Origin: Exiguobacterium sp. s146 | GTDB lineage: Bacteria; Bacillota; Bacilli; Exiguobacteriales; Exiguobacteriaceae | Direction: 5' to 3' | DNA length: 64,000 bases | Assembly (NCBI RefSeq): GCF_018618415.1 | Contig: NZ_JACSMA010000001.1 | Span: forward strand, 1,178,001-1,242,000 | In this document: piece by piece, positions 1 to 64,000 of the stretch | Layout: each line of letters opens with the position of its first letter | How positions within the stretch are numbered: the stretch's first letter is position 1 | Position numbers and translations under genes: made by a program | The notes under the pieces: model-generated | Database searches by the model: none | What the model was told of the DNA's origin: nothing | What the model saw: the letters and a program-made list of their open reading frames with translations, nothing else

Positions 1-47
1 GTATAACTTCTAAATATAATAAAAAATCAGTTAGTGAGTTGATGTAA

Positions 48-716
48 TTGACTTTAATTTTGAACGTTATTTCTGCAATAGGGGCATTTATAGTTACCAA
101 TATTGATGATATTTTTGTTTTGATGCTGCTATTTTCACAGGCAAAAGCACAGGTGAAAACGAGTGAAGGTTTAAAAGGTAACCAGACAGAGAATAAGCAT
201 ATAACCCCTAAGGATATAATTATTGGACAATATCTAGGTTTTACCTTGTTAGTAGTAGTTAGTCTCTTAGGAACTTTTGGAGTTATGTTAATTCCAGAGA
301 AATGGGTAGGATTACTTGGACTAATCCCAATCTATTTAGGGATTATGTTGTTTATAAAGGGAGAAGATGAGGATGAAAATGCAATTCTTTCAAGTTTAAA
401 TTCTGGAAAGTATAATAATGTCTTTTTAAGTGTAGCATTTATAACATTTGCTAATGGCGGAGATAACATTGGAATATATGTTCCTTTCTTCTCTACTTTA
501 ACCATGAACCAACTAGCAGTAACGGTTATTACTTTCTTTATTATGGTTGCGATTTGGTGTTTTATTGGATATCGTTTGGCAGCTTTTAAACATGTCTCTG
601 AAACCTTAGAGAATTACGGTAGATGGATTATACCCATTGTCTTTATTGGTTTAGGAATCTATATCATAGTGGAGAACGAAACTTTCAGTGCCCTTTTGAG
701 TTTAATAAATTATTAA
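48..716 (+). CDS. cadD: CadD-family cadmium resistance transporter
   Basis: This 222-residue polytopic membrane protein matches the CadD (Pfam Cad) family of small Cd2+ efflux or sequestration proteins. The first helix carries the family-like NIDDIFVLMLLF segment near residues 18-29, and further hydrophobic segments lie at about 65-85, 88-103, 125-150, 157-173 and 193-209. The only fitting start is a TTG at 48; a TATAAT-like hexamer lies at 15-20, so promoter and any cognate regulator are largely outside the window. Codon use is AT-rich, like the mer genes and unlike the chromosome after 5,900. Its position beside merRA and insertion sequences suggests an acquired metal-resistance island. The substrate is inferred from the family; other metals or a LysE-like role are possible. 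Confidence 0.8.
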   Translation: MTLILNVISAIGAFIVTNIDDIFVLMLLFSQAKAQVKTSEGLKGNQTENKHITPKDIIIGQYLGFTLLVVVSLLGTFGVMLIPEKWVGLLGLIPIYLGIMLFIKGEDEDENAILSSLNSGKYNNVFLSVAFITFANGGDNIGIYVPFFSTLTMNQLAVTVITFFIMVAIWCFIGYRLAAFKHVSETLENYGRWIIPIVFIGLGIYIIVENETFSALLSLINY

Positions 717-770
717 AAAATAATCTGAACCGCCCCCCGTCAAGTAGACAGTGGAAATAATAAAAGTGAT

Positions 771-1667
771 TTAAGCGGCTTTCGCTCTATATTCTTTAGG
801 GCTGAGGCCGTTTAATCGTTTTTGGTATCTTTCGTGATTATAAAAATAGATGTACTCATTTATGGCAATGTTAAGTTCTTCAAAGGTCTGATACTTATGT
901 AAATAATACTTTTCACATTTTAACGTGCCGAAAAAAGATTCCATTGGTCCATTATCAATACAGCGACCAACCCGTGACATACTTTGAGTCATTCCTGCCG
1001 CCTCTAATTTACGCTTGAACGCCTTAGAGGTGTATTGGAATCCACGATCACTATGAATCAGTGGGTGTTCTTGATGCAATCGTACGATTGCCTGGTCAAG
1101 CGTTTTAAATACCAGTTGATTATTATTAGAGTGTCCCAGCACATAGCTAATAATGGATCCGTCATAAAGATCACGAATCACACTGAGATAGGCCTTCTTA
1201 GATAGGCCATATTTAAATTCTGTCACATCCGTTACCCATTTCTCATTCGGCTTTTTAACTGTGAATTCACGGTTTAATACGTTCTCTGCCACATGTTGTG
1301 GTGACGACTTTTTGTGCCGTTTTCGCTTCTGGCGGATGACCGAACGGATCTCATGGATACGCATGAGACGATAGATGCGCTTCTCATTGTATGCCGGCAG
1401 GTCATGCTGGCGTCGTCTGCGATTGACCGTCATGGTGATCCGTCGATAACCGTAGGTCCCGTTCACCTGGTCGTAAAGGAGGCGGATGTCTTCCAATAGG
1501 CTCAAGTTCTCTTCTTCGCGTACCGAGACGGTACGCTTCAACCATTTATAGTAGGCGGCCCGTGAGACCTGCGCGATCTCGCACAGGAGCACGACCGGGA
1601 ACGTGTCGGTCGTCGACATTTCCTCGATGACCATGTATCGCAATTGTAGCCTGATCTGGCTGATCAA
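771..1667 (-). CDS. IS3-family transposase OrfB (DDE integrase)
   Basis: This 298-residue protein has an HTH_21-like N-terminal part (about 50-110, with GTYGYRRI) and an rve/DDE core. The catalytic triad is visible as D in WVTDVTEF, D in HSDRGFQYTS and E in DNGPMESFFGTLK, with the usual C-terminal NHERYQKRLNGLSPKEYR. The nominal start is a TTG at 1667, but OrfB is normally made as an OrfA-OrfB fusion by -1 frameshifting. An A6G slippery run sits at 1691-1697 in the orfA remnant, and the -1 frame is open from there into orfB. Since most of orfA is gone, functional transposase is unlikely. Confidence 0.93.
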   Translation of the reverse strand: MISQIRLQLRYMVIEEMSTTDTFPVVLLCEIAQVSRAAYYKWLKRTVSVREEENLSLLEDIRLLYDQVNGTYGYRRITMTVNRRRRQHDLPAYNEKRIYRLMRIHEIRSVIRQKRKRHKKSSPQHVAENVLNREFTVKKPNEKWVTDVTEFKYGLSKKAYLSVIRDLYDGSIISYVLGHSNNNQLVFKTLDQAIVRLHQEHPLIHSDRGFQYTSKAFKRKLEAAGMTQSMSRVGRCIDNGPMESFFGTLKCEKYYLHKYQTFEELNIAINEYIYFYNHERYQKRLNGLSPKEYRAKAA

Positions 1668-1794
1668 CCTCTCCTCTCGATTTCCTCCAACTTTTTTAGG
1701 AACAGGTTCTCGGCACGAAGGCGCTCGTTCTCCCGCTCGATCTGTTGAATGCGACGTTCGAGCTTCTCCTCGTTGGTCAGTTCCTCTTCTTTAC
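1664..1794 (-). pseudogene. orfA remnant of the IS3-family element
   Basis: Only the C-terminal part of the OrfA leucine-zipper region is left, ending in ENLFLKKLEEIERRG and a TGA that overlaps the nominal orfB start. The helix-turn-helix N-terminus is absent. The AAAAAAG frameshift signal (complement of 1691-1697) sits within LKK. Upstream the frame runs directly into the mer promoter. Confidence 0.75.
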
Positions 1795-1826
1795 TTGACC
1801 GTGTACTATGGTACACGGTTTATAAT
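1795..1826 (+). promoter_or_regulatory. mer promoter with MerR operator
   Basis: A -35 box TTGACC (1795-1800) and a -10 box TATAAT (1821-1826) are separated by 20 bp, longer than the usual 17. The spacer holds a perfect dyad, ACCGTGTAC (1798-1806) and GTACACGGT (1811-1819). This is the architecture MerR proteins need: repression by looping and activation by DNA untwisting when Hg(II) is bound. It should drive merR-merA. Confidence 0.9.
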
Positions 1827-1845
1827 ATTCATGGGGTGAAATAAG

Positions 1846-2238
1846 ATGATTTATCGAATTAGTGAGTTTGCAGATAAATGTGGAGTTAATAAAGAAACGA
1901 TCAGATATTACGAGCGAAAAAATTTATTACAAGAACCTCACCGAACGGAAGCTGGTTATCGGATATATTCATATGATGACGTTAAGCGTGTTGGGTTTAT
2001 TAAACGAATACAGGAACTTGGTTTTTCTTTAAGCGAGATTTATAAATTACTTGGTGTTGTAGATAAAGATGAAGTTCGTTGTCAAGATATGTTCGAATTT
2101 GTTTCTAAAAAACAAAAGGAAGTGCAAAAACAAATAGAGGATTTAAAACGAATTGAAACTATGTTAGACGACTTAAAACAACGATGTCCAGATGAAAAGC
2201 AATTACATTTGTGTCCAATAATAGAAACATTAACATGA
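1846..2238 (+). CDS. merR: Hg(II)-responsive regulator MerR
   Basis: This 130-residue MerR protein has the winged-helix DNA-binding domain at residues 1-70 ([20 protein letters not shown]), a dimerisation helix at about 80-110, and Cys79, Cys114 and Cys123, the three Hg ligands of Bacillus MerR at the same numbering. It lies 20 bp downstream of the -10 box and 28 bp upstream of merA, so it is autoregulated and co-transcribed with the reductase. AT-rich codon use marks it as part of the acquired island. The three cysteines make a copper, zinc or drug-responsive relative much less likely. Confidence 0.95.
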
Positions 2239-2266
2239 GAGATTAATTAACGAAAGGAGCTTTTTT

Positions 2267-3907
2267 ATGAATAAATTTAAGGTAAACATTTCAGGAATGA
2301 CTTGTACGGGTTGTGAAAAACACGTAGAATCAGCACTTGAAAAGATAGGTGCTAAAAATATTGAGTCTAGTTATCGTCGTGGTGAAGCAGTATTTGAACT
2401 GCCCGATGATATTGAGGTTGAAAGTGCAATAAAGGCGATTGATGAAGCAAATTACCAAGCCGGAGAAATTGAAGAAGTATCATCACTAGAAAACGTGGCG
2501 TTAATTAATGAAGACAATTATGACCTTCTTATTATTGGTTCTGGTGCTGCTGCCTTTTCTTCGGCAGTTAAAGCTATAGAATACGGTGCAAAAGTTGGAA
2601 TGATTGAGCGTGGAACGGTTGGGGGAACCTGTGTGAATATTGGCTGTGTTCCGTCAAAAACTCTTCTTAGGGCAGGGGAAATCAATCATTTATCAAAAGA
2701 CAATCCGTTTATAGGTTTACAAACATCCGCTGGAGAAGTGGATTTAGCTAGTTTAATCACGCAAAAGGATAAATTGGTGAGCGAACTTCGGAATCAAAAA
2801 TATATGGATTTAATTGATGAATATAATTTTGATTTAATTAAAGGTGAAGCAAAATTCGTTGATGCTAGTACGGTTGAGGTCAATGGGGCAAAGTTATCTG
2901 CAAAACGCTTTTTAATTGCAACAGGTGCATCGCCTTCGTTGCCCCAAATTTCAGGACTTGAAAAAATGGACTATTTAACTAGTACAACACTTCTTGAGTT
3001 AAAAAAAATACCAAAACGATTAACTGTAATTGGTTCAGGATACATTGGAATGGAGCTTGGACAACTATTTCATCATTTAGGTTCAGAAATAACGCTTATG
3101 CAAAGAAGTGAGCGACTTTTAAAGGAGTATGATCCTGAGATTTCAGAGTCAGTTGAAAAAGCGTTAATTGAACAGGGTATAAACCTTGTCAAAGGGGCAA
3201 CTTTTGAGCGTGTTGAACAAAGTGGAGAGATAAAAAGGGTTTACGTAACAGTAAATGGCAGTAGAGAAGTCATTGAATCAGATCAGTTACTTGTTGCCAC
3301 TGGAAGAAAACCAAATACGGATTCTTTAAATTTAAGTGCAGCAGGTGTTGAAACTGGAAAAAATAATGAAATCCTGATCAATGATTTTGGTCAAACAAGT
3401 AATGAAAAGATTTATGCAGCAGGAGATGTGACTTTAGGACCACAATTTGTATATGTAGCAGCCTATGAAGGTGGAATTATTACTGATAATGCTATTGGTG
3501 GATTAAACAAAAAAATAGATTTATCGGTAGTTCCTGCTGTTACGTTTACGAATCCGACGGTTGCAACGGTTGGTTTAACAGAAGAACAAGCAAAAGAGAA
3601 AGGGTATGATGTGAAGACATCTGTATTACCTTTAGATGCTGTTCCAAGAGCAATTGTAAACCGTGAAACAACCGGTGTATTTAAACTAGTAGCAGATGCA
3701 GAAACACTAAAAGTATTAGGGGTTCATATTGTATCTGAGAATGCAGGAGATGTCATCTATGCAGCATCATTAGCTGTTAAATTTGGCTTAACGATAGAAG
3801 ATTTAACAGAAACCCTAGCACCATATTTAACAATGGCTGAAGGGCTAAAATTAGCTGCACTTACGTTCGATAAAGATATTTCGAAATTATCTTGTTGTGC
3901 AGGCTAA
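2267..3907 (+). CDS. merA: Mercuric reductase MerA
   Basis: This cytosolic flavoenzyme reduces Hg(II) to Hg(0) with NADPH. The 546 residues comprise an N-terminal heavy-metal-associated domain (GMTCTGC, Cys13/Cys16), an FAD-binding pyridine nucleotide-disulphide oxidoreductase domain ([12 protein letters not shown] at ~89-100), the redox pair Cys122/Cys127 in [13 protein letters not shown], an NAD(P) domain ([13 protein letters not shown]), and the C-terminal vicinal Cys pair (Cys543-Cys544) that hands Hg to the active site. A clear AAGGAG site precedes the ATG. No merT, merP, merE or merB gene follows, so uptake must rely on another transporter or diffusion. Confidence 0.97.
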
Positions 3908-4066
3908 GGGAACTTTTTTACAACTCCCTATTCAAGTGAACCAGCTAATGCTTTAAGGGATTTTCTAAGTGCATTTGTGGTCACAAAAATAATTTAACAC
4001 TGATGATTTCGACATCAAATCTATATTTGATACCTTAACACCGCAGAGTAATAAAGGATGAATAAT

Positions 4067-5389
4067 ATGTCAGACTTATTATCCCTACCAGACATTAAAA
4101 CAATAGAACCGCCACAAGAAAATGAAACCGATATGATGTTTAAAGTTGAAGCAGTCGGACCACCTGAACGTTGTCCTGAATGTGGTTTTGACAAGTTGTA
4201 CAAACACAGTTCAAGAAATCAACTAATTATGGATTTGCCCATTCGTTTAAAGCGAGTGGGCTTACAATTGAACCGTAGACGATACAAGTGTCGTGAATGC
4301 GGATCTACCTTCTGGGAACGCCTAATATCTGTAGATGAAAAGCGTAGTATGACCAAAAAGCTTTTAAAGTCCATTCAAGAGCAATCCATGTCTAAGACCT
4401 TTGTAGAAGTCGCAGAAAGCGTTGGTGTTGACGAGAAAACCATTAGGAACGTTTTTAAGGACTATGTGGCACTCAAAGAACGTGAATACCAGTTTGAAAC
4501 TCCTAAGTGGCTTGGGATAGACGAGATACATATTATCCGTAGACCTCGGCTTGTATTGACTAATATTGAACGCAGGACTATTTATGACATCAAGCCTAAC
4601 CGTAACAAGGAAACAGTCATCCAACGTCTTTCAGAAATCAGTGACAGGACTTACATTGAGTACGTCACAATGGATATGTGGAAGCCCTACAAAGACGCAG
4701 TGAACACTATCCTTCCACACGCTAAAGTTGTCGTAGATAAGTTTCATGTAGTTAGAATGGCTAATCAAGCCTTAGATAACGTCAGAAAGTCTTTGAAAGC
4801 CCATATGAGCCAAAAAGAAAGACGTACCCTTATGCGTGAAAGGTTTATCCTTCTAAAGCGTAAACACGATCTAAATGAACGTGAATCATTCCTCTTAGAT
4901 ACTTGGTTAGGTAATTTTCCTGCTTTAAAAGAAGCCTATGAACTCAAAGAAGAGTTTTACTGGATATGGGATACTCCTGATCCAGATGAAGGTCATCTTC
5001 GTTATAGTCAATGGAGACACCGTTGTATGTCCAGCAACTCTAAAGACGCATATAAAGACCTCGTGAGAGCCGTAGACAACTGGCATGTCGAAATATTCAA
5101 CTACTTTGATAAAAGGCTCACTAATGCTTATACGGAGTCAATTAACAGCATTATTAGGCAGGTAGAGCGAATGGGTAGAGGTTACTCGTTTGATGCCTTA
5201 CGAGCCAAAATCCTTTTCAATGAGAAGCTCCATAAAAAGCGTAAGCCACGATTTAATTCAAGTGCTTTCAATAAAGCTATGTTATACGATACTTTCAATT
5301 GGTATGAAGTGAATGATCACGACATTACAGACAACTTTGGTGTCGATTTTTCCACACTTATTAAGAATTTGGAGAAGGGTGATTTATAA
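4067..5389 (+). CDS. ISL3-family transposase
   Basis: This 440-residue transposase has the ISL3 layout: an N-terminal zinc ribbon (CPECGF and CRECGS), an HTH (VGVDEKTIRNVFKDY) and a DDE core (LGIDEIHI, VVVDKFHVVRMAN, AYTESINSIIRQVERMGRGYSFDALRAKILF). An upstream in-frame ATG lies at 4058, but the AAAGG at 4053-4057 is nine bases from the ATG at 4067, so I chose the latter. It lies 159 bp after merA. I could not fix the terminal inverted repeats by eye, so element boundaries are open. The reading frame is intact. Confidence 0.93.
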   Translation: MSDLLSLPDIKTIEPPQENETDMMFKVEAVGPPERCPECGFDKLYKHSSRNQLIMDLPIRLKRVGLQLNRRRYKCRECGSTFWERLISVDEKRSMTKKLLKSIQEQSMSKTFVEVAESVGVDEKTIRNVFKDYVALKEREYQFETPKWLGIDEIHIIRRPRLVLTNIERRTIYDIKPNRNKETVIQRLSEISDRTYIEYVTMDMWKPYKDAVNTILPHAKVVVDKFHVVRMANQALDNVRKSLKAHMSQKERRTLMRERFILLKRKHDLNERESFLLDTWLGNFPALKEAYELKEEFYWIWDTPDPDEGHLRYSQWRHRCMSSNSKDAYKDLVRAVDNWHVEIFNYFDKRLTNAYTESINSIIRQVERMGRGYSFDALRAKILFNEKLHKKRKPRFNSSAFNKAMLYDTFNWYEVNDHDITDNFGVDFSTLIKNLEKGDL

Positions 5390-5637
5390 GCCCTTTTCCA
5401 CCATGAAATCCGAATACCCAAGATATTTAGCGTTTATGTATAAAGGCATCGTTTAAGTATAGAGTTACTATTATAATACAGGATAATGATTTGTTTTATT
5501 AAATTATATAAACCATATTGCACAGAATCGTATTTATATTGCATTGCACACTGCATTGCAGACTAGGTGGATAATTAATGGTGTCAACCCAATCATTTTA
5601 CTTCGTATGGATATCAAGAGATGGTGATTGATAACGG
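5390..5637. other. Non-coding AT-rich tail of the mobile island
   Basis: No convincing reading frame is seen. The stretch presumably includes the ISL3 right end and the junction back to chromosomal sequence. A short repeat (TGCATTGCA in two copies near 5540-5562) is visible. The base composition shifts towards the chromosomal average after about 5,640. Confidence 0.4.
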
Positions 5638-5718
5638 ATGGAATGTTATAAACAGTACTACCAGTTTTTCGGCAATCGTCCGCCGAAACGTCCTGTTGAG
5701 TCGGCTGACTCAAAATAA
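5638..5718 (+). pseudogene. 3' stub of a truncated gene
   Basis: An open stretch of 26 codons ends at TAA 5716-5718 and translates to a protein-like tail containing YKQYYQFFGNRPPKRPV. A TAA lies directly before the ATG in frame. A strong terminator follows 11 bp after the stop. This looks like the surviving C-terminus of a chromosomal gene broken by insertion of the island, though a genuine short peptide gene cannot be excluded. The parent family is not recognised. Confidence 0.4.
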
Positions 5719-5729
5719 CAATTGGTCGA

Positions 5730-5765
5730 AGGATCGTAGACACTCGTCTATGGTCCTTTTTTTGC
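5730..5765 (+). terminator. Rho-independent terminator
   Basis: A 12-bp stem (AGGATCGTAGAC with GTCTATGGTCCT, two G-T pairs) with an ACTC loop is followed by eight T residues. It follows the truncated gene stub at 5638-5718. Confidence 0.8.
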
Positions 5766-5825
5766 TTGATTTTATGTTTTACAATATCGAAGGGCCGACA
5801 ATTCAATCTCATATCGACGCGCCAT

Positions 5826-5857
5826 AAAAAAAAAACTCTCCCTTTGATCAGGAAGAG
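5826..5857 (-). terminator. Terminator of the nuclease lipoprotein gene
   Basis: On the minus strand CTCTTCC pairs with GGGAGAG across an eight-base loop and is followed by a run of ten T residues. It lies about 50 bp beyond the stop codon of the nuclease gene. Confidence 0.75.
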
Positions 5858-5904
5858 CGTGACGTCGATGATTCTTTCATATCGTTGTGGGTAATCCCGA
5901 TAGC

Positions 5905-6780
5905 TTATTCTCCGACCATCCCGTCGCCATCGTTGTCATGCATGTAAGGATAGAGCCAATGATCGCTTGAGATCGGCATGCTGAACCCGGCATCTTTTGC
6001 TTCTTGGATCGTCACTTGGCCGTTCCCATTCATATCGATGCTCGCGACGTCACCGTCTTCAGACACGGACTCGGCTTCAGTCGCACTCTCGGTCAGCCCG
6101 AGCGACTCGTTCACCTCGTCCGGGTTCACGTTGTCGAACGAATCGGTAATGACATTTCCTTTGATAGTGTATGTGTACTCATAGTGTGAAGGGATTTGCG
6201 TCTCCGTATCCGGATAGGTGATGATGGCCTCGAAGTCGGTCGCGCCGCCTGCGCTCCGGATCACGCTCTCCATGTACGCCTGGTCCCCGTGGCGGTTGAG
6301 CGTGCTGTCCTGCGGAGTGATGTTGAAGGCGTTCGAGACGCCGCCGAGCGAATCGGCGATGACGTGCCCTTCGTCGAGGTCGCGATGCTCGACACCAGGC
6401 ACTTTCGCCTCGTCTGAATAATAGCGACCCGAAGACGTGACGTCCTCGAGCTCATCATCTTGCAAGACGATCTCGTCGGCGAGCACTTTCACGAGTTGTC
6501 CGTGCTCGTTCGTGAACGCCCAGTACTCGCGTTCCCCGTATCCGATATCGACGACGACATTATGCTCGCGGTCGCCTGACAAATCTCCACCCTCGACTTC
6601 AATCAAGTCGTAGCCCGTGAAGTGATCGTTCGTTTCGGTCTGGTCAGGGGGCTCCGTCTCAACGGTAACCTGTTCCTGAGGTTCCGTCTTCGACTCGGGA
6701 TTCGGTTCTGTCTCGTTCGTGCAACCGGCCAACAACAGCATGGCCAGCGGGAAGGCAAGATAAGTAAGATTGTTTTTCAT
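5905..6780 (-). CDS. Secreted lipoprotein DNA/RNA non-specific endonuclease with EF-hand tail
   Basis: The ATG at 6780 (AGGAG seven bases upstream) gives 291 residues; longer in-frame extensions lack a site. A lipoprotein signal peptide ends at the lipobox LLLAGC (Cys~19), followed by an acidic, Pro/Glu-rich linker. The central domain (about 60-220) is a His-Me-finger nuclease of the NUC/Spd1 type, with HRDLDEGHVIADSLGG carrying the catalytic His and a following Asn-rich segment (VSNAFNITPQDSTLNRHG). The C-terminus holds an EF-hand loop (DMNGNGQVTIQE) and ends in an excalibur-like DNDGDGMVGE. It is probably a Ca2+-dependent, surface-anchored nuclease for extracellular DNA degradation or nutrient use. 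Confidence 0.85.
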   Translation of the reverse strand: MKNNLTYLAFPLAMLLLAGCTNETEPNPESKTEPQEQVTVETEPPDQTETNDHFTGYDLIEVEGGDLSGDREHNVVVDIGYGEREYWAFTNEHGQLVKVLADEIVLQDDELEDVTSSGRYYSDEAKVPGVEHRDLDEGHVIADSLGGVSNAFNITPQDSTLNRHGDQAYMESVIRSAGGATDFEAIITYPDTETQIPSHYEYTYTIKGNVITDSFDNVNPDEVNESLGLTESATEAESVSEDGDVASIDMNGNGQVTIQEAKDAGFSMPISSDHWLYPYMHDNDGDGMVGE

Positions 6781-7060
6781 GTTAAAACTCCTATGTCTTT
6801 GATGCATACTTGTCCATTCTAGGAATCTTCGCCCACATTTACAAGCAAACGGATTGGAGGCGGTTTTAATCGTGCTTCCGACAAACGAGACAGATTTTGT
6901 CACAGATGGGGGAGGCGTCGCCTTAGGTACGAATGGTACAATGGGGGGAGAACGGGTCGAACAGGGGGCTCTCGAGCGATTTGAGTCGCACACCCGAGGC
7001 GTTTCAATCATTTCGTTTCAGGCTATACATACGTATACATCGCTTGAGAGGAGACGTGTC

Positions 7061-7243
7061 ATGCAGACATATACCATTGAATATGCGTTCCAGGACAAAG
7101 AACAGACGACTCGCACGTGTGAGGTCGTTCTCGATCGGGCGCCCGACTTGAATGATAATCAACAATTGGCCGACCTGTATCAAATCGTGTCAGATGCGAT
7201 TCGTAAGCCAATCACCAGTTTTGAAATTGTAGCAGTCCATTAA
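7061..7243 (+). CDS. Small hypothetical protein
   Basis: The ATG at 7061 lies eight bases after GAGAGGAG and gives 60 residues: an acidic, soluble protein starting MQTYTIEYAFQD with no membrane segment. The frame extends upstream to 6854, but only the internal ATG has a ribosome binding site. A GC-rich hairpin with a short T run (about 7253-7282) follows and may end the transcript before the oxidoreductase gene. No family is recognised. Confidence 0.6.
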   Translation: MQTYTIEYAFQDKEQTTRTCEVVLDRAPDLNDNQQLADLYQIVSDAIRKPITSFEIVAVH

Positions 7244-7311
7244 ACGAACCCTTGACCCCGGGCGCACGCCATGGGGTTTTGTTCAGTCTTATGAAGAGGA
7301 GAGATGTGCAC

Positions 7312-8217
7312 ATGAAGATTGTCGTAGTTGGGTTAGGGGACGTCGCCAAAAAGGCGTATTTGCCGGTCTATGCCGGTTTAGAGGGGGTTGACGTCTATCT
7401 CGTCTCGAGAGACGAGGCGAAAGCGGGTCAACTCGTCGAAAAGTATCGTTTTGCCGGTCAGTATGCATCGCTCAAAGACGTCCCGTTCGAGACGATGGAC
7501 GGCGCGCTGATACACTCGACGACATCGGTCCATGCCGATCAGGTCGGTTACGTGCTCGCGCAAGGCGTGCCCGTCTTCATCGATAAGCCGGTCACGTTCA
7601 TGCTCGAGGACACGGAGCGTCTCGTTCGCCTCGCTGCCGAGCAAGGCGTCGAGCTCATCACCGGGTTCAACCGCCGTTTCGCAACGGCGACGGCTGCCTT
7701 GAAAGAAGTATCCGACCCGAATCTGGTTTTGATTCAAAAGAATCGGACGTATCAACCGGCGACGCTGCGTGAGTTCATCATCGAGGACTTCGTCCACGTC
7801 GTCGATACGCTCCGCTTTTTGACCGGGCTCGCGCCTGTCGAGAATCTGACCGTTCGGACGCGCCATGAGGCCGGGACATTGAAACAGCTCCAGATTCAAT
7901 TCACGGCCGGAGGGGTAGAGGCGATTGGCATCATGAACCGGGACAACGGTTGTACGGAAGAAGTGATGGAAGTGATGTCCCCTCGTCTGAAACGGGTGTC
8001 GCGCGATGTCGAGCGAGTGTATGACTTTACCCGTGACGGCATGCTCGAGCGCGCGCTTAACCCGTGGGAGTCGAATCTGACACGCCGCGGCTTCACGACC
8101 ATGCTTGACGAGTTCCTAAAGCTACTCGTCGGTGAACCGAACGACTCGGTGCGAGCTGAGGACAGTTTGACGACGCACGCCCTCTGTGAACGCATACTAG
8201 AACAGGCTTCGCACTGA
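7312..8217 (+). CDS. Gfo/Idh/MocA-family NAD(P)-dependent oxidoreductase
   Basis: The ATG at 7312 follows GAAGAGGAGAG by eight bases and gives 301 residues. An N-terminal Rossmann fold (MKIVVVGLGDVAKKAYLPVY) is followed by the family motif VFIDKPVTF (equivalent of EKP, catalytic Lys) at about 95-105 and a C-terminal alpha/beta substrate domain. Members oxidise or reduce sugars, inositols or related compounds, but the substrate cannot be told from sequence. It stands as a single gene upstream of the alanine symporter gene. Confidence 0.85.
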   Translation: MKIVVVGLGDVAKKAYLPVYAGLEGVDVYLVSRDEAKAGQLVEKYRFAGQYASLKDVPFETMDGALIHSTTSVHADQVGYVLAQGVPVFIDKPVTFMLEDTERLVRLAAEQGVELITGFNRRFATATAALKEVSDPNLVLIQKNRTYQPATLREFIIEDFVHVVDTLRFLTGLAPVENLTVRTRHEAGTLKQLQIQFTAGGVEAIGIMNRDNGCTEEVMEVMSPRLKRVSRDVERVYDFTRDGMLERALNPWESNLTRRGFTTMLDEFLKLLVGEPNDSVRAEDSLTTHALCERILEQASH

Positions 8218-8276
8218 TCGTGTCGTTTCTGCGATCCGTCGAGCGGGTATTAACTCCGTAAAAGGAGGGGATGCGC

Positions 8277-9695
8277 ATGGATATTCGTGAGCTCGTCATG
8301 CAGGTGAACGACCTGTTATGGACATATGTACTCATTTTCGTTTTAATTGCCGGAGGGTTGTATTTCACCATCCGGATGGGATTCGTCCAGTTCCGCATGC
8401 TGCCTGAAATGTTCAAGTTGCTGTTCGTCAAAGGAATTAAACACGAGAAAGGGCAGGTGTCGTCGTTCCAGGCGTTCGCCATCGGAACGGCCGCACGGGT
8501 TGGGACCGGGAATATCGCCGGCGTCTCGACGGCCATCGCGCTCGGGGGACCGGGGGCCGTCTTTTGGATGTGGCTCATCGCGATCATCGGTTCGGCTTCC
8601 GCTTTCGTCGAGAGCACGCTCGCCCAAGTGTATAAAGTGCACGACGGGAAGGCTTGGCGCGGTGGACCGGCCTACTATATCGAGCGGGCGCTCGGTCAAC
8701 GGTGGCTCGGCATCGTGTTCGCGATTTTAATCACGTTCGCATTTGGATTCGCGTTCAATTCGGTTCAGGCCAATACGATCGCTCTATCCATCAATAACGT
8801 CTTCGAAATCGATACGCTCTGGGTCGGCATCGTCTTGGCCATCGTGACCGCCATCATCATCTTCGGCGGAATCCGTTCGATTTCAACGTTGTCAGGGATT
8901 ATCGTCCCAATCATGGCCGGCGGCTATATCCTGCTCGCCTTGTGGGTCGTGTTCACCAATCTAGAGGTCATCCCGGCCGTCTTTTCGGCCATCTTCTCAG
9001 AAGGGATCCTCGGCTTCCGCCAACTGCTCGGCGGTGCGGTCGGTGCGGCCGTCCTGCAAGGGATTCGCCGCGGATTGTTCTCGAACGAGGCGGGGATGGG
9101 GTCGGCTCCGAATGCGGCCGCGACCGCGGAGGTCAGCCACCCGGTCAAACAAGGTCTCATTCAATCGCTCAGCGTGTTCGTCGATACACTCATTATCTGT
9201 ACGGCGACGGCGATGATTGTCCTCATCTCGGGAGTGCCGGGGTCAGAGGACTTCCAAGGCATCGAGCTCGCACAAGAGGCGCTCTTGACAGAAATTGGAC
9301 CGCTCGCGACGACACTCATGACAATCGCCATCCTATTGTTTGCGTTCAGTTCGATTTTGGCGAATTACTATTATGGGGAAACGAACATCGAGTTCATCTC
9401 CGAACGAAAAGTGTATCTGGTCATCTACCGGATCGCGGTCGTCGGGATGGTCTTGTTCGGCTCGGTTCGATCGGCGGGGTTGGTTTGGTCGATCGCCGAT
9501 ATCTTTATGGGCTTGATGGCGCTCGTCAATATGTATGCCATCTTCCGACTCAGTAAGGTCGCCAAAGCGCTGCTCGACGATTATGTGGCACAGAAGCGGG
9601 TCGGACGTGATCCGGTGTTCAATCGTGATGATGTGGATTTACCTGGTAAAGAACATGTCGAGGCGTGGGAAGCGAAACGAGAGAACATCAGTTAA
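8277..9695 (+). CDS. Alanine/glycine:cation symporter (AGCS family)
   Basis: This 472-residue integral membrane protein has about eleven hydrophobic segments and the AGCS signatures FQAFAIGTAARVGTGNIAGVSTAI (residues ~60-85) and GLFSNEAGMGSAPNAAATA (~265-285). It imports alanine or glycine with Na+ (or H+). An in-frame ATG occurs at 8271 but abuts the AAAGGAGGGG at 8261-8270; the ATG at 8277 has better spacing. A hairpin terminator follows at 9702. Confidence 0.93.
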   Translation: MDIRELVMQVNDLLWTYVLIFVLIAGGLYFTIRMGFVQFRMLPEMFKLLFVKGIKHEKGQVSSFQAFAIGTAARVGTGNIAGVSTAIALGGPGAVFWMWLIAIIGSASAFVESTLAQVYKVHDGKAWRGGPAYYIERALGQRWLGIVFAILITFAFGFAFNSVQANTIALSINNVFEIDTLWVGIVLAIVTAIIIFGGIRSISTLSGIIVPIMAGGYILLALWVVFTNLEVIPAVFSAIFSEGILGFRQLLGGAVGAAVLQGIRRGLFSNEAGMGSAPNAAATAEVSHPVKQGLIQSLSVFVDTLIICTATAMIVLISGVPGSEDFQGIELAQEALLTEIGPLATTLMTIAILLFAFSSILANYYYGETNIEFISERKVYLVIYRIAVVGMVLFGSVRSAGLVWSIADIFMGLMALVNMYAIFRLSKVAKALLDDYVAQKRVGRDPVFNRDDVDLPGKEHVEAWEAKRENIS

Positions 9696-9701
9696 AATCG
9701 G

Positions 9702-9740
9702 GGCAAGAATCGGACGCGTCGCGCCATTCTTGCCTTTCGT
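9702..9740 (+). terminator. Terminator of the alanine symporter gene
   Basis: GGCAAGAAT (9702-9710) pairs with ATTCTTGCC (9726-9734) around a 15-base GC-rich loop, followed by TTTCGTTTATCGATTTTTT. Confidence 0.7.
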
Positions 9741-9802
9741 TTATCGATTTTTTATTTCAAATACCGTATTTATTTAATAAAATACAGAAAAGAGTGCACG
9801 AA

Positions 9803-10624
9803 ATGATACAACCATTCCTTCATACATTCAAACGATTTTTTGCCGAACGATTTTTTGACCAAGCCGCCATGTTGGCCTATTATTTCATCCTGTCGACGTT
9901 CCCGTTCTTACTGTTCGTACTCGGGATTGTCGGGTGGCTGCCGTTCTCGAGCGGAGACGTGATTTCCGCACTCGCCCTGGTCATGCCTGAAGCCAGCTAT
10001 CGATTGCTGGAAGGGAACATCGAGGCGATTTTTGATGATTCACGGTTGCGGATTGCCTCACTCAGCATCTTGCCGGCGCTCTGGATCTCATCGATGGCGG
10101 TCCAATCGCTCGTCCGGTCGCTCAATGACGCCTATCGCCTGATTCGGAACAAGGCGTTCTGGCGGGGCGTCTTGCAAGACATCGCCGTGACGCTCGCGCT
10201 CATGTTCGTCTTGCCATTCTCGCTACTGATCCCGGTCATCGAGACCGCGCTCAGGGAGTTGGCGACACATATCATCTTTATTGACGACATCGTCGAACGC
10301 TATGCGCAAATCTGGTTCTATTTCCGTTGGATTGTCGGCACGCTCGTCCTGTTCAGCGTCTTCTTGCTCGTCTATAAGTGGTTGCCGAGCCATCGCGGAA
10401 CATTCCGTGACAGTTGGGCCGGGGCGGCGTTTGCTACCATCGGCATCTTGACAGTTTCGAACGTCTTCAGCTACTATTCACAGTATGCAAACTATGAACA
10501 GTTTTACGGTCAACTTGGTGCCTTCATCATCTTGCTGATCTGGTTTTATTTGGCGGCCTCGGTCATCCTTCTCGGGGGGCTGTTAAACGCCACGCTTATC
10601 GAACGAAAAGAAATATCCGGTTGA
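9803..10624 (+). CDS. YihY/BrkB-family inner membrane protein
   Basis: The ATG at 9803 gives 273 residues beginning MIQPFLHTFKRFFAERFFDQ; upstream in-frame codons belong to the terminator region. Six hydrophobic segments and the family features AAMLAYYFILSTFPFLLFVLG near the N-terminus and YGQLGAFIILLIWFYLAASVILLGGLLNA near the C-terminus identify the YihY/virulence factor BrkB family, whose function is unsettled despite older RNase BN naming. The ribosome binding site is weak (AAAAGAG). Monocistronic or leading into the next small membrane genes. Confidence 0.85.
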   Translation: MIQPFLHTFKRFFAERFFDQAAMLAYYFILSTFPFLLFVLGIVGWLPFSSGDVISALALVMPEASYRLLEGNIEAIFDDSRLRIASLSILPALWISSMAVQSLVRSLNDAYRLIRNKAFWRGVLQDIAVTLALMFVLPFSLLIPVIETALRELATHIIFIDDIVERYAQIWFYFRWIVGTLVLFSVFLLVYKWLPSHRGTFRDSWAGAAFATIGILTVSNVFSYYSQYANYEQFYGQLGAFIILLIWFYLAASVILLGGLLNATLIERKEISG

Positions 10625-10703
10625 CGTGTAAATGCTTGTTATCATTCTTTGATTCAGGGAATGATACGGTTAAGGTCACATCTTTTAATCGGAGGTGGGA
10701 AAC

Positions 10704-11258
10704 ATGGATATGCAACGGCTCGTACACAATCGTCGTTTCATCGATCAAACATTGTTTTACCTCGCCTTACAATTATGGAAGTGGGTTATGTTACTACCGG
10801 TCTTGTTCTATCTAGACGTTTCGATGAGCAGTGCCCCGTTTTCCCAGTATGTGGCGGTCAGTCTGTTGCTGTATGTGGCGTTCCGTGTCATGCAGTACGT
10901 GATTGCGAGCCGGGCTTCGTTGATGGAGTTACTCGAATTCGGCTATGCGGTGCTATCGCTCGTCCTCGTCTTCTCTTTACTGCTTGAAGTCTCAGCATCG
11001 CCAGGGGCCATCGCCTTTGTGCTCGGCGTGTTCTTGGTCCATCCTTCGCTCGCCTTGCACCATTACCGTGACTTCACAGAACGGAAGTGGTTGAACAAGC
11101 AGTTCCAATTGTTCAGTCCGATGCTTCGAAAAGGTGAGATTCCAGTACACGTGCTCGTGTTGACAGAGGATGAAATTATCATCACGGCAGAGAGTGGGAA
11201 AGAGTACACGTATCGGCATATCTACTGGGGCGGATTCTATATCGAAAATGTCTCATGA
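10704..11258 (+). CDS. Hypothetical membrane protein
   Basis: The ATG at 10704 lies seven bases after GGAGGT and gives 184 residues. Three to four hydrophobic segments (about 20-40, 48-68, 80-115) are followed by a soluble C-terminal part of about 70 residues (HHYRDFTERKWLNKQFQLF through EYTYRHIYWGGFYIENVS) that could be cytosolic. It is 14 bp from the next small membrane gene and is probably co-transcribed with it. No family is recognised. Confidence 0.65.
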   Translation: MDMQRLVHNRRFIDQTLFYLALQLWKWVMLLPVLFYLDVSMSSAPFSQYVAVSLLLYVAFRVMQYVIASRASLMELLEFGYAVLSLVLVFSLLLEVSASPGAIAFVLGVFLVHPSLALHHYRDFTERKWLNKQFQLFSPMLRKGEIPVHVLVLTEDEIIITAESGKEYTYRHIYWGGFYIENVS

Positions 11259-11272
11259 AGGTGGTCTAATCA

Positions 11273-11566
11273 TTGAATAGTGTGATTGTGATGGTATTTT
11301 GGGTAGTAACGTTTATTGTGTTCTTCAAAGGGGCGTTCGATATGTGGCGAGAATGGCGTGCCACGAAACAGCGCTCGGTCCTATATTTCTTTATCGTCTT
11401 GTTGCTCACTTGGTTCTGGTTCAACCCTTACCAGCTGACGGCGCTTCATCCGTTCGTCTTGATGGCGTATTATTGGAACCGGAATCGTCGGATGCGCAAC
11501 GCGATGCTCGTGCTCGTCCTCGTGCCATTCTTCATTCAACTATGGTTCATGGCGAGAGCGATGTAA
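11273..11566 (+). CDS. Small hypothetical membrane protein
   Basis: A TTG start at 11273, preceded by GAAGGTGG, gives 97 residues with two or three hydrophobic segments (MVFWVVTFIVFFKGAF, YFFIVLLLTWFWF, AMLVLVLVPFFIQLWF) and a basic NRNRRMRNA loop. A clear terminator follows ten bases after the stop, making it the last gene of a two-gene unit. Function unknown. Confidence 0.6.
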   Translation: MNSVIVMVFWVVTFIVFFKGAFDMWREWRATKQRSVLYFFIVLLLTWFWFNPYQLTALHPFVLMAYYWNRNRRMRNAMLVLVLVPFFIQLWFMARAM

Positions 11567-11575
11567 TTTATTCAG

Positions 11576-11604
11576 ACCACAGACAAGATGTCTGTGGTTT
11601 TTTC
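11576..11604 (+). terminator. Rho-independent terminator
   Basis: ACCACAGACA (11576-11585) and TGTCTGTGGT (11589-11598) form a perfect 10-bp stem with a three-base loop and a T run. Confidence 0.85.
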
Positions 11605-11671
11605 TTTAATCCATTGTCACAGTCATTTATAAAACGAGCCGCGTTAGAATAAGGATACGTGACCGTGCGCA

Positions 11672-11705
11672 ACAAAAAACGCGAGCCGAACGGCCCGCGT
11701 TTTTT
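11672..11705 (-). terminator. Terminator of putP (probably bidirectional)
   Basis: The hairpin ACGCGAGCC/GGCCCGCGT with a GAAC loop (one mismatch) is flanked by A residues on the left and T residues on the right, so it can act in both directions. It sits just beyond the putP stop codon. Confidence 0.75.
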
Positions 11706-11713
11706 GATTGATG

Positions 11714-13195
11714 TTATTCTTTTTTCGCAACGGCGAGTTCAGCTTCCATTTCACTGAATTCACGGTTAATCAGTTTCTGCTCACGTTGGCTCGTGAACGT
11801 ACTGACGAGCACGATGGCGAGCATACTGAGGAAGAAGCCTGGCACCATTTCATAGATGACCGTCGAGAGTCCGGTGACGATCCAAACGATGACCGTGATG
11901 GCCCCGACGAGGATACCGGCAAGTGCACCTTGGCGCGTCATCTTGTTCCAGTATAGTGACAAGAGAATCGCTGGACCGAACGCTGAGCCAAAACCGGCCC
12001 AAGCATAACCGACGAGCGTCAAAATCGTGTTCGACGGGCTGAGCGACATGAGTGTCGCGACAAGTCCGACCGTCAAGACGCCGATTCGACCGGCGAGGAC
12101 CATCGTTTTTTCACTGGCATCTTTATTGAAGAACTTGCGATAGAAGTCTTCTGTCAAAGCCGAAGATGTCACGAGAAGCTGCGACGATACCGTCGACATG
12201 ACCGCTGCTAGAATTGCAGCGAGCAAGAATCCAGTGATGAACGGGTGGAACAATACTTCTGAGAAACGGATGAACACCGTCTCCGGGTCAGCGAGAGGAT
12301 TGCCTTGACCACGGAAGTAGGCGATCCCGACAAGTCCAGTCATGACGGCACCGATGATTGAGACTGTCATCCAGCCCATACCGATACGGCGTGCCGTCTT
12401 CAATGATTTCACATCACGAATCGCCATAAAGCGGACGATGATGTGCGGTTGACCGAAGTACCCAAGTCCCCAAGCGAGGAGACCGATAATTCCGAGCGTC
12501 GTTGTTCCTTTGAACAGGTCGAACAATTCCGTGTTGATTGTCGAAGCCGTATCGACGGCGTTCGAGACACCACCGACGTCAGTCAAGGCGACGACTGGGA
12601 CGAGGACGAGAGCGAGGAACATGATGACACCTTGCGCAAAGTCCGTCCAACTGACGGCTGTGAAACCGCCGAACAGTGTATATAGTGCGACGACGCTAAT
12701 CGTCACGATGACACCTGTCTGATAGTCGAGCCCGAATGAGCTTTCAAACAACTTCCCGCCAGAGACAAGTCCGGCTGACGTATAGAACGTGAAAAAGATG
12801 ATGATGACGGATGCAGACAGGATCCGTAGCCAGTTCGAGTGATCTCGGAACCGATTCTCTAAAAAGTCAGGAATCGTGATCGAGTCATTTGCCATCTCTG
12901 TGAAGACACGTAGACGGGGAGCGACTAACAAGTAGTTCAAGTAAGCTCCGATGACCAATCCAACGGCTAACCAAATCGCTGATAATCCCGTGGCATACAT
13001 TGCGCCCGGAAGTCCCATTAACATCCAACCACTCATATCCGAAGCTCCGGCTGACATGGCGGTAACACCTGGCCCCATCTTGCGGCCACCTAACATATAA
13101 TCTGATGAATCGGTCGTCCGTTTATAAGCGACGTATCCGATGAGGAGCATCATCACGAGGTAAAGCGCGATGGATACCCATTCTTGCCATAACAT
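11714..13195 (-). CDS. putP: Sodium/proline symporter PutP
   Basis: This 493-residue member of the SSS family has 13 predicted membrane segments. Family features include SDYMLGGRKMGPGVTAMSAGASDMSGWMLMG near residues 30-60 and the Na+-binding helix motif ending in SSQLLVTSSALTEDFYRKF around 330-350. It takes up proline with Na+, as nutrient or compatible solute. AGGAGGT lies six bases before the ATG. A 300-bp upstream region separates it from the convergent terminator of the DD-carboxypeptidase gene, leaving room for osmotic or proline control; no specific operator was identified. Confidence 0.95.
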   Translation of the reverse strand: MLWQEWVSIALYLVMMLLIGYVAYKRTTDSSDYMLGGRKMGPGVTAMSAGASDMSGWMLMGLPGAMYATGLSAIWLAVGLVIGAYLNYLLVAPRLRVFTEMANDSITIPDFLENRFRDHSNWLRILSASVIIIFFTFYTSAGLVSGGKLFESSFGLDYQTGVIVTISVVALYTLFGGFTAVSWTDFAQGVIMFLALVLVPVVALTDVGGVSNAVDTASTINTELFDLFKGTTTLGIIGLLAWGLGYFGQPHIIVRFMAIRDVKSLKTARRIGMGWMTVSIIGAVMTGLVGIAYFRGQGNPLADPETVFIRFSEVLFHPFITGFLLAAILAAVMSTVSSQLLVTSSALTEDFYRKFFNKDASEKTMVLAGRIGVLTVGLVATLMSLSPSNTILTLVGYAWAGFGSAFGPAILLSLYWNKMTRQGALAGILVGAITVIVWIVTGLSTVIYEMVPGFFLSMLAIVLVSTFTSQREQKLINREFSEMEAELAVAKKE

Positions 13196-13500
13196 TTGAT
13201 TACCTCCTGTTTGCTTTCAATTGTGTCGATTCAATCAATCACGGTTCAATCATGTGTGTGTCTCACACAAATGAGTCAAACTTGAATGACTAGGCGAACT
13301 TGTGACTAACCATAACGGACCACGGAAATCATTGCAAACTGGCATCTTTTCATAAAAACGGCTCTAAAGCGCATAGTATCAACGGATGAGTGCATTATTT
13401 TCCATGATTAAAGTTTAAACATTCTAACAATTAGTTATGTTCGTGACACTTCTGTGTCATCTTTTTGTCATATAACTCGTCATATTTTATGTCTTTAAAC
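13196..13500. promoter_or_regulatory. putP upstream region
   Basis: No reading frame is seen. It contains a short perfect hairpin TGACAC-TTCT-GTGTCA (about 13444-13460) followed by three GTCAT repeats spaced by about 11 bases (13455-13485), and a TGTGTG/CACACA inverted repeat near 13252-13269. These may be regulator sites for putP transcription, but no consensus could be matched. Confidence 0.35.
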
Positions 13501-13502
13501 GC

Positions 13503-13542
13503 AAACGACGGCTTCTCCCTTTACAGAGAGAAACCGTCGTTT
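13503..13542 (-). terminator. Terminator of the DD-carboxypeptidase gene
   Basis: AAACGACGG (13503-13511) pairs with CCGTCGTTT (13534-13542), with further pairing of TTCTC with GAGA inside. It lies 11 bp beyond the stop codon of the minus-strand gene. Confidence 0.8.
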
Positions 13543-13553
13543 GATTGCTTAAA

Positions 13554-14570
13554 TCACTCGGTGGTGAGATTGAACGCGATTTTTTCGACAGAACGCATCG
13601 TCGGGAACGTCTGCCCGGATTTGGCTTGCATCGTTACCAAGGCATATTGTTTCCCATCCCGCTCCATCAAGAACACCATCGTATAGCCCGATTCGTCGGT
13701 ATAGCCGGTCTTGGTCGCTGTGACGAGTTTCGAGTAATGGATGCTCCGTTCATTGACGGCCGATCCGAGATGATACCACCAGCGTCGCTTTTGATTTCCG
13801 GCAGCATCTTTAAACTTTGCCTCATATTCATACGTTCCGGCAATCTCGACGAGTTCAGGATAAGTGCCGAACGCATACGTGATGCGAGCCATGTCGAGCG
13901 CAGTCGTATAATGATTCGGGTCGGAGTAGCCATGGGCATTCCGGAACTGGGTCCCGGTCAGTCCAAGCACTTGGGCGCGTGCGTTCATCAGTTCGACGAA
14001 CTCATTCGTCGAGCCGCTCACGTACTCGGCTAGACTATTGGCCGCGTCATTTCCTGATTCGAGCAATGTCGCGTACAAGGCCTGGCGAACGGTCAAGCGG
14101 TCACCGACCGCGAGATGGACAATATGGCTGTCCCATGGGATATCCAAAGTAGATTTTTTGACGATGACGACGTTTTGATCGAGTTCTTTCTCGGCGACGG
14201 CCTTCTCATAAGCGAGAAGTGCGGTCATCAGTTTGGTCGTACTGGCCGGGAAGACGCGGTCGGCACCATTCTTGTCAATCAGCACCTGGCCATCTGTCAA
14301 ATTGACGAACGCCATCGACCCGACGAGAAGTTCGGCCGTATCGGGCGACACGAGCGGTTGAGTCGTCCATGGTTTGATTGGAATCTCGGGGAACGACGGT
14401 CCTTGTTTGACCGGTACGGCGGCCGCGGCCGGCGCAACGGTTTTCGGTTCTGCTTCTTGTTTAAAGCCGATCAATGCAGGGATGATGGCAAGTAATCCAA
14501 TCATGGCGAGGCCGACAAAGAGTCGCCTCATGATGTACGTGTTTCTTCGATGTCTGCGGTTTCGTTTCAC
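13554..14570 (-). CDS. D-alanyl-D-alanine carboxypeptidase (peptidase S11, DacF/PBP5 type)
   Basis: This extracytoplasmic enzyme trims the terminal D-Ala of peptidoglycan stem peptides. The 338 residues start at GTG 14570 (AAGGAG ten bases upstream), with a basic N-terminus and a membrane segment at ~15-35. The three penicillin-binding motifs are present: SxxK as ASTTK, SxN as ESGND, and KTG as TKTGYT. The C-terminal extension domain of longer PBP5 proteins is absent, and the SPDTAELLVGSMAFVNLTDG start of the domain is typical of the Bacillus DacF/DacB group. Monocistronic. Confidence 0.92.
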   Translation of the reverse strand: MKRNRRHRRNTYIMRRLFVGLAMIGLLAIIPALIGFKQEAEPKTVAPAAAAVPVKQGPSFPEIPIKPWTTQPLVSPDTAELLVGSMAFVNLTDGQVLIDKNGADRVFPASTTKLMTALLAYEKAVAEKELDQNVVIVKKSTLDIPWDSHIVHLAVGDRLTVRQALYATLLESGNDAANSLAEYVSGSTNEFVELMNARAQVLGLTGTQFRNAHGYSDPNHYTTALDMARITYAFGTYPELVEIAGTYEYEAKFKDAAGNQKRRWWYHLGSAVNERSIHYSKLVTATKTGYTDESGYTMVFLMERDGKQYALVTMQAKSGQTFPTMRSVEKIAFNLTTE

Positions 14571-14732
14571 TAGATAATCGCTCCTTCATTGTTTACTTTT
14601 CTACCATAATGGATGAGGCCTCCTGAAATCGTCTTCAAAATCAAGAATCAGGTCAATAATTGAGGCGTATGAAATGAATCGGAAGGGGTATACACAGTAA
14701 CAGACACTTATCTTATTAGAGGAGGTACGTTT

Positions 14733-16265
14733 ATGCATCGTCATCCGTTCACCAATTCACTCTGGCGTCAGCACAATGCGGTAACACCTTATCCGCGACT
14801 TGAGAGCTCTATTTCGTGTGACATTGTCGTCATCGGGGCAGGAATCGCCGGGCTCGTCACGGCATATGAGTTGCAACAGCGCGGCAAGCAAGTCGTCTTG
14901 CTCGAAGCGACTGAGATCGGCCGGGGGACGACCGGCCACACGACCGCGAAATGTTCCGTTCAGCATGGGACCGTCTATTCCAAATTGATTCGGACGTTCA
15001 ATCAAGAGACGGCGCGCCTCTATTACGAGTTCAACGAGCAGGGACTCGCCTATTTGCGGCAACAGGTCGAGGCCGGGTTCGACATCGATTTCGAGACAAA
15101 AGATTCATATTTATATTCAATCGATGGGTCGAGTCAACTCGTCGCCGAGCGCGAGGCGTATGCACAACTTGAGCTGCCCGGGGGAGACGCGACCGAGGAA
15201 GTGAAGGCGGTCCTCCCGTTCGAGGTCAAACAAGCGATCGTCATTCGCGACCAGGCCCAGATGCATCCGGTCAAATACTTACACGAGCTCGCCAACCGCT
15301 TCGTCGGGGCTGGCGGGAGACTCCACGAGAAGACACGGGCGACCGAAATCAGTCCGGGACCGCGCCCGATCGTCACGACGTCGACAGGGCGACGGGTCCA
15401 GGCGAATCAGGTCGTGGTCGCCACCCATTACCCGTTCAACGACATCCGGGGGCTGTACTTCTCGAAGTTTGAGGTCGAGCGTTCCTATATCGTCGCTTGT
15501 GAGACGGAACAGAGCGTCCCGGACGGTATGTATTTGAGTGTCGATCAGCCGAGCCGGTCGTTCCGTACGTTCAAGGATGGCGACAAGACGTATATGCTCG
15601 TCGGAGGCGAAGGACACTTGAGCGGACACGTCACCGAGACCCGCTCGCGCTATGACCGCTTGGACCGCTTCGCCCATGATTCGTTCGGGGCCAAGAAAGC
15701 GAGTTTCCGCTGGTCATCCCAGGATCTGATCACGTTGGACCACCTCCCGTACATCGGGCAAATGTTCAGCCGTGAGCCGGACGTGTTCGTCGCCACCGGG
15801 TTCGCCAAATGGGGGATGACGAACGGGATTGCCGGCGGACTGTTGCTGGCCGATCGACTGACCGGGCGCCCGAATCGGTTCAACGACTTATTGGACCCAC
15901 AACGCTCGAAATTGAAACCGGCCGACGTCGGGCAATTCTTAAAGACGAACCTCGACACGGCCGTTCAATTCGTCAAAGGGTCACTGGAAAGACCGGGTAC
16001 ACTCGACGACCTGCAACTTGATGAAGGCGGGATCGTCCAGGTAGACGGCAAGAAGGTCGGCGCGTACCGTGACCTCGACAACGAATGCCATCTCGTCTCG
16101 ACACGATGCACCCATATGGGATGTACCGTCAATTGGAACGATGCGGAACGCTCATGGGATTGTCCGTGCCACGGTTCACGGTTCGACACGAAAGGAAACG
16201 TGTTGGAAGGACCGGCGACACAACCGCTCGCCTATGATCGGAAAATCGATGTGCCGAAACAATAG
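14733..16265 (+). CDS. FAD-dependent oxidoreductase with C-terminal Rieske domain (YhfW-like)
   Basis: The 510 residues carry an N-terminal DAO-type FAD domain (IVVIGAGIAGLVTAYELQQRG at about 32-52, then GRGTTGHTTAKCSVQHG) and a C-terminal Rieske [2Fe-2S] domain with CTHMGC and CPCHGS (Cys-x-His and Cys-x-x-His pairs). This matches Bacillus YhfW-type fusions, which probably oxidise an amine or amino acid and pass electrons through the Rieske cluster; the substrate is unknown. AGGAGG lies eight bases before the ATG. It ends in TAG, showing amber codons serve as stops in this genome. Confidence 0.9.
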   Translation: MHRHPFTNSLWRQHNAVTPYPRLESSISCDIVVIGAGIAGLVTAYELQQRGKQVVLLEATEIGRGTTGHTTAKCSVQHGTVYSKLIRTFNQETARLYYEFNEQGLAYLRQQVEAGFDIDFETKDSYLYSIDGSSQLVAEREAYAQLELPGGDATEEVKAVLPFEVKQAIVIRDQAQMHPVKYLHELANRFVGAGGRLHEKTRATEISPGPRPIVTTSTGRRVQANQVVVATHYPFNDIRGLYFSKFEVERSYIVACETEQSVPDGMYLSVDQPSRSFRTFKDGDKTYMLVGGEGHLSGHVTETRSRYDRLDRFAHDSFGAKKASFRWSSQDLITLDHLPYIGQMFSREPDVFVATGFAKWGMTNGIAGGLLLADRLTGRPNRFNDLLDPQRSKLKPADVGQFLKTNLDTAVQFVKGSLERPGTLDDLQLDEGGIVQVDGKKVGAYRDLDNECHLVSTRCTHMGCTVNWNDAERSWDCPCHGSRFDTKGNVLEGPATQPLAYDRKIDVPKQ

Positions 16266-16331
16266 GCAACGCGGGTCGTCTATATTAAAGTAAAGAAGTA
16301 ACGATATAACTGTCATAGGGGTGGAATCAGA

Positions 16332-17798
16332 ATGGAACTAACAAAGCAGTGGCGTGACCATTTCAAACAATTGCGTGCCTTCGACGAGGCGATTTCTTTA
16401 CTGTATTGGGACATGCGTACCCAGATGCCGGAACAGTCGGCACCGCTACGGGCCGAGACAATCGGTTATCTGTCGACCGAGGCGTTCAAACGCCAGACGA
16501 GCGAACCGTTCAAAGCGTTGTTGGCGGAGATGACCGAGACGGAGGATTTGACACCGATCGAATTGCGTTCGGTCGCGGTCGCCAAGACCCAATATGAGCG
16601 GAACGCTAAAATCCCGTCTTCGGAATATCAGGCGTATGTGACGCTCGTCTCCGAAGCCGAGACGGCGTGGGAGAAAGCGAAGGACCAGGACGACTGGGCC
16701 ATGTTTGCCCCATACCTCGAGAAAATCATTGGATTTCAGCGGAAGTTCGCCGACTATTTCGGCTATGAGTCGCACCCGTATGACGCCCTTCTCTACGACT
16801 ATGAGCCGGGGATGACCGTCGACCAGCTCGATGCGTTGTTCCAGACACTGCGCGACGAACTCGTCCCGCTTATCCGCCAGTTGCCTGAACCGGTCCAGGG
16901 ACTCGACTGGTCGATGGATAAGGCCGTGCAGCAGCGACTATGTGAGGATTGGATGCGTGTCGTCGATTATGATTTGACGCGCGGGCGTCTCGATGCCACG
17001 GTGCATCCGTTTGAGATCACGATCAACCGCCGTGATGTGCGCATCACGACGAAATATGACGAGACCGATTTCCGCAACGCCTTGTTCGGCACGATGCATG
17101 AGGCCGGACACGCGACGTACGAGCAACAGATCGACTCCGAACTCGATGAACTCGGACTCGGTGGTGGCGCCTCGATGGGAATTCATGAGTCGCAGTCCCT
17201 CTTCTTTGAAAACTTTGTCGGACGGAGCGAGGCCTTTTTGAAGAGTGTCTATCCGCGCCTGCAATCCGAACATCCGCAATTGCAGAACGTCGGCTTCGAG
17301 ACGTTCTATGCCGGCGTGAACGAGGCGAAACCGTCGCTCATCCGGATCGAGGCGGACGAGTTGACGTATAGCCTGCATATCATCATCCGTTATGAGCTCG
17401 AAAAGAAACTCATCCAAGGTGAGCTATCGGTCGAGGAGTTGCCAGCGGCATGGAACGCGCTCTATAAGGAATATCTCGGCGTCGATGTACCGAGTGACGC
17501 GAAAGGCGTCCTGCAAGACGTCCACTGGGCCGGTGGATCGTTCGGCTACTTCCCGAGTTATGCCCTCGGTCTGATTTATGCCGCCCAATTGACAGAAGCG
17601 CTTCAAGCCGCACACCCTGACTTCGAGACGCTCGTCAGCACGGGCACGTTTGGTCCAATCAAACAATGGCTCGAGGACAATGTCCATCGCCATGGCAAAG
17701 CGCTGACACCGAACGAACTCATCAAGCAAGTGACCGGTGAGGATATCTCGGTCCGTCCGCTCATCCGCTATTTGACGAACAAATATCAAACGAATTGA
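16332..17798 (+). CDS. Thermostable-type metallocarboxypeptidase (M32 family)
   Basis: This 488-residue cytosolic enzyme removes C-terminal residues from peptides. The zinc motif HEAGH lies in GTMHEAGHATYEQQ (residues ~255-268), with the downstream metal Glu in GIHESQSLFFENFVGRS, and the N-terminal YWDMRTQMPE and C-terminal DVHWAGGSFGYFPSYALG are family signatures. Length equals Taq carboxypeptidase and B. subtilis YpwA. The GDPD gene begins ten bases after its stop, so the two are probably co-transcribed. Confidence 0.94.
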   Translation: MELTKQWRDHFKQLRAFDEAISLLYWDMRTQMPEQSAPLRAETIGYLSTEAFKRQTSEPFKALLAEMTETEDLTPIELRSVAVAKTQYERNAKIPSSEYQAYVTLVSEAETAWEKAKDQDDWAMFAPYLEKIIGFQRKFADYFGYESHPYDALLYDYEPGMTVDQLDALFQTLRDELVPLIRQLPEPVQGLDWSMDKAVQQRLCEDWMRVVDYDLTRGRLDATVHPFEITINRRDVRITTKYDETDFRNALFGTMHEAGHATYEQQIDSELDELGLGGGASMGIHESQSLFFENFVGRSEAFLKSVYPRLQSEHPQLQNVGFETFYAGVNEAKPSLIRIEADELTYSLHIIIRYELEKKLIQGELSVEELPAAWNALYKEYLGVDVPSDAKGVLQDVHWAGGSFGYFPSYALGLIYAAQLTEALQAAHPDFETLVSTGTFGPIKQWLEDNVHRHGKALTPNELIKQVTGEDISVRPLIRYLTNKYQTN

Positions 17799-17808
17799 GG
17801 CGACGTTG

Positions 17809-18522
17809 ATGAAACTGTATGCACATCGTGGCGTGATGGCGTGCTATCCTGAGAACACGATGTCAGCGTTCCGAGCCGCGGTCGACGCCAATGCCGATGG
17901 GATCGAGGCGGACGTCCATATGACGAAAGACGGGGAACTCGTCCTCATCCATGACGAGACGATCGACCGGACGACGGACGGACACGGTCAAGTCGCCTCG
18001 ATGCGCCTGTCGGAGCTGCGACGCGTCAATGCCGGTGTCCCGTTCGACGTCGAGGACCGCATCCCGACGTTGGAAGAGTTGCTCGACCTATGTCGGGGGA
18101 CATCGCTTCGACTCAATCTCGAGGTCAAGACCGATATCGAACGCTACCCGGGCATTGAGGAGCGGCTGATAGACGTCATCGGTAATCAACATCTCCCTGT
18201 CGAACAAGTCGTCTTCTCCTCGTTCAACCATATGACTCTGAATCGGTTGCAGAAGCTGGCGCCAGAGTTCGAACGTGCCGTGCTCCTGGCCCAACCGCTC
18301 TACGATCTCGTCGCGTACTGCGAGAAGGTCGGGGCGACGGCAGTGCATCCGCATGTCCGGACGTTGACCGATGATGAAATCCTCGGGCTTCACGAGTTTG
18401 GGCTCGCGGTACGGCCGTATACCGTCAAAACCGTGGCGGACCTCGAACGCTTCCGCCGTCTCGGCGTCGATGCCCTGTTCGTGAACGACATCGAATGGGC
18501 AAAAGCATATTCAACCCTGTAA
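17809..18522 (+). CDS. Glycerophosphodiester phosphodiesterase
   Basis: The ATG at 17809, eight bases after GAGG, gives 237 residues. GDPD motifs are AHRGVMACYPENTMSAF (catalytic His and Arg), EADVHMTKDGELVLIHDETIDRTT (metal Glu/Asp and second His) and LEVKTD. No signal peptide is present, so it acts in the cytosol, hydrolysing glycerophosphodiesters to glycerol-3-phosphate and an alcohol. It follows the M32 peptidase gene at ten bases, and its stop codon lies inside the downstream terminator. Confidence 0.92.
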   Translation: MKLYAHRGVMACYPENTMSAFRAAVDANADGIEADVHMTKDGELVLIHDETIDRTTDGHGQVASMRLSELRRVNAGVPFDVEDRIPTLEELLDLCRGTSLRLNLEVKTDIERYPGIEERLIDVIGNQHLPVEQVVFSSFNHMTLNRLQKLAPEFERAVLLAQPLYDLVAYCEKVGATAVHPHVRTLTDDEILGLHEFGLAVRPYTVKTVADLERFRRLGVDALFVNDIEWAKAYSTL

Positions 18523-18545
18523 CGTTACGCGTTACGGGGTTTTTA
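18515..18545 (+). terminator. Terminator overlapping the GDPD stop codon
   Basis: CCCTGTAACG and CGTTACGGGG form a 10-bp stem (one T-G pair) with a TTACG loop, followed by five T residues. The TAA stop (18520-18522) is inside the stem. Confidence 0.8.
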
Positions 18546-18775
18546 AATAAAAGGGAAGGGGAAGTGTGGTTAATGTAAAGAAAGCGGTTTCATTCGAATG
18601 TGCTCACGGACATATTGAGAGCACACCGTCGTCTTTACGCCGTTGCTCCGTTGTCTTAAATTAAAGATGTCACCAGCTACATAGCAATCAGATGTAGCAC
18701 ACATTGCAGCACCGCATCAAACTTGTTGAATGCAGTCAATCGGTCAACCCAAGCAGAAAAAGGAGGAAATTTCAC
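18523..18775 (+). promoter_or_regulatory. Upstream region of the DUF4397/sortase unit
   Basis: About 230 bp precede the DUF4397 gene without a credible frame. Two short inverted repeats are visible: GTGCTC/GAGCAC (about 18600-18624) and CTACAT/ATGTAG (about 18677-18697). They may belong to a structured leader. A strong AAAAGGAGG lies just before the ATG. Confidence 0.3.
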
Positions 18776-19573
18776 ATGAAGAAATTGATGTCTTTACTTG
18801 GTACACTCGCCTTGGCGTTCGCACTCATCGTACCGGTCAGTGCAGATGGTCACGAGAACGCGATGGTACGTGTGCTCCACGCTTCACCTGACGCACCTGC
18901 AGTAGATGTGTACGTCAACGGTGAAGTGGCAGTCGAAGGCGCAGAGTTCAAAGCGCTCACAGACTACTTGACTCTCCCGGCTGGAGATTACAATGTGGAA
19001 ATCAAGCCAGCTGGTGATGCAGAGACGGTCGTCGTTGCGGCAGACCTCTCAATCGAAGCAGGCAAATTCTACACAGCGGCAGCAATCGGCCAACTTGAAA
19101 ACATCGAGATCGCAGCCATGGAAGACGATGCGAACTTTGAAGATGGAAAATCGAAAGTCCGCGTCGCTCACTTCGCACCTGACGCACCGGCAGTCGATGT
19201 CGCTCCTAAAGGCGGCGACCCACTCTTCTCGAACCTTGAGTTCAAAGCAGTGAGTGACTACGGTACACTCGATGCTGGCACGTATGACCTCGAAGTCCGT
19301 CCGGCTGGAGCGACTGACGTCGTCAAAGCACTTGACGGTGTCGCCCTCGAAGGCGGTAAAAACTACACGGCGTTCGCGATCGGACTTCTTGAAGGCGAAC
19401 CAGCATTTGAAGTCCTCCTCGCAGCAGATGGTGGGGAAATGGCTGGAGCACCTGACACAGGTCAAGGTGGTCTCGCACAGACAGCATCGATGAACTGGTT
19501 GCTCGCAGCAGCGGTTCTTGGTGCAGCAGCAGCTGGCTTCTATGTCTTTCGTCGTCAGAAGCAAGACGCTTAA
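18776..19573 (+). CDS. Cell-wall-anchored DUF4397 protein (sortase substrate)
   Basis: The ATG at 18776 gives 265 residues. A signal peptide (MKKLMSLLGTLALAFALIVPVSA) is followed by two tandem DUF4397 repeats of about 90 residues, each beginning VRVLHASPDAPAVDVY or VRVAHFAPDAPAVDV. The C-terminus is a sorting signal: APDTG, a variant of LPxTG, then a hydrophobic helix (WLLAAAVLGAAAAGFYVF) and a RRQK tail. A sortase gene overlaps its 3' end, so this is probably that enzyme's dedicated substrate. The ligand or role of DUF4397 is unknown; acidic, Ala-rich composition suits a surface protein. Confidence 0.88.
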   Translation: MKKLMSLLGTLALAFALIVPVSADGHENAMVRVLHASPDAPAVDVYVNGEVAVEGAEFKALTDYLTLPAGDYNVEIKPAGDAETVVVAADLSIEAGKFYTAAAIGQLENIEIAAMEDDANFEDGKSKVRVAHFAPDAPAVDVAPKGGDPLFSNLEFKAVSDYGTLDAGTYDLEVRPAGATDVVKALDGVALEGGKNYTAFAIGLLEGEPAFEVLLAADGGEMAGAPDTGQGGLAQTASMNWLLAAAVLGAAAAGFYVFRRQKQDA

Positions 19574-20159
19574 GCTACTCTTCATCGCAACGTTAGCGTT
19601 CCTTATGATTGCACCGGGCGCAGACGCACCGGACGCGGACGCGAAATTGACGACCGTCGGCTTCGCCGAACCGCTCGTCCTAGCAGCGACCGAGATTGAT
19701 CGACAGTCATTCCGTACCAACTCGTTTATTCCAAAACGACTGAAGATTCCGTCAATTGATGTCAACGCGGTGATCCAACCGGTCGGGAAAGACCGACTCG
19801 ACCGGATGGATACGCCGACCGAGACGGATGAGGTCGGCTGGTATCGGTACGGGGCGAAAGCAGGGGCGACCGGAAACGTGGTCCTATCCGGTCATCTCGA
19901 TGACCTCAGCGGTCCGGCCATCTTCGCGAACCTTGGCGACTTACGCCTCGGAGAATCGGTGACGCTCCAGCGTGGCAAAAAGGCAATCGCGTATGAGGTC
20001 GTTTCCATCGAACGGTATCGGCTCGAAGACGTCCCGCTCGCCTCAATCTTTGCGGCGACCCAGGCGGAACGGCTCCAGCTGATCACGTGTGCGGGTCCTT
20101 ATGACCCCGATTACGGATACCGCGACCGAATCGTCGTCACGGCGATCGCCAAATCTTGA
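19542..20159 (+). CDS. Sortase (class D/F-like)
   Basis: This membrane-bound transpeptidase attaches surface proteins to peptidoglycan. From ATG 19542 it has 205 residues: an N-terminal membrane segment (KLLFIATLAFLMIAPG), then the sortase fold with catalytic His118 (LSGHLDD), Cys183 (LITCAG) and Arg194/196 (YRDR). The start overlaps the DUF4397 gene by 32 bp with no good ribosome binding site, implying translational coupling; an in-frame TTG at 19518 is an alternative. The small size and TCAG context resemble class F enzymes, but class D cannot be excluded. Confidence 0.88.
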   Translation: MSFVVRSKTLKLLFIATLAFLMIAPGADAPDADAKLTTVGFAEPLVLAATEIDRQSFRTNSFIPKRLKIPSIDVNAVIQPVGKDRLDRMDTPTETDEVGWYRYGAKAGATGNVVLSGHLDDLSGPAIFANLGDLRLGESVTLQRGKKAIAYEVVSIERYRLEDVPLASIFAATQAERLQLITCAGPYDPDYGYRDRIVVTAIAKS

Positions 20160-20161
20160 AT

Positions 20162-20209
20162 CAACATAAACCCCCGAGTGCGGATGGTCGTACTCAGGGG
20201 TTTATGTTG
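20162..20209 (+). terminator. Long hairpin after the sortase gene
   Basis: CAACATAAACCCC with CGAGTGCG pairs with CGTACTC and GGGGTTTATGTTG around a GATGGT loop. The stem is long and near-perfect but lacks a following T run, so it may be a terminator or a transcript-end stabiliser. Confidence 0.55.
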
Positions 20210-20224
20210 TAGTGTTGGGAATAC

Positions 20225-20262
20225 AAAAAAACGACCGGGCCGTGATTACGGGCCCCGTCGTT
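20225..20262 (-). terminator. Terminator of the marR gene
   Basis: On the minus strand AACGACGGGGCCCGT... pairs with the complementary arm at 20230-20240 around a short loop, followed by seven T residues. Confidence 0.75.
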
Positions 20263-20263
20263 C

Positions 20264-20701
20264 TTATGCGTCCATTCGGTCAAGGAGTCTTGACAGAAGA
20301 ATCAATTCGTCATCTGAGAAATCAGTGAACACGTCCATCAAATACTCGATTTTCATGTCTTCGAGTGTCTCGAACAAGGCACGGCCTTCTTCCGTCGCTT
20401 GCAATTCGACGACACGACGATCGCGTTCGCTGCGTTCACGGGAGATCAACCCTTTTTTCGTGAGTTCATCCGCGAGAGCGGTGATCATCGAAGCCGAGAA
20501 TTGAAACTCGTTCGATAGAGCCGAGGCGATTTGAGGACTGTTTTGACAAAGCGAGCGGAGGATGAAAAATTCGTTTCGCGTCAAGTATTGTGAGAACATC
20601 GACCGGAGGTTCTTTTTCACTCCGCGGTAGTTCATGCGAATCCCTCGCTCAGCATCGGCGACGAGCTGGCGGCGGGATGCTGTTTGTACAGGTGTTGTCA
20701 T
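20264..20701 (-). CDS. MarR-family transcriptional regulator
   Basis: This 145-residue protein has a MarR winged helix: LTRNEFFILRSL, a recognition helix QFSASMITALADELTKKGLI, and the wing RERSERDRRVVELQATEEG. An in-frame TTG at 20707 is only four bases from GGAGGT; the ATG at 20701 fits better. It is a single gene; the divergent or adjacent targets are not evident. MarR proteins usually repress themselves and stress or efflux genes in response to phenolic or oxidative signals. The ligand is unknown. Confidence 0.88.
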   Translation of the reverse strand: MTTPVQTASRRQLVADAERGIRMNYRGVKKNLRSMFSQYLTRNEFFILRSLCQNSPQIASALSNEFQFSASMITALADELTKKGLISRERSERDRRVVELQATEEGRALFETLEDMKIEYLMDVFTDFSDDELILLSRLLDRMDA

Positions 20702-20792
20702 CCTCAAGAGTACCTCCTACATAAAATATCATTATTTGCATATATTTCATAACATAAAAACATTCTACAACAAAAACATGAAGTCTGTAAAG

Positions 20793-21851
20793 TTATGATG
20801 GCTCTTCACGGGTACGAAGTTCTTGGATGACCTCATCGTAATGTTTCAAATCCGGATAAAAGCGGCGGAAGAAGAACTCGATTTGCTGGTCATCGCCCTC
20901 TGCGAGCAATTTCGCGAGGACGGCGTAGACGACGCCCATCCCTTGGCGGGGTAGGAGCGACGACGGCAACAACGTCGCACATTGGACGGCCCGATTGAAG
21001 TAAAGGTCGAGCGTGTCGCTCAAGTCTTGGAACGTGCGAATCTCCGCGTAATGGAACATGCGCGTCAGCTCGATGATCGTCGATAGGTCCGTGTCGAGCA
21101 GCCAATCGCTCTGGAAGATGGCATTGTCGAGTTTCTCGACGGTGACGTCATTGGCGATATAGTAATTCAAATTATCTCGCGTGATGCTCACTTTGTCCGG
21201 AGATTCGACGATCCGTTCGACGGTCTCTTGCTCGAACGTCCGCAACTGTTTGCGTATATTGACGAACTCGGAGTCGGCGATCTCAAGGAGCCCCGCGACG
21301 CGGCTGAAACTGCGCTTGATTTCCGGAGGGACGGCGTTCGGGTTCTTATACCCGAGGTCATGCTCGATCTCGGCCCAGGCATGCTGCAAGATGGACCGGA
21401 CTTGAATCTCGGCCTCTTTGTCCTCGAAGCGCCGGTACTCCCCCAGGGCGAGCCGCGTGTCGCTCAAGCCGACGACGTAATGGACCGACAAATATCCGAA
21501 CTCGTTCGAGTCGAGCAACGTGGATTTATCAATCGACTGTTCGCGGTCAATCCGGAACTCGTCCTCAAGGATTTGGGCCACGGCCCGGACATCATCGTGG
21601 AAATAGGTCACGATCCGAATCCCCGCCAAATCTTGGACGTCGCGCAACGATCGGTATTGATACGGTTTGCGGGACAGCTTGGCATATAGGCTCTCGGCTT
21701 CCTTCGCTCGGGCGACGATTGAATGGAACTGGATGCCGGCGTCGTTCAACAGCTCGCTGAGGAGCGACTTCAGCTTGGCGGCGAACGCTTCGTAATCTTC
21801 TTTCTCGTTCATATAGTCGAGCATGATCGTATTCATATCCTGTCTCGGCAT
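20793..21851 (-). CDS. (p)ppGpp synthetase-domain protein (RelA/SpoT family) with C-terminal extension
   Basis: The ATG at 21851 (AAGGAG eight bases upstream) gives 352 residues. The synthetase domain occupies about residues 20-210: YQYRSLRDVQDLAGIRIVTYF, EFGYLSVHYVV and EIQVRSILQHAWAEIEHDLGYK are family motifs. There is no HD hydrolase domain and no TGS/ACT region, so it is not a long Rel. It is longer than RelP/RelQ (about 210 residues) because of a helical C-terminal region of about 140 residues of unknown role. It may make an alarmone or act as a specialised pyrophosphokinase. The divergent small gene at 21964 shares the upstream region. Confidence 0.85.
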   Translation of the reverse strand: MPRQDMNTIMLDYMNEKEDYEAFAAKLKSLLSELLNDAGIQFHSIVARAKEAESLYAKLSRKPYQYRSLRDVQDLAGIRIVTYFHDDVRAVAQILEDEFRIDREQSIDKSTLLDSNEFGYLSVHYVVGLSDTRLALGEYRRFEDKEAEIQVRSILQHAWAEIEHDLGYKNPNAVPPEIKRSFSRVAGLLEIADSEFVNIRKQLRTFEQETVERIVESPDKVSITRDNLNYYIANDVTVEKLDNAIFQSDWLLDTDLSTIIELTRMFHYAEIRTFQDLSDTLDLYFNRAVQCATLLPSSLLPRQGMGVVYAVLAKLLAEGDDQQIEFFFRRFYPDLKHYDEVIQELRTREEPS

Positions 21852-21963
21852 CAACATCACTCCTTGTCTCATTATATGTAGTATAGCATCAAAGAAATCG
21901 CTGTCGCATCTGTCGTCCGTGCCTATGATACAATACGGTTTGGAACGGGAAGGAGTGTCACGC

Positions 21964-22191
21964 ATGAGAGTGAGCCATACGTTGAAATCGGCCGAGCGCG
22001 AAAAACTCGAGATCGTCGCCGGATTGTTGCAGCAGGCAGGATATCGGTCTGGTAAGATCGACTGGCAGACCGGCATCAATATCGTTCGAATCAGTCGCGA
22101 AGAAGTGTCGTCTGAGTCGGACGAACGGGCCCGCATCCAAGGCATCGTCGTCCATTTCGGGATCGAGGACTGGACCGCCACGTTTTCTTGA
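21964..22191 (+). CDS. Small hypothetical protein
   Basis: The ATG at 21964, seven bases after GGAAGGAG, gives 75 residues starting MRVSHTLKSAEREKLEIV. It is charged and soluble, with no recognised domain. It is divergent from the alarmone synthetase gene, with a possible -10 (TATGATACAAT) about 35 bp upstream. Function unknown. Confidence 0.6.
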   Translation: MRVSHTLKSAEREKLEIVAGLLQQAGYRSGKIDWQTGINIVRISREEVSSESDERARIQGIVVHFGIEDWTATFS

Positions 22192-22223
22192 ACCCCTCTT
22201 TTTTAAATCGCTGGAAGAAATGG

Positions 22224-22248
22224 GTTTTGTGACTCATTTTTCGGGAAT
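22224..22248 (+). promoter_or_regulatory. Sigma-B-like promoter of the YflT-like stress gene
   Basis: GTTTTG (22224-22229) and GGGAAT (22243-22248) with a 13-bp spacer resemble the general stress sigma-B consensus GTTTAA-(12-15)-GGGTAT. The gene product belongs to a family known to be under sigma-B in Bacillus, which supports the call. Confidence 0.55.
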
Positions 22249-22294
22249 AGTATATTATTCGATTTTAGATCAGCGGACGTTTAGGAGGATGAAT

Positions 22295-22618
22295 ATGTTA
22301 GAAACAAGAATCGTGCGGGATATGACCTCGGTCGACCATGAAGTGAACGGGATGGTATCAGGGGGATGTGTCAACGAGCACATTTACTTATTTGCGAGAG
22401 ATGAAGAATTGACGGTGCGGCTCGCCGCAGAGGCGGGTGTGCAACCATACCGCATCACCGAGAAGGGGCTCTGGGAGTCGCTCATGTCGAAGTTCACGAA
22501 AAACTCGGATGACCGCATCGAGCAGCTCGAGAGCCTCGGTCTGACGAAAGAGATGGTCGAATCGCTCGAAGGGGAGATTCAGGCCGGGAAAATCGTCCTC
22601 GTCTGCGACAAGTCATAA
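22295..22618 (+). CDS. General stress protein 17M-like (YflT family)
   Basis: The ATG at 22295 is six bases after AGGAGG (an in-frame ATG at 22289 touches the site) and gives 107 residues. The sequence MVSGGCVNEHIYLFARDEELTVRLAAEAGVQ and the later LESLGLTKEMVESLEGEIQAGKIVLVCD match the heat/general-stress YflT domain, a cytosolic protein of unknown biochemical function. A sigma-B-like promoter lies about 45 bp upstream and a strong bidirectional terminator follows, so it is a single-gene stress unit. Confidence 0.8.
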   Translation: MLETRIVRDMTSVDHEVNGMVSGGCVNEHIYLFARDEELTVRLAAEAGVQPYRITEKGLWESLMSKFTKNSDDRIEQLESLGLTKEMVESLEGEIQAGKIVLVCDKS

Positions 22619-22657
22619 AAAGAGCCGGAACTGACAATGTCAGTCCCGGCTCTTTTC
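22619..22657. terminator. Bidirectional terminator
   Basis: AAAGAGCCGG with CTGAC pairs with GTCAG and CCGGCTCTTT around an AAT loop, with A residues before and T residues after. It serves the YflT-like gene and the convergent epimerase gene. Confidence 0.85.
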
Positions 22658-22658
22658 G

Positions 22659-23696
22659 TCATTTCGTCTCATAATAGGCGTTCACGATTCGGCGCAACGA
22701 GCGCTCGTTCAAATCGAGCGGTTTGAATCCGGCGTCCTGTAACAGACGTTTCGTGTTCGCGTCGTCGAATGCGATATCGCGATTCAAGTAAGGATTGAAC
22801 ACTTTCACCATCTCGTTGAACGTCTGCTCGGCTTGGCTGAGCGAAGACGTCGCCGTCTCCGTGATTTTCAAGTGCGGGAAGGCGAGCGCTTGCTTCATAT
22901 AGTCGAGCATCGTCACATTGCGAGGCGGGGCATCGTTCGTCACGTTATAAATCGTGTCCGGTTTGGCGTGTTCGATGGCAGCGAGGAGCACATCGGCCAC
23001 GTAATCGACCGGGACGAGATTCGATGTGCCGGTCTCAGAGCCGAGGAGTCGGATCGGTCCATCCGGTGCCCCGCGACGCTCGAGGCGGCGTTTGAACACC
23101 TCGAGGGCACGCATATAGCCGTACATCGTGAACTTCGAGTCGGCCTCTCCGGTCTTCGAGTCACCGACGATGATGGCGGGACGGAAAATCGAGACGGCGA
23201 GGTGGTCCCGTTCCGCCCAGACGGCCTGTTCGGCGTGGGCCTTGCTCTCCTCATACGGATTATGGAACGTCTGGTCGGTCGCATACAGCGTCTCATCGCC
23301 GACCTCACGTGCTCCGAGCGTATACGCGGTACTGACATGGAAGAAGCGGGGACAATGAAGCGCCTTGGCGAGCGCGAGCGCTTGTCGCGTCCCCGTCAAG
23401 TTCGTCTCGAACAGTTCCTCCCGGAGTTCCTCATCGAATTTGACGAGGGCCGCCATATGGAGCACCAAGTCGAACGAACGGTCATGGTCGGTGATAAAAC
23501 GGTCATCCGCTCCGAGGAACGGGGCCGTCAAATCGCCGGCCAGGACGGTGATGGAGCGAAGTTCGTCCCGAGAGAACATCGCCTCCACTTTCTCAGGCGT
23601 TCTGGCGAGGACGCACAGTGTGTGTCCACGATGAATCAGCTCGCGGGCGAGCCGTCCTCCTAAAAATCCGGTCGCACCGGTCATAAAAATATTCAC
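22659..23696 (-). CDS. Extended SDR / NAD-dependent epimerase-like oxidoreductase
   Basis: This 345-residue protein has the SDR nucleotide-binding motif TGATGFLGGRLA at residues 5-16, an active-site YxxxK (YEESK, ~155), Ser in HVSTAYTLG, and a C-terminal substrate region. The closest resemblance is to the thioester-reductase/male-sterility group of extended SDRs (VLHMAALVKFDEELREELFETNLTGT). The substrate is unknown. It is monocistronic and convergent with the stress gene. Confidence 0.85.
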   Translation of the reverse strand: MNIFMTGATGFLGGRLARELIHRGHTLCVLARTPEKVEAMFSRDELRSITVLAGDLTAPFLGADDRFITDHDRSFDLVLHMAALVKFDEELREELFETNLTGTRQALALAKALHCPRFFHVSTAYTLGAREVGDETLYATDQTFHNPYEESKAHAEQAVWAERDHLAVSIFRPAIIVGDSKTGEADSKFTMYGYMRALEVFKRRLERRGAPDGPIRLLGSETGTSNLVPVDYVADVLLAAIEHAKPDTIYNVTNDAPPRNVTMLDYMKQALAFPHLKITETATSSLSQAEQTFNEMVKVFNPYLNRDIAFDDANTKRLLQDAGFKPLDLNERSLRRIVNAYYETK

Positions 23697-23888
23697 AGCG
23701 TTCTTCCTCTCTTTTCAGTCTCTCCCCATCATAACAAGGGACGGCGGAATGAGCCACTTTCAGCATAAAGAATAAAATTAGGGGTTTAACAATTTTTAAA
23801 GTCGGTTATGACTTAAGGAGAAGCGTACGCAAGGTACGTCATGACAGTGTTGATCTGTCAAATAACTTAAGTGAGGTTTTTTAGAATC

Positions 23889-25184
23889 ATGGCTAATCTA
23901 TTCGGAACAGATAAGGATGGCAACAGGAAGAAGCAAGAAGAGATTGAAAAAACGGTTCAGGAGAAAGGGATTACGCAAATCCACATGTACTTCTCCGACG
24001 TGCTTGGAGACTTGAAGCTACTGACTCTCTCTGCAAAATTGTTGCCGGAAGTCTTTGAAGGGAAGACGATGTTTGACGGTTCATCCATCGCCGGTTTTTC
24101 TTCCATCAAAAACTCAGACTTATTCTTGAGACCGGATTTAGATCGTCCACGCTACGAGCAGGACGGGGACGAGAGCATTCTCGCCTTCTTCTGTGACGTC
24201 TGCACACCGGACGGCGAACGTTACGAGTTCGACCCGCGCAACGTCTTGAAGGATGCCCTCGAGCGGGCGGCACGTGACGGCTACTCGATTTTCGTCGGTG
24301 CCGAACCAGAATTTTTCATCTTCGACGAGAACGGCGACTTTTACGATGAGGCGGGATACTTCTCGACACGCTCGGAAGACAAAGGGTATGAGGTCCGTCA
24401 GCATATCGCCAACCGCTTGAGCGAGGTCGGTTTCAACATCGAGGCGGTCCACCACGAAGTCGCACCGGCCCAGCACGAGATCGGCATCAAATATGATGAC
24501 GCGCTCCACACGGCCGATAACATCCAGTTCTTCAAAGAGGTCGTTCAATTGGCGGCCCAAGAGAAGGGCGCGAAAGTGTCGTTCTTGCCGAAACCGCTCC
24601 GCGACGTGAACGGTTCGGGGATGCACCTCAACATCTCGGTCTGGAAGAACGACAAGGACGGCAACCCGACGGTCAACGCGTTCGAAGAGCCGGAGTCGGA
24701 TTACGGTCTATCGCTCACGGCCCGCCACTTCATCGAAGGGATTTTGAAGCATGCCCGTGCGACGGCCATCTTCACGAACCCGCTCCCAGAATCGTATGAG
24801 CGTCTCGTGCCAGGTTTCGAGGCACCGGTCAACATCTGCTGGAGCCCGTCGAACCGAAGTTCGATGATTCGCATCCCGGCGTCACGCGGCAGCGCGACAC
24901 GCGTCGAGGTCCGTAACCCAGACCCGAGTGCGAATCCGTATTTTGCGCTCGCGGCCTTGATTTATGCCGGACTCGAGGGCATCGAGCAACAACTCGAGCC
25001 GTCAGCACCGAACGAGGACGACTTGTTCGAGTACTCGGCGAAACAGATCGAGAGCCAAGGCATCTCGTCACTCCCGGCGACGTTCCATGAGTCGATTCAA
25101 TCACTCAAGTCGGACCGGTTCCACGATTACTTCAACCACGACTTGATCGACCGCTACTTGTCGCTTATCCAAGTCCGTAAATAA
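23889..25184 (+). CDS. glnA: Type I glutamine synthetase
   Basis: The enzyme makes glutamine from glutamate, ammonia and ATP. The 431 residues from ATG 23889 show MFDGSSIAGF, the ATP-site AEPEFFIF, KPLRDVNGSGMHLNIS (metal His), NRSSMIRIP and RNPDPSANPYFALAAL. The N-terminus (MANLFGTDKDGNRKKQEEI) is longer and different from B. subtilis GlnA, and no GlnR gene is adjacent, so this may be a second glutamine synthetase rather than the nitrogen-regulated glnRA copy. An in-frame GTG at 23871 is an alternative start. Arg62-type feedback region was not assessed. Confidence 0.92.
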   Translation: MANLFGTDKDGNRKKQEEIEKTVQEKGITQIHMYFSDVLGDLKLLTLSAKLLPEVFEGKTMFDGSSIAGFSSIKNSDLFLRPDLDRPRYEQDGDESILAFFCDVCTPDGERYEFDPRNVLKDALERAARDGYSIFVGAEPEFFIFDENGDFYDEAGYFSTRSEDKGYEVRQHIANRLSEVGFNIEAVHHEVAPAQHEIGIKYDDALHTADNIQFFKEVVQLAAQEKGAKVSFLPKPLRDVNGSGMHLNISVWKNDKDGNPTVNAFEEPESDYGLSLTARHFIEGILKHARATAIFTNPLPESYERLVPGFEAPVNICWSPSNRSSMIRIPASRGSATRVEVRNPDPSANPYFALAALIYAGLEGIEQQLEPSAPNEDDLFEYSAKQIESQGISSLPATFHESIQSLKSDRFHDYFNHDLIDRYLSLIQVRK

Positions 25185-25195
25185 GCACGATCTAC

Positions 25196-25230
25196 AAAAG
25201 CCCATTCCTCGTCCGAGGAATGGGCTTTTT
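25196..25230. terminator. Bidirectional terminator between glnA and the peptide transporter gene
   Basis: A perfect 15-bp stem (AAAAGCCCATTCCTC / GAGGAATGGGCTTTT) with a GTCC loop lies between the convergent genes. Confidence 0.9.
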
Positions 25231-25234
25231 ACGC

Positions 25235-26728
25235 TTAATGGATACCGCGCATATACTTTTTGATGACCGGGGCGAGTGCGAACAAGATCATACTGAGTAC
25301 GATCGCTGCGCCACCGATAATCCCGAAGTAGAGCATCTCGTTCTCTGGTGAATAGAACCGGACGAGCTGGGCGTTAATCCCTTGCGCCGCCGCGTTCGAC
25401 AAGAACCAGAGTGACATCGTCTGGGCCGAGAAGGCGGCCGGGGCGAGTTTCGTCGTCGCCGACAAACCGACCGGCGACAGGCTGAGCTCACCGAGCACGA
25501 CGATGAAGTAACTGAGGACGAGCCAGAGCGGGTTGACGAGCGTGTCCGGGCCACCGAAGTAGGCCGGGAGCAAGATCACCAAGAAACTGAGTCCGGCGAA
25601 CAAAATCCCGAAGGCGAACTTCGTCGGGATGCTCGGCTCACGGTCACCGAGTCGGACCCAAAGCCATGCGAACACCGGAGCGAGCATGATGATGAACAAC
25701 GGGTTGAGCGATTGGAACCAAGCCGGTGACAGCGTGAACCCTAAAAATTCAAGGTCGGTCCGCTTATCGGCATAGCTGGCCAAAATCGTCGCACCTTGCT
25801 CTTGAATCGCCCAGAACATGACCGAGGCGATGAAGAGCGGGATATAGGCGATAATCCGTGACCGCTCGACTTCCGTCGTTTTCGGGCTGCGATACATGAC
25901 GATGAAATAAATCGTCGGAATCGCGATCCCGAACACACCGACGAGACCGATGAACGTGTTAATCGTGAACAAGCCTCGTGGAATCAAGATGGCGAGTAAG
26001 CCACCGATGAGGACGACCGCGATCGTCGTGTACTTGATCGCGTTTTTCTTTTCAGATTGCGTCAACGGGTTCGGCACGTATGAACCCGCGAGACCGAGGT
26101 TCTTTTTCTTCGTGACGATGAAGACGACGAGACCGATGAACATCCCGACCGCTGCGAGCGCGAAGCCCCAATGGAAGCCATAACTCTTTTGGACCCCACC
26201 GACGATCAAAGGCGAGATGAAGGCACCGAGGTTAATCCCCATATAGAAGATACTGAACCCGGCGTCACGACGACGGTCCGTCTCATTGTAAAGATCACCG
26301 ACGATGCTCGAGACGTTCGGTTTCAAGAGACCGGTACCGATGACGATCAATGCCATCGAGATGAACAAGAACGTCAAACTGCCCGGAATCGACAGCACGA
26401 TATGACCGAGCATGATGAATACACCGCCGAAGAAGACGGCACGGGATGTCCCGAACACACGGTCAGCTAGCCATCCCCCGATGACCCCCGACATGTAGAC
26501 GAGTGCACCATACACCGACATGATGGACAAGGCGACGTTCTGGTCAAGGCCGAGACCGCCTTCTGATACCTCGTAATACATGTAGAAGACGAGGATGGCA
26601 CGCATCCCGTAATACGAGAACCGTTCCCAAAACTCCGTGAAGAATAGCGTGAACAAGCCCTTAGGCTGTCCGAAAAAACCTTTTTGCGGCACGCTGTCCA
26701 CAATTCTCTGTTTATCAATTCTTTCCAT
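25235..26728 (-). CDS. dtpT: Di-/tripeptide:proton symporter (POT/PTR2 family)
   Basis: This 497-residue membrane protein has 12-14 segments and clear POT signatures: FFTEFWERFSYYGMRAIL (the ExxER motif, residues ~28-45), GTGLLKPNVSSIVGDLY and DAGFSIFYMGINLGAFISP. It imports di- and tripeptides with protons. It is monocistronic on the minus strand, ending at the shared terminator with glnA. Confidence 0.95.
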   Translation of the reverse strand: MERIDKQRIVDSVPQKGFFGQPKGLFTLFFTEFWERFSYYGMRAILVFYMYYEVSEGGLGLDQNVALSIMSVYGALVYMSGVIGGWLADRVFGTSRAVFFGGVFIMLGHIVLSIPGSLTFLFISMALIVIGTGLLKPNVSSIVGDLYNETDRRRDAGFSIFYMGINLGAFISPLIVGGVQKSYGFHWGFALAAVGMFIGLVVFIVTKKKNLGLAGSYVPNPLTQSEKKNAIKYTTIAVVLIGGLLAILIPRGLFTINTFIGLVGVFGIAIPTIYFIVMYRSPKTTEVERSRIIAYIPLFIASVMFWAIQEQGATILASYADKRTDLEFLGFTLSPAWFQSLNPLFIIMLAPVFAWLWVRLGDREPSIPTKFAFGILFAGLSFLVILLPAYFGGPDTLVNPLWLVLSYFIVVLGELSLSPVGLSATTKLAPAAFSAQTMSLWFLSNAAAQGINAQLVRFYSPENEMLYFGIIGGAAIVLSMILFALAPVIKKYMRGIH

Positions 26729-26829
26729 GAAAAATCCCTCCTAGACCGTATAATCATAAAAAGAATCATTATGTTTGTAAAGAATAATAGAAGCAAATAT
26801 TCAAAATTTAACGAACTTGACACGAAACA

Positions 26830-26866
26830 AAAAATCACACTAAACGACTAGGTTCAGTGTGATTTA
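26830..26866 (-). terminator. Terminator of the MFS exporter gene
   Basis: AAATCACACT pairs with AGTGTGATTT around a 14-base loop; on the minus strand it is followed by TTTTTTGTTTCG. Confidence 0.75.
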
Positions 26867-26871
26867 TTTGG

Positions 26872-28116
26872 TCAAGCCGTCTTCTGTTTCGCTTCGGCTG
26901 CGCTGACACGACGTCCGAGTTGCCAGTAGATGAGACCTGACACACAACTGGCCGCCCCGACGAGAATCAAGGCGATATGGCCGGCCCGCTGATCGAAGAA
27001 CAGGCTCGCCATAATCGGAGCCGTCACCCCGCCAATCAACCACTGGATACTGGCGGCACCGTTATAGGCCCCGCGCATGTTCTCCGGAGCGATCAAGGCG
27101 ATGAACGTCTGTTGGACCGGCGACATGATCATCTCGCCGAGCGTATAGAACGCGTATACCGCGAGCAAGACGCTAACGAGGACGAGGTACGGTGTCCCAA
27201 GGGAGTAGAGGAGACGAGGCATGACCGCGATCAGAATCATGCCGACGCCGAAGATGGTCGCCCCGGCGAGCATGACGTTACCGAACGGCTTGCGTCCGAG
27301 CTTCGAGGCAATCGGGAACTGGAACAACACGACCATGATGCCGTTCAAGGCGAGCATATAGGCGAACGGGTTCTCCCGGTCGGTGAACGACGGCATCGAC
27401 TCCCGTAAGAACAGCGGCAACATGCTCTCGATGAGCGAGAAGCCCATCGAGATGAACACTCCGGCGAAGATGAAGACGAGGAACACCTTGTCGTTATAAA
27501 ACACTCGCAGGACGTCCCGGTTCGACGGCGTGTCGGCCTCGGTCGTCTCCGGGAGCGATTCTCGGATGTAGCGTCCGAGCACGAGCGCATACAAGACGAA
27601 GACGAGCGAGGCCGAATAGAAGATATACTGCCTATCGATGAACAGGACGGCGCTGCCGAGGAGCGGGCCGAGTGCGGCCCCGATGTTATGGCCCATCCGC
27701 AACAGACCGAACGCCTCGTTCATCTGTTCCGGTTCGGTCACGTCCGCGACCATCGCGCTCGCGGCCGGATGGAACAACGAGTTCGTCAAGCCGAGCATGG
27801 CGTTCAAGAGAAGGAGCGGCCAGAACGTCTCGGCGAACGCGAAGCCGACGAGGGCGAGGGCGTCGCCGAGGATGGCAATCATCATGATCGGCTTGCGGCC
27901 ATACACGTCGGCGAGCCGTCCGCCGACGACGGAGCCGATGAGGGCCATGATCGGACCGGTCGCCATGATGACCCCGACCTGGATATAACTGTCGAGCTTG
28001 TCGCTGTAATAGAGGACGAGGAACGGCGCGATCATGAACATCATGACACCGGTAATCGTCTCCCCGAGGAAGCGGATCCAAATATTGCGGTCGAGTCGTT
28101 TGAGTGATTGAATCAT
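26872..28116 (-). CDS. MFS multidrug-type exporter under leader-peptide attenuation
   Basis: The ATG at 28116 (AGGTGA five bases upstream) gives 414 residues with 12 membrane segments. Motif A is GGRLADVYGRKPIMM (residues ~65-80), and a motif C-like GHNIGAALGPLLGS lies in TM5, typical of DHA1 drug:proton antiporters. A 180-base leader carrying a 24-codon ORF and a terminator precedes it, the arrangement seen for ribosome-antibiotic resistance genes in Firmicutes, so the substrate may be a ribosome-targeting drug. That inference rests on the leader, not on the protein sequence. Monocistronic. Confidence 0.87.
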   Translation of the reverse strand: MIQSLKRLDRNIWIRFLGETITGVMMFMIAPFLVLYYSDKLDSYIQVGVIMATGPIMALIGSVVGGRLADVYGRKPIMMIAILGDALALVGFAFAETFWPLLLLNAMLGLTNSLFHPAASAMVADVTEPEQMNEAFGLLRMGHNIGAALGPLLGSAVLFIDRQYIFYSASLVFVLYALVLGRYIRESLPETTEADTPSNRDVLRVFYNDKVFLVFIFAGVFISMGFSLIESMLPLFLRESMPSFTDRENPFAYMLALNGIMVVLFQFPIASKLGRKPFGNVMLAGATIFGVGMILIAVMPRLLYSLGTPYLVLVSVLLAVYAFYTLGEMIMSPVQQTFIALIAPENMRGAYNGAASIQWLIGGVTAPIMASLFFDQRAGHIALILVGAASCVSGLIYWQLGRRVSAAEAKQKTA

Positions 28117-28144
28117 TGGGTTCACCTGCTTTAGTTGATGGAAT

Positions 28145-28184
28145 GAAAAAAGGGACGCGGCATGCACAAAGGCATACGCGTCCC
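28145..28184 (-). terminator. Attenuator terminator in the MFS leader
   Basis: On the minus strand GGGACGCG (complement of 28177-28184) plus ATGC pairs with GCAT and CGCGTCCC (complement of 28152-28159), followed by six T residues. It ends about 30 bases before the MFS start codon, so it must be bypassed for expression. CATGCC in its 3' arm is complementary to GGCATG at 28198-28203, giving a possible antiterminator. Confidence 0.75.
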
Positions 28185-28220
28185 TACGATCTTAGACATG
28201 CCTCGGAAGGCAGGCGAACG

Positions 28221-28295
28221 TCACGGATTCAAATCACGGAGAGGCGCCTGCCGGTCAATATGGACTTGGACGAATGAGCGTTGAATGACTGACAT
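28221..28295 (-). CDS. Leader peptide of the MFS exporter gene
   Basis: A 24-residue ORF (MSVIQRSFVQVHIDRQAP... to LRDLNP) begins at 28295 six bases after AAGGAGAGG and stops at 28221-28223. Its codons contain GGCAGGCG (28245-28252), complementary to CGCCTGCC at 28209-28216 just downstream of the stop. Ribosome position on this ORF would therefore decide which hairpins form, including the terminator at 28145-28184. It is too short for any enzymatic role. Confidence 0.65.
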   Translation of the reverse strand: MSVIQRSFVQVHIDRQAPLRDLNP

Positions 28296-28381
28296 GGATA
28301 CCTCTCCTTTCTGCATTGGACTGTCTTCTTTTCAAGATTATGATAATTCGGTGAAATGTGTCAACACAAATTATGAATGTG

Positions 28382-29452
28382 TCATAATAATTCGTTCAGA
28401 TTCTTGCGGGCGAGCCGGTAGTCAATCAAACGCGAAAACACGACTTGAATCATCGCCGTGACCGGCACGCTGATGAACATCCCGACAAGGCCGAACAGGC
28501 TACCGCCGATGATGATTGACGTGATGACCCAGAACGGCGTGATGCCGACGCTGTCACCGAGTATCTTCGGCCCGAGCCAGAGCCCGTCGAACTGTTGCAA
28601 CAAGAAGATGAACAAGAGGACGAGGAGTGCCGTGAACGGGTCGTAGAAATAGGTGATGATGAACGCCGGAATCATCCCGAGCAGTGGCCCGACATACGGG
28701 ATGAAGTTCAAGACGCCGACGATGACACCGAGGAGAAGCGCGTACGGCGCCCCGATAATCAACAGACCGGCGACGGCCAGCACCCCGATGATGAGGCAGT
28801 CGAGCGACTTCCCAATGATATAGCGCTTGAAGATGTAATCCATCTCTTGGAAGATATCGATCGTCGTCTTGGCCGACGCGACCGGGAACATCGCATACAG
28901 CAGCCGCTTGAACATACGGGCGAAGACTTCTTTGTCTTTCAATAGATAGATCGAGATGACGATCCCGATCAAGAAGTTGATGAGCGTCATCGTGAAGCTC
29001 GACACGTAACTGACCGACGAAAGGACCGCCGTCTCGACCCAACCCGAGAAACGCTCCTCGAACCGACTGAAGTCGATGGCCTGCGCAATCGTCGCATTAT
29101 ACTCCTTCAAGTACGTGTTCAACTGCGACAGGAACCCATTCATCTGCCGGATGTAGGACGGGAGTTCCTCAATAAGCGAGGCGAGACTCGAATAGATGCG
29201 CGGGAACAGTGTCACCGCAGAGATGACGAGAATGCCAATAAAGACGATATAGACGATCAGTAAGCCTTGATATCGTTTTAGATGAAACCGTTCTTCTATA
29301 TAGGACAGGACGGTATTCAGGAGCAGCGCGATGGCGATTCCCATAATAATCGGCGTCAGCAACTGGAACGTATATTGCGTCACTCGCGAAATCGTATCCG
29401 GTTCGCTGATGACCTTCCAGAGGACGAGCAAGATCAAGCCGATCACGCTCAA
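28382..29452 (-). CDS. AI-2E family transporter, with an amber codon just upstream
   Basis: This 356-residue membrane protein belongs to the AI-2E/PerM (UPF0118) family: paired N-terminal helices, a periplasm-facing loop, and the conserved YLLKDKEVFARMFKRLLYAMFP and LNFIPYVGPLLGMIPAF segments. Members export autoinducer-2 or act as Na+/H+ antiporters; the substrate is not predictable here. The frame opens only at TTG 29452, which has no ribosome binding site. Upstream in the same frame lies a TTG at 29482, eight bases after GAGGGG, encoding ELNRQLI then a TAG (29456-29458). The natural start is thus probably 29482, interrupted at codon 9. Confidence 0.75.
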   Translation of the reverse strand: MSVIGLILLVLWKVISEPDTISRVTQYTFQLLTPIIMGIAIALLLNTVLSYIEERFHLKRYQGLLIVYIVFIGILVISAVTLFPRIYSSLASLIEELPSYIRQMNGFLSQLNTYLKEYNATIAQAIDFSRFEERFSGWVETAVLSSVSYVSSFTMTLINFLIGIVISIYLLKDKEVFARMFKRLLYAMFPVASAKTTIDIFQEMDYIFKRYIIGKSLDCLIIGVLAVAGLLIIGAPYALLLGVIVGVLNFIPYVGPLLGMIPAFIITYFYDPFTALLVLLFIFLLQQFDGLWLGPKILGDSVGITPFWVITSIIIGGSLFGLVGMFISVPVTAMIQVVFSRLIDYRLARKNLNELL

Positions 29453-29517
29453 CTTCTAAATCAATTGACGGTTTAGTTCCAATGGTCCATCCCCTCATGT
29501 TTTAAATTGTGTAGAAT

Positions 29518-29547
29518 AACGTTCAGTTTTACTATGAACGTTTTTTT
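29518..29547. terminator. Terminator-like hairpin
   Basis: AACGTTC (29518-29524) pairs with GAACGTT (29536-29542) and is followed by a T run on the plus strand. No plus-strand gene lies directly upstream, so it may insulate the S-box unit or be a regulatory dyad of the AI-2E gene. Confidence 0.4.
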
Positions 29548-29586
29548 ACCGTGATTCAAGAGAACATCCTCATTTTCAAAAAAGGA

Positions 29587-29616
29587 TTGACAAGATTGGT
29601 AACGTCTGGTTAACTA
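29587..29616 (+). promoter_or_regulatory. Probable promoter of the first S-box unit
   Basis: TTGACA (29587-29592) is followed after 17-18 bases by TTAACT/TAACTA (29610-29616), a weak -10. The SAM riboswitch begins about 40 bases further on. Confidence 0.45.
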
Positions 29617-29655
29617 AGTGACATATTACAAAAAGACAAATTGCATATAAAAACA

Positions 29656-29816
29656 CTTTCTATCAAGAGAAGCGGAGGGACTGGCCCGATGAAGCTTCAG
29701 CAACAGATTGTTCCAATACTGTGCTAATTCCAGCAAGGTGACCTTGAGAGATGGAAAGGTGGTTGTTTGAATACGTCCGTATCTCGACACCCCTTTCCGC
29801 GGAAAGGGGTGTTTTT
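29656..29816 (+). promoter_or_regulatory. SAM-I (S-box) riboswitch with terminator
   Basis: The aptamer runs from the P1 strand CTTTCTATC (29656) to GATGGAAAG (29758). Conserved elements are CAAGAG, GGAGGGACTGGCCC (kink-turn side), GAAGCTTCAGCAAC, GTGCTAATTCC and GAGAGATGG. A perfect terminator (ACACCCCTTTCC / GGAAAGGGGTGT, 29787-29811, then six T) follows, and its 5' arm can instead pair with the P1 3' strand GGAAAGGTGGT as an antiterminator. High SAM should switch off the aminotransferase/dehydrogenase genes. Confidence 0.93.
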
Positions 29817-29834
29817 TGCATAGGAGGACTATTC

Positions 29835-31010
29835 ATGACAGACAGACGCTCACACTTATTAAAAACGTTACCACCCCAACATTTCGTCGGACTCGCGAAC
29901 GAGGTGGCCGAACTCGAACAGGCCGGCCATGACATCATCCGACTTGGACAAGGGACACCCGACCTGCCGACGCCCGAGCCGATCTGTGATGCGCTCCAGA
30001 CGGCACTCCTCGACGTCTCGACCCATCAATACGGTCCGTTCCGGGGTCAGACCAGATTGAAGCAGGCGGTCGCGACGTTCTATCTGAACGAGTATGGGGT
30101 CGAGGTCGACCCGGAGACCGAAGTCGCAATCCTGATCGGATCAAAGTCGGGTCTCATTACATTGCCGCAATGCGTGCTCGAACCTGGGGACGGGATTCTG
30201 TTACCGAACCCGGGCTATCCCGATTATATCTCGGGGGCCAGACTCGCCGGTGCCGTCATCCGTGACCTCGTCCTCCGAGAAGAGAACGGATTCTTGCCCG
30301 ATTATGAGACGCTCGACTCCGAAGGGGCGCGACTCATGTATTTGAACTACCCGAGCAATCCGACCGGTGCCGTCGCCTCGCCCGCCTTCTTTGACGATAC
30401 GGTCCGTTTCGCCCAGGAGCGGGACTTGATGGTCGTCCACGACTTTGCTTACGGCAGCATCGGGTTCGATGGCCACGTCCCACCGAGCTTCTTGCAGGCA
30501 GAAGGAGCGAAAGAAGTCGGCATCGAGGTGTATACGATGTCGAAAGCGTTCAACATGTCCGGTTGGCGCGTCGCCTTCGCCGTCGGCAACGCGGACATCA
30601 TCGAAGCAATCAACACGTATCAGGACCATGTCCACGTCAGCGTGTTCTCGGCCATCCAAGCGGCGGCCGTCGCTGCGCTCGAGGCGCCCCGTACCATTCG
30701 CGACGATTTGGCCCGGCTATACGAGGCACGACGAGACCGCCTCATCGACGGATTGAACCGGGCCGGCTGGGCCGTCGAGCCACCGGAAGGTTCGTTCTTC
30801 GTCTGGGCGAAAGTGCCTGAAGGCGATGCCAAGTCGTTCTCGCGGAAACTGTTGCATGAAGCCGGTGTCGCCGTCACCCCGGGCTACTTCTTCGGCTCGG
30901 AAGGGGATGGCTACGTCCGCTTCGGTCTCGTCTCTCCAGAACCGAAGATTGATGAGGCCGTCGAACGAATCGAGCGGTTGTTCGCCGCCTATGAGGAGGT
31001 GCGCGCATGA
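29835..31010 (+). CDS. PLP-dependent methionine aminotransferase (YbdL/MtnE type)
   Basis: The ATG at 29835 gives 391 residues of a class I/II fold-type I aminotransferase. HQYGPFRGQTRLKQAVATFY, PNPGYPDYISGARLAGA, LNYPSNPTGA and the PLP lysine in TMSKAFNMSGWRVAFAVG are visible. The combination resembles Bacillus MtnE (KMTB to methionine) and E. coli YbdL, a methionine-preferring aminotransferase. Control by an S-box places it in methionine metabolism. It overlaps the next gene by four bases (ATGA), so they are translationally coupled. Confidence 0.88.
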   Translation: MTDRRSHLLKTLPPQHFVGLANEVAELEQAGHDIIRLGQGTPDLPTPEPICDALQTALLDVSTHQYGPFRGQTRLKQAVATFYLNEYGVEVDPETEVAILIGSKSGLITLPQCVLEPGDGILLPNPGYPDYISGARLAGAVIRDLVLREENGFLPDYETLDSEGARLMYLNYPSNPTGAVASPAFFDDTVRFAQERDLMVVHDFAYGSIGFDGHVPPSFLQAEGAKEVGIEVYTMSKAFNMSGWRVAFAVGNADIIEAINTYQDHVHVSVFSAIQAAAVAALEAPRTIRDDLARLYEARRDRLIDGLNRAGWAVEPPEGSFFVWAKVPEGDAKSFSRKLLHEAGVAVTPGYFFGSEGDGYVRFGLVSPEPKIDEAVERIERLFAAYEEVRA

Positions 31011-32023
31011 TTCGTCAGGCCGTCCTCGAATATGACCACGCCGATGACGCGCTTGACCGCCTCGACGACTTGATTGACGACCGACGCGCCCACGTCCTGC
31101 ACGGTCATAACGGGTATGGCGTCGTGTGCGCCGTCTATCCCGACATCGTCGACTATCCGGCGACAGCGTTCGGCGGGGAATGCACGGACGCCGAAGTCGA
31201 GCGGCTCAAAGCGTTTGACGCCGATGTGTTGATCGCCATCGGGGGTGGCAAGCTCGTCGACACGGCAAAACTCGTCGCCTATCAACGGAGCGTCCCGCTC
31301 ATCGTCATCCCGACGCTCGCCTCTAACTGTGCCGCGTTCACGCCGCTCAGCGTCGTCTATCAAGAGGATGGGAGCTACGACCGTTACGACATGTTCCGCG
31401 TCGTCATCGAGCGGGTCATCGTCGACTCGCGCGTCATGAGACGCTCCCCATACGAATACTTCCGGGCCGGTGTCATCGACACGGTCGCAAAATTTTACGA
31501 GGCACGCTATTTGAGCGGGGACAGCTCGATTGATGCCGGCGTCAACACCGGGCTAGCCTTGGCCGAACAGTGTGGTCGACTCGTCGAACTCGATTTGAGT
31601 GAACATGCCTTCAAGTCATATAGCGACGACGTCCGCTTCGCAATCGATCATGTGCTCGCGATCGGCGGTGCCGTCGGAGGATTTGGGGACGCCGGGACAC
31701 GTGTCGCCGTGGGGCATGCGGTCCATAACGCCTTGAGCCGATTCGACTCGACGCACACCTTCTTGCATGGGGACAAGGTCGGTTTCGGCCTGATCGTCCA
31801 AGAGCGGTTGCGCCACTCGGCCGATGCCCCATATTTGGAGGCATGGTTGAAGCGATTCGGTGCCCCGACGACACTCGAGACGCTCGGGATCGGACCCGAC
31901 GACATCCCGATTCTCGTCGACTCCGTCATGGTGGAGACCGAGCTGCAACAGTTGCCAGCACCGCTCAATAAAGATTTTCTGAAAATAATTTTTGAAAGTT
32001 TACAATTATGTGTTTACAATTAA
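31007..32023 (+). CDS. Iron-alcohol-dehydrogenase-fold hydroxycarboxylate dehydrogenase-like (YbdH/HcxA type)
   Basis: This 338-residue protein has the glycerol dehydrogenase fold: an NAD-binding GGGKLVDTAK motif (~residues 80-90), PTLASNCAAFTPLSV, GVIDTVAKFYEA (metal Asp), VGHAVHNALS and THTFLHGDKVGFG (metal His residues). These segments resemble E. coli YbdH (HcxA), a 2-hydroxy/2-keto acid dehydrogenase encoded beside the aminotransferase YbdL. Coupling to the aminotransferase suggests conversion between a 2-hydroxy acid, a 2-keto acid and methionine; this is inference. Its last codons contain the promoter for the downstream metQNI unit. Confidence 0.82.
   Translation: MIRQAVLEYDHADDALDRLDDLIDDRRAHVLHGHNGYGVVCAVYPDIVDYPATAFGGECTDAEVERLKAFDADVLIAIGGGKLVDTAKLVAYQRSVPLIVIPTLASNCAAFTPLSVVYQEDGSYDRYDMFRVVIERVIVDSRVMRRSPYEYFRAGVIDTVAKFYEARYLSGDSSIDAGVNTGLALAEQCGRLVELDLSEHAFKSYSDDVRFAIDHVLAIGGAVGGFGDAGTRVAVGHAVHNALSRFDSTHTFLHGDKVGFGLIVQERLRHSADAPYLEAWLKRFGAPTTLETLGIGPDDIPILVDSVMVETELQQLPAPLNKDFLKIIFESLQLCVYN
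31992..32020 (+). promoter_or_regulatory. Promoter of the second S-box unit, inside the preceding gene
   Basis: TTGAAA (31992-31997) and TACAAT (32015-32020) are separated by exactly 17 bases. Both lie within the last eleven codons of the dehydrogenase gene, which ends at 32023. Confidence 0.75.
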
Positions 32024-32061
32024 AAGAATTAAAAGTAAGATGATAACAACTTAATAGACCG

Positions 32062-32224
32062 ATTGCTTATCAAGAGTGGTGGAGGGACTGGCCCTGTGAA
32101 ACCCGGCAACCAGATCGTTATGATCATGGTGCTAATTCCAACAGACGAAATCGTCTGGGAGATGAGCGTGTCCGACTTTGACTTGTCGTGCCCGCCACTC
32201 TGAATGAGTAGCGGGCTTTCATTT
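32062..32224 (+). promoter_or_regulatory. SAM-I (S-box) riboswitch of metQNI
   Basis: The aptamer spans P1 GCTTATC (32065-32071) to GATGAGC (32161-32167) with the conserved CAAGAG, GGAGGGACTGGCCC, GAAACCCGGCAACC, GGTGCTAATTCC and TGGGAGATG. The terminator GCCCGCcACTC / GAGTaGCGGGC (32190-32216) is followed by TTTCATTTT and lies just before the metQ ribosome binding site GGAGGAGG. Confidence 0.94.
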
Positions 32225-32240
32225 TGGAGGAGGAACACAC

Positions 32241-33062
32241 ATGAACATCAAACAGAAAACAGTACTCGCAGGAACATCACTACTCGCCGCCATCGCGCTC
32301 TCGGCGTGCGGACAATCGGACGCAAGCGAGGCGCTCAGCACGGAGTCGCTCACGATTGGCGTCACGGGTGGGCCGCACCAACAGATCGCCGAGAAAGTGA
32401 AAGAACTCGCGGCCGAGGACGGCCTCGAGCTCGATATCAAAGTATTCAACGACTACAATACGCCAAACACGGCACTCGCCGAGGGCAGCCTCGACGTCAA
32501 CAGCTATCAGACGCTGTCATTCCTCGAGCTGCAAAAAGCCGATAAAGACTATAAAATCGACGACGTGTTCAAAACCGTCGCCTTCCCGATGGGTCTCTAC
32601 TCAGAGAAGCTGACGGACATTAAAGAGTTAAAAGAAGGCGACAAGGTCGCTGTCCCGAACGACCCAGCGAACGAGTTGCGGGCGCTCCGTCTCTATGAGA
32701 CAGCTGGACTCATCACGCTCAAGGAAGGCTTGACCGACAAGGCGACGAAACGCGACATCGCCGAGAACCCGCTCAACCTTGAATTCATCGAGCTCGAGGC
32801 GTCACAACTCCCGACCCAGCTCCCTGAAGTCGCGCTCGCGGCCATCAACACGAACTTCGCGATGGGTGCCGGCCTATCGATCAACGAGGACGCCTTGTTC
32901 CACGAAGACACGGTCGACAACCCGTATCCGAACTACGTCGTCGTCCGCACCGACAACAAGGATGACGAAGTCGTCGCGACACTCAAATCGTACTATCACT
33001 CGGACGAGGTCCGGACGTTCATCGAAGAGACGTTCGACGGCTCGATCGTCCCGGCATTTTAA
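32241..33062 (+). CDS. metQ: Methionine ABC transporter, substrate-binding lipoprotein MetQ
   Basis: This 273-residue NlpA-family lipoprotein captures methionine outside the membrane. The signal peptide ends at the lipobox LSAC (Cys~23), followed by LTIGVTGGPHQQIAEKVKE and the family signature FNDYNTPNTALAEGSLDVNSYQT. It is first in metQ-metN-metI, behind the S-box, nine bases before metN. Confidence 0.96.
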   Translation: MNIKQKTVLAGTSLLAAIALSACGQSDASEALSTESLTIGVTGGPHQQIAEKVKELAAEDGLELDIKVFNDYNTPNTALAEGSLDVNSYQTLSFLELQKADKDYKIDDVFKTVAFPMGLYSEKLTDIKELKEGDKVAVPNDPANELRALRLYETAGLITLKEGLTDKATKRDIAENPLNLEFIELEASQLPTQLPEVALAAINTNFAMGAGLSINEDALFHEDTVDNPYPNYVVVRTDNKDDEVVATLKSYYHSDEVRTFIEETFDGSIVPAF

Positions 33063-33071
33063 GGAGGGCCT

Positions 33072-34106
33072 ATGATTGCACTTCGCAACATCACCAAGAC
33101 GTTCACCGTGAATAAAGGTGCTGTCACCGCTCTCGACGACGTCTCGCTCACGATTGAGAAAGGCGAGATTTTCGGTATCATCGGTCGAAGCGGGGCTGGC
33201 AAGAGCACGCTCATCCGCATGATCAATCTGCTCGAACGCCCGACGTCAGGCCAAGTCGAGATTGAAGGACAGGACATCACGCAACTCGACAAGCGCGGTC
33301 TCTCGAAGTTGCGCCATCGCATCGGGATGATTTTCCAACATTACAACCTGCTCAAGACGGCGACCGTCGAAGAGAACGTCGCCATCCCGCTCCGTCTCGA
33401 AGGACTTGATAAACAGACGATCCGGAATCGTGTCGACAAATATCTCGATATCGTCGGGCTGACGGAGCATCGGAAACATTATCCGGAGCAACTGTCGGGC
33501 GGACAGAAGCAACGTGTCGCCATCGCCCGTGCCCTCGCGCACGAGCCGGACATCTTGCTCAGCGACGAGGCGACGAGCGCGCTCGACCCAGAGACGACCG
33601 AGTCGATCCTCGACCTGTTGCTCGACATCAACCGCGAGCTCGGGCTGACGATTTTCCTCATCACCCATGAGATGGAAGTCATCGAGCGCATCTGCGACCG
33701 GGTCGCGGTCATTGAGGCTGGACGAATCATCGAGGAAGGGAACGTACTCGACGTGTTCTCTGACCCGCATCATGCGACGACACGCAAGTTCTTGAAGACG
33801 AACCTCGATGTCCCGAAAGAGATCGTCGAAGAATTGAGCACGCACGGCACGCTCGTCAACCTGTCGTTCATCGGACATCAGAGCGAACAGGCCGTGCTCG
33901 CCCAGTTGACGAAACGGTTCGGCTTGCTCCCGAACATCATCGGGGGCGGCATCAAGAAGTTGAAAGGCGGTCTCGTCGGCAATCTGCTCGTCCACTTGGA
34001 CGGCGATCAAGCCCAGACCGACCAAGCCATCCGTTTCTTGGAAGCGAGCGGTGTGAAAGTGAAGGAGGTGACGAGCCATGGTTCAGTTTTGGGAAAATTG
34101 GGGTGA
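33072..34106 (+). CDS. metN: Methionine ABC transporter ATPase MetN
   Basis: The 344 residues comprise an ABC ATPase domain (Walker A GRSGAGKST, signature LSGGQKQR, Walker B LLSDEATSALD) and the C-terminal ACT-like NIL regulatory domain (about 265-340) that lets cytosolic methionine inhibit transport. GGAGG lies just before the ATG. Its 3' end overlaps metI by 29 bases. Confidence 0.97.
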   Translation: MIALRNITKTFTVNKGAVTALDDVSLTIEKGEIFGIIGRSGAGKSTLIRMINLLERPTSGQVEIEGQDITQLDKRGLSKLRHRIGMIFQHYNLLKTATVEENVAIPLRLEGLDKQTIRNRVDKYLDIVGLTEHRKHYPEQLSGGQKQRVAIARALAHEPDILLSDEATSALDPETTESILDLLLDINRELGLTIFLITHEMEVIERICDRVAVIEAGRIIEEGNVLDVFSDPHHATTRKFLKTNLDVPKEIVEELSTHGTLVNLSFIGHQSEQAVLAQLTKRFGLLPNIIGGGIKKLKGGLVGNLLVHLDGDQAQTDQAIRFLEASGVKVKEVTSHGSVLGKLG

Positions 34107-34740
34107 CTTGATTTGGACGGGGACGATTCAGACGCTCACGATGACCGGCATTGCGCTCGTCATCTCGACGTTAATCGGACTGCCGCTCGGGACGCTCCTC
34201 GTCTTGACACGTCCGAACGGCCGACTCGCCAACCGTTATTTCTATGGCATCTTGTCGAGCGTCATCAACGTCGTCCGTTCAATCCCGTTCATCATCCTGT
34301 TGTTCTTCATCCTGCCGTTCACCCGCTTCATCATGGGGACGACGATCGGGGTGCAAGGCGTGCTGTTGCCGCTGATCGTGTTCACGGCACCGTATATCGC
34401 GCGGCTTATGGAGTCGGCGCTACTCGAGGTCGACCGCGGTGTCGTCGAGGCGTATGAGGCGATGGGGATTTCGACCCGAAAAATCATCTGGTACGTGTTG
34501 ATTCGGGAGGCCCGCTCCTCGATCGTGCTCGGTTTGACGATCGCGACGATCGGTTTGATTGGGGCGACTGCGATGGCCGGACTCGTCGGGGCCGGTGGAC
34601 TCGGCGATATCGCCTATCAGTACGGCCATCTCCGCTTCGAGCCGGAGGTCATGTATGTGACCATCTTCGTCTTGATTCTGCTCGTCCAGTCGATTCAATC
34701 GTTCGGGAACCGCCTGGCGGCCCGACTCAAGAAGGCATAA
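34078..34740 (+). CDS. metI: Methionine ABC transporter permease MetI
   Basis: This 220-residue permease has five hydrophobic segments and the coupling loop EAYEAMGISTRKIIWYVLIREARSS with the conserved EAxxxxG. The ATG at 34078 follows AAGGAGGTGACGAGCC, inside metN. It completes the MetQNI importer; a terminator follows directly. Confidence 0.96.
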   Translation: MVQFWENWGDLIWTGTIQTLTMTGIALVISTLIGLPLGTLLVLTRPNGRLANRYFYGILSSVINVVRSIPFIILLFFILPFTRFIMGTTIGVQGVLLPLIVFTAPYIARLMESALLEVDRGVVEAYEAMGISTRKIIWYVLIREARSSIVLGLTIATIGLIGATAMAGLVGAGGLGDIAYQYGHLRFEPEVMYVTIFVLILLVQSIQSFGNRLAARLKKA

Positions 34741-34743
34741 GAA

Positions 34744-34772
34744 AAAGAGCTCTGCTTCGGCAGGGCTCTTAT
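34744..34772. terminator. Terminator after metI (bidirectional)
   Basis: AAGAGCTCTGC pairs with GCAGGGCTCTT around a TTCG tetraloop, between the convergent metI and Spx-like genes. Confidence 0.85.
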
Positions 34773-35164
34773 TTGTTGTCGAGCAATCGTTTCAATTCGG
34801 CGATGCGGTCATGGCGCGGGATGAACGTGCGAATCTCTTTCTCGCTGAACCCGATTTGAATCCGATTGTCATCGACGACGATGGGACTTTTTAAGATTTG
34901 GGGATGCGACGCCACGAAACTGTACAATTCGCGGAGCGACATCTCATCGAGTTGATCCGCCGCTTGTTTATACACACTCTTTTGGACGGACAACAGGTCG
35001 GTCGTGCCATTCTCGGTGAGGCGGAGCATGTCTTTGAATTCGGTGAACGACATTCCTTGATCGGTCAATTTTTTCTCGATGAACGGGATGTTCTGTTCAC
35101 GTAACCAATCGATCGTCTTACGGGAAGAACTGCAGCTTGTATGTGTGAATACGGTGACCGTCAC
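34769..35164 (-). CDS. Spx/MgsR-family regulator with CxxS centre
   Basis: GTG 35164 gives 131 residues starting MTVTVFTHTSCSSSRKT, which lines up with Spx (MVTLYTSPSCTSCRKA); the upstream GTG at 35173 is only two bases from the AAAGGAG. The ArsC/Spx fold is complete: FTEFKDMLRLTENGTTDLLSVQKSVYK, SFVASHPQILKSPIVVDDNRIQIGF and EIRTFIPR. Spx proteins bind the RNA polymerase alpha C-terminal domain and are switched by a CxxC disulphide; here the second Cys is Ser (CSSS), so redox sensing must differ. The RPI segment is replaced by KSPI. Confidence 0.85.
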   Translation of the reverse strand: MTVTVFTHTSCSSSRKTIDWLREQNIPFIEKKLTDQGMSFTEFKDMLRLTENGTTDLLSVQKSVYKQAADQLDEMSLRELYSFVASHPQILKSPIVVDDNRIQIGFSEKEIRTFIPRHDRIAELKRLLDNK

Positions 35165-35336
35165 GGCAACCACTTCTCCTTTACGTAAGGTTGGACTTCT
35201 TTATTTTCTCTCATACATACGTGACGGACATCAAATATGTTTCAAATCACATATACTTTTTTCGGTCGAACAGACGATATGTCGGTCCTCACTTCGGGTA
35301 GAAAACGAGAGAGACTACAATCGAGGAGGGATTCAC

Positions 35337-35720
35337 ATGTTTGATTACACGGTCAAGACCGATTAGACGGTCGAAGCGGTCGTCGAGAAGCTGAAAACGA
35401 CGCTCAAAGAGGAAGAGTTCGGGGTGCTCTGGGACTTCAATTTGAGTGAGACGTTCGAAGAGAAAGGCCAGGCGATTGACGGGGACTATCGAATCCTCGA
35501 GGTGTGCAACCCAAAAGAAGCGAAGAAAGTCATCAACACGCACCGGGAACGCGGGTATTTCCTTCCGTGCAAACTCGCCGTCTTCACGAAAAACGGGGCG
35601 ACCCATGGCGGGATGCCGAAGCCGACGAAATTGATTGAACTGATCGAGGATGAATCGCTCCAAACGGTGGCCCGCGATGTCGAGACACGATTGACGCGTG
35701 CGATTGATCAAGCCGTCTAA
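35337..35720 (+). pseudogene. DUF302-family gene interrupted by an amber codon
   Basis: The ATG at 35337, with GAGGAGGG six bases upstream, encodes MFDYTVKTD, then TAG at 35364-35366, then the frame continues for 118 codons to TAA 35720 with a clear DUF302 domain: TVEAVVEKLKTTLKEEEFGVLW, ILEVCNPKEAKKV and FLPCKLAVF. One substitution (for example AAG or CAG to TAG) explains the break. Translation might restart at a downstream codon near 35424, but no ribosome binding site is seen there. DUF302 proteins are small and of unknown function. Confidence 0.75.
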
Positions 35721-35825
35721 TTGATCCAGTTAACCCGTCCATGAGAGTGGGCGGGTTTTTCGTGTTCCCGCTCAAAGTAATATAATGGTAAAATTGGTAC
35801 AAATAGATGGTAAGGGGCGGATGAG

Positions 35826-37118
35826 TTGAAAAAGTTAGTCGGGATGCTTATGTTATCCACGGGATTATTGGCCGGTTGTGGGGAAGAGAAGCAAGGTGTC
35901 GTGAACTTGTCCTACATCGATACCCACTGGACGGTCAGTACTTATGCACATGAACAACCAAAAATCATTGAATCGGTAAGCGAGACGCTTCAAGCCTGTA
36001 CGGGTGACTTGACGACTGAGCTCGAAGGCGATTTGACGGTATTCGACACGGTGTTGGCAAATCGTCATCCGATGACGGATACCGGCGAAGAGTATGCTTT
36101 TAAATCGGTGACGTACATAAAAGGGGATCACGATTATGCCCTCTGTCGTGACATGGTCTCAAATCGCTTCCAAGTCGAGGTCATCAAATCGTTCCCGAAC
36201 TTCGTCGATCTGTCAGCAGGAAGCGTGATTAATCGCCGTCCGCATGTCCGTCCGGCCGATGTAGCCGCCGAGGCGACGTTACGCGATGCGGAGGAACTGA
36301 ACGAGCCTGAGAATGCGGTGGTCCCGTTCTTCGACACGCTCGTCTCAATCTCACCTGCGTTTGACGGTGAGATTGAACTGACCGTCGGAGATCGACCGAA
36401 TCAATTCCCGTTGTTCACCTTCGACCCGACGATGGCACACATGGAGGAGGCGAAAGTGGGGATCGGGTATCATCCGGGAGAAAAGAAGCCTTATATTCTC
36501 ATGATGGTGGCCGAGTTATATGTCTCGATCAGTCCGCTTGACCTCGTGCTCGATCCGACGGAAGAGGTGCCGCAGTATCACGATTTGTCGGTGGAGCGTC
36601 ATCCACTCGATGCTGAGCTCGTCCCGGATCAGCCTTATCCGTTGTATGACTTCAGTTACTCACGTGACGGAGAAACGGTGACCGAGACGGTGACCATCAC
36701 GTATCGCGCTTCAGAACTGTTGTCGACGGCCGAGCGAAAGGCGCTTGAGAGCAATCCAGAAGATCAATTCATGCCAATCGAGACCAAGCCGCTCGTGTAT
36801 CTGCATCAACAGCCGTTCAACACTGAATCGACGCTGTCTTATCCATACTTGTTGCGTGCGTCCGGGATCGAGATGGATGACCTGATTCAAGCCATCGACG
36901 ACGCTGAGCCGACCAACCGTTCTGGTGATGCAGGGGAGTATCCGTTTCTGACGATTGTCGAGGGGCTTAAAGGACAAGAATTTGACGTGACGTATAAACA
37001 ACGGTCGAAGAAGTTAGATATCTACGTGACCGACCGCTCGACCGATGAGACGTATAAACTGACGAGCGAAGGGGCCGAGACGTTCTTGTCCTACTTTCCT
37101 GATTTGAAGAAGAAATGA
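35826..37118 (+). CDS. Hypothetical lipoprotein (tandem paralogue 1)
   Basis: A TTG start at 35826 gives 430 residues beginning with a lipoprotein signal (GLLAGC, Cys~19). The mature part is acidic, without membrane segments or a recognised domain, and contains two conserved Cys (LQACTG and YALCRD). It shares order and motifs with the next protein, notably YPLYDF/YPLYDL and the C-terminal block QRSKKLDIYVTDRSTDE then GAETFLSYFP. It overlaps the next ORF's upstream region and lies 12 bp from it, so the genes are co-transcribed. Function unknown. Confidence 0.7.
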   Translation: MKKLVGMLMLSTGLLAGCGEEKQGVVNLSYIDTHWTVSTYAHEQPKIIESVSETLQACTGDLTTELEGDLTVFDTVLANRHPMTDTGEEYAFKSVTYIKGDHDYALCRDMVSNRFQVEVIKSFPNFVDLSAGSVINRRPHVRPADVAAEATLRDAEELNEPENAVVPFFDTLVSISPAFDGEIELTVGDRPNQFPLFTFDPTMAHMEEAKVGIGYHPGEKKPYILMMVAELYVSISPLDLVLDPTEEVPQYHDLSVERHPLDAELVPDQPYPLYDFSYSRDGETVTETVTITYRASELLSTAERKALESNPEDQFMPIETKPLVYLHQQPFNTESTLSYPYLLRASGIEMDDLIQAIDDAEPTNRSGDAGEYPFLTIVEGLKGQEFDVTYKQRSKKLDIYVTDRSTDETYKLTSEGAETFLSYFPDLKKK

Positions 37119-37129
37119 GTGGGTGGAAC

Positions 37130-38377
37130 ATGAAGAAACGAACGCTGGCGGCAATGTCGCTCTTGTTGATGACGGCAGGTTGTTCGGAAGACGCGGACGT
37201 CATCCGCTATGACCATATTGAGGAGCACTGGCAGGCCGAACGGGTTACGATAAACAGTCAAGAGCCTGTAGTGAATGCCGAAGCCATATTGAACCAATGT
37301 GAAGACGGTGAACTCCTGTCCGAACTAGATGGAGAGACGTTTTCAATACTCGGGATGGCGGGTGCGACCCGGGCACCGTTTATAACTGACGATTATGATG
37401 GATACAGCTTCAGTGAAGTGACATATGTCGAAGGGGATGCGGTCTATGCGCTCTGTCAATCAGAACAGATGGACGGGGTTCGGGCCGTCGTGCTTAAGGA
37501 AAGACCTTCCTACTTGAAAGATGAAATCGGCACTGAGATTTCGTTTTTTCCGACCGTGCATGTCGCGACCGACCATGAGCGGGCCTCATTATATAAACCG
37601 GACGCCTTCTACGAAAATGGACAAGACATCGAACCGTATCCGGTCACGCTTATGAGGATTTCACCCGGATTTAGCGGAACGGTCGAGGTCGGGATTGGAG
37701 AAGGGGGCCACTTTAACCCGTACTTCGACTTTTCGCCGAACCTCACACCATTTGATTTGTTCATCGCACTAGGAAGAGATACGGAGACGAACATGCCCTA
37801 TCTGCTCATGTCTTATGGCGGAGACGGGGCTCGCTATTCCGCCTCAATTCTACAAGATACCGACCTGCTCAACGGGGCGGACAGCCTGACCTTCCGTCGG
37901 GTACATAACGGTGGCACGATGGAACCGATGACACCCTATCCGCTATATGACCTCACGATTGACGTGGATGGACAAAAGATGACGAAGACCGTGTCGATGC
38001 GCTATCGGTCGAATGCTCTCCTTACCGATACGGCCAATTCAAACGAGATAGCCGTTGCTTATCTCCACAAGTATCCGTACCACCGGGAAGTCCCGCTCCC
38101 TTATCCGGACGCGGTCAGTGTGAGCGGAGAGGCGAATGAACGATTGGTCGAAGCCCTTGAGACCGCGAGTCCGTCGACGAAGAGTGGTGAGACGAAAGAT
38201 TATAAGCATTTGACGCTATTGCGTGGAAATCTCGGGCAACAGTTCGAAGTGAGTTACCAGCAACGGTCGAAGAAAATCGATGTCTTTGTGAAGGACGTGA
38301 AGACCGGGGAAGTGTTCAAACTGTCGAGTGCCGGGGCCGAGACGTTCCAAGAACTGTTCCCACAGGCGTTCGAATGA
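37130..38377 (+). CDS. Hypothetical lipoprotein (tandem paralogue 2)
   Basis: ATG 37130 (GGGTGG upstream) gives 415 residues with lipobox LMTAGC. It is a diverged paralogue of the preceding protein: IDTHWTVSTYA corresponds to IEEHWQAERVT, LQACTGDLTTELEGD to LNQCEDGELLSELDGE, YALCRD to YALCQS, and QRSKKLDIYV to QRSKKIDVFV. Tandem duplication with strong divergence suggests specialised surface binding or stress sensing, but nothing identifies a ligand. Confidence 0.7.
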   Translation: MKKRTLAAMSLLLMTAGCSEDADVIRYDHIEEHWQAERVTINSQEPVVNAEAILNQCEDGELLSELDGETFSILGMAGATRAPFITDDYDGYSFSEVTYVEGDAVYALCQSEQMDGVRAVVLKERPSYLKDEIGTEISFFPTVHVATDHERASLYKPDAFYENGQDIEPYPVTLMRISPGFSGTVEVGIGEGGHFNPYFDFSPNLTPFDLFIALGRDTETNMPYLLMSYGGDGARYSASILQDTDLLNGADSLTFRRVHNGGTMEPMTPYPLYDLTIDVDGQKMTKTVSMRYRSNALLTDTANSNEIAVAYLHKYPYHREVPLPYPDAVSVSGEANERLVEALETASPSTKSGETKDYKHLTLLRGNLGQQFEVSYQQRSKKIDVFVKDVKTGEVFKLSSAGAETFQELFPQAFE

Positions 38378-38411
38378 ACAAATCGGACGTAAAACGAGGA
38401 GGGATGATCTG

Positions 38412-38816
38412 TTGAAACGAATGCTAGTAGGATGTGTCCTTTGGATGGGACTGCTGCTCGGCGGTTGTGCCAGTAGCGAGGAAAACTTGAATCCGTCACG
38501 TATCGAGTATCAAACATTAGACGCCGATGGCAACTATGGGCCGACACGCACCATCACCGACGCTGAGACGTCTGCTCAGCTTGACCGAACGACGGAGGAA
38601 GTCGAGTGGGAAGACCAACCCGTCCTGATCGAGCGGGAACCGGATGTCAAAGCGACGTTCGTGTACACGCCGGACGATGCGCCGGAGCGTTCGCTCGACT
38701 TCGGAATCTGGTACGAAGAACAGATGATGGGCGGCATCAACCCGAAGGACAGCCGGGGCGTACTCACGGCCGAACAGGTCACGCTGTTGCAAGCCATCTT
38801 CGATAAAGCGGAATGA
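38412..38816 (+). CDS. Small hypothetical lipoprotein
   Basis: A TTG start at 38412, about eight bases after GGAGGG, gives 134 residues with signal peptide and lipobox LLGGC (Cys~18). The acidic mature part (~115 residues) has no recognised domain and no similarity to the two preceding lipoproteins that I can see. It is third in the lipoprotein cluster, 34 bp downstream, and is followed by a weak hairpin and T run (about 38821-38852). Confidence 0.65.
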   Translation: MKRMLVGCVLWMGLLLGGCASSEENLNPSRIEYQTLDADGNYGPTRTITDAETSAQLDRTTEEVEWEDQPVLIEREPDVKATFVYTPDDAPERSLDFGIWYEEQMMGGINPKDSRGVLTAEQVTLLQAIFDKAE

Positions 38817-39019
38817 CGAAGGGCTCGTGCCAGGCGCGGGTTCTTTTTTGTGACCCTCGTCGGACGTGTAACTGGAAAACACTTCAAATTCAAGATGGTG
38901 ACTCGATTTCAAAAACCGATGCTATTCAGGACTTTTCGCACAGGTTACACTAGAATTCCGCTATATTTCAGGAATAAAGCACTAAAGGAAATCGAGAAAA
39001 GAAGGTAGGAATAATCGGA

Positions 39020-39925
39020 ATGGAACTGACAACAACCGCTAGTCTCTCATCCCCTGACGTGCTCCGCGCCCTCGAGGCCAACGTGGCGATGATTCGATTC
39101 GACCGTCAGCGACGCGTCGTCGATGTGAACGACCTCTTTGCCAAGGCGATGAAATACAAGCGTGACGAAATGATTGGGATGCACCATCATTTGTTCTGTG
39201 CCCCGAGTTTCGTCAGCAGCCCAGACTATCAAGCGTTTTGGAACAAACTGTTCGACGGCTTCAGCTCGGCCGACAAAATCGAGCGAATCGACGCCCGAGG
39301 TGATTCGATTTGGCTCGAGGCGACCTATATGCCAATCTATGAACAGGACGAGGTCGTCGGCGTCGTCAAAATCGCCTCCGATATCACGAGTCGGCAACAG
39401 ACGATCGAGGACTATGCGCGCTCGTTCCGTGACATGGCAGAAAACCTTGACGACCGGGCCCATCGCGGCATGGAGGAGAGTCAACAGTTGAAGCGGACAA
39501 TCGAACGCCTCGACGCAGACTCAAATCAGAATTTGAAGACACTCGCGAACTTGCAGGAGCAGGCTGCCGAGATCACGAAGATCGCCAGTACAATCAAGGA
39601 GATTGCCGCCCAGACGAACCTGTTGTCGCTGAACGCCGCGATCGAGGCTGCGTGGGCAGGTGAGCATGGTCTTGGTTTCAACGTCGTCGCGACCGAGGTT
39701 CGCAACTTGTCACGTCTTGTCGAACGTACCGTCATCGAAGTGCGAGCGAACACGGACGGGATGAATAAAGAACTCGTCTCGATCGTTGACGGTGTCTCTC
39801 GCTCCAGAACGGACATTCAAGAGAGTGTGCATATCATGGAACAGACGCTCGAGCGGTTCGTGCATATCGAACAGTCAGCCGAATCGCTGAACGGTACAGC
39901 CGAACGGTTCACGTCAGCCATATAA
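39020..39925 (+). CDS. Soluble PAS-containing methyl-accepting chemotaxis-type protein
   Basis: The 301 residues have no membrane segment. An N-terminal PAS domain (about 15-125: MIRFDRQRRVVDVNDLFAKAM ... IWLEATYMPIYEQDEVVGVVKIASDIT) is followed by a short MCP signalling region with the hairpin-tip-like sequence IKEIAAQTNLLSLNAAIEAAWAGEHGLGFNVVATEVRNLS. It is shorter than usual receptors and probably cytosolic, sensing a bound cofactor or redox signal. GAAGGTAGGAAT precedes the ATG. A 20-bp perfect inverted repeat follows its stop. Confidence 0.85.
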   Translation: MELTTTASLSSPDVLRALEANVAMIRFDRQRRVVDVNDLFAKAMKYKRDEMIGMHHHLFCAPSFVSSPDYQAFWNKLFDGFSSADKIERIDARGDSIWLEATYMPIYEQDEVVGVVKIASDITSRQQTIEDYARSFRDMAENLDDRAHRGMEESQQLKRTIERLDADSNQNLKTLANLQEQAAEITKIASTIKEIAAQTNLLSLNAAIEAAWAGEHGLGFNVVATEVRNLSRLVERTVIEVRANTDGMNKELVSIVDGVSRSRTDIQESVHIMEQTLERFVHIEQSAESLNGTAERFTSAI

Positions 39926-39942
39926 AAAACCAATCGGACATA

Positions 39943-40003
39943 CTGAACTGAACCCTGAATGATAGACACTTGATAAAAAGTGCTCATTCAGGGTTCAGTT
40001 CAG
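39943..40003. repeat. 20-bp perfect inverted repeat at the edge of an AT-rich block
   Basis: The left arm at 39943-39962 (CTGAACTGAACCCTGAATGA) and its exact reverse complement at 39984-40003 are separated by 21 bases containing a further ACTT/AAGT pair. No T run follows directly, so it is not a classical terminator for the chemoreceptor gene, although it may act as one. Confidence 0.8.
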
Positions 40004-40360
40004 AGAGAGAGAAATATCTTTTTTTGTTTGCAGCCGATTCCATTTTGTGGCCTTCTTCAAGGATTTGTCCATTCGTTTGCTGTCTTCTTCGCCTTAAATA
40101 CTCTTATACTCTTGCATTAACTATACCAATTTAATTCCAGTAAAGTTTCATTTTTACCAAAAATTTTTCAGTTTTTTTCTATGCCCGAATGTAACTTAAG
40201 TGTAATTAAGTTACATTCAAATATTCTATCCCACTGAATTAATTTAAAAACATAGAGAAAGTGAACTTGTAAGAAAAAATGATACATTCAAAAGACTATT
40301 CTATACGGTTTTAGTATAGTAATGGTAAAATATATATATTTACATAACAAGTACTAATCT
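40004..40360. other. AT-rich intergenic block
   Basis: No convincing gene is seen. Composition turns strongly AT-rich after about 40,090. A partial match to the left arm of the dif-like repeats (TTTACATAACAAGT, 40339-40352) occurs near the end, without a right arm. Confidence 0.4.
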
Positions 40361-40849
40361 ATGGTTTGTCTATGTATAGACACAATATCACTTTGGATGT
40401 TTCTAATGATTGGATTCCCAGAAGTAAACAAAACAATAAGAAGAACATTATCGTCTTTATTAAAAGAAAGTGGATTTACAAAAGTGAATACGAGGCATAA
40501 CTGGGCTTGGATTGGCAATTCTATCTGGGTGTTAGATATCACAGCGGTGGAGAAATATTTTTCAGTTGTAACCGGCTGGCCACCGATGTCTATCCATGTT
40601 GAATTAGGAATCTATTATGATTTCATTCCTACCATCGATGAGCATCTAAAGACAGATGAAGAAGGGAAATTCTTGCCAAACACCCATCAATGTCATTTGC
40701 AATATGAATTGCTTTCTAATCTTGATCAATCAGATTATTTGTCCAGGTTAGATAATCCTGTAGAACAAATCCGAAGTGATCTCTGGTGGATAGAGCCGGA
40801 TGGTTCGAACGTGGAAAAGGTTGTTAATGATTTCAAACAGTCTTTTTGA
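40361..40849 (+). CDS. DUF4304-like hypothetical protein
   Basis: Up to 162 residues; the start is uncertain because ATGs at 40361, 40397 and 40406 all lack a clear ribosome binding site. The core INKTIRRTLSSLLKESGFTKV-like start, then WAWIGNSIWVLDI and FSVVTGWPPMSIHVELGIYYDFIP, resembles DUF4304 proteins, which are small cytosolic proteins of unknown function often found in accessory or toxin-immunity regions. AT-rich codons set it apart from the flanking chromosome. The 5' end may be damaged. Confidence 0.6.
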   Translation: MVCLCIDTISLWMFLMIGFPEVNKTIRRTLSSLLKESGFTKVNTRHNWAWIGNSIWVLDITAVEKYFSVVTGWPPMSIHVELGIYYDFIPTIDEHLKTDEEGKFLPNTHQCHLQYELLSNLDQSDYLSRLDNPVEQIRSDLWWIEPDGSNVEKVVNDFKQSF

Positions 40850-40866
40850 ATAAGGGATATGGCTAG

Positions 40867-41034
40867 CTAAAAGAAAATACAGAAATAGAGCGTGCGTTTG
40901 TAGAAATTGAAAAAGAACGCGATAGTTGGAATAAATTCTACAAAGCCAAGTACTTTGCAAAACACTTAAACGATCACTCAAAACTTAAGCGGTATACTCA
41001 TCTTTTCGAGCAAGAGCAAGAAAGAATAAAATAG
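40867..41034 (+). pseudogene. C-terminal remnant of an unknown gene
   Basis: An open stretch of 55 codons, bounded by TAG upstream and ending at TAG 41032-41034, translates to a charged coiled-coil-like tail (EIERAFVEIEKERDSWNKFY ... LFEQEQERIK). It has no start codon near its upstream end and no ribosome binding site, so it is probably a broken gene end. Confidence 0.45.
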
Positions 41035-41234
41035 CATGTTGCGACGATGGTTGATGAGTAGAAGTTAAAAACAGAAATGTTCCATTCATATCACTAACGC
41101 CAAAGTCTATGTAAAAGAGAATCAAATGAAAAGTTAGTTTACATATCATGACTTATCGGAAGTTCTTTAAAAACAAATATAAGAAAGGAAGAGGGAAGCC
41201 AATTTATCAGCTTTCCTCTTCCTTATATATAAAA

Positions 41235-41963
41235 TCACTTATGATTCAATGCTTGATTGATAAATTGGTATAGCTCGCCATCTATTTCATACTGCAGTTC
41301 GTTCCCTGGGTTTTCAGCGTGGAAATGTTCGGCTTGCTTGCGGAAAGTACTATCGTCTTCGGAAAAGGCATTCACGATGTCATTCCATTTTCTCGCTAAA
41401 TCTTGTACTTTTTCATCGGAAGGAGAAGCGCCTTTTTCTTTTTCAAAACGAATTTCCTTGATAAGACCGTTAAATTCTTGCTCTGCTTGCTTTAAAAGTT
41501 GTTTGTCGGCGTTTTCATATCTGCTTTCCATGGTATCCAATTGCTGCTTCGAAAAGTATTTTTCCTTATTCATTTTCAGCGCCTCCATTAATTTAGTAAG
41601 TTCTGAAATCGAGAGGGTCCGGTTACTGTGTACAGCCGATAACGCATTTTCCAACTCCGCTACTAGTTTTTGCTGAACCTCTATCTCTTTTTTGACTCGA
41701 GAAATTTGGGTTTGCAAAATCTCCGCAACGGTTTGTTTCTCCGGATTAGACAACAGAAGTTGTATTTCTTCTAACGATATTCCCATCTGTTTTAAGGACA
41801 AAATTGGCTGAAGACGTACCAAATCTGCTTTCGTGTAAAGCCGATGTCCTGACTCCGTATACTGAGAAGGTGAAAATAAACAGATTTGATCGTAATAGCG
41901 TAAAGTTCGAATCGTTAAACCCGTCAATTCTGCAATTTCTCCGACTTTCCAATATTCCTTCAT
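41235..41963 (-). CDS. MerR-family regulator with TipAS-type C-terminal domain
   Basis: The 242 residues comprise a MerR winged helix (WKVGEIAELTGLTIRTLRYYDQ), the long dimerisation coiled coil (about 75-115) and a C-terminal TipAS-like domain (about 120-240) with the helical KQAEQEFNGLIKEIRFEKEKG segment. TipAS domains bind thiopeptide or other multidrug-type ligands. AAAGGAGG lies before the ATG. It lies 59 bp downstream of hslO on the same strand, so it is probably expressed from the MerR-type promoter upstream of hslO and controls its own operon. Confidence 0.88.
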   Translation of the reverse strand: MKEYWKVGEIAELTGLTIRTLRYYDQICLFSPSQYTESGHRLYTKADLVRLQPILSLKQMGISLEEIQLLLSNPEKQTVAEILQTQISRVKKEIEVQQKLVAELENALSAVHSNRTLSISELTKLMEALKMNKEKYFSKQQLDTMESRYENADKQLLKQAEQEFNGLIKEIRFEKEKGASPSDEKVQDLARKWNDIVNAFSEDDSTFRKQAEHFHAENPGNELQYEIDGELYQFINQALNHK

Positions 41964-42022
41964 TCGCTTAGCCTCCTTTCAACATCATTTCTATTCACCA
42001 ACTAAAAACGAGAAATTCGAAG

Positions 42023-42883
42023 TTAGAAGAGTTGCTGCATCTCCTTTTGCTCAAACGTGTAGGTTTTCCCGCAAATATGGCAAAAAGTTTCGATGTCTTC
42101 ATTTCGTTCAATGCTCCGTTTGATTTCCTCTTCACTCAATGAATAAAGCATGCCATAGAACATTTCTTTACTGCACCCGCAGAAAAATTGACTGGAGCTA
42201 TGGCCGATAATTTTTGCATCCCCAAAGAACTGGGTTAACGCTTCTTCGCTGTCACTCGCTTCTTCAGCGTTTAGTTTACTGAAAATATCCGGATTGGCTT
42301 TTACAATCATTTTCACTTCTGAAAGCAGTTGTGATGGTGCACCGGGAAGTAGTTGTGCATATAGTGCATGGCTGGAAAGAAGGGAAGCTCCATTATCCAA
42401 CTGAATGTCGGAATAAAGATAGGTCGGCGTCTGATCACTCTGCACAAAATAGTTGGCGATATCATCCGTGATATGTTGATTTGGCATATCGGTAATGCTG
42501 GTGAATTGATTCATCTCAGAACCCTTTATGACACGGATCATCCCAGAAGGTCCAATCAAATCTTGCATTGACTTTTCTTCTATATTAGAAAATCTCAAAA
42601 GTTCCTCGTTCAGGTATCCTCTGACATTTCCATTCGCTTCGGCTTCCGCAAAAATCTTATGGCGAGGGTTGCTCAACGTTACCTGGAGGCTCATTCGCTG
42701 GTTCCCTTTGAGCGTACCAGAGAGTATGCTCATTGCTGATATCGTTTTGCCTAACAACAGGTTAAGCGGTTTAGGTAGTTCCTGGTTTAAGGCATAGATA
42801 TCTCGAAGCAGCTGGGTATTATCAATAAAATATAGACGAATTTGTTCTTCTTTAATTAACGTCTTTACAAGAACATTTTGCAC
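42023..42883 (-). CDS. hslO: Hsp33-family redox chaperone
   Basis: A GTG start at 42883 (seven bases after GGGGGG) gives 286 residues. The Hsp33 core and the zinc-binding redox switch are intact: Cys235-x-Cys237 (FFCGCSKE) and Cys268-x-x-Cys271 (CHICG). Oxidation releases zinc and activates holdase activity. The gene is AT-rich and unusual in context: it heads an operon with a TipAS-type MerR regulator behind a MerR-type promoter, instead of sitting near ftsH/cysK as in most Bacillales. It is probably an acquired second copy. Confidence 0.9.
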   Translation of the reverse strand: MQNVLVKTLIKEEQIRLYFIDNTQLLRDIYALNQELPKPLNLLLGKTISAMSILSGTLKGNQRMSLQVTLSNPRHKIFAEAEANGNVRGYLNEELLRFSNIEEKSMQDLIGPSGMIRVIKGSEMNQFTSITDMPNQHITDDIANYFVQSDQTPTYLYSDIQLDNGASLLSSHALYAQLLPGAPSQLLSEVKMIVKANPDIFSKLNAEEASDSEEALTQFFGDAKIIGHSSSQFFCGCSKEMFYGMLYSLSEEEIKRSIERNEDIETFCHICGKTYTFEQKEMQQLF

Positions 42884-42917
42884 AATGATTCCCCCCTTGT
42901 AAAAGTAGAATAATTTC

Positions 42918-42948
42918 ACTATAAAACATTACCCTACGTAAGGTTCAA
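42918..42948 (-). promoter_or_regulatory. MerR-type promoter/operator of hslO-merR
   Basis: On the minus strand TTGAAC (complement of 42943-42948) and TATAGT (complement of 42918-42923) are 19 bases apart. The spacer starts with a near-palindrome, ACCTTACGTAGGGT, centred on TACGTA. A lengthened spacer with a central dyad is the hallmark of promoters activated by MerR proteins. Confidence 0.75.
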
Positions 42949-43066
42949 GGAATAAATGTAATTTTTACGATATTTATTTTTAGTTAACATATGAGGGATT
43001 ATCGGAAGTTTTTTAGATGAAATATATAATTAAAAACCAGTAATCTTTATATGAACTGAGCCCTGT

Positions 43067-43723
43067 TCAATTGGTTTTTTTGATTTGCAGCGTATGGCCA
43101 TGCTGTCTCAGCCAGGCCATCGCGCCGGTGACATCCGGATAGACCGAAGCGAGCGTCGACCAGAACGCTTTGGAGTGGTCGAAGTGGACGAGGTGGGTCC
43201 ATTCGTGGGCGATGACGTAATCCATCACTTCTTTCGGGGCGAGCATGAGCCGGACGTTGATGGAAATCGTCCCGGTTGAACTGCACGACCCCCAACGCGT
43301 CTTTTGGTGACCGATGCGGATCCGCTTCGCCCTCACACCGAGCAATCGTTCATAGTGGGGTGCACGTTCGGTGACGTGGGCGAGCGCTCGTTCTCGGAGC
43401 CAAGCCTCGTACGCTTCCCGAAGCGACGACTCGTCCCACGCGAGCGGACAATAGAACCGTTCCCCATCGAAGCGGAATTTGGTCTCAGCATCGCGTCTCA
43501 CGAGCGGCAACGTTTCCCCGTACAGGCGCAGCCTGTCGTCGGGCAAGAGGTCATGCTTCGGTAATGTCGCGATGCGTTCCGCGATCCACTCGGCATGATC
43601 TGTTAAAATCGTCTCGACGACCCGATTCGGGAGCCGTGCCGGAATCCGCAGCTCGATCCCGTCCGCTGTCACGAAAAAGGCTGCCCGTTTCCGGCGTTTA
43701 TGGCGGATGACGGTCACGGTCAT
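43067..43723 (-). CDS. YgjP-like metallopeptidase-domain protein
   Basis: ATG 43723 (AAGGAGGTG upstream) gives 218 residues of the YgjP/DUF45 family: RKRAAFFVTADGIELRIPARL at the N-terminus, then TRWGSCSSTGTISINVRLMLAP and the zinc motif HEWTH in YVIAHEWTHLVHFDHSKAFW. These gluzincin-like proteins are predicted metal-dependent proteases; partners and substrates are unknown. Composition returns to the chromosomal norm here. Confidence 0.9.
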   Translation of the reverse strand: MTVTVIRHKRRKRAAFFVTADGIELRIPARLPNRVVETILTDHAEWIAERIATLPKHDLLPDDRLRLYGETLPLVRRDAETKFRFDGERFYCPLAWDESSLREAYEAWLRERALAHVTERAPHYERLLGVRAKRIRIGHQKTRWGSCSSTGTISINVRLMLAPKEVMDYVIAHEWTHLVHFDHSKAFWSTLASVYPDVTGAMAWLRQHGHTLQIKKTN

Positions 43724-43839
43724 CGGATTCACCTCCTTGAAGTATCTCGGTCGATTATAGCTGACACGACCCGAATCCGCCACCGTTTTGCGGACTCGCA
43801 CGCTCGTTTTTTGTTACAGTAGAAATAGGAGGGATGAAC

Positions 43840-45012
43840 ATGAAATCAATCTTACATCAATCGCTTGATCGGACGGGAACGGATTCAGTGAAATGGGACG
43901 GTCTCGACCGTTGGTTCCGGCTAAAGGACGACGTCTTACCGCTCTGGGTCGCTGACATCGACATCCGCACGGCACCGTCCATCTCAGAGGCGCTCGCAGC
44001 ACGGGCCGCGACAGGGGAGTTCGGGTATACGCTGTTCTCGAGAGACGCGCAGGCTGCCGTGAGTTCCTGGTATGAGCGCCGTCACAAGCTCAAGGTCGAT
44101 GCCAATCACGTCCTGTTCTCGAACGGCGTCGTACCGGGATTGACTCATATCGTCGAGGCGTTGACGGAGGAAGGGGAAGGGGTCGTTATCCAATCGCCCG
44201 TCTATCCGCCGTTCCATGAACTCGTGACCGGGTTGAAGCGGGAGCTGTTGGACGCCCCGCTCCGTCAAGTCGAGGGTCGTTACGAGATGGACTTTGATGC
44301 GCTCGATACACAGATGCGCAAGGCGAAGTTGTTCTTGCTCTGCTCGCCGCATAACCCGGTCGGACGGGTATGGACCGAGGCCGAGCTGAAACGCGTCGTC
44401 GAACTAGCGCGTCGTCATGACGTCATCCTCGTCGCGGATGAGATTCATGCCGACTTGACCTATCCGTCACAGCGGCACACCGCCCTCAATCGTCTCGATG
44501 ATGATGTCATCACGGTGAGTGCACCATCGAAGGCGTTCAATATCGCCGGGTTATTCGCGTCATACATCATCTGTCCTGACGATGCGATGCGAAAGCGGAT
44601 CACCCAAGTCCAAAACAAACACCATGTGCTGCCGACACCGTTCGCGAACACGGCCATCATCGCGGCCTATACGGATTCGCGGGCCGAGCGTTGGCTCGAC
44701 CAATTGACGGCCGAACTCGAGGAGCAGGCGACGTATCTCGTCAATCGGTTCAACGAGGAACTGCCTCAATTGAAGACGTTCCTGCCCGAAGCGAGTTATC
44801 TCCTCTGGATCGACTTCGCGGCGCTCAACCTAGAGCCGGAAGCACGGAAGAAGTGGCTGCATGAGGAAGTCCGTCTGTTCTTGTCACCGGGCCTCCCGTT
44901 CGGCGAGTCGGGCAAGACGTTCGAACGGATCAATTTCGGGACGTCTCGTGCCGTTCTTGACGAGGCGCTCAAGCGACTGACCGAACATGCCGGCGGAAAG
45001 GCGTTTGTATGA
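43840..45012 (+). CDS. patB: PatB/MalY-type C-S lyase (aminotransferase fold)
   Basis: ATG 43840 (AGGAGGG upstream; ATG 43834 touches the site) gives 390 residues of a PLP fold-type I enzyme. Family features are LPLWVADIDIRTAPSISEAL, VIQSPVYPPFHELV, LLCSPHNPVGRVWT, DEIHADL and the PLP lysine in SAPSKAFNIAGL. PatB/MalY enzymes cleave cystathionine or cysteine conjugates and sometimes deaminate. This fits a role in sulphur amino acid metabolism, but it is not S-box controlled here. Confidence 0.9.
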   Translation: MKSILHQSLDRTGTDSVKWDGLDRWFRLKDDVLPLWVADIDIRTAPSISEALAARAATGEFGYTLFSRDAQAAVSSWYERRHKLKVDANHVLFSNGVVPGLTHIVEALTEEGEGVVIQSPVYPPFHELVTGLKRELLDAPLRQVEGRYEMDFDALDTQMRKAKLFLLCSPHNPVGRVWTEAELKRVVELARRHDVILVADEIHADLTYPSQRHTALNRLDDDVITVSAPSKAFNIAGLFASYIICPDDAMRKRITQVQNKHHVLPTPFANTAIIAAYTDSRAERWLDQLTAELEEQATYLVNRFNEELPQLKTFLPEASYLLWIDFAALNLEPEARKKWLHEEVRLFLSPGLPFGESGKTFERINFGTSRAVLDEALKRLTEHAGGKAFV

Positions 45013-45082
45013 ATCAAGAAACGGGAAAAATTTCACAATGAGCCACACCAGAAAGTTGGCCACGGAAAGCGAGTGAATGTGA

Positions 45083-46294
45083 ATGGAGACGATCAATTGG
45101 AAAAAGAAGATGGAGGAACAACTGAGGCGTAGCGGGTTCACGTTACAGGTCGAGAACATGGCCAACCTCGGTCTGACGGAGATTCATGCATCTTCGTCCC
45201 CATTGATCTCGTATCCGCTCCGGATTCGCCTGTACGTCCGCATGGGTTGGCTCATGTGTACGGTCGATGCGACATCGGTCGACCGGAACGAAGACCACCC
45301 GTTGTTCGAACGGATGATTGCCGCTGTGTTCGAGCGGATCGTGCGTCACCTGTATCACGCCTACGACTTCCATGTCTTGACGTATATCGGTAACACCGGC
45401 AATTATATCGCACCAAAAGAGTCGGAGACGGGAGAAATCGTCCGCTTGCTCGCGCAGCTGTGGACCGACCGTTCCTATCTGCACCTTGAGACGTATGAGG
45501 AGTATCCGGCTCTATACGTGACGCCACCATGGGCGCATCAAGCCTACGCGTTCGAGAGCACGGAAGACGAATGGATCATCTATGCAGGCCGGAGCGGCCG
45601 TCCAGCGACGGACTATCGAGCGGACGGGACCGAGCTTAAACCACATCGCCTGGCTGAAGGGGATTTGTTCTTCCCGGTGCACCGCATCCAAAAGGACCGC
45701 GGCACGCTCGCGCTCGCCGAATGGTTACGGCTCGAACGTCGCGAGGTCGAGGATTTCATGCTCTCCTTCATGAAGACGATTCAAAAATTCGACCCCGCTT
45801 TTGGCTATTCTTGGGGCGGGACCGATACGTTCTTTCATGGGGTTCCGGTCGAGCCGTATGCACAAGTACTCCGACTCGAGAGCGGGAAACGACGTTACCG
45901 GGTCATGAACAACTCGGCCAAGCGGCTGTTCGCCGTCGGGAACGACCCGCTCGAGTGTCTGAAGGAAGTGGAGAAGACGCTCCGGACGGTCCGTCTGCCG
46001 GAGCAACGGGTCTCCTCGCTCGGGCAGCTCGTGATGGGTATTTGGCAACAGTTCGAACCCGATGAATCGACCTATATCCAAGAAGTCGCCTATCGTGGCA
46101 TTTCTCAATTCCAAATCGAAGAAAAGATTGGCCATGCCTTGGCGAACCGTCAACGCGTCCGATGGGTGGAGAAATCAGATCCTCGCCAATCGATCATCGA
46201 GTTCGCCCATCTGCGAATTTCATTCCCGAAACGACCACCCGGCATCGTCACCGTCGAGCCGGTTGAATCTTCCTATGAGAGAGGTGTCCTATGA
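45083..46294 (+). CDS. Uncharacterised protein (first of a two-gene operon)
   Basis: The 403-residue protein has no signal peptide, membrane segment or recognisable domain. The N-terminus METINWKKKMEEQLRRSGFTL suggests a helix, and the rest alternates predicted strands and helices with many aromatic residues (LHLETYEEYPALYVTPPWAHQ). The ATG overlaps the next gene's start at the 3' end (ATGA), implying coupled translation. It is upstream of a protein with repeated strand-like segments. Function unknown; cytosolic by prediction. Confidence 0.75.
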   Translation: METINWKKKMEEQLRRSGFTLQVENMANLGLTEIHASSSPLISYPLRIRLYVRMGWLMCTVDATSVDRNEDHPLFERMIAAVFERIVRHLYHAYDFHVLTYIGNTGNYIAPKESETGEIVRLLAQLWTDRSYLHLETYEEYPALYVTPPWAHQAYAFESTEDEWIIYAGRSGRPATDYRADGTELKPHRLAEGDLFFPVHRIQKDRGTLALAEWLRLERREVEDFMLSFMKTIQKFDPAFGYSWGGTDTFFHGVPVEPYAQVLRLESGKRRYRVMNNSAKRLFAVGNDPLECLKEVEKTLRTVRLPEQRVSSLGQLVMGIWQQFEPDESTYIQEVAYRGISQFQIEEKIGHALANRQRVRWVEKSDPRQSIIEFAHLRISFPKRPPGIVTVEPVESSYERGVL

Positions 46295-47430
46295 GAATCG
46301 TTGACGCACGTGCCATGTCAATCAGCCATGAGGATTTAATCGCCGTCACCGAGTCATCCGTCTACTATCGGGAGAAGACCGGCGAGACGAGTTTCTCGAT
46401 TTATCGCTATGATGAAGCGGACGGTGCCGTCACACTGATCAGTCATCGTGTCTATGAAGACTACGGCATCTCGAAGCTGTTCGTCAGTGACGCCCGCGTC
46501 TATTTCTTGAACGAGACACCAGACCGGACCGGTGTCGTCCGCACGGAATTGATTGCGTTCGACTATCGCTCCGGACAAGAGGACGTGCTGGCAACGTTCG
46601 AGAAACGTGGCAATAGCACGCTCTATTGGGTGCTCGCGGACCGGTACTTCCTCTTCTTGACGAGTTTCGGCGATACGGACGAGGCTTGGTTGTATGATGC
46701 GGAGACGGCGTTCCAAGAGCGAATCCGAGACGAGCGGCTCGTCGGTCATGCCGGCAAGTTCCGTGAGCTCTATCTATTTACGACCGAGCTCGATGGCGTG
46801 CCGTACGTCGTCTGCAACGCCCGCTTGGACGAGTTCGCCTATTATGAGGCGCTCGAGGACGGTCGGGTCTCTCCGGACGACCCAATCGACCATTCGGAGG
46901 CGATTTTGATCTGTTCGCTCGACGAGGTGGTCGAGGCGATCCGGTCCCGTCAAGACGAGATCCCGTTCGAGGACTTGATCCGTCTGCATGGGGAAGGGGA
47001 CACGGTCCAATACCTGGGTGAACGGGACAAACATCTCCGGTTCTCGACGTTCGTCGATGAGGCGAATGAGGAGACGATTTATGAGCTGACCGCCCCGGAC
47101 GTGCTCCGTGAAGTGGCCGTCGTCGACTGGGGCGCCTATGAACCGATCGACTTCACGTACGATGATGTCGGCTCGACGATTTTCATCAAGGTCGAAGAAT
47201 CGGCGGATCACACCGAACTGATTGACGCAACGACCGGGGCCCGCTTCCTCGACACGGCGCCGTTCGAGCGCGTGCTCGTATCGAACTATTTCATCCATGA
47301 GTCAGCGGATGGTGCCAGTGGGGGCGTGAGCGTTTTCAATCTCGAGACGAACGAGCGACAGACGTTCGAAGATGCCTATTACACGGTGCTCGATGAAACA
47401 ATCGTCATTCTATCGACGAAACAGTTATAA
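46291..47430 (+). CDS. Uncharacterised beta-rich protein (second of a two-gene operon)
   Basis: This 379-residue acidic protein starts four bases before the end of the preceding gene. Repeated short segments of the type VYYREKTGETSFSIYRYDE, RVYFLNE, RYFLFLTSF and LYLFTTELDGVPYVVCN suggest a beta-propeller or similar strand-rich fold. No signal peptide is seen. A perfect 17-bp terminator stem follows. Function unknown, but the conserved coupling implies the two proteins act together. Confidence 0.75.
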   Translation: MRIVDARAMSISHEDLIAVTESSVYYREKTGETSFSIYRYDEADGAVTLISHRVYEDYGISKLFVSDARVYFLNETPDRTGVVRTELIAFDYRSGQEDVLATFEKRGNSTLYWVLADRYFLFLTSFGDTDEAWLYDAETAFQERIRDERLVGHAGKFRELYLFTTELDGVPYVVCNARLDEFAYYEALEDGRVSPDDPIDHSEAILICSLDEVVEAIRSRQDEIPFEDLIRLHGEGDTVQYLGERDKHLRFSTFVDEANEETIYELTAPDVLREVAVVDWGAYEPIDFTYDDVGSTIFIKVEESADHTELIDATTGARFLDTAPFERVLVSNYFIHESADGASGGVSVFNLETNERQTFEDAYYTVLDETIVILSTKQL

Positions 47431-47432
47431 CG

Positions 47433-47475
47433 AAAACACCTGAACTGATCATCGCAATCAGTTCAGGTGTTTTAT
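47433..47475 (+). terminator. Terminator of the two-gene operon
   Basis: AAAACACCTGAACTGAT (47433-47449) and its exact complement ATCAGTTCAGGTGTTTT (47457-47473) form a 17-bp stem with a seven-base loop. Confidence 0.85.
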
Positions 47476-47478
47476 AGT

Positions 47479-47505
47479 GGTTTACATAATAAGTTATCGT
47501 AAACC
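47479..47505. repeat. dif-like recombination site 1 (overlaps recombinase gene end)
   Basis: A 27-bp imperfect dyad: left arm GGTTTACATAA, centre TAAG, right arm TTATCGTAAACC. Read on the minus strand it ends TTATGTAAACC, ten of eleven matches to the XerD arm of the B. subtilis dif site. The right arm supplies the last codons and stop of the recombinase gene (GGT TTA CGA TAA). A second copy lies at 49784-49810. Confidence 0.75.
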
Positions 47506-48504
47506 TATCATAGCTTGTTTTTTCTTCTCGTCGCCGATATGGGCATACACTTGTGTCGTCGCCACCGATTCGTGGCCGAGTAACTGTTGAATCGTCAAGA
47601 CGTCAATCCCGCTCATGGCGAGCCGGGAGGCGAACGTATGCCGGAGTTTATGCGGCGTGACCTGTTTATGCGTCAAGAACGACAAATACGGTTTCAAACG
47701 GTCAATGTGACACTTCAACGTGTGCTGCACCGTCCGCACTGAGATGCGCTTGCCTCGCTCTGAGTGGAACAGCGGACCTGAACCGTGACGTTGATAGGCG
47801 TCGAGCAGCGGCTCGAGCGGGGAGGCGATTGGGATGACCCGTTCCTTATTGCCTTTCCCGATGACGCGAATCGTGCCGCTCTCCCGGTCGATATCGTTCC
47901 AGTCGAGGCCGACGAGTTCAGAGACGCGCATCCCGGTCAACCCGAGCAGTTGAATCATCAAGAAATCACGGTCCCGGTTGCGCTCGTACCAGCTCGCCTC
48001 GCGGTCGGACATGCCGACATTGCTACGGACGAGCGTCGAGAAGTCGAGCCATTCCTGCTCCGTCAAATAGACCGGGTTGCGTTTGGCGCGCTTCGGCCGC
48101 TCGACCGTCTGGAACGGGTTATGGGCCGTCACGCCTGTCTCAATCAGATGGTTGAACAGCGACTGCATCGTCGACAGTTTGCGGTTGATGACGCTCGGTG
48201 CGTTATCGAGCTCGAGGGCGAGATACGACGCGTACGCCTCGGCCCCCGCGTGGTCGAACTCGACGAATGAGTCAATCTCGACCGATGCCGGGTCGACCTC
48301 GGATGCGCTGGCAGCCTCGACCCAACGGAAAAAGTCCAAAAAGTCATACAGATAGCGCTGCGCGGTCTGTTCAGAATAGTGTTTGGCGGCCAGGTGGTTC
48401 AAAAAACGCTGGATGAAGTCGGGCATGCGCTCGTAGCCGCTCAAGTTGAAACGTTTCGTCGCGACCTTGGTCGGCGCTTGTCCGAGCTGGCGGAATATAC
48501 TCAA
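47494..48504 (-). CDS. Tyrosine recombinase (XerS/XerD-like)
   Basis: The 336 residues comprise a SAM-like core-binding domain (about 25-140) and a catalytic domain with the full set of active residues: Arg in GMRVSELVGLD, Lys in GKGNKERVIPI, His and Arg in PHKLRHTFASRL, His in LLGHESVATTQ and the nucleophilic Tyr in VYAHI. Length and the insertion before the first motif (ASWYERNRDRDFLMIQLLGLTG) recall single-recombinase XerS more than XerC/XerD. Its 3' end lies inside a dif-like site, as an integrase often adjoins its own target. It is 15 bp from the diguanylate cyclase gene upstream. Confidence 0.9.
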   Translation of the reverse strand: MSIFRQLGQAPTKVATKRFNLSGYERMPDFIQRFLNHLAAKHYSEQTAQRYLYDFLDFFRWVEAASASEVDPASVEIDSFVEFDHAGAEAYASYLALELDNAPSVINRKLSTMQSLFNHLIETGVTAHNPFQTVERPKRAKRNPVYLTEQEWLDFSTLVRSNVGMSDREASWYERNRDRDFLMIQLLGLTGMRVSELVGLDWNDIDRESGTIRVIGKGNKERVIPIASPLEPLLDAYQRHGSGPLFHSERGKRISVRTVQHTLKCHIDRLKPYLSFLTHKQVTPHKLRHTFASRLAMSGIDVLTIQQLLGHESVATTQVYAHIGDEKKKQAMIGLR

Positions 48505-48519
48505 AAGATCTCTCCTTGT

Positions 48520-49575
48520 TTACTGATGGATTGACGAGACGATCCGGTCCTTGCCTTCCTGTTTGCCGGCTCGGAGCCGGTCGTCCGCCTCTTTGACGAG
48601 CGTGTCGATGGCCTCGAATCCGGTCCGTGTCGTGACGCCGAACGTCATCGTGACGCTGAGTCGACGGCCATCATAAATCGTATCGAGTGATTTGATGCGT
48701 TGCCGCAAACGGTCAATCGTCTCCGTGGCCTCTGCGGCGGACTGGCCCGTCAAGAAGATGAGGAACTCCTCGCCGCCCCAACGGATGGAAACTCCATCGG
48801 TTCGGGCGAGCGCGGAGGCGACTTGTTTGAGCACGAGGTCGCCACAGTCGTGACCGTGTTGCTCGTTGAACGCCTTGAAGTGATCGATGTCCCCTAGGGC
48901 GACGGCGTAGGGCCGCCCATTGACGATGGCCTCGCGAATCTCATCTTCGATCAATCGGTATCCGGTCGTCCGATTATATAAACCGGTCAGGCCGTCCCGT
49001 GAGGCGAGCGTATGAAGACGTTTGTTCGTCCGTTCGAGCTCGGACGTCACCTCGACGACGGACCCTTCGAAAATGAAAGACAGCCCGGCGATCAAGGCGA
49101 TTGTCGACAAGAGACAAAAGAGACCCAATATTTGTTCGAACATCGGCGCGAGCGGTTGCATCCCTGTTGTCACATTCACGTAGAGGAAACCATAGATGGC
49201 CATGGCCAGCATCGTCGAGACGCCCCGGATGGACCGGCTGACGTTCGGCATGAAGAACACACCATAGGCGACCATGATGATGAAATAGTGGACGTTCGCC
49301 CCCCAACCGAGCACGACCGTCGAGATGATGGCGTTATAGACGACCTCGACGAACAGACCGACGAAGAACGCCCGATAATATCGTTTATGTACAAAGTAAA
49401 AGGATAACGTGTAGTACAGAATGCTGAATAGGTTTGACCAGGCGAGAACCGTGACGCCGAGTTGCCAAAACGTGATCAAGAACACGACGTGGATGAGCCA
49501 AGCGAGCGCGTTCCCGTAAAAAGTGATGCGATAATTATATAGTGTACCGCGACGTTCCTCATAGGCAGTTCCCAC
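48520..49575 (-). CDS. Membrane-bound diguanylate cyclase (GGDEF)
   Basis: A GTG start at 49575, seven bases after AGGAGGT, gives 351 residues: six hydrophobic segments (about 20-180, MASE-like sensory membrane region), a short coiled coil (VEVTSELERTNKRLHTLA) and a GGDEF domain with intact RWGGEEF and DGLTGLYNRTTG. It should make cyclic di-GMP from two GTP. A canonical RxxD inhibitory site is not visible before GGEEF. It is co-directional and nearly contiguous with the recombinase gene, and both lie between the dif-like repeats. Confidence 0.9.
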   Translation of the reverse strand: MGTAYEERRGTLYNYRITFYGNALAWLIHVVFLITFWQLGVTVLAWSNLFSILYYTLSFYFVHKRYYRAFFVGLFVEVVYNAIISTVVLGWGANVHYFIIMVAYGVFFMPNVSRSIRGVSTMLAMAIYGFLYVNVTTGMQPLAPMFEQILGLFCLLSTIALIAGLSFIFEGSVVEVTSELERTNKRLHTLASRDGLTGLYNRTTGYRLIEDEIREAIVNGRPYAVALGDIDHFKAFNEQHGHDCGDLVLKQVASALARTDGVSIRWGGEEFLIFLTGQSAAEATETIDRLRQRIKSLDTIYDGRRLSVTMTFGVTTRTGFEAIDTLVKEADDRLRAGKQEGKDRIVSSIHQ

Positions 49576-49684
49576 GCGAACACCTCCTGAATCTTAGTAT
49601 ACCGAACTGTCATTGATTTGCCCATGGGCGTTCGAGAAATAAGTCAATCGCGTCCTCGAGAACGCTTTAGATTCGCCAGTATAA

Positions 49685-49710
49685 TTGCGTGAAATAGATA
49701 TTTCACGCAA
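49685..49710. repeat. 12-bp perfect palindrome upstream of the GGDEF gene
   Basis: TTGCGTGAAATA (49685-49696) and TATTTCACGCAA (49699-49710) are exact complements separated by GA. It lies about 110 bp upstream of the diguanylate cyclase start, in a non-coding stretch, and could be an operator or part of the recombination region. Confidence 0.65.
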
Positions 49711-49783
49711 TGTTTGTTGAAACGTCATTTTGACATGAGACACACGTTAACCTGCGATTCGCTAAAATGACACCATATAATAT

Positions 49784-49810
49784 GGTTTACATAATAAGTT
49801 ATGGTGAACC
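49784..49810. repeat. dif-like recombination site 2
   Basis: A 27-bp copy of the site at 47479-47505, in direct orientation, identical at 25 positions (right arm TTATGGTGAACC in place of TTATCGTAAACC). It lies in the gap between the diguanylate cyclase and the CoA-binding protein genes. Confidence 0.75.
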
Positions 49811-49928
49811 AATTGGTTTGTTTTAAAAATTTGAAAGAGTTACAGTTGTATGATAAAAGAAAATAAAGCTTGAAACGGTGATTCAGGTAAAGGTACACTG
49901 AGAACGTAAACAAAAGGGGGATTTCAGG

Positions 49929-50333
49929 ATGGACGATCAACGTTTGAAACAATGGCTCACCGAAGCGAAGACGATTGCTGTCGTCGGCGTGTCAGCGAAC
50001 CCGAACAAGACCGCGAACCAAATCGCAGACTATTTGATTCTGCAAGGTTATACAGTCATCCCTGTCAATCCGACGCTCGAGACGTGGAACGGACGTAAGG
50101 TCTATCCGACGGTCGAGAGCATCCCGGGACGCGTCGATATCGTCGACGTCTTCCGACGCAATGAGTATTTGGCCGGTGTGGCCGAAGACGCCGTCCGACA
50201 TGGGGATGTCGGTCTCGTCTTCAATCAGCTCGGGCTCACCAGCCCGGACGCTGAACGGATCGCTCGCGATGCCGGACTCGACTACATCGAAAATCGATGC
50301 ATCTACGTCGAGCACGCCCGCCTTCTCGGTTAA
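49929..50333 (+). CDS. CoA-binding domain protein (YccU-like)
   Basis: The 134 residues form a single Rossmann-like CoA_binding_2 domain: TIAVVGVSANPNKTANQIADYL, YTVIPVNPTLETWNGRKVYPTV and VDIVDVFRR, ending ENRCIYVEHARLL. These small cytosolic proteins bind CoA or acyl-CoA; the role is unknown. A GGGGG site precedes the ATG, and a terminator follows, so it is monocistronic upstream of parE. Confidence 0.9.
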   Translation: MDDQRLKQWLTEAKTIAVVGVSANPNKTANQIADYLILQGYTVIPVNPTLETWNGRKVYPTVESIPGRVDIVDVFRRNEYLAGVAEDAVRHGDVGLVFNQLGLTSPDAERIARDAGLDYIENRCIYVEHARLLG

Positions 50334-50334
50334 G

Positions 50335-50365
50335 ACCTACCTCCTTGGTAGGTCTCCTTTTTTTC
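50335..50365 (+). terminator. Terminator of the CoA-binding protein gene
   Basis: GACCTACC pairs with GGTAGGTC around a four-to-five base loop (CTCCTT region), followed by CTCCTTTTTTTC. Confidence 0.7.
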
Positions 50366-50462
50366 ACGAGCCCTGCTCGCGAAGGGAGGCTTGCCAGAAT
50401 CTAAAAACAGCTATACAATAGGTAAGAAAAACGAACGTGTGTTCGAAATTGAGGTGACGAAA

Positions 50463-52430
50463 ATGTCAACAGACTTATTTAACTACAACGAAGACGCCAT
50501 TCAGGTGCTCGAGGGACTGACTGCTGTCCGGAAACGTCCGGGGATGTATATCGGTTCGACCGACCATCGCGGCTTGCACCATCTCGTCTATGAGATCGTC
50601 GATAACGCGATTGATGAGGCGCTCGCCGGATTCGGTGGCCAAATCGACGTGACAATCCATAAAGATGACGCCATCACGGTGCGCGACCACGGGCGCGGCA
50701 TGCCGACGGGGATGCACGCTTCCGGCAAACCGACGCCGGAGGTCATCTTCACGGTGCTCCACGCCGGTGGGAAGTTCGGCCAAGGCGGCTATAAGACGTC
50801 AGGTGGACTCCATGGGGTCGGTGCCTCGGTCGTGAACGCACTCTCGAGCAAGGTGCTCGTCACGATTTATCGCGACGGTAAAGTGTTCGAGCAGACGTTC
50901 GCCGACGGCGGGATTCCGCAGACGACGCTCCTCGAGACCGGCAAGACGCGCCAGACGGGGACGAGCGTCTACTTCAAACCGGACGCCTCGATCTTCTCGA
51001 CGACGACATACAACTACGACACGCTCGCCGAACGGCTCCGTGAATCAGCCTTTCTATTAAAAGGATTGACGATCACACTGACGGACGAGCGCTCAGGGAA
51101 AGAGGAGACGTTCCATTACGAGGAAGGGATCGCCGAGTTCGTCCAATATTTGAACGACGACAAGGCGACGCTTCATCCAATCGTCTATTTCGAAGGGACG
51201 GAGAATGAGATCGAGCTCGAGCTCGCCTTCCAGTTCACGGACGCCTACTCCGAGAACGTCCTCTCGTTCGTCAACAACGTCCGGACACGGGACGGTGGGA
51301 CGCACGAGGTCGGCGCCAAGACGGCGATGACGCGAATCGTGAACGAATACGCCCGGAAGAACGGATTGTTGAAGGAAAAAGACAAGAACCTCGACGGCGG
51401 AGACGTCCGTGAAGGCTTGACGCTCATCGTCTCGGTACGAATCCCGGAAGAGTTCCTCCAATTCGAGGGACAGACGAAGTCGAAACTCGGCTCGCCGGAG
51501 GCCCGCACGAGCGCCGATGGCGTCATGGCCAAGCAACTGACGATCTTCCTCGAGGAGAACCCGCAGATGGCGACGATGCTCATCAAGAAGGCGATCCGTG
51601 CCGCCCAAGCCCGCGAAGCCGCCCGGAAAGCCCGGGAAGAGGCGCGCAACGGCAAGAAGAAGAAACGTTCGAGCATCTTGAACGGGAAACTGACGCCGGC
51701 GACGTCGAAGAACGCCGCCAAGAACGAACTGTTCCTCGTCGAGGGTGACTCGGCCGGTGGTTCGGCCAAACAGGGTCGCGACCGGACGTTCCAGGCCATC
51801 CTGCCGCTGCGCGGGAAGGTCATCAACTCGGAAAAGTCGAAACTCCAGGACATCATGAAGAACGAGGAGATCAACACAATCATCCACGCGATCGGGGCCG
51901 GCGTCGGCCACGACTTCGACCTCGAGGACTGCAACTTCGACAAAATCATCATCATGACCGATGCCGATACGGACGGGGCCCACATCCAAGTGCTCCTATT
52001 GACGTTCTTCTTCCGTTATATGCGCCCGCTCGTCGAGGCCGGCAAAGTGTTCGTCGCCTTGCCGCCGCTCTATCGCATCTCGAAAGGGAAAGGCAAGTCG
52101 GAACAGTTCGAGTACGCCTGGGACGAAGAGGCGCTCGAGAAGCTCGTCAAAGTGTACAAGAAGGGCTATATCCTCCAGCGCTACAAAGGTCTCGGTGAGA
52201 TGAACGCCGACCAGCTCTGGGAGACGACGATGAACCCGGACACACGGACGCTCATCCGCGTCACAGTCGACGACGCCGCCGTCGCCGACAAACGCGTCTC
52301 GGTGCTCATGGGAGACAACGTCGCCCATCGCCGGGAGTGGATCGAGGAGAACGTCGCCTTCGGCCTCCAGGAAGATGATTCAATCATCGCCAATGAACAC
52401 GTGACTAAAGCGATTGAGGAAGTGATGTAA
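50463..52430 (+). CDS. parE: DNA topoisomerase IV subunit B
   Basis: ATG 50463 (GAGGTGA upstream) gives 655 residues. ParE drives ATP-dependent decatenation of daughter chromosomes with ParC. The GHKL ATPase shows EIVDNAIDEALAG, DHGRGMPTG and YKTSGGLHGVGASVVNALS; the Toprim domain has EGDSAGGSAKQGRDR and DADTDGAHIQ. The length and start match ParE rather than GyrB, and parC follows two bases after the stop. Confidence 0.97.
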   Translation: MSTDLFNYNEDAIQVLEGLTAVRKRPGMYIGSTDHRGLHHLVYEIVDNAIDEALAGFGGQIDVTIHKDDAITVRDHGRGMPTGMHASGKPTPEVIFTVLHAGGKFGQGGYKTSGGLHGVGASVVNALSSKVLVTIYRDGKVFEQTFADGGIPQTTLLETGKTRQTGTSVYFKPDASIFSTTTYNYDTLAERLRESAFLLKGLTITLTDERSGKEETFHYEEGIAEFVQYLNDDKATLHPIVYFEGTENEIELELAFQFTDAYSENVLSFVNNVRTRDGGTHEVGAKTAMTRIVNEYARKNGLLKEKDKNLDGGDVREGLTLIVSVRIPEEFLQFEGQTKSKLGSPEARTSADGVMAKQLTIFLEENPQMATMLIKKAIRAAQAREAARKAREEARNGKKKKRSSILNGKLTPATSKNAAKNELFLVEGDSAGGSAKQGRDRTFQAILPLRGKVINSEKSKLQDIMKNEEINTIIHAIGAGVGHDFDLEDCNFDKIIIMTDADTDGAHIQVLLLTFFFRYMRPLVEAGKVFVALPPLYRISKGKGKSEQFEYAWDEEALEKLVKVYKKGYILQRYKGLGEMNADQLWETTMNPDTRTLIRVTVDDAAVADKRVSVLMGDNVAHRREWIEENVAFGLQEDDSIIANEHVTKAIEEVM

Positions 52431-52432
52431 CG

Positions 52433-54838
52433 ATGTCGACGATTCAACACATTTTAAACTTGTCGCTCGAACAGGTCGTCGGTGACCGCTTCGGGCGTTA
52501 CTCGAAATATATCATCCAGGACCGGGCTCTCCCCGACGCGCGCGACGGGCTCAAACCCGTGCAGCGCCGTATCCTGTATGCGATGCACCATGAAGGCAAC
52601 ACGAACGAGAAACCGTACCGCAAATCGGCCAAGACGGTCGGGAACGTCATCGGGAACTATCACCCGCACGGTGACAGTTCCGTCTATGAGGCGATGGTAC
52701 GCCTGTCGCAGGACTGGAAGTTGCGTTACCCGCTCATCGATATGCACGGGAACAACGGCTCGATGGATGGCGACTCGGCTGCCGCGATGCGGTATACCGA
52801 GGCCCGTCTGTCGAAGATCGCCGGTGTGATGCTGACGTCGATCTCGAAGAACACGGTCGACTATACGCCGAACTTCGACGATTCGACCGAGGAGCCGCTC
52901 GTCTTGCCGTCGCTCCTCCCGAACCTGCTCATGAACGGGACGACGGGAATCTCCGCCGGTTACGCGACCGAGATTCCGCCGCATAACTTGACCGAGGTGC
53001 TCAACCTCGCTATCGCCCGCTTGAAAGGTGAGGTCGAGACGACGAATGACGCGTTCCGCTATATGCAAGGACCTGACTTCCCGTCTGGCGGGATTGTCAT
53101 GGGCAAAGATGGCATCTTGAAGGCGTTCGAGACCGGCAAAGGCAAGGTCATCATCCGTGCCAAATCGGTCATCGAACCGCTCAAGGGCGGCCGTGAACAG
53201 ATCACGATCACCGAGCTCCCATATGAGGTGAACAAGGCGAACCTCGTCAAGAAGATGGAAGAGCTCCGCCTCGACCGCAAAGTCGAAGGCGTCGCCGAAG
53301 TCCGTGACGAGACCGACCGGACCGGCGTCCGCGTCGTCATCGAGTTGAAAAAGGAAGCCGATGCGGAAGGTGTGCTCCACTTCTTCTTGAAGCATACCGA
53401 CCTGCAACTCGCCTACAACTACAACATGGTCGCCATCGTCAACCGAACACCGAAACAGATGGGTCTCTTGTCAATCATCGACGCGTACTTGAAGCATGTC
53501 GAAGAAGTCGTCACCCGTCGCACGACGTTCGAACTCGACCAGGCGAAGAAACGTGCCGAAATCGTCGACGCGCTCGAACAGGCCATCTCGGTCCTCGATG
53601 AGACGCTCGAACTCATCCGGTCGGCGAAAGACAAGTCTGAAGCGAAACAGAAACTCATGGAGCGGTTCTTGTTCACGGACCGTCAAGCCGAAGCGGTCGT
53701 CATGCTCCAACTCTACCGCTTGACGAACACGGATATCGTCGAGCTCCAGAAAGAGGCGAAGGCGCTCCAGAAAGAGATCACCCGCCTCGCCAACATCTTG
53801 AACGTCGACGCCACGAAACGGAAGCTCATCTCGAAAGAGTTGACGGCGCTCCGTGACGAGTTCGGCGACGCGCGGCGCTCGGTCATCGAGTCCGAGGTCG
53901 AAGAGTTGAAACTGAAAACCGAGGTCATGATTGCCGTCGAGGAGACGATGGTGTTCGTCAGCCGTGACGGATACGTCAAACGCTCATCGATGCGTTCATA
54001 TGGCGCCTCGAGCGACGACATGCCGGATATGAAGGCGAAAGACCGTCCTGTCCTCGTCACCCAGGCGATGACGACGGATCACTTGCTCGTCTGGACGAAC
54101 AAGGGTAGCTACCTGCTCATCCCGGTCCATCAGATTCCGGAATCGAAATGGAAAGATGCCGGGCAGCATGTGGCCAACCTCGTCCCGATCGAAGGCGAAC
54201 AGGTCGTCTCGGCCGATGTCGTCTCGACGTTCGAGACGGACGCGCACTGTCTGTTCGTCACGCGTGAAGGGATGGTCAAACGGACGCCGCTCCGTGACTA
54301 TGACGCCCAACGCAAGTCGAAGGCGCTCATGGCGCTCAAACTGAAAGGTGACGACGAGGTCGTCTTCGCCGGCATCAGTGACGGACCAGGCCAACTCTTC
54401 CTCGTGTCGGAACGGGGCTACGGGCTCTGGTTCAAGGAAGATGACGTACCGGTCGTCGGCCAGCGTGCCGCCGGTGTTAAAGCGATGAACTTGAAAGACG
54501 GCGATCTCGTCGCCGATGCCTTTGCCTTCTTCACACCGCCGCTGTTCGTCCTTGTGACGCAGCGTGGAGCGGTCAAGAAGATGAAGCTTGAGGACCAGTT
54601 CGACTGCACGAACCGCAACTTGCGCGGGACGATGCTTATCCGTGAGGTCAAATCGAAACCGCACCAGATTCGTCGTGTGCTCCCGGTACATGACGATGAG
54701 ACGCTCCACATCATTGGGAAAGAGAAAGCGAAGACGGTCAAGACGAAGCAATTGACGCTCTTGGACCGCTACGCCAACGGCTCGTTCGTATTTGACGAGG
54801 AGACGTTCGGTGAAATCGAGGACGTGTATCTCGATTGA
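52433..54838 (+). CDS. parC: DNA topoisomerase IV subunit A
   Basis: The 801 residues form the breakage-reunion subunit: the catalytic Tyr121 in AMRYTEARLSKIA, the HPHGDSSVYEAMVR quinolone region with Ser82 and Glu86 retained (no classical resistance change), then a coiled-coil and a C-terminal beta-pinwheel domain. It starts two bases after parE, so the pair is translated together. A perfect terminator follows. Confidence 0.97.
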   Translation: MSTIQHILNLSLEQVVGDRFGRYSKYIIQDRALPDARDGLKPVQRRILYAMHHEGNTNEKPYRKSAKTVGNVIGNYHPHGDSSVYEAMVRLSQDWKLRYPLIDMHGNNGSMDGDSAAAMRYTEARLSKIAGVMLTSISKNTVDYTPNFDDSTEEPLVLPSLLPNLLMNGTTGISAGYATEIPPHNLTEVLNLAIARLKGEVETTNDAFRYMQGPDFPSGGIVMGKDGILKAFETGKGKVIIRAKSVIEPLKGGREQITITELPYEVNKANLVKKMEELRLDRKVEGVAEVRDETDRTGVRVVIELKKEADAEGVLHFFLKHTDLQLAYNYNMVAIVNRTPKQMGLLSIIDAYLKHVEEVVTRRTTFELDQAKKRAEIVDALEQAISVLDETLELIRSAKDKSEAKQKLMERFLFTDRQAEAVVMLQLYRLTNTDIVELQKEAKALQKEITRLANILNVDATKRKLISKELTALRDEFGDARRSVIESEVEELKLKTEVMIAVEETMVFVSRDGYVKRSSMRSYGASSDDMPDMKAKDRPVLVTQAMTTDHLLVWTNKGSYLLIPVHQIPESKWKDAGQHVANLVPIEGEQVVSADVVSTFETDAHCLFVTREGMVKRTPLRDYDAQRKSKALMALKLKGDDEVVFAGISDGPGQLFLVSERGYGLWFKEDDVPVVGQRAAGVKAMNLKDGDLVADAFAFFTPPLFVLVTQRGAVKKMKLEDQFDCTNRNLRGTMLIREVKSKPHQIRRVLPVHDDETLHIIGKEKAKTVKTKQLTLLDRYANGSFVFDEETFGEIEDVYLD

Positions 54839-54841
54839 CGC

Positions 54842-54882
54842 GAAAACCCCTGTACAACAGCCGTTGTGCAGGGGTTTTTCGT
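54842..54882 (+). terminator. Terminator of parE-parC
   Basis: AAAACCCCTGTACAAC pairs with GTTGTGCAGGGGTTTT (one G-T pair) around an AGCC loop, then TTCG. Confidence 0.85.
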
Positions 54883-54938
54883 TTCGATATACCAGAGGAA
54901 ATAGAAGAAAGTGAATCCATAAACGAGGAGATCATTCC

Positions 54939-55607
54939 ATGCACGATTTGCTGAACGACCCAAACATGAACAATTATCCGGAATTCCGCACGTTTTGTGA
55001 ATTGAAGCGGCGAGGATTACGAAAGCAGGCACTTGCCGCCATGACACCATTTCTTGAGATGGTAGAGACGTGGGATTTTGATCAGCGACAGGAATTCGTT
55101 GCCTGGCTCTACACGCATGATGAATCGTCCGACCAAAATGATTCTTATCATATATTCGTGTATTCGCTCGTTACGAATGTACTACAACCGACCCTCCACG
55201 AATGGAAGCGACGTTTCCCGGATGACCCTCGTCCTTTTCGCTGGTTACAAGAGTATGAACAGGCATTCGTACTCGGTGGACTTTCGGAACAGATTGCAGT
55301 CCAAGCGCTCATGGACCGGAAAATATTTGCCCTATGGTTCGCATTTCATCACATCAACGAAGATCTCTATCTCGGTGAGGTTGAAGAGGACAGAGGCATC
55401 ATCATGGAAGCGAGACAGCTGAACCAATCCGTATTGAGTGAAGAAAAGCAAGCGGAGTACGAGGCAGAACTTAGTTACTACAGCGACTTGCTGACGGATT
55501 GGGTGACCTACACTCAGACAAAGTCAAAAGATGAAAGCTTTCTCGACTGGTGTGAGCGGTACGAACGAAATGATCCGTTCACAAAAAGCTATTATTATGA
55601 GAAGTAA
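54939..55607 (+). CDS. Hypothetical helical protein
   Basis: The 222-residue acidic protein is predicted to be mostly helical (FRTFCELKRRGLRKQALAAMTPFLEMVETW, then WLQEYEQAFVLGGLSEQIAVQALMDRK) with no membrane segment or signal. Codon use is somewhat more AT-rich than its neighbours. GAGGAG lies ten bases before the ATG and a short hairpin (AAGACGC/GCGTCTT) follows. No family is recognised. Confidence 0.65.
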   Translation: MHDLLNDPNMNNYPEFRTFCELKRRGLRKQALAAMTPFLEMVETWDFDQRQEFVAWLYTHDESSDQNDSYHIFVYSLVTNVLQPTLHEWKRRFPDDPRPFRWLQEYEQAFVLGGLSEQIAVQALMDRKIFALWFAFHHINEDLYLGEVEEDRGIIMEARQLNQSVLSEEKQAEYEAELSYYSDLLTDWVTYTQTKSKDESFLDWCERYERNDPFTKSYYYEK

Positions 55608-55645
55608 ACGAAAAGACGCTCAAGGCGTCTTATGTTGATGGTATG

Positions 55646-56152
55646 TTAGATTCCAGCCTCCAGCAAATAGCGCTCCAAATCGGCCTGTTGCCGTAAATGA
55701 TGGCGGGTATGCATCTCGATGAGGTCATACCATTCTTGTGCGTTCAGCCAACCAAATCCGCCATGCCGGGCTTTGACATCCGGGTTTGCCGAGCGGACGA
55801 GCGGTTCAAGCCGCATCAGGCGCGTAGACAAGTCATCGATTCGTCGTTCGAGCGTTTCACGCCGGTCCGTATTGTTCGGGGGTTGGTTCATTTCATCGGG
55901 TAACCGAATTTTCATCGCTGGAAAACCGCCCGCCTGAAACAATCGTTCACCGAACTCGGTCTTTCCGAGCGGTTGGTCTTCGTGTGAGGCGAGACAACGC
56001 TCAATCTCGTCCGCATATTCCTCGGCTACCACGATGATATGGTCGTACATCTGCCCAATCGACCAGACCTCCGTGGCTTTCTTATAATGTAACTGCCGTT
56101 CGGTATAGCCCTCCAAGTCTTGCTTGAACTGAGACAACACTGGCATCGACAT
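55646..56152 (-). CDS. DinB-superfamily protein
   Basis: The 168 residues match the DinB/YfiT four-helix bundle: ATEVWSIGQMYDHIIVVAEEY (first metal His), and EMHTRHHLRQQADLERYL near the C-terminus (two His). Members are metal-dependent enzymes, often thiol transferases acting with bacillithiol; the substrate is unknown. AAGGAGG precedes the ATG. Monocistronic. Confidence 0.85.
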   Translation of the reverse strand: MSMPVLSQFKQDLEGYTERQLHYKKATEVWSIGQMYDHIIVVAEEYADEIERCLASHEDQPLGKTEFGERLFQAGGFPAMKIRLPDEMNQPPNNTDRRETLERRIDDLSTRLMRLEPLVRSANPDVKARHGGFGWLNAQEWYDLIEMHTRHHLRQQADLERYLLEAGI

Positions 56153-56294
56153 ATTGTTCCTCCTTTGACCACTGTTCTTGTTTCAGTATATCACGGGGAG
56201 GATCGGTACTTTCTCTTAGGAGCGGGTATTGCTAAAAGGAACAAGCCCATCTCATGGCGAATGGGATAAGAGGATAAATCATGGAGGGATCACT

Positions 56295-56906
56295 ATGTCT
56301 CAATGGCTCGACTGGGCCAAACGGCTCCAGGCGCTTGCACAGGCCGGATTGACGTTCACGAAAGACGAGTTCGATCGCGAACGTTATGTCGAACTCCAAC
56401 GGATCGCGACCGAGATGTTCGAACGACAGTCAGACCTCGCATTGGATGAGGTCACGAAACTGACGCACGTCGATGGGTACCCGACACCGAAGCTCGACGT
56501 ACGCGGTGTCGTCTTCCGGGACGATGCGGTCTTGCTCGTCAAAGAACGGTCGGACGGGCTTTGGACGTTACCGGGTGGGTTTTGTGAGGTCGGACTGTCT
56601 CCGGCACAGAACATCATCAAGGAGATTGAGGAAGAGGCCGGGTTTCACGTCGTACCGGTTCGTTTGCTCGCGTTGTTCGATATGCATCATCACGACCATC
56701 CGCCGTTGTCGCAGCATTACTACAAACTGTTCATCGAATGCGAGCTGATTGGTGGAGAGGCGCAGGTGAGCCATGAGACGAGCGAGGTGGCGTTCTTCAC
56801 GCGGGACAACTTACCACTCTTATCGACCGCACGGAACACCCAGGAACAGCTTTATATGTGTTTTGAGGCTAGATGGCAAGAGGATTGGATCACTTTATTT
56901 GATTAA
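56295..56906 (+). CDS. Nudix hydrolase with N-terminal helical domain
   Basis: ATG 56295 (GGAGGG upstream) gives 203 residues. A short N-terminal domain (about 1-60, SQWLDWAKRLQALAQAGLTFTKDEFDRERY) typical of YjhB-like ADP-ribose pyrophosphatases precedes the Nudix fold; the box reads GGFCEVGLSPAQNIIKEIEEEAG, with Lys in place of the usual Arg before the EE pair. It probably hydrolyses a nucleoside diphosphate derivative. It leads a run of small enzyme genes with the MBL and GNAT genes. Confidence 0.88.
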   Translation: MSQWLDWAKRLQALAQAGLTFTKDEFDRERYVELQRIATEMFERQSDLALDEVTKLTHVDGYPTPKLDVRGVVFRDDAVLLVKERSDGLWTLPGGFCEVGLSPAQNIIKEIEEEAGFHVVPVRLLALFDMHHHDHPPLSQHYYKLFIECELIGGEAQVSHETSEVAFFTRDNLPLLSTARNTQEQLYMCFEARWQEDWITLFD

Positions 56907-56920
56907 GGGGAGGGGATTCC

Positions 56921-57637
56921 ATGAAAGTCACACGGATTGATCACGTCCATCAACTGACGTTTTATGCGCCTGTGTTACCGATTAACGTCCAGTTGATTGA
57001 GCGGGAACTCGGGCTCGTCTTGATTGATACCGCCCTTGAGCGCAACGCAGAAGCGATTCTAGCATATATCGAGTCATTGGAGAGTCCGCTTCTCGCCATC
57101 TTGCTGACGCACGCCCACGGTGATCACGTCGGTGGTGTCGACGCCATCTTGAAGGCCCATCCGCATGCTGAGCTGTATGTCTCACGACGGGACGCCCGTC
57201 TCCTCGAAGGGGACAAGACGACCGATTCGGATGAGCGGCCGCTCAAACTGAAAGGATCGCTCCCGAAGATTCACTCCCTCCCGGATAAACTGCTCGACCC
57301 GGGTGAGCGCTTGTTCGGTCTGCGCGTCTATCCGGCAGCGGGTCATACGCCGGGCTCCATCGCCTATTTCGATGAGAAGGAGCGGATTTTGTTTGCCGGA
57401 GATGCGTTTCAGACGCGTGGGGGAGTCGCCGTGGCAGGGGACGTCCGTCCGTTGTTCCCGCTTCCGGGTGTCGCAACATGGGATAGACGCGCAGCGGTCG
57501 AATACGCGGAGAAGTTGATCGATTTGGCACCGCGACATACGTTCGTCGGACATGGACAACCGGTCGCCGGGACACACCGGCTCTATTTGGCGCTGAAACG
57601 GGCCAAACGCAAGCAAGCACGTCTATTTTCACGATAA
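56921..57637 (+). CDS. Metallo-beta-lactamase-fold hydrolase
   Basis: The 238 residues carry the MBL zinc motif THAHGDHVGG (~60-70), a GHTPGS segment, the bridging Asp in FAGDAFQ and the last His in FVGHGQPV. It lacks a signal peptide and is probably a cytosolic hydrolase of the glyoxalase II/lactonase group. It starts 14 bp after the Nudix gene. Confidence 0.9.
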   Translation: MKVTRIDHVHQLTFYAPVLPINVQLIERELGLVLIDTALERNAEAILAYIESLESPLLAILLTHAHGDHVGGVDAILKAHPHAELYVSRRDARLLEGDKTTDSDERPLKLKGSLPKIHSLPDKLLDPGERLFGLRVYPAAGHTPGSIAYFDEKERILFAGDAFQTRGGVAVAGDVRPLFPLPGVATWDRRAAVEYAEKLIDLAPRHTFVGHGQPVAGTHRLYLALKRAKRKQARLFSR

Positions 57638-57654
57638 GCCGGAGGTGCGGACAG

Positions 57655-58104
57655 ATGGAATTACGCGAGATTCAGACGACAGATTATCAACTGGCCGAGC
57701 AGATGCTCGAGATTCAGCGGAACGCCTATGCGGTCGAAGCCGAACTGATTGGGTTCGATGAAATTCCAGCACGTTATGAGACGGTCGAAGTCATTCAAAA
57801 TCTGCCGGGTACGAGCTATGGCTTATATAACGACGAGCGGTTGATTGGATTCATCACGGTCGAAGCGGCTGAGACCACGGTCGAGGTCACGAAATTATGT
57901 ATCGATCCGACGTATTTCAGGGCGAGGCTCGCGACGACGTTGCTCGAACACGCGCTCAGCTTGCATGAAGACAAGCTCGTCTATGTGCATACGGGCAAAC
58001 ATAACGGACCGGCCAAGAAGTTGTACACGAAGCTCGGGTTCGAACCGAGCGCCGAGTTCGAACCGGAACCAGGTGTCACATTGATTCGATTCACGCGATC
58101 TTAA
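57655..58104 (+). CDS. GNAT-family N-acetyltransferase
   Basis: The 149-residue GNAT protein shows LCIDPTYFRARLATTLLEHAL (acetyl-CoA pyrophosphate loop, with the Q/RxxGxG/A motif degenerate) and THTGKHNGPAKKLYTKLGFEP-like C-terminal motif (NGPAKKLYTKLGF). GGAGGTG precedes the ATG, 17 bp after the MBL gene. Substrate unknown. Confidence 0.88.
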   Translation: MELREIQTTDYQLAEQMLEIQRNAYAVEAELIGFDEIPARYETVEVIQNLPGTSYGLYNDERLIGFITVEAAETTVEVTKLCIDPTYFRARLATTLLEHALSLHEDKLVYVHTGKHNGPAKKLYTKLGFEPSAEFEPEPGVTLIRFTRS

Positions 58105-58167
58105 GTCCCATTTCTAAAATTTCAAATTCCGTCTCACTTCTTTAAGTATACTAAAGGATTGAGACAT

Positions 58168-58213
<46 letters not shown>

Positions 58214-58261
58214 TGAAGAGAAAATCGATGTCAGATATGACGTCTCTCCTCTCATGTGAAA

Positions 58262-58804
58262 TCAAAAGATCTTGTACCAATACAACGTCATGTCGATATT
58301 CGGATTGCCGATTTGCTTCAGCGTGTCCACACCGCCGAGCTCGAACCCTTCTTTCGCATAAAATCGACACGCGATCACATTATCGTTCTGCGCCTCCAGC
58401 GACAATCCCAGCAACGATTGCTCTTTTGCCCACGTCTCCGCAGCTTTCATCAGCAAATGGCCGAGTCCGCTCTGTCGATACGCTTTCTGTACCGCGATAT
58501 TCTCGATATAGGCAAAACGGTTCCAGTCTTTCATCACACGGATTTGTCCAATGCACGTCGTCTCGTCGAATGCCAAGAATACTTGTTTGTCCTCACCACT
58601 GATGTATGCAGACCAGTCCAGTGAATCGTCCGGGAAGCTCGTCTCATGGGTTGTCTCATATAACTGTTCCTCATGCGTCCAATCCCCGTCACAGAAGCTC
58701 GGAATGATTTTGCCGATGACCGGAAACGGATCATTCGCCTCGTTCACGACGCTGATGGAATCCTCATTCAACGCTTGAATCGAGATGTTTGGTGTTCCTT
58801 CCAT
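58262..58804 (-). CDS. satA: Streptothricin-type N-acetyltransferase (SatA/YyaR-like)
   Basis: The 180-residue GNAT protein has IENIAVQKAYRQSGLGHLLMKAAETWAKEQ, the acetyl-CoA motif RQSGLG, and LSLEAQNDNVIACRFYAKEGFELGGVDT, closely following the layout of B. subtilis SatA (YyaR), which acetylates streptothricin. Resistance is an inference from family. A GGAGAAGG site precedes the ATG. Monocistronic. Confidence 0.85.
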   Translation of the reverse strand: MEGTPNISIQALNEDSISVVNEANDPFPVIGKIIPSFCDGDWTHEEQLYETTHETSFPDDSLDWSAYISGEDKQVFLAFDETTCIGQIRVMKDWNRFAYIENIAVQKAYRQSGLGHLLMKAAETWAKEQSLLGLSLEAQNDNVIACRFYAKEGFELGGVDTLKQIGNPNIDMTLYWYKIF

Positions 58805-58877
58805 TGCATCCTTCTCCTCTCTATATGTATTGACCGCTCCCGTCTAGTTTTACAGAGTAGCCACGGAGTGACGGTCT

Positions 58878-59270
58878 TTAAATCAAGATTGGCGGCTCTG
58901 TCGACAATACTTCGACCACGTCATTTGATGTCAGGAATACGTAATGCTGAATAGTATAAACCGTTTCATAACTAGTATCTGACTCTTCAGCCAGCCATTC
59001 TAAATAGCTCGAATCGGTCACTTGAAAGAGTGTCCATTCGCCAATAAAATCAGCCTCATAATGATTGAATAGACGATTTAGGGATTTGAGAAGCGTTCCT
59101 TCGTCTGTATTTCGATACGAGAATACAAGTCCGTCAAACAAAAATGTGTACGTGTCATCATGAACACTAGTAAACACGAGCCTTAATCCGTCTTGATCAT
59201 CAATGAGAGCCTGTAACTCTAGCTTAGCCGGTAGCTCCGGGTTGACGGTCCATCTTTCCCATTTCTCCAT
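58878..59270 (-). CDS. Hypothetical protein
   Basis: ATG 59270 (AGAAGGG seven bases upstream) gives 130 residues starting MEKWERWTVNPELPAKLELQ. Predicted alpha/beta, soluble, with a strand-rich middle (LVFTSVHDDTYTFLFDGLVFSY). No family is recognised. More AT-rich than neighbours. Confidence 0.65.
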   Translation of the reverse strand: MEKWERWTVNPELPAKLELQALIDDQDGLRLVFTSVHDDTYTFLFDGLVFSYRNTDEGTLLKSLNRLFNHYEADFIGEWTLFQVTDSSYLEWLAEESDTSYETVYTIQHYVFLTSNDVVEVLSTEPPILI

Positions 59271-59602
59271 GTGTATTCCCTTCTCCGAATCTTGAAATGT
59301 TACGAATAAGCCTTTGCTATCTATCATACATCAATTAATGATGTTCCATTCGTGGGAGTCGGCTTATCAACACGATGATATTGTCGCTTAAACCGCATTG
59401 TTCAAAACGAAATCTATTTATCTGTTTCATCATAATTAATAAACTGTGTCATTCGATTGAATCCCTCATTCATCAACATGTTAGCGCTTTATGGATTAAT
59501 GTTTCAAAAATAATATTCACGCTGTTTATCCGCTCATAGGAGTTGCCTGTAATCCATTGTCATGCTATTTTTAGACAGATGATAACTTAAGGAGGAACTT
59601 GA
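59271..59602. other. Upstream region of the amino acid ABC importer
   Basis: No gene or clear riboswitch is seen. The stretch is AT-rich and ends with TAAGGAGG before the substrate-binding protein gene. Promoter elements were not confidently located. Confidence 0.4.
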
Positions 59603-60451
59603 ATGAAACGTATGACAAAAGGTTTGGCAGCATCGCTATTACTCGCTGTCCCGCTCGCGGCGTGTGGTGATTCTAGCACCGATCAGGCCGAAACTTCGCG
59701 CTGGGACGAAATTAAAGAAGACGGCACGCTCACGGTCGGCACGGCGGGGACACTCTACCCGGCTTCGTTCCGCGAAGAGGACAGCGATGCGTTGACGGGG
59801 TTTGATGTCGAGCTCATGAAAGAGGTCGGGAAACGTCTCGACCTTGAAGTCCAATTCAAAGAGATGGCGTTCGACAACATGTTGACGAGCGTTCAAAACG
59901 GACAAGTCGACGTCGCGGCGAACGATATCTCGGTCACAGAGGACCGCAAAGAGAAGTTTGCCTTCTCGACGCCATACAAGTACACGTACGGGACGGCGAT
60001 TGTTCGCAAGAGCGACCTGTCAGGCATCGAGTCGCTTGAAGACTTGAAAGGCAAGAAAGCCGCTGGGGAAGCGACAACGGTCTTCATGGACGTGGCACGT
60101 CAATACGGGGCCGAGGAAGTCATCTATGACAATGCGACGAACGACCAGTATCTTCGTGACGTCTCGACAGGACGGACCGACGTCATCTTGAACGATTACT
60201 ATCTCCAGACGCTCGCCCTCGCCTTCTTCCCGGAGTTCGATATCACGATTCACCCGGATATCGCCTATAACCCACAGGAAGTCGCGTTCTTGATGGATAA
60301 GGAAAACGCTGAGCTTCAAGAGAACATCGACCGCGTCCTTGCTGAGATGCTTGAAGACGGCACGGTGAAAGAGTTGTCGGAAACGTTCTATAACGGTGCC
60401 GATGTCTCGGTCGAACCGGACGTCGATGCGACGATCGTCGAATTGGATTAA
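59603..60451 (+). CDS. Amino acid ABC transporter substrate-binding lipoprotein
   Basis: The 282-residue family 3 solute-binding lipoprotein has a lipobox VPLAAC (Cys~21) and the core FDVELMKEVGKRLDLEVQFKEMAFDNMLTSVQNGQVDVAANDISVTEDRKEKFAFSTPY. It resembles cystine/polar amino acid binding proteins (TcyK type). The permease follows six bases later, but no ATPase gene follows before the terminator. Confidence 0.9.
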   Translation: MKRMTKGLAASLLLAVPLAACGDSSTDQAETSRWDEIKEDGTLTVGTAGTLYPASFREEDSDALTGFDVELMKEVGKRLDLEVQFKEMAFDNMLTSVQNGQVDVAANDISVTEDRKEKFAFSTPYKYTYGTAIVRKSDLSGIESLEDLKGKKAAGEATTVFMDVARQYGAEEVIYDNATNDQYLRDVSTGRTDVILNDYYLQTLALAFFPEFDITIHPDIAYNPQEVAFLMDKENAELQENIDRVLAEMLEDGTVKELSETFYNGADVSVEPDVDATIVELD

Positions 60452-60457
60452 GCGGTC

Positions 60458-61153
60458 ATGTTCGAAGGTGTGAAATGGGAAGCGATTTTTGACGTCGACC
60501 TGGCCGTGCGCTCGTTTCCGTATCTATTAGGCGGCTTGCCGAACACGCTGTGGATCTCGTTCGTCAGCATGTTCTTCGGCTTGTTGCTCGGTCTCGTGCT
60601 TGCCCTTGGGAAACTGTCACCTTCCCGGATGCTTCGGTTCCCGTCGACGTTTTATATCTCGTTCATGCGGGGTGTCCCGATTCTGATTATCCTGTTCATC
60701 TTATATTCAGGATTTCCATTCATCGGCATCGAATTTGCGGCGCTGACGGCGGCGATTATCGGGTTCAGCCTGAACTCGGCGGCCTATATCGCGGAAATCG
60801 TCCGGGCTGCGATTCGTGCCGTCGACCCGGGACAGGTCGAGGCGGCACGCTCGCTCGGGATGAACAAGTGGCTGACGCTGAAAGGGGTCATCTTGCCGCA
60901 AGCGACGCGAATCGCCCTCCCCCCGCTTTCGAACGTGTTCCTCGATTTGATTAAAGCGAGTTCGCTCGCCGCCATGATCACCGTCCCAGAGATTTTCAAT
61001 AAGGCGAAAATTGTCGGGGGCCGGGAATTCGACTATATGACCGTCTACTTGGTCGTCGCCCTGATTTATTGGGGCATCTGTACGTTCATGTCGTTCTTCC
61101 AAGACTGGCTAGAGCGGCATTTCGAGCGCTATTTGGATACACCGAAACGATGA
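60458..61153 (+). CDS. Amino acid ABC transporter permease
   Basis: The 231-residue HisM/YecS-type permease has five membrane segments, the N-terminal GLPNTLWISFVSMFFGLLLGLVLALG and the coupling loop EAARSLGMNKWLTLKGVILPQA. It pairs with the preceding binding protein. A terminator follows at the stop codon, so the cognate ATPase must be encoded elsewhere or shared. Confidence 0.92.
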   Translation: MFEGVKWEAIFDVDLAVRSFPYLLGGLPNTLWISFVSMFFGLLLGLVLALGKLSPSRMLRFPSTFYISFMRGVPILIILFILYSGFPFIGIEFAALTAAIIGFSLNSAAYIAEIVRAAIRAVDPGQVEAARSLGMNKWLTLKGVILPQATRIALPPLSNVFLDLIKASSLAAMITVPEIFNKAKIVGGREFDYMTVYLVVALIYWGICTFMSFFQDWLERHFERYLDTPKR

Positions 61154-61188
61154 CTGACTTGCCTCATACGGGCAGGTCAGTTTTTTTG
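61154..61188 (+). terminator. Terminator of the ABC importer unit
   Basis: CTGACTTGCC pairs with GGGCAGGTCAG around a short loop, followed by seven T residues, directly after the permease stop. Confidence 0.85.
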
Positions 61189-61264
61189 TCGGGCGGTTAT
61201 GGAGAAAATCTCGTGGTATAGTCAATCTATTCCATATTGCGATTCAAAGGAGACTTGATCACCT

Positions 61265-61438
61265 ATGTTCTCAAAGCTAGTATTCGTCTCATCTATCCTC
61301 ATTACACTTACCTATATTTTGTTCGACGGCCCAGCATGGGTCAGTGCCCTGCAGCCTTTCACAACCATGATTGTCTTGTATTACGTGATCATCGAGTTTC
61401 CGAGCCGCAAGAAAGCGAGAACGTCTTCTTCGGATTGA
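61265..61438 (+). CDS. Small hypothetical membrane protein
   Basis: A 57-residue ORF from ATG 61265, 12 bases after AAAGGAG, with two hydrophobic segments (FVSSILITLTYILFDG and MIVLYYVIIEF) and a basic tail. It lies between the ABC importer terminator and the MoxR gene. Short, so support is limited to the coding look and the ribosome binding site. Confidence 0.5.
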   Translation: MFSKLVFVSSILITLTYILFDGPAWVSALQPFTTMIVLYYVIIEFPSRKKARTSSSD

Positions 61439-61548
61439 CCGCGATTGACCTACATATTTGGCAGCACCGTTCTTTAGCGTTCCATCTCGGTCCGCGAGTG
61501 TGCTATGATTTTTATAAATATTCAGAAAATAGACGGGGGACTTACATT

Positions 61549-62457
61549 ATGGTGCAACAATGGACGACACATTTAAACGATCAAGTGATTGGGCAGTCGA
61601 AGGCGATTAAGCTGTCGACGATCGCCCTACTCTCTGGGGGGCATGTTTTGCTCGAGGACCGACCGGGGACCGGCAAGACGACGCTCGCACGCAGCCTGGC
61701 CACGTCGGTATCGGCCGCGTTCCAACGCGTGCAATGTACACCGGATACGCTGCCGAGTGACATTTTAGGGATGGAGCTGTTCAATCCGACGACGGGCACG
61801 TTCGAACGCCGGACCGGACCGATCTTCACATCGATTCTGCTCGTCGATGAGATCAACCGGACGACACCACGGACCCAGTCGGCGCTGTTAGAGGCGATGC
61901 AGGAGCGTCAAGTGACGCTCGGTGAAGTGTCACTTCGTCTCCCGGACCCGTTCTTCGTCATCGCGACGCAAAACCCGTTCGATGGCCAAGGGACGTTCCC
62001 GTTGCCCCAGGCACAGCTTGACCGCTTCTTGTTCAAACTGTCGCTCGCCCCGCTGTCACGGGAGTCGGAACGTCGCTTGCTCCGCAACGAGCATTTGAGT
62101 GCGGCCCCGTTCACGTTGCAACAGACCGAACTTGCCGAGATGCAGCAAGCCGTCCGTGACGTCTTGTTCCACGAGGCGATGGAAGATTATCTACTCGATT
62201 TTGTCGAGGCGCTCCGTCACCACCGCGACATCGAGGTCGGACCGAGCCCGCGGGCGACCCTCGCCTATACGATGGCGGCCCGGGCCCACGCCTATATGGA
62301 CGGACGGGATTACGTATCACCGGAAGACATCCGCGCGCTCGCTTTGCCGATTCTCGGGCACCGCATCGTCTTGACGGTCGAGGCGTCGCTCAAGACGAAG
62401 CCGTCCAAACTGATCAAGTCCGTTTTGGAGACCATCCCGGTCCCTTCCGAGGTGTGA
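61549..62457 (+). CDS. MoxR-family AAA+ ATPase
   Basis: ATG 61549 (GGGGGA upstream) gives 302 residues: Walker A EDRPGTGKTTLARSLA, Walker B SILLVDEINRTTPRTQSALLEAMQE, sensor 1 IATQNPF. MoxR ATPases assist maturation of partner proteins and are nearly always beside DUF58 genes, as here (the DUF58 gene starts one base after its stop). Confidence 0.93.
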   Translation: MVQQWTTHLNDQVIGQSKAIKLSTIALLSGGHVLLEDRPGTGKTTLARSLATSVSAAFQRVQCTPDTLPSDILGMELFNPTTGTFERRTGPIFTSILLVDEINRTTPRTQSALLEAMQERQVTLGEVSLRLPDPFFVIATQNPFDGQGTFPLPQAQLDRFLFKLSLAPLSRESERRLLRNEHLSAAPFTLQQTELAEMQQAVRDVLFHEAMEDYLLDFVEALRHHRDIEVGPSPRATLAYTMAARAHAYMDGRDYVSPEDIRALALPILGHRIVLTVEASLKTKPSKLIKSVLETIPVPSEV

Positions 62458-62458
62458 C

Positions 62459-63487
62459 ATGCAACTCGTCAGCCCTCGCTACCTCGAGTCCGGGTATATG
62501 TGGCTCTTGTTCGTCGTCGGGGTGTTCACCGCCCTATACGGCAACGTCTTCCTCGCGAGTGTGATTATCGGCTTCAGCCTGTATGCCTTGATCATGCCGG
62601 AGCTGTTGTTCCGGCTCGCAGAATACGTCCATGTCGAAGTGACCGACGAGCTGAAGCTGTTCCCTAACGATGAAGAGACGTATACGATCAAACTGGTGTC
62701 GACGGCGCCTGTGCCGCTCGGTGTCGTCCGTCTGTCAGGTTACCTCCATCCGACCGTAGAGTCGGAGGAGCACGCCTTTTGGCGCCAGGAGAACTATGTT
62801 GGACGCGAGGCGGCCGTCGCCTATACGCTGCCGCTCAAGGCGATTCGGCGCGGCCCGATCCGTATGGAGGCAATCGGCATGGAAATCCGTGACCCGCTCC
62901 GCATGTTCTCGCTTTATAAGGAAGACCCGCTCGACCGGATTGGCTATGTCTTCCCCGAATTTCTTCCTTATCCGATTCCGAAGCGTCCTCCGACGTTACC
63001 GGGCGAAGAGATGGTTCGTCATAGCGCCTATCGTGACCCGGAGACGTTCCAATCGGTGGCGCCATATCACGGTCAACCGATGCGACAGCTGTATTGGTCG
63101 GCCTATGCGAAGACCGGCGAACTGCTCGCCCGGACCGAGCAACCCGTCCAAGCAAACGAATATGTCGTCGTGCTCGACTTACTGACGAAAGACGGACGCG
63201 CCCTGACCCATCAGATGGAGCGGTTAATCTCACAGGCGGCAGCCTTATGCCGCGACTTTGAGAAAGAGAACGCGAGCTATGGATTGATCGTGCCGACATT
63301 GACGAAAGAAGGCATCACCTATGACCTCGCCCCGGGGAGCGGCGAGATGCATTTCCGCAAGGTCATGACGACGCTCGCTTGTCTATCGGAACGGGATTTC
63401 CCGCTCGCCCGGTCGCTGTTCGAACGAAAAGTCGCCAAATACGGTGGCAGCCAATCGATTTTACGGCTCGGAGGTGATGGCCGATGA
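62459..63487 (+). CDS. DUF58-domain protein
   Basis: The 342 residues have two N-terminal membrane segments (MWLLFVVGVFTALYGNVFL, VIIGFSLYALI), a beta-rich region and the DUF58 core (RDPLRMFSL, EEMVRHSAYRDPETFQSVAPYHGQPMRQLYWSAYAKTGELLARTE) that resembles von Willebrand A folds. It overlaps the next gene by four bases (ATGA). Confidence 0.92.
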   Translation: MQLVSPRYLESGYMWLLFVVGVFTALYGNVFLASVIIGFSLYALIMPELLFRLAEYVHVEVTDELKLFPNDEETYTIKLVSTAPVPLGVVRLSGYLHPTVESEEHAFWRQENYVGREAAVAYTLPLKAIRRGPIRMEAIGMEIRDPLRMFSLYKEDPLDRIGYVFPEFLPYPIPKRPPTLPGEEMVRHSAYRDPETFQSVAPYHGQPMRQLYWSAYAKTGELLARTEQPVQANEYVVVLDLLTKDGRALTHQMERLISQAAALCRDFEKENASYGLIVPTLTKEGITYDLAPGSGEMHFRKVMTTLACLSERDFPLARSLFERKVAKYGGSQSILRLGGDGR

Positions 63488-64000
63488 GACTACTTTGGTG
63501 GGTATTCGCCGCTTTCTATGTCGGTCACGCGTTTCCACTCGTCTTTCTGTTGACGCTCCGCTTGCCGCGCAACTGGCAACTTGGCGTGCAGACGACCCTG
63601 AGCATCGCCGCCCTTTGGATCTCCTATGAGATGAGCGTCACGTTGCTGTTGTTCACGTACGTCCACGCCTTTATCCGGACGCTCGACTGGACGGACCGGT
63701 ACGCCATCGCCAGCGTGCTGTTCTTGATCGTCGATTGGTTGTTCCCGCCGGCTTCGCAGCCGCTCGCGATGATCGCCTTCCCGTTCCTGTTCTTGTTTTG
63801 GCAACGGAGCCTCTATTACCGCCGTGACTATAAACGGATGTTGTCGACGCTCGTCGTCGCCCTCGCCGTCGGTCTCGGACTGGCCGTGGTCATTCGGACG
63901 ATCAAGGAGCTATTGTTCGGTAACCTCGTCGCCTGGATTCGTCCCATTTTCGTATGGATCGGCAGCTGGTTCGACGGCTTCAATTTGGACCCGTCTGACC
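63484..64000 (+). CDS. Membrane protein of the MoxR-DUF58 operon (partial)
   Basis: An open frame begins at ATG 63484, overlapping the DUF58 stop by four bases, and runs off the window end without a stop (172 codons seen). At least five hydrophobic segments are present. In related operons the third gene is a transglutaminase-like membrane protein whose catalytic domain lies after such N-terminal helices; that domain is not yet visible here. Confidence 0.75.
   Translation, partial: MRLLWWVFAAFYVGHAFPLVFLLTLRLPRNWQLGVQTTLSIAALWISYEMSVTLLLFTYVHAFIRTLDWTDRYAIASVLFLIVDWLFPPASQPLAMIAFPFLFLFWQRSLYYRRDYKRMLSTLVVALAVGLGLAVVIRTIKELLFGNLVAWIRPIFVWIGSWFDGFNLDPSD

Follow-up and report, generated by a model that had tools for sequence, protein, structure and literature searches.

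Exiguobacterium is a bacterium of soil and water, and the 64,000-nucleotide stretch of Exiguobacterium sp. s146 DNA analysed here (the window) carries a gene for a multidrug-type exporter of the major facilitator superfamily (MFS) preceded by a short open reading frame (ORF) and a terminator hairpin. We asked how this leader could govern the exporter gene, and to which signal it might respond. The reading that we favour, with a probability of roughly 0.7, is that the leader acts as a transcription attenuator under ribosome control, switched on by ribosome arrest close to the start of the ORF, that drives the MFS exporter.

Leader anatomy and conservation

All elements of the leader lie on the minus strand. 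A sigma-A promoter (28337-28364), with a -35 box TTGACA at 28364-28359, a -10 box CATAAT at 28342-28337 and a spacing of 16, matches the consensus at 11 of 12 positions. Downstream are a Shine-Dalgarno (SD) sequence, AAAGGAGAGG (28301-28310), which also forms part of a pairing segment termed segment 0, and a leader ORF of 24 codons that runs from ATG at 28295 to TGA at 28221 and encodes MSVIQRSFVQVHIDRQAPLRDLNP. The start side of segment 0, TCAGT (28288-28292), has its partner ATTGA at 28259-28255, and segment 1, GGCAGGCG (28245-28252), coincides with ORF codons 15-17. Segment 2, CGCCTGCC (28209-28216), is complementary to segment 1, and TGCCT at 28212-28208 also pairs with AGGCA of segment 3, GAGGCATGT (28196-28204), the 5′ strand of the antiterminator. 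The intrinsic terminator, GGGACGCGTATGC-CTTTGT-GCATGCCGCGTCCC (28152-28184), folds with a computed energy of about -22 kcal/mol, is followed by six T at 28151-28146, and holds in its 5′ arm the 3′ strand of the antiterminator, GTATGCCTT (28177-28169). The regulated gene (26872-28116, ATG at 28116) encodes a DHA1-like MFS multidrug-type exporter of 414 aa, and the distance from promoter to gene is about 215 nt, the leader being chromosomal.

The window leader was more stable than its dinucleotide shuffles (z = -3.6; 0 of 200 as stable). A perfect 8-bp complement between ORF and spacer occurred in 2.5% of synonymous-recoding and shuffle controls, and taken from one genome alone this match is only suggestive. 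Rfam covariance models for riboswitches, T-boxes and other leaders gave no match to the leader, and a DNA search across its own 2.85-Mb genome gave no further copy. The stretch from the end of the AI-2E family transporter gene upstream (28382) to the MFS promoter showed no terminator-like site, so that readthrough transcripts would meet the attenuator too. Two SAM riboswitches (Rfam RF00162, 91-93 bits) lie at 29657-29757 and 32064-32168 on the plus strand, opposite to and upstream of the MFS and AI-2E transporter genes.

The exporter matched Pfam MFS_1 at 7.6e-48, its best family matches were multidrug families, and its nearest solved relatives were NorA and LmrP chains (about 1e-13); as judged from these matches, the pump would carry out multidrug-type export. 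We compared 38 Exiguobacterium genomes that fall into two GTDB genera, 19 in the genus of the window (g1) and 19 in a sister genus (g2). An ortholog of the exporter was present in all 19 g1 genomes (83-100% identity) and in all 19 g2 genomes (66-69% identity). The g1 gene is flanked by the AI-2E family transporter upstream and by a peptide permease as the next gene downstream. The g2 gene lies at another locus, where these two neighbours were absent from the 5.2-kb regions compared and where an ORF that by eye resembles peptide release factor 3 lies upstream.

An SD sequence, a leader ORF of 18-25 codons and a terminator preceded the orthologous MFS gene in 38 of 38 genomes. Leader DNA related to that of the window was detected in every g1 genome (19/19), with an invariant -35 box TTGACA and SD core GAAAGGAG. 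Further invariant stretches in g1 were ATGTCAGT, the greater part of segment 2, and GGC.TG and GTATGC, which lie in segment 3 and in the terminator 5′ arm, respectively. Between start codon and segment 1 the g1 alignment contains a single indel, which is 3 nt long. Every distinct terminator sequence folded into a hairpin, and the letters of the stem varied by species (GACGCG, GACGAG and GACGTC; GGGACGCG, GGGACGAG and GGGACGUC) with pairing mostly kept. The g1 peptides follow the pattern MSV[IVM]...H[IT]D[RWG][QR]AP, followed by 0-8 further residues that vary, and the g2 peptides end in VRHPIV or VRRPAV, have nothing obvious in common with those of g1, are wholly unlike them in the N-terminal half, and vary among themselves in their N-terminal residues. 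The g1 and g2 leaders showed no significant similarity by blastn at word size 7. A literature search on the g2 peptide end (RHPIV and variants) returned unrelated text matches only, and no published Exiguobacterium attenuator was found in the literature searched.

The promoters compared (window and L014-L020) revealed one further feature. In one g1 subgroup the promoter spacer contains an inverted repeat, for example TGACACATT-GACCA-AATGTGTCA in L015, that overlaps the -35 and -10 region and is decayed in the window (28364-28337); it could be a repressor operator.

Predicted mutually exclusive helices in two dissimilar leaders

Folding of the g1 alignment with RNAalifold gave two alternative structures. 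With the 5′ part withheld, segment 1 paired with segment 2 (helix 1:2, GGCAGGCG:CGCCUGCC) and segment 3 paired with the terminator 5′ arm (helix 3:T5′, GAGGCAUGY:GUAUGCCUY), while withholding segment 1 yielded a hairpin between segments 2 and 3 (2:3) together with the terminator stem. Across the 19 g1 genomes, the 8-bp helix 1:2 was paired in 95.4% of cells, helix 3:T5′ in 97.1% and the 2:3 hairpin in 97.9%. Helices 1:2 and 3:T5′ taken jointly were paired in 96.3% of cells, against 28-50% after the partners were slid by 1-3 columns. A further helix between the start side of segment 0 and late ORF codons (0:1, UCAGU:A(C/U)UGA) was paired in 98% of cells and complete in 17 of the 19 genomes, and on the SD side AGAGG (28305-28301) pairs with CCTCT (28244-28240) in 14 of 19. 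Double-sided changes in 1:2 and 3:T5′ amounted to two pairs, a number reached by 47 of 500 column shuffles, and helix 0:1 showed no compensatory change in g1. The structure is thus backed weakly by covariation and strongly by conservation of pairing: an antiterminator and an anti-antiterminator that exclude each other and overlap the ORF are conserved, with few compensatory changes.

These alignments bear on a preliminary description of the locus. The ribosome binding site, the 24-codon ORF, the complementary segments overlapping it and the strong terminator with its T run that it listed are all present, and the conservation that it called for was found, with the ORF in 19 of 19 g1 genomes and the 8-bp helix in 95% of cells. 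Its GGCATG motif exists at 28202-28197, one base away from the 28203-28198 given for it. The antiterminator proposed there, GGCATG with CATGCC of the terminator 3′ arm, has an exact partner in only one of 19 genomes, that of the window, and was replaced by the conserved pairing of GAGGCATGY with GTATGCCTY of the 5′ arm, recovered by RNAalifold and paired in 97% of cells. As to the covariation that it looked for among homologous leaders, the helices do pair in more than 95% of cells, but covariation within g1 is modest.

In g2 the same chain of pairings (0:1, 1:2, 2:3, 3:T5′ and terminator) was predicted with different letters. Helix 0:1 joins GACGUACA, between SD and AUG, to UGUACGUC in the late ORF codons; helix 1:2 is UACGUCACCC:GGGUGUACGUA; helix 2:3 is GUACGUAU:AUACGUAC; and CAUGCUGCCC pairs with GGGUAUG of the terminator 5′ arm, followed by the terminator itself. 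One leader departs from the g1 scheme. In L009 (G006; contig shared with L054, E. aurantiacum PN47) the peptide reads HTDRSGS in place of the QAP-type ending, the QAP codons are lost and helix 1:2 is broken (GGTCGGGG), with segments 2, 3 and the terminator retained; here the switch may have decayed or changed.

Computed dependence on ribosome position

To relate these structures to translation, leaders were truncated where the terminator 5′ arm ends and folded at equilibrium, and a ribosome footprint reaching 15 nt to each side of the first P-site base was kept unpaired. In g1 leaders L014-L019 the antiterminator probability was about 1.0 with the ribosome at codons 1-6, and in L020 it was 0.7 at codons 1-4. 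For these species the values were about 0.13-0.4 over most codons from 12 to a few before the stop, and 0.01-0.84 when the ribosome was absent. The window gave 0.71-0.76 at codons 1-2 compared to 0.38 without a ribosome, with 0.33-0.40 over most of codons 9-17 and 0.49 at codon 10. Stepwise folding of the window placed the probability of helix 1:2 at about 1.0 at codons 1-5 and at 0.00 without a ribosome or at codons from 12 onwards. In most g2 leaders, too, the antiterminator probability peaked at codons 1-2, a range that extended to codon 5 in some, and was low elsewhere.

As a control, the part upstream of segment 3 was shuffled 60 times per species and the early-minus-late difference was scored. 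The observed difference was matched by 0 of 60 shuffles in L014 and by 1-2 in the window (L002), L015, L017, L020, L079, L083 and L086. It was matched by 3-8 of 60 in L011, L012, L013 and L076, and by 15-18 of 60 in L008, L009 and L010; four leaders, L008, L009, L010 and L012, show a weak equilibrium switch. On these calculations, the ON state would correspond in most species to a ribosome on roughly the first 1-6 codons, and a ribosome over GGCAGGCG, or none, would favour OFF. The antiterminator was in every case computed to be less stable than the complete terminator, so that switching has to be kinetic, depending on co-transcriptional folding. Kinetic switching is usual for attenuators.

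Proposed mechanism, alternatives and related systems

The anatomy of the leader, its conservation, its mutually exclusive helices and the computed ribosome-position dependence lead us to the following scheme, in which translation of the ORF is itself inferred. When no ribosome is present, the SD and start region would pair with the late ORF codons (0:1) and leave segment 2 free; a freely translating ribosome would cover the late ORF codons, and segment 2 would likewise be free. In both cases 2:3 would form, then the terminator, and the MFS gene would be off. Arrest of a ribosome within roughly the first six codons would break 0:1 and leave segment 1 open, 1:2 would form, and segment 3 would be released to pair with the terminator 5′ arm, so that RNA polymerase would read through and the exporter would be made. 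The signal would be a drug that stops ribosomes from initiating or from forming the first peptide bonds, such as a lincosamide, a pleuromutilin, a streptogramin A or possibly a phenicol. The start-proximal critical position, together with an N-terminal peptide that varies between species, makes such a drug likelier than a peptide-specific macrolide stall.

A macrolide-type attenuator in the style of erm, mef or hflXr, in which a drug-bound ribosome stalls at a nascent-peptide motif, sits on segment 1 and frees segment 2, appears unlikely here. It would account for an overall layout like that of mef(E) and for the retention of MSV[IVM] and H[IT]D[RW][QR]AP in most g1 peptides. However, the R/K-X-R/K motif was absent from 37 of 38 leader peptides, the exception being a C-terminal RLK in L016, and the g2 peptides are entirely different in their N-terminal half. 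The retained residues have another explanation, as helix 0:1 can account for the MSV and HTD/HID codons and helix 1:2 for the QAP codons. Together with the lack of such a motif at a useful site, this speaks for a leader that senses ribosomes arrested during initiation or directly afterwards. In addition, a ribosome stalled over GGCAGGCG would here leave the 2:3 hairpin and termination favoured, contrary to the standard logic. The preliminary description had predicted a ribosome-stalling attenuator that makes the exporter inducible by a ribosome-targeting drug, with macrolides, lincosamides or phenicols as drugs to try. The ORF-dependent attenuator before the MFS gene is supported by its conservation in 38 of 38 genomes; macrolides are not the favoured inducers. 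Its observation is sound and its broad interpretation probably right, with the antiterminator and the likely drug class revised. Given the conserved MSV[IVM] at the g1 N-terminus, a peptide-specific early stall is possible.

It is rather improbable that the leader reads amino acid supply or the general state of translation, with uncharged tRNA or low initiation capacity as the signal and a metabolite or peptide as the exported substrate. The start-proximal geometry would respond to slow early elongation as well, and a peptide permease is the next gene downstream in g1; yet the run of codons for a single amino acid that marks trp- and his-type attenuators was found in none of the leader peptides of the 38 genomes, the g2 gene is not beside that permease within the loci compared, and the best matches of the exporter are multidrug families. 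Very improbable, in our judgement, is a plain partial terminator next to a chance ORF, where the hairpin makes constitutive expression weaker and the alternative pairings arise incidentally from a palindromic, G+C-rich sequence. Low covariation within the clade and the 8-bp match found among the controls would fit it, but all 38 genomes retain the SD, the ATG and the frame, the lone g1 indel between ORF start and segment 1 preserves the frame at 3 nt, and the dissimilar g2 leader repeats the same chain.

Start-proximal arrest therefore remains our preferred signal, and the best model is likely a sensor resembling that of vmlR, responding to lincosamides, pleuromutilins and streptogramin A more than to macrolides. 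In Bacillus subtilis, vmlR is switched on by drugs under which initiating ribosomes become arrested on an upstream ORF (uORF) of three codons, with lincomycin and retapamulin as strong inducers and erythromycin and linezolid as weak ones, and most codon variants of the uORF are still functional (PMC9226507). Both leaders, from Bacilli, combine a uORF, an anti-antiterminator, an antiterminator and an intrinsic terminator (PMC9226507). The vmlR switch senses arrest where its uORF begins and tolerates changes of the uORF codons (PMC9226507), as the folding model and the varying g2 N-terminal residues would suggest for Exiguobacterium. vmlR encodes an ABC-F ribosome protection factor and has its three-codon uORF inside one stem-loop (PMC9226507), whereas the Exiguobacterium ORF has 18-25 codons, uses its late codons as a pairing segment and regulates an MFS exporter. 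The mef(E)/mel leader of Streptococcus pneumoniae likewise couples a leader peptide and transcription attenuation to the MFS gene mef(E) (PMC4335068). It differs by its macrolide stall motif MTASMRLR, its 327-nt length and its location on mobile elements (PMC4335068), in contrast to a chromosomal leader of about 215 nt from promoter to gene, without an RLR-like motif and present in every genome searched. The hflXr/rli80 leader of Listeria monocytogenes, which responds to lincomycin and erythromycin, also joins a uORF to an anti-antiterminator, an antiterminator and a terminator, but has a 14-codon ORF with an RLR motif and regulates a ribosome-splitting GTPase (PMC6310831).

The Exiguobacterium leader is probably a new, well-conserved case of a type of switch that a few resistance genes are known to use. 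If our reading is true, all the Exiguobacterium genomes searched encode an intrinsic MFS pump that drugs induce by way of early ribosome arrest, and the logic of vmlR would extend from ribosome protection to efflux. The g1 and g2 leaders form a natural experiment, in which leader sequence and peptide have wholly changed and the predicted switching logic is kept. From the folding models we put forward, tentatively and with some doubt, that two dissimilar leaders at different loci in sister genera converge on one five-segment circuit that senses where the first ribosome stands (ON near the start, OFF elsewhere), as a peptide-independent sensor of initiation arrest within a long uORF, with a multidrug MFS pump under its control.

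MFS homologs of 42-50% identity, belonging to another family of the class, were inspected by eye, and L095, L096 and L098 have no comparable leader. Before a 46% homolog of another family, L097 carries a different leader (1240-1425, minus strand) that gave no Rfam match in the one genome of that genus examined. It is strongly folded (z -7.9), a possible five-codon ORF (MKTAQ) lies inside its stem-loop, a second terminator precedes the MFS gene, and on the basis of this predicted fold it looks like an independent vmlR-style leader.
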